Of a DNA stretch of 8,522 nucleotides, positions 1-8,522 are shown in pieces. The notes under the pieces were generated by a model. The model saw only the letters and a program-made list of their open reading frames with translations, ran no database searches and was not told where the DNA came from. Location: NCBI GenBank assembly GCA_023436825.1, contig JAEZHS010000060.1:1-8522 (forward strand). Reading direction: 5' to 3'. The DNA is from Pseudomonadota bacterium. GTDB taxonomy: Bacteria > Pseudomonadota > Alphaproteobacteria > Reyranellales > Reyranellaceae. Position numbers and translations under genes: made by a program. Each line of letters opens with the position of its first letter. The first letter of the stretch is position 1.

Positions 1-111
1 ACTCTAGGGCAGCGCGGCCATCGGCCGCTACCGGAAACGGATGGGAAACGTCGCCGGCTAAGCATCGGGCCGGCCAGCGAAATCGGCGAAAAATGCAGGC
101 AAGGTGCTGGT

Positions 112-123
112 TGACGATCGTCA
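112..123. promoter_or_regulatory. Perfect 12-bp palindrome upstream of the CHAD gene, possible operator
   Basis: TGACGATCGTCA reads identically on both strands. It overlaps a TTGACG hexamer (111-116) that could serve as a -35 box; the best -10 candidate at 16-bp spacing, CATCAG (133-138), is weak. A palindrome overlapping a -35 box about 70 bases before the CHAD start codon would suit a repressor site. No regulator is identifiable from the sequence, and a 12-bp palindrome can arise by chance in GC-rich DNA. Confidence 0.25.
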
Positions 124-192
124 TAAAACGTTCATCAGACTGTCGTTCTTTGCGGTTGCCCGGTCCTTTCGGCCCGCTACGGTCGGGACCGC

Positions 193-1047
193 ATGGCGCC
201 CTTCGACACCGGCCTCGCCCCCACCACCGCGCCCGACGTCGCGTTGCGGCGCATCGTGGCCGAGTGCCAGGCCGACCTCCGAAAGTACCGGATCATGGTC
301 CTGGGAAGCCGCCGTCCGGTCGGCATCCACCAGACGCGGGTGGCGCTGCGCCGCCTGCGCGCGGCCTTCGGCCTGTTCCGCCATGCCGTCGACGGCCCGG
401 TGGTGCGGGCGCTGTCGGCCGAGGCCAGGTGGCTGGCCGGCGAATGCGCCCCGGCGCGCGACCTGCATGTCTTCCTGACCGAGACGGTCGAGGACGTCCC
501 GCCGATCATCCAGCGCATCGCCCGCCGGCTCGCCGAGACCTACATGCAGCGCGCCCGCTCGGCCCTTTCCGGCGCGCGCTTCGAAGCCTTCGACCGCCAG
601 CTCCACACCTTCATCGATCTTTCGCCCGCCCATCCGACCGAGCGGCTCGACCATTTCGCGCTCGCCGAGCTCGACCAGCACCATGAGAAGGTCATGCATC
701 GCGGCCGCAAGATCGATACGCTCGATCCGCACCGCCTGCACCGGCTCAGGATCGCCATCAAGAAGCTGCCCTACGCCGCCGAGTTCCTGCAGCCGGCCTT
801 TGCCTCGGAAGCGGCCAAGCCCTATATCGAGGCCACGGCGCGCCTGCAGGGCGCGCTCGGCGCCATGAACGACCGCGCGGTCGCCCGCCATATGCTGGCA
901 GATCTCGCCACGGCCGCGCGTCCCAACGAGGACGCCAAAAGGCCGCTGAAGCGCCTCGCCAAGCAGACGGAGGCCGGCGAAAAGCGCCGCCGCCGCAAGC
1001 TCGAGCGGGCGTGGAAGACGTTCAGGCAGGTCGACAAATTCTGGTGA
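193..1047 (+). CDS. CHAD domain-containing protein
   Basis: This encodes a 284-residue protein that is essentially one CHAD domain, an all-helical, positively charged fold with conserved histidines. The family is known to bind inorganic polyphosphate and often associates with polyphosphate granules or with CYTH triphosphatases. Both signature helices are visible: HQTRVALRRLR at residues 46-56, and the repeat-related HRLRIAIKKLP at 183-193. The C-terminus (about 245-280) is very rich in Lys and Arg. No signal peptide or membrane segment is seen, so it is probably cytoplasmic. There is no CYTH domain in the protein or beside it, so it is the stand-alone type. The start is the ATG after a modest GGGA (185-188). 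One oddity is Pro193 where the family usually has Arg (KKLRYAAEF-like); a single base change (CCC versus CGC) would explain it. Downstream lies a co-oriented COG0523 GTPase, but no functional link is established. The family call is confident; the cellular role is not. Confidence 0.9.
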   Translation: MAPFDTGLAPTTAPDVALRRIVAECQADLRKYRIMVLGSRRPVGIHQTRVALRRLRAAFGLFRHAVDGPVVRALSAEARWLAGECAPARDLHVFLTETVEDVPPIIQRIARRLAETYMQRARSALSGARFEAFDRQLHTFIDLSPAHPTERLDHFALAELDQHHEKVMHRGRKIDTLDPHRLHRLRIAIKKLPYAAEFLQPAFASEAAKPYIEATARLQGALGAMNDRAVARHMLADLATAARPNEDAKRPLKRLAKQTEAGEKRRRRKLERAWKTFRQVDKFW

Positions 1048-1069
1048 CGGCCGTCCGTCACCTGACGGA
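1043..1069 (+). promoter_or_regulatory. Two mutually exclusive hairpins between the CHAD and GTPase genes
   Basis: GGTGACGG (1043-1050), loop CCGT, CCGTCACC (1055-1062) forms a perfect 8-bp stem that includes the CHAD stop codon TGA. TCCGTCA (1054-1060), CC, TGACGGA (1063-1069) forms a perfect 7-bp inverted repeat just before the GGGGA ribosome-binding site (1071-1075) of the next gene. The middle segment is shared, so only one can form at a time. Neither is followed by a T-run, so these are not ordinary intrinsic terminators. Translational coupling or a protein-binding dyad are possible. The geometry is read directly; a function is inferred. Confidence 0.35.
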
Positions 1070-1084
1070 TGGGGATTGATAGTC

Positions 1085-2257
1085 ATGAGCGACACGCAGA
1101 CCGCCGCCGAGCAACGCATCCCCGTCACGGTGTTGACGGGCTTCCTGGGTAGCGGCAAGACCACGCTGCTGAACAAGCTGCTGCGCCGACCGGAGCTGGC
1201 CGACACCGCGGTGATCATCAACGAGTTCGGCGAGATCGGGCTCGACCATCTGCTGGTCGAGAAGTCCGACGACGAGGGCATGGTGACGCTGAACTCGGGC
1301 TGCCTGTGCTGCACGGTGCGCGGCGACCTGGTGCGCACCATGAGCGAGCTATTCCTCAAGCGCTCCAAGGGCGAGGTCACCAACTTCAAGCGCATGGTGG
1401 TCGAGACCACGGGGCTCGCCGATCCGGCACCCATCCTGCACACGCTGATGACCGATCCCCTGCTCGCCTCGCGCTATCGGCTGGACGGCGTGGTGACCAC
1501 GGTCGATGGCGTCAATGGCACCAGCACGCTCGACAACCACGAGGAGGCGGTGAAGCAGGCCGCCGTCGCCGACCGCCTGCTGCTTACCAAGACCGACATC
1601 GCCGAGGCGCCGAAGCTCTCCGAGCTGAAGGGCCGCCTGCACCAGCTCAATCCCGGCGCGCCGTTCCATGCCATCGCGGGCGGCGACATCGACCCCAACG
1701 AGATCCTGAACGCCGGCCTCTACAATCCCGAAACCAAGAGCGCCGACGTCAAGCGCTGGCTGCACGAGGAGGCCTACGGCCATGAGCACGGCGGCGACCA
1801 TCACCATCATCACGGTCACGGCCATGACGATCATCACCACGACCATGACCATGGGCATGAGCACGGGCATGGCGAGCAGGACCCGCACAACGTCAACCGC
1901 CACGACGATCGCATAAAAGCGTTCTGCATGACCTTCGACGAGCCGATGAGCTGGTCGACGGTGGCGGCGGCATTCGACGCGCTGGTGACCTATCGCGGCC
2001 CCGACCTGCTGCGCATGAAGGGCATCCTGAACGTCAAGGACACCGACAAGCCGGTCGTGATCCACGGCGTGCAGCATGTCTTCCATCCGCCGGCCACGCT
2101 CGATGCCTGGCCCGAGGGCGACGACCGGAAGAGCCGCGTGGTTTTCATCACCCGCGACATCGCCGAGAGCACCATCCGCAAGGTCTTCGCCTCGTTCTTC
2201 GAGGCTGAGAAGAAGGGCTGGAGCGGCCAGCTCGACCAGCAGCAGCAGCAGCAGTGA
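1085..2257 (+). CDS. CobW/COG0523-family GTP-binding protein with His-rich metal-binding loop
   Basis: This 390-residue G3E-family P-loop GTPase belongs to COG0523, whose members deliver or buffer metals such as zinc or cobalt (ZigA/YeiR/CobW-like). Visible motifs, in order: Walker A GFLGSGKT (residues 19-26); NEFGEIGLD (46-54); the hallmark metal site CLCC (73-76); a TKTD nucleotide-specificity motif in the middle; a linker (233-262) with 17 histidines in 30 residues; then the CobW C-terminal domain. The protein ends in six glutamines. The ATG at 1085 is preferred over the in-frame TTG at 1076 because GGGGA (1071-1075) lies 9 bases before the ATG but touches the TTG. It follows the CHAD gene on the same strand and may be cotranscribed with it. 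No cobalamin genes are nearby, so a role in B12 synthesis is not indicated. I saw no classical AT-rich Zur-like box upstream. The family is certain; the metal cannot be told from sequence. Confidence 0.95.
   Translation: MSDTQTAAEQRIPVTVLTGFLGSGKTTLLNKLLRRPELADTAVIINEFGEIGLDHLLVEKSDDEGMVTLNSGCLCCTVRGDLVRTMSELFLKRSKGEVTNFKRMVVETTGLADPAPILHTLMTDPLLASRYRLDGVVTTVDGVNGTSTLDNHEEAVKQAAVADRLLLTKTDIAEAPKLSELKGRLHQLNPGAPFHAIAGGDIDPNEILNAGLYNPETKSADVKRWLHEEAYGHEHGGDHHHHHGHGHDDHHHDHDHGHEHGHGEQDPHNVNRHDDRIKAFCMTFDEPMSWSTVAAAFDALVTYRGPDLLRMKGILNVKDTDKPVVIHGVQHVFHPPATLDAWPEGDDRKSRVVFITRDIAESTIRKVFASFFEAEKKGWSGQLDQQQQQQ
2237..2254 (+). repeat. (CAG)6 trinucleotide tract coding a terminal poly-Gln
   Basis: Six consecutive CAG codons precede the TGA stop of the COG0523 GTPase, giving a C-terminal run of six glutamines. 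The pure codon repeat, with no CAA interruption, is the kind of tract that can change length by replication slippage. Length changes in steps of three would leave the frame intact. Confidence 0.9.
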
Positions 2258-2356
2258 TCTTCGGAGCGCGAACCTCCCTTCCGCGGCAGCGCCGCCGAAC
2301 CAAAAAATGATGGGGTACGCCTCCGCGCGGCAACGACCGCGCTGGAAGGAAACGCC

Positions 2357-3436
2357 ATGCCGAGGACCCTGTTCGACAAGATCTGGGATCGCCATGTCAT
2401 CGCCGATCTCGGCGACGACTACGCGCTGCTGCACATCAGCCGCCACCTGATGCACGACGGCGGCGGCCGCGGGCTCGCCATGATCAAGGCGTCCGGCCAG
2501 AAGGTGCGCAATCCCGATCTCACCTTCGCCACCTTCGACCACGTCATCTCGACCGAGCCCGGCCGCACCCACGACACGCTGAAGCCCTATGCACAACGAC
2601 TGTACGACATGCGCGAGGAAGCCAGGCGCTGGGGCATAAAACTGTTCGGCCTCGGCAAGCCGGGCCAGGGCATCATCCACGTCGTCGGCCCCGAGCAGGG
2701 CATCAGCCTCCCCGGCACGCTCCTGGTATGCGGCGACAGCCACACCTGCACCCATGGCGGCATGGGCGCCATCGCCTTCGGCATCGGCGCCACCGAGGTG
2801 ATCCACGTCCTGGCGACGCAGTCGCTGGTGCAGCGCAAGCCCAAGCGGCTGCGCGCCACCTTCGAGGGCACGCGCCATCCCGGCGTGACGCCGAAGGACA
2901 TGATCCTGCATCTGATCGGCCAGATCGGCACCGCCGGCGGCACGGGCTATGCGGTCGAGTACGCCGGCAGCGCCATCCGCGCGCTCGAGGTCGAGGGCCG
3001 GCTCACCATCTGCAACCTCTCCATCGAGCTCGGCGCCAAGATCGGCATGATCGCGCCCGACGACAGGTCCTTCGCCTATCTCGAGGGCCGGCCCTATGCG
3101 CCGACCGGGGCGATGTGGGACCAGGCCGTCGCCGACTGGCGTTCGCTCACCAGCGACGCCGACGCGGTATTCGACCGCGAGGTCACGGTCGACGTCGGCA
3201 AGATCGCGCCGCAGATCACCTGGGGCACCAGCCCCGAGCAGGTGATCCCGGTCACCGACAATGTCCCCGACCCGAGCTCCGTCGCCGATCCGGACAAGCA
3301 GAAAGCCATGCAGATGGCGCTGGACTACATGGGCCTGAAAGCCGGCCAGCCGATCCAGGATGCCAAGATCGACTGGGTGTTCATCGGGTCCTGCACCAAC
3401 AGCCGCATGTCCGACCTGCGCGCCGCCGCCGAGGTC
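2357..3436 (+). pseudogene. leuC: 3-isopropylmalate dehydratase large subunit-like (LeuC), 3'-truncated
   Basis: LeuC is the aconitase-fold large subunit that, with LeuD, isomerises 2- to 3-isopropylmalate in leucine synthesis. The first 360 codons match the family throughout: FDKIWDRHV at the start, CGDSHTCTHGGMGA, a GTAGGTGYAVEYAG segment, TWGTSPEQV, and GSCTNSR carrying the first [4Fe-4S] cysteine (Cys346, equivalent to E. coli Cys347). After RAAAEV the match stops. The last ~105 residues of the usual ~466, including the CxxC pair that supplies the other two cluster cysteines, are missing. The reading frame stays open to 3907 but encodes Arg/Pro-rich nonsense that overlaps the next gene. 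The start is supported by GGAAGGA (2344-2350), 6 bases before the ATG. No leuD follows. From 3438 an ABC permease continues in another frame, so the gene looks cut by a deletion or by an assembly join. It could also be a divergent LeuC paralogue (methylmalate or dimethylmaleate hydratase-like) rather than the leucine enzyme. It is very unlikely to be active. Confidence 0.88.
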
Positions 3437-3437
3437 G

Positions 3438-3738
3438 GTGACCCGCACCGTGATCGTGCCGTCGACCATGGCCTGGCTGTTCGCTTCGCTGACACCGGCC
3501 GTCTCCTTCTCGCTGATCGGCGTGATCGTGGGCGAGTTCATCGGCGCCGAGCATGGCATCGGCCGCATGATCATCGAGGCCGAAGCGCGCGGCGAGGCCG
3601 CCGGCATGATGGTGGCGGTCTTCGTGCTGATGATCGTGGGCGTGATCCTGGCTGCAGGTGTGCGGCGCATCCAGGCCTACTTGCTGCGCTGGCGGCCGGC
3701 GTCCACCATGGCGACCTGGAAAAAATCAGGGAGGATAA
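3438..3738 (+). pseudogene. ABC transporter permease (SsuC/TauC-type), C-terminal remnant
   Basis: From VTRTVIVPSTMAWLF onward this frame encodes the end of a BPD_transp_1 permease of the nitrate/sulfonate/taurine/pyrimidine-precursor uptake class. It includes a GVIVGEFIGAEHGIG segment and two hydrophobic helices (about 3465-3540 and 3600-3655), ending near RRIQAYLLRWRP. The N-terminal part and most of the EAA cytoplasmic loop that docks on the ATPase are absent; only the VIVP end of that motif remains. There is no start codon of its own, and it is fused out of frame to leuC. It also lacks a stop at the expected place: the frame runs on across the next gene. Removing one base from the A6 run at 3720-3725 would put it in frame with the TAA at 3736-3738, just before the next start codon, which suggests a slip there. 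The true end is therefore uncertain. No ATPase partner is in the window. Confidence 0.82.
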
Positions 3739-3741
3739 GCC

Positions 3742-4713
3742 ATGCTTCGACGCCATGCGCTGGCGGGATCGCTTGCCGCCGTCGCCATGCCCGCCGGTTC
3801 GCGCGTGTGGGCCCAGGCCTGGCCCGCCAAGCCGGTGCGCATCGTCGTGCCGTTCGGACCGGGCGGGCCCGCCGATGTCTATGCCCGCCAGCTCGGACAG
3901 GAGCTGAGCGAGGTCCTGAAGCAGCAGTTCGTCATCGAGAACAAGTCGGGGGCCGGTGCGGTGGTCGGCACCGACGTCGTCGCCAAGGCGGCACCCGACG
4001 GCTACACGATCCTGATGATGTCCAACACCCACACCACCAACGAGACGCTGCTCGCCAACCGCCCCTATTCATTGATGAAGGACCTGACGGCCGTGGCGCC
4101 GGTCAACTCGTCCGATCTGGTGATCGTGGTGAACCCGGAGGTGAAGGCCAAGACGCTGCAGGAGTTCATTGCCCTGGCCAAGGCCGAACCGGGCAAGCTC
4201 AACTACGCCTCGTCGGGACCGGGCACGCCCTATCACATGGCGGGCGAGCTGTTCAAAGCCATGAGCGGCACCGACATCGTGCACATACCGCACAAGAACA
4301 GCGCCGACGCGCGCAACGCCGTGATCGGCGGCCATGTCCAGATGATGATCGACGCGGTGACGGCGATGAAGGGCCATATCGATGCCGGCCAGGTGCGTGC
4401 GCTTGCGACGACGGGGACCACGCGCTCGGCCGTGCTGCCCAACGTGCCCACCGCCAACGAGGCCGGGGTTCCGGGCTACGAGGCCACGATCTGGCTCGGG
4501 ATCATGGCGCCCGCAGGCACGCCCAAGGACATCATCGAGCGGCTGAACGCCGAGATCGCCAAGGTGATCGCCAAGCCCGCCCTCCGCGAGGCCTGGTCCA
4601 AGCAAGGCGCGGTCCCCATGACCATGACGCCCGTCCAGTTCGAGACCTACCTCAAGGGCGACATCGACAAGTGGGCCAAGGTGATCACGCAGGCCGGCAT
4701 CAAGACGCAATGA
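3742..4713 (+). CDS. Bug/TctC-family periplasmic substrate-binding receptor
   Basis: This 323-residue extracytoplasmic receptor is of the tripartite tricarboxylate transporter (TctC/Bug) family, which binds carboxylates or related small molecules. It has an N-terminal signal (residues 1-26): an RR pair, a short hydrophobic stretch, then VWAQA as the probable cleavage region. The arginine pair hints at Tat export but the motif is incomplete. The mature part has the family signatures KPVRIVVPFGPGGPADV (about 30-46), ENKSGAGAVVG, APDGYT, NYASSGPGTPYHMAGELF, HIPHKNSADARNAVIGG, LPNVPTANEAGVPGYE and the terminal APAGTPKDIIERLNAEI. GGGAGG (3729-3734), 7 bases before the ATG, fixes the start. No tctA/tctB membrane genes are present, which is common for this family because the receptors are often orphans. 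It overlaps the next gene by 4 bases (ATGA). The ligand cannot be predicted. It appears intact although both genes before it are broken. Confidence 0.95.
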   Translation: MLRRHALAGSLAAVAMPAGSRVWAQAWPAKPVRIVVPFGPGGPADVYARQLGQELSEVLKQQFVIENKSGAGAVVGTDVVAKAAPDGYTILMMSNTHTTNETLLANRPYSLMKDLTAVAPVNSSDLVIVVNPEVKAKTLQEFIALAKAEPGKLNYASSGPGTPYHMAGELFKAMSGTDIVHIPHKNSADARNAVIGGHVQMMIDAVTAMKGHIDAGQVRALATTGTTRSAVLPNVPTANEAGVPGYEATIWLGIMAPAGTPKDIIERLNAEIAKVIAKPALREAWSKQGAVPMTMTPVQFETYLKGDIDKWAKVITQAGIKTQ

Positions 4714-5405
4714 AGGCGGTCCGCATCCTGAGCGGCGGAGCCGCGCAAGGCCTGGTCGAAAGCGTGCGGCCGGCCTTCGAAGCCGAAACCGGTTGCACCA
4801 TCGACGGCGTATTCGGCGCGGTCGGGGCGATGAAGGCGCGGCTGCTGTCGGGCGAGCCGGCCGATCTCCTGATCCTGAGCCGCGCGCTGATCGAGGAACT
4901 GGCCCGGGCCGGGCACGTCGTGCCGGCCTCGATCAGGGACATCGGCGAGGTGCCGACATCGGTCGCGGTGCGTGCGACCGATGCGCCGCCGCAGCTCGAG
5001 ACCGCCGACGACCTGCGTGACGCGCTGCGCGCCGCGGACGAGATCCATTTCCCCGACCCCGAGCTCGCCACCGCGGGCATCCACTTCGCCAAAGTGATGC
5101 GCGATCTCGGCGTATGGGATGAGCTGCGCGAGTGCCTGCAGCCGGCGCCCAACGGTGCAACCGCGATGGCTGCACTCGCCGCTTCCACGAGCGCGAGGCC
5201 CATCGGCTGCACCCAGGCGACGGAGATCCTGTCGACGCCGGGCATCGTGCTTGCCGCACCGCTGCCGCCCGGCTGCGCGCTGGCGACCACCTACACCTGC
5301 GCAGTCACCGGCCATGCTGGGGTGCCCGAACCGGCGGCATCGCTGATCGCCCTGCTGACCAGCGACGCGAACCGCGATGGGCGTCGCGCCATCGGATTTG
5401 CCTGA
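4710..5405 (+). CDS. Substrate-binding-domain protein (ModA/PBP-like) lacking a signal peptide
   Basis: This is a 231-residue protein with a type-2 periplasmic-binding-protein pattern close to SBP_bac_11/ModA. Its features are MKAVRILSGGAAQGLVESVRP (start), FEAETGCTIDGVFGAVGAMKARLLSGEPADLLILSR (the usual lobe-1 layout), FPDPELATAGIHFAKVM in the middle and IGCTQATEI near the end. ModA itself binds molybdate or tungstate, but many relatives bind other anions and the ligand here is unknown. The coding sequence starts directly with the first beta strand, so no signal peptide or lipobox is present and the product would stay in the cytoplasm unless it is carried by another route. The ATG overlaps the TGA of the preceding receptor gene (ATGA at 4710-4713), implying translational coupling and a related role. 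The last codons (TSDANRDGRRAIGFA) match the usual family end, so the gene is full length. A cytoplasmic ligand-sensing role is possible but inferred. Confidence 0.82.
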   Translation: MKAVRILSGGAAQGLVESVRPAFEAETGCTIDGVFGAVGAMKARLLSGEPADLLILSRALIEELARAGHVVPASIRDIGEVPTSVAVRATDAPPQLETADDLRDALRAADEIHFPDPELATAGIHFAKVMRDLGVWDELRECLQPAPNGATAMAALAASTSARPIGCTQATEILSTPGIVLAAPLPPGCALATTYTCAVTGHAGVPEPAASLIALLTSDANRDGRRAIGFA

Positions 5406-5578
5406 GCGTTTGACCCGGTCTGCTCTTCGCCACGCGATCCTGTGCTATGTCGGCCGCCTCCGTGTCCTATTAGTATGGACTTGATGGAGACCGACCGCAC
5501 GGCGGCAGACAAGCCTTGCTTGCCGCGTCTGGACGGCGGCAAACTCGGCCGCAACCAACCAGCATGAAGAGAACAGAC

Positions 5579-6379
5579 ATGGCCGTCGTCGAAACCGAAC
5601 GTCACGGGCAGGTGCTCGTAGTCCGCATGAACAGGCCCGACCGGCTGAATGCGCTCAACACCGAGATGCGTACGGAACTCGCCCACATCTGGACCGACTT
5701 CCGCCACAGCAAGGAGCTCGAGGTCGCGATCTTCACCGGCACGGGCCGCGGCTTCTGCGCCGGCGAGGACATGAAGGAGTCGCTGCAGAAGGGCGTCGCC
5801 GGCGGCGAGCGGCCCAAGCAGGAGGACCCCTTCATGACCGGCGCGCTGGAAAAGCCGGTGATCGCCGCGGTCAACGGCTTCGCCATGGGCGGCGGCTTCA
5901 TGCTGGTCGAGCGCACCGACCTGCGCCTCGCCGTGCGCGAGGCGATCTTCGAGGTCTCCGAAGCAAAGCGCTGGCTCCTGGGCGGCTACAACCACGGCCA
6001 CATCGCCAACGTGCCCTATCCCATCGCCATGGAGATGGCGCTGGGCTTCCGCTTCACGGCGCAGCGCTTCTACGAGATCGGGTTCCTCAATCGCCTGGTC
6101 GACGCCGCCGACCTGATGCCCGAGGCGCTGAAGATGGCCGAGCACCTCCTCACCCTGCCGCCGGCCTCGCGCGTCAACACCGTGCACATGATGCGCCAGA
6201 TGCGCCCCGCCCCCGGTCCGGACATGCAGAAGCTCGCCGCCGCCCTGCACGAGCACGGCGCCAAGAGCGACCTCATGGAATCGCGCGCCGCCTTCGCCGA
6301 GAAGCGCAAGCCCAACTTCAAGGGCTGGAACGATCCAGAGGACCGTTACCGGCTGCCGACGCTCAATTCGGTGAAGTGA
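5579..6379 (+). CDS. Crotonase-superfamily protein (enoyl-CoA hydratase/isomerase-like)
   Basis: This 266-residue crotonase-fold protein would act on an acyl-CoA thioester in the cytoplasm. Visible motifs: NRPDRLNALNTEM near the N-terminus; FCAGEDM (residues 59-65), the first oxyanion-hole segment; NGFAMGGGFM (about 99-108), the second. In canonical hydratases a Glu follows GGG-x (rat mitochondrial Glu144); here that position is Met108. The second catalytic Glu (rat Glu164) seems kept as Glu128 in FEVSEAK. Loss of one Glu is seen in crotonases with isomerase, dehydratase or hydrolase chemistry, so simple hydratase activity should not be assumed. In-frame starts exist at 5516 (TTG), 5564 and 5579. 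The last is chosen because GAAGAG (5566-5571) lies 7 bases before it and MAVVETERHGQVLVVRMNRP is a typical family start. The gene stands alone, 173 bases after the receptor cluster, and ends 3 bases before the convergent PIN remnant. Confidence 0.92.
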   Translation: MAVVETERHGQVLVVRMNRPDRLNALNTEMRTELAHIWTDFRHSKELEVAIFTGTGRGFCAGEDMKESLQKGVAGGERPKQEDPFMTGALEKPVIAAVNGFAMGGGFMLVERTDLRLAVREAIFEVSEAKRWLLGGYNHGHIANVPYPIAMEMALGFRFTAQRFYEIGFLNRLVDAADLMPEALKMAEHLLTLPPASRVNTVHMMRQMRPAPGPDMQKLAAALHEHGAKSDLMESRAAFAEKRKPNFKGWNDPEDRYRLPTLNSVK

Positions 6380-6382
6380 CGT

Positions 6383-6664
6383 ACTGCTAAGCAGCCATTC
6401 GGCCAGCGTACGGGGCGAATGGATGGCAACGACGGCAAGCCTGCGCCCATAGAACCGACCGAAGTGCGCGCGATCACCTGTGACCAGCGCGTCGCACGAC
6501 ATTCGGACGGCTGCGGCAACGACGGGCCGGTCTTTTTCGGGCAGCCCCGAGAGAGCCGTCGCCGAATCAGGATCGGCTTGCAGCGGGGCTACCTCGAGCC
6601 GATCGAGCAAGGCGGCCAGCGCAGACAATCCTTGCGGGCCCTTCGCCGCGAGATTTCGGCAATC
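6383..6664 (-). pseudogene. PIN-domain protein (toxin-like), 3' remnant
   Basis: Read on the minus strand, this stretch encodes the C-terminal half of a PIN-fold ribonuclease like those of VapC-type toxins. It begins with NLAAKGPQGLSALAALLDRL, passes LPEKDRPVVAAAV and CDALVTGDRAHFGRFYG, which contains the late conserved acidic residues, and ends at IHSPRTLAEWL. The N-terminal half, with the first catalytic Asp (usually a xVDTNVLI-like strand) and the middle Glu, is missing. Directly upstream in the same frame is the TGA of the small membrane protein gene (6665-6667), so that gene now occupies the place of the lost 5' part. No start codon with a ribosome-binding site is present; a TTG at 6628 is the first possible one. 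The usual stop also seems lost, since the frame runs on antisense into the crotonase gene. It is a dead fragment. No antitoxin gene is visible. Confidence 0.72.
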
Positions 6665-7045
6665 TCAGCCGACGCCGATACCGATCAGCATCAGCGCCGC
6701 CGCCATCAGCATCCAGCCCGGATGGCGGCCGTCGTTCGCCCAGAAGTTCCCGAGCGCGCCGAACAGGTAAAGGCCGCCGACCAGCAGGCCGGTGACCAGC
6801 CGCGCCTGCGGCTCGAACCAGCAGGCAGCGACAATCAGGGCTACTGCGCCCAGCAGCCAGGCGAACGTGCTGAACTGCATGAGCAGCGGCACGAGCCGCC
6901 GGACCGCCTGCGGCGTCCGCGGCTCGGCAAGGAAGGTGGCCTCGACCGGCCGGACCACCAGCCGCTGGATCAAAACACCATGGATGACGGCGGTGACCCC
7001 GCCAATGACCCCGGCCATGGCCAGGGCAGCACTTTGCCAGTTCAT
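6665..7045 (-). CDS. Small four-helix membrane protein, unknown function
   Basis: This is a 126-residue very hydrophobic protein with four probable membrane helices, at about residues 5-27, 51-75, 80-101 and 109-125. The loops contain RPVEATFLAEPRTPQAVRRL (28-51 region) and FWANDGRHPGW (101-111). I do not recognise a named family. Two ATGs are possible, 7051 and 7045; 7045 is preferred because AGAGG (minus strand, 7059-7055) lies 9 bases before it but only 3 bases before the other. The gene is divergent from a TetR-type regulator and shares its operator region, so it is the likely regulated target. Its ribosome-binding site sits in the centre of an operator, so a bound repressor would cover the region around the transcription and translation starts. 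An inducible membrane or efflux-accessory protein is a reasonable guess but no more. The stop codon directly abuts a PIN-gene remnant. Confidence 0.8.
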   Translation of the reverse strand: MNWQSAALAMAGVIGGVTAVIHGVLIQRLVVRPVEATFLAEPRTPQAVRRLVPLLMQFSTFAWLLGAVALIVAACWFEPQARLVTGLLVGGLYLFGALGNFWANDGRHPGWMLMAAALMLIGIGVG

Positions 7046-7067
7046 GACCATACACCTCTGTATGGTC
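7046..7067. promoter_or_regulatory. Operator 1: 9-bp-arm palindrome at the membrane-protein start
   Basis: GACCATACA, spacer CCTC, TGTATGGTC is a perfect inverted repeat. It lies directly before the ATG at 7045 of the leftward gene and contains that gene's ribosome-binding site. A nearly identical site lies 46 bp away (operator 2). Size and symmetry fit a dimeric TetR-family repressor, and the divergent tetR-like gene next door is the obvious source. Binding is inferred. Confidence 0.75.
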
Positions 7068-7096
7068 GATATGGCGCAACGGATGGCCGCCGTCAA
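7068..7096 (-). promoter_or_regulatory. Predicted promoter of the membrane-protein gene
   Basis: On the minus strand TTGACG (7096-7091) is separated by exactly 17 bases from CATATC (7073-7068). The -35 box matches 5 of 6 consensus bases and the -10 box 3 of 6. Transcription would begin around 7062, inside operator 1, while operator 2 touches the -35 box. Both sites are thus well placed to block this promoter. The -10 match is weak, so confidence is moderate. Confidence 0.45.
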
Positions 7097-7115
7097 TACA
7101 CTTGTGTATGGTCGA
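7096..7115. promoter_or_regulatory. Operator 2: second copy of the palindromic site, upstream of tetR
   Basis: ATACAC, TT, GTGTAT (7096-7109) is a perfect inverted repeat, followed by GGTCGA. The whole 20-bp stretch matches operator 1 (7050-7069) at 18 of 20 positions, giving the shared pattern ATACACYTSTGTATGGTCGA. It ends 3 bases before the ATG of the TetR-type gene, so the regulator probably represses itself. Centre-to-centre spacing to operator 1 is 46 bp, about 4.4 helical turns. Confidence 0.72.
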
Positions 7116-7118
7116 CCC

Positions 7119-7655
7119 ATGACCGATCGCCTCGCCAAGTCCGACTGGATAAAACGCGGTTTGCACACGCTCGCGGCCGAGGGCGCCAACGCCCTGAAGG
7201 TCGGGCCGATGGCGGACGGGCTGAAAGTGTCGCGCGGCAGCTTCTACTGGCACTTCCGCGACATCGCCGACTTTCGCGCACAGCTCCTGCAGGCCTGGCA
7301 GGAGCAGGCGACCGAGCGGGTCATCGAAGAGCTTGAAGCGCGCAAGGACCGGCCGGATCGCCTGAAGCAACTCATGCGGCGTGCCTTCACCGGCAAACGC
7401 AGCCTGGACCGCGCCATCCGGTCTTGGGCCGCCGAGGATCGCGCGGTCGCTGCCATCGTGGCGTCGGTCGACGCCCGCCGTGTCGGATACATCGCGAAAA
7501 TGCTGGCGGCGACCGGGGTGGAGAGCCAGAAGGCGCTGCGCCGCGCCGCCTTCCTGTACTGGGCCTATCTCGGGCAGCCCATGGTCATGGAACCCCGCCA
7601 TGCCTCGATCGCGCCGGCGGCCCTGGACGACATCGGCGACCTGTTTGAAAGGTGA
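7119..7655 (+). CDS. TetR-family transcriptional regulator
   Basis: This 178-residue one-component regulator has an N-terminal helix-turn-helix followed by a ligand-binding/dimerisation domain. The DNA-binding part is clear: WIKRGLHTLAAEGANALKV (residues 10-28), then the recognition segment LKVSRGSFYWHF (35-46), a typical TetR signature. The C-terminal part (about 60-178) is helical and divergent, as is usual for ligand domains; it includes RRAAFLYWAYLGQPMV near residue 140. The ATG at 7119 gives the standard family N-terminus. Alternative in-frame ATGs at 7062, 7071 and 7083 would add unrelated residues and read through the operators. No ribosome-binding site precedes 7119: the 15 bases before it are operator sequence, so a leaderless or very short leader transcript is possible. 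It probably controls the divergent membrane protein gene and itself. The inducer is unknown. Confidence 0.92.
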   Translation: MTDRLAKSDWIKRGLHTLAAEGANALKVGPMADGLKVSRGSFYWHFRDIADFRAQLLQAWQEQATERVIEELEARKDRPDRLKQLMRRAFTGKRSLDRAIRSWAAEDRAVAAIVASVDARRVGYIAKMLAATGVESQKALRRAAFLYWAYLGQPMVMEPRHASIAPAALDDIGDLFER

Positions 7656-7753
7656 ATGTCCAGACCCCAAGTAGGGACGACACGAATTCAAACATCGACT
7701 GTGCACATGAGCGGCGCTGGAGAGTCCGGCCCGCCGCGTGCTAGGCGTTGGGT

Positions 7754-8522
7754 ATGGCGAAATCGAAGGCACCGGCCGCCAAGGCGGCGGCCAAGGACAA
7801 CGGCGCGGCACCCAAGGCGGCGCCCAAACCCGCGCCCCAGAACGGCGGCACGAACGGCGACAACAAGCCGATCCGCAACCTCTACCTGGTCGACGGATCG
7901 GGCTACCTGTTCCGCGCCTACCACGCGCTGCCGCCGATGACGCGGCCAGACGGCACGCCGATCAATGCCGTGTACGGCTTCTGCCGCATGCTGGTGGCCG
8001 ACCTCCTGGACAAGCCCGAGGTCGATCACATCGCCATGATCCTCGACAAGAGCGAGGTGACGTTCCGCAACGAGATCTACGACAAGTACAAGGCCAACCG
8101 CCCGCCGCCGCCCGAGGATCTGATCCCGCAGTTCCCGTTGATCCGCGAGGCGGCCAAGGCGTTCAACGTCACGGTGTGCGAGCTCGGCGGCTACGAGGCG
8201 GACGACCTGATCGCGACCTACGCCCGCATGGCCGTCGAGGCTGGCGCCACCTGCACCATCGTGTCGTCCGACAAGGACCTGATGCAGCTCATCCGGCCGG
8301 GCGTCGAGATGATGGACCCGATCAAGAAGATCAAGCTGGGGCCCGAGGCGGTGATGGAGAAGTTCGGCGTGACGCCGGACAAGGTCGTCGACGTGCAGGC
8401 GCTGGCCGGCGATTCGACCGACAACGTGCCGGGCGTGCCGGGCATCGGCGTGAAGACCGCGGCCCAGCTCATCAACGAGTACGGCGACCTCGAAACGCTT
8501 CTGCAGCGCGCCGGCGAGATCA
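7754..8522 (+). CDS. polA: DNA polymerase I, N-terminal part (5'-3' exonuclease domain), runs off the window
   Basis: The first 256 codons of DNA polymerase I, the enzyme of Okazaki-fragment processing and repair synthesis, are present. The protein opens with a ~40-residue Lys/Ala/Pro-rich extension, then the FEN-like 5' nuclease domain: NLYLVDGSGYLFRAYHALPP with metal-ligand Asp47; YKANRPPPPEDL; GGYEADDLIATYA with Glu148, Asp150 and Asp151; SSDKDLMQL; and AGDSTDNVPGVPGIGVKTAAQL (Asp220, Asp223, helix-hairpin-helix). All the acidic metal ligands expected here are present. The proofreading and polymerase domains lie beyond the window. The ATG at 7754 has only a weak GTTGGGT before it. A low-complexity basic extension is seen in several alphaproteobacterial PolA proteins; an internal start is possible, but no good ATG follows until inside the nuclease domain. 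It is not obviously linked to its neighbours. Confidence 0.96.
   Translation, partial: MAKSKAPAAKAAAKDNGAAPKAAPKPAPQNGGTNGDNKPIRNLYLVDGSGYLFRAYHALPPMTRPDGTPINAVYGFCRMLVADLLDKPEVDHIAMILDKSEVTFRNEIYDKYKANRPPPPEDLIPQFPLIREAAKAFNVTVCELGGYEADDLIATYARMAVEAGATCTIVSSDKDLMQLIRPGVEMMDPIKKIKLGPEAVMEKFGVTPDKVVDVQALAGDSTDNVPGVPGIGVKTAAQLINEYGDLETLLQRAGEI

Follow-up and report, generated by a model that had tools for sequence, protein, structure and literature searches.

A leuC–ABC permease junction in a Reyranellaceae bacterium, probably the scar of a recent deletion in an accessory leuCD–transporter cluster

Introduction

The closest described counterparts of the gene junction reported here are the repair scars of induced chromosome breaks in Streptomyces, for which the available part of the study gives deletions of 191 to 23,591 bp, 40% of the scars carrying one untemplated base or 1–4 filled-in bases (PMC5869714). 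The available portion of a further paper (PMC7719229) contains none of the terms Reyranella, Rhodospirill- and Alphaproteobacteria, and the accessible parts of the literature on Reyranella together with isopropylmalate dehydratase or deletion, and on leuC loss, yielded nothing on this locus.

Here we analyze 8,522 nucleotides of a Pseudomonadota bacterium (contig JAEZHS010000060.1; the whole stretch is called the window), which is DNA of the Reyranella family. About 3.4 kb appears to have been lost from an extra leuC–leuD and transporter cluster, leaving two broken genes end to end. We give a probability of roughly 0.86 to the reading that one recent deletion in the chromosome, about 3.4 kb long and likely closed by end joining, left two non-functional remnants.

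Results

Gene layout of the window

The features of the window are as follows.

193–1047, plus strand: CHAD-domain protein (PF05235), intact left flank, in the same place in L001, L002, L006, L007 and L015
1085–2257, plus strand: CobW/COG0523-type GTPase (PF02492, PF07683), intact left flank
2357–3436, plus strand: 5′ part of leuC, codons 1–360 of 464 (NF009116, TIGR00170; match to L001 LeuC 1–360)
3415–3433, plus strand: leuC stretch resembling the permease sequence at the other breakpoint in 15/19 bases (test on L001)
3437–3438, plus strand: probable deletion join, G3437 being the sole base common to both parents, ~3.4 kb missing (comparison with relatives)
3438–3716, plus strand: 3′ part of an SsuC/TauC-type ABC permease gene, last 93 codons, out of frame with leuC (PF00528; L001 permease 224–316)
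3717–3719, plus strand: permease stop codon changed to TGG (TAA or TGA in L001, L002, L007, L015 and G035)
3742–4713, plus strand: TctC/Bug-type solute receptor (PF03401), intact right flank, in the same place in L001, L002, L006, L007 and L015
4710–5405, plus strand: SBP_bac_11 binding protein (PF13531), intact right flank
5579–6379: enoyl-CoA hydratase
6668–7189, minus strand: frame without a Pfam match
After the 6668–7189 frame: TetR-like regulator (22.9 bits, slightly below the Pfam cut-off of 24)
Window's end: start of a gene that we take to be polA

By LeuC, the closest named relatives are the Rhodospirillales MAG RBC080 (L001, 95%), a Reyranella sp. MAG (L007, 95%) and Reyranella soli (L015, 94%), and none of the 80 relative loci kept on the basis of LeuC is identical to the window. 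The CobW/COG0523-type GTPase shares 95–97% amino acid identity with its counterparts in L001, L002, L007 and L015. Among 72,556 plasmid records, seven matched window positions 2357–5405, each match being confined to the leuC part (query 8–1081) at 72–78%; a plasmid origin was rejected on this ground and because the presumed polA and the collinearity with relatives point to the chromosome.

Several features outside the join were also observed. The receptor stop and the SBP_bac_11 start overlap in an ATGA at 4710–4713, which suggests that two different binding-protein classes may be translationally coupled. The interval 5406–5578, which separates the SBP_bac_11 gene from the enoyl-CoA hydratase gene, falls short of its counterparts in L001, L007 and L002 by roughly 250–690 bp, and the equivalent place in L002 holds a frame that, by eye, we take to be a VapC-type PIN protein. 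About 290 bp between the enoyl-CoA hydratase gene and the next gene (6382–6670) are missing at that place in L001, L002 and L007; read on the minus strand, they resemble the C-terminal half of a PIN-domain-like protein (PIN_3, E 0.02; 16.2 bits, cut-off 27) and may be what is left of a decayed toxin–antitoxin system.

Two gene remnants joined head to tail

An earlier note on this DNA, made from its letters alone, had proposed that LeuC identity runs unbroken to 3436 and gives way at about 3438 to permease identity in another frame, and this head-to-tail join is confirmed by profile matches and by the DNA of six relatives. Positions 2357–3436 (360 amino acids) fit TIGR00170 as far as profile position 361 of 466, where the fit ends, and the intact LeuC of L001 matches over residues 1–360 at 94.7% with nothing beyond. 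The remnant scores 517.9 bits with NF009116 and 464.9 bits with TIGR00170, both under the cut-off, whereas the L001 protein passes both models (TIGR00170, 646.8 against 560.25 bits). The C-terminus is lost as the note had claimed, namely the 104 codons for L001 residues 361–464, with the CxxC pair C406 and C409; the cysteine positions were aligned to the solved structure 4kp2, and C346 of GSCTN is retained. Of the three ligands of the 4Fe–4S cluster in a functional LeuC, which we take to be C346, C406 and C409, C346 alone therefore remains, and no leuD match that could supply the LeuD partner adjoins the remnant.

On the other side of the join, residues 224–316 of the L001 permease match 3438–3716 at 100% in the next frame, and 3438–3740 fits BPD_transp_1 (PF00528) over positions 99–177 of 184 only. 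The N-terminal residues 1–223 are gone, as had likewise been proposed, including NAARLLG, which we assume to be part of the EAA loop; the 93 residues left of 316 do not make up a complete transmembrane domain with its coupling (EAA) loop. The join is out of frame, so that leuC reads on into another frame of the permease and receptor genes to base 3907. Because the permease stop is lost, a 681-codon frame (3360–5405) is also open through the permease remnant, the out-of-frame receptor gene and the SBP_bac_11 gene, and gene-calling software might annotate it as a single protein.

Comparison with unbroken relatives

A search for an unbroken leuC–leuD to permease region in related genomes found it, with flanks collinear with the window. 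In six relatives, the DNA match ends at base 3437 on the leuC side and restarts at 3437/3438 on the permease side, and the bases between the two flanks number 3,446 (L001), 3,436 (L002), 3,445 (L004), 3,430 (L006), 3,395 (L007) and 3,494 (L015). In L001 this segment opens with the leuC 3′ end and closes with the permease 5′ end, and between them lie leuD (TIGR00171 score 166.4, cut-off 116.25) and the genes for an NMT1-type binding protein and an ABC ATPase; leuD, NMT1 and ATPase have no match anywhere in the window, in line with the note's claim that leuD is lost. The unbroken order CHAD–cobW–leuC–leuD–NMT1–ATPase–permease–Bug–SBP is found in L001, L002, L006, L007 and L015, and as far as the permease in L004 and L116. 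A distant Acetobacteraceae locus (L029) retains leuC–leuD–NMT1–ATPase–permease, and the join of the window is thus derived, since this outgroup has the long form. Gene order and base-exact breakpoints in all six relatives compared (6/6) accordingly support the proposal that one deletion removed the intervening genes.

The cluster itself is patchy. LeuD is encoded at 10 of the 16 relative loci searched, including every locus with both leuC and ABC genes. In G039, G067 and G029, cobW is followed by NMT1–ATPase–permease, and neither leuC nor leuD is matched in between; G041 carries NMT1–ATPase–permease with no cobW match within a 13-kb stretch; and L039 has leuCD with no ABC-gene match. Across L113, L114, L115 and L039, the leuCD pair and the ABC genes occur as a mosaic in the interval from cobW to the downstream genes.

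Distribution of the join

When 75 family genomes were searched with a 401-base probe centred on the join (E 1e-20), no match spanned it, and an exact 35-base pattern of the join had no match in viral contigs. The same join in a relative, which if expressed as a single protein would according to the note have argued against pseudogenes, was thus not matched in the 75 genomes. Some match was given by 65/75 genomes, mostly by the leuC half alone at 72–88%, and these leuC-half matches are taken as other leuC-like loci. They end at or before probe position 200 except for one reaching 210 (78% identity); under a looser limit, one leuC-half row reaches 218 (75%) and one 37-base row covers 179–215, neither coming near to spanning the probe. 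Permease-half rows begin at position 178, 187 or 200, the early starts (178 and 187) being due to the imperfect repeat beside the breakpoints. Both halves lie on one contig in 7/75 genomes (G001–G005, G007 and G070), separated every time, and in G024 they lie on different contigs and are thus uninformative.

Joining mechanism

The note had also suggested microhomology-driven joining, which the comparison does not bear out: the parents share one base (G3437), and this 1-bp overlap is at chance level (random mean 0.77–0.79), so that homology was not the driver of the join. An overlap of 1 bp lies within the zero to few shared bases expected of end joining. Ku (PF02735) was detected in 7/8 relatives and the LigD polymerase domain (TIGR02778) in 7/8, both being present in G035 and neither matched in G007. 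On this circumstantial evidence, the chance-level overlap and the frequency of Ku/LigD, end joining after a break is most likely the route, in preference to microhomology-driven joining.

The same deletion might instead have arisen by slipped replication or RecA-independent exchange between imperfect 19-bp repeats, a route that we regard as somewhat unlikely. It draws on a repeat, identical in 15/19 bases, that lies beside both breakpoints and is seen less often than chance would give (of 2406 random breakpoint pairs in L001, 4 reach that identity), and on the permease break of a sister locus (G035, below) at the opposite edge of the same repeat stretch. However, the join falls outside the repeat and, in our own reading, is offset from it by two bases, although a clean slip would preserve the register, and the repeat test was picked after the match had been noticed. 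When five stretches of 121 bases from relatives were folded as DNA, no hairpin rose above shuffled expectation at either site (z −0.58 to 1.11), and hairpins at the breakpoints were rejected as a cause.

Loss of the cluster in a sister lineage

At this locus, the closest relative found, G035 (dS to the window 0.135–0.268 across five genes), gave no match to leuC, leuD or NMT1; its leuC-like DNA is located in other parts of the genome. Here the DNA preceding leuC runs into 234 bp of the ATPase gene, and this piece is in turn joined to the permease, a two-step deletion visible in L112 around bases 2047–2587 on the minus strand. As we read the alignments, the first of these joins has one extra base (A) and the second one shared base. 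The permease break lies 29 bp upstream of that in the window (7543 versus 7572 on the L001 scale). The TctC/Bug receptor of G035 carries 8 nonsynonymous and 11 synonymous private codon changes, the former including an in-frame stop and a change of the start from ATG to GTG.

In G035, two deletions other than that of the window thus took away most of this segment. Neither the deletion in G035 nor that in the window is derivable from the other, because the window retains leuC codons 1–360, whereas G035 retains the ATPase piece and 29 bp more of the permease. The cluster has probably been lost twice, recently, in the lineage of the window and in that of G035. An older deletion shared through their ancestor is very unlikely, the permease remnants differing by 13 synonymous changes and one nonsynonymous change, which is in the last codon (P 4.6e-7 if neutral).

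We consider it rather unlikely that the permease break is a fragile site in the genus, at which two sister species independently and recently lost the leuCD–ABC cluster, their breaks lying 29 bp from each other on the edges of a single imperfect repeat. If it were, the locus would be a natural readout of end joining in alphaproteobacteria bearing Ku/LigD.

Age of the deletion

Against L001, the permease remnant shows 18 synonymous and no nonsynonymous changes. Private changes of the window, counted at codons where the reference relatives agree, comprise 22 synonymous and 7 nonsynonymous ones in leuC (references L001, L007 and L015 only, there being no G035 leuC), 20 and 3 in cobW, and 3 and 0 in the permease remnant. 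The dN/dS of the leuC remnant to L001, L007 and L015 is 0.066–0.118, compared with 0.069–0.090 among those three intact copies; against L002 it is 0.158, compared with 0.131–0.175 for the intact copies. The remnants thus still look selected, which suggests that the break is recent and has left little time for neutral change apart from the permease stop, now TGG. That amino acid changes are hardly in excess in the leuC remnant fits a fresh deletion and fits a misjoin as well.

Discussion

The results favour a single deletion, which would have taken out everything from the 3′ end of an accessory leuC gene, through leuD, the NMT1-type gene and the ABC ATPase gene, to the 5′ part of the permease gene; Ku/LigD-type end joining with one base shared would then most likely have closed the break, and the permease stop was lost afterwards. 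We infer from the comparison that the join is present in living cells. The note had named a contig misjoin as the alternative, in which an assembler wrongly connected pieces of a single intact operon or of two different strains, and the organism's cluster is unbroken. Such an artefact would be in keeping with the lack of a match to the join in the 75 family genomes and, for the exact 35-base pattern, in the viral contigs, with the fused protein (P0001, 516 amino acids) being a single member sequence, and with remnants that look selected as though intact. A k-mer assembly graph, however, needs a shared k-mer to misjoin, and the 1-bp overlap offers none, so that a misjoin would require a chimeric read; two contigs are listed for P0001 (the longest of 48,799 bases), possibly from the same data; gene order and orientation fit a simple deletion and not a random chimera; the permease stop has since changed to TGG; and the decaying sister locus in G035 counts for a real deletion. 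The alternative is thus weakened, and we retain it as unlikely.

That the fusion is a working new protein, a LeuC domain with a novel 156-residue tail, is scarcely credible: the 516-codon frame (2357–3907) is open, but its tail is an out-of-frame reading of the permease and receptor genes, equally open over the permease part in 5/5 relatives, where it is unused, and changing faster than the native frame (71–79 of 92 residues retained versus 89–92 of 92), and its LeuC part is without C406, C409 and a leuD. The tail found one full-length match among 7,991 scored candidates, the window's own, the only other match covering 9% at 47%; among cluster representatives, in the best 120 of 8,000 scored, the closest protein besides P0001 is a 468-amino-acid LeuC (P0003, 94%).

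On the deletion reading, neither remnant would function. The truncated LeuC, without the CxxC ligands and its LeuD partner, should neither hold its iron–sulphur cluster nor pair with LeuD, and the permease fragment would lack its N-terminal membrane part, the core of the coupling loop and the ATPase, so that the transporter is predicted to be gone; the downstream receptor and binding-protein genes are intact. Each of eight relatives (G001–G007 and G035) has at least one further leuC-like DNA match, and a further leuC copy in the assembly of L001 (L019) passes TIGR00170; with such loci in all eight, the loss was probably tolerated, and leucine synthesis is probably spared, being supplied by another leuCD. 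The combination of a dehydratase with anion-type transporters suggests that the lost cluster may have served the uptake and isomerisation of an organic acid.

The scar itself is ordinary gene decay, or genome erosion. Its value is that it documents, to the exact base and with polarity, how an operon was recently lost in Reyranellaceae, and that it shows sister lineages losing one accessory leuCD/transporter cluster repeatedly. It is also a warning to annotators, in that the open 516- and 681-codon frames across it are not genes.

Compared with known systems, residues 1–360 of the window protein are a normal bacterial LeuC of the NF009116/TIGR00170 kind, whereas this copy ends before the CxxC ligands and is without leuD. 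In the same way, the last 93 codons are identical in protein sequence to the L001 permease, of the SsuC/TauC/NtrB type, whereas the remnant has no N-terminal part, no adjoining ATPase gene and no native start or stop. Finally, although the window case is known from comparison alone, whereas the Streptomyces breaks were induced, the locus resembles Ku/LigD end-joining scars in the kilobase size of the deletion, in the 0–1 shared bases at the joins and in the extra A at the first join of G035.
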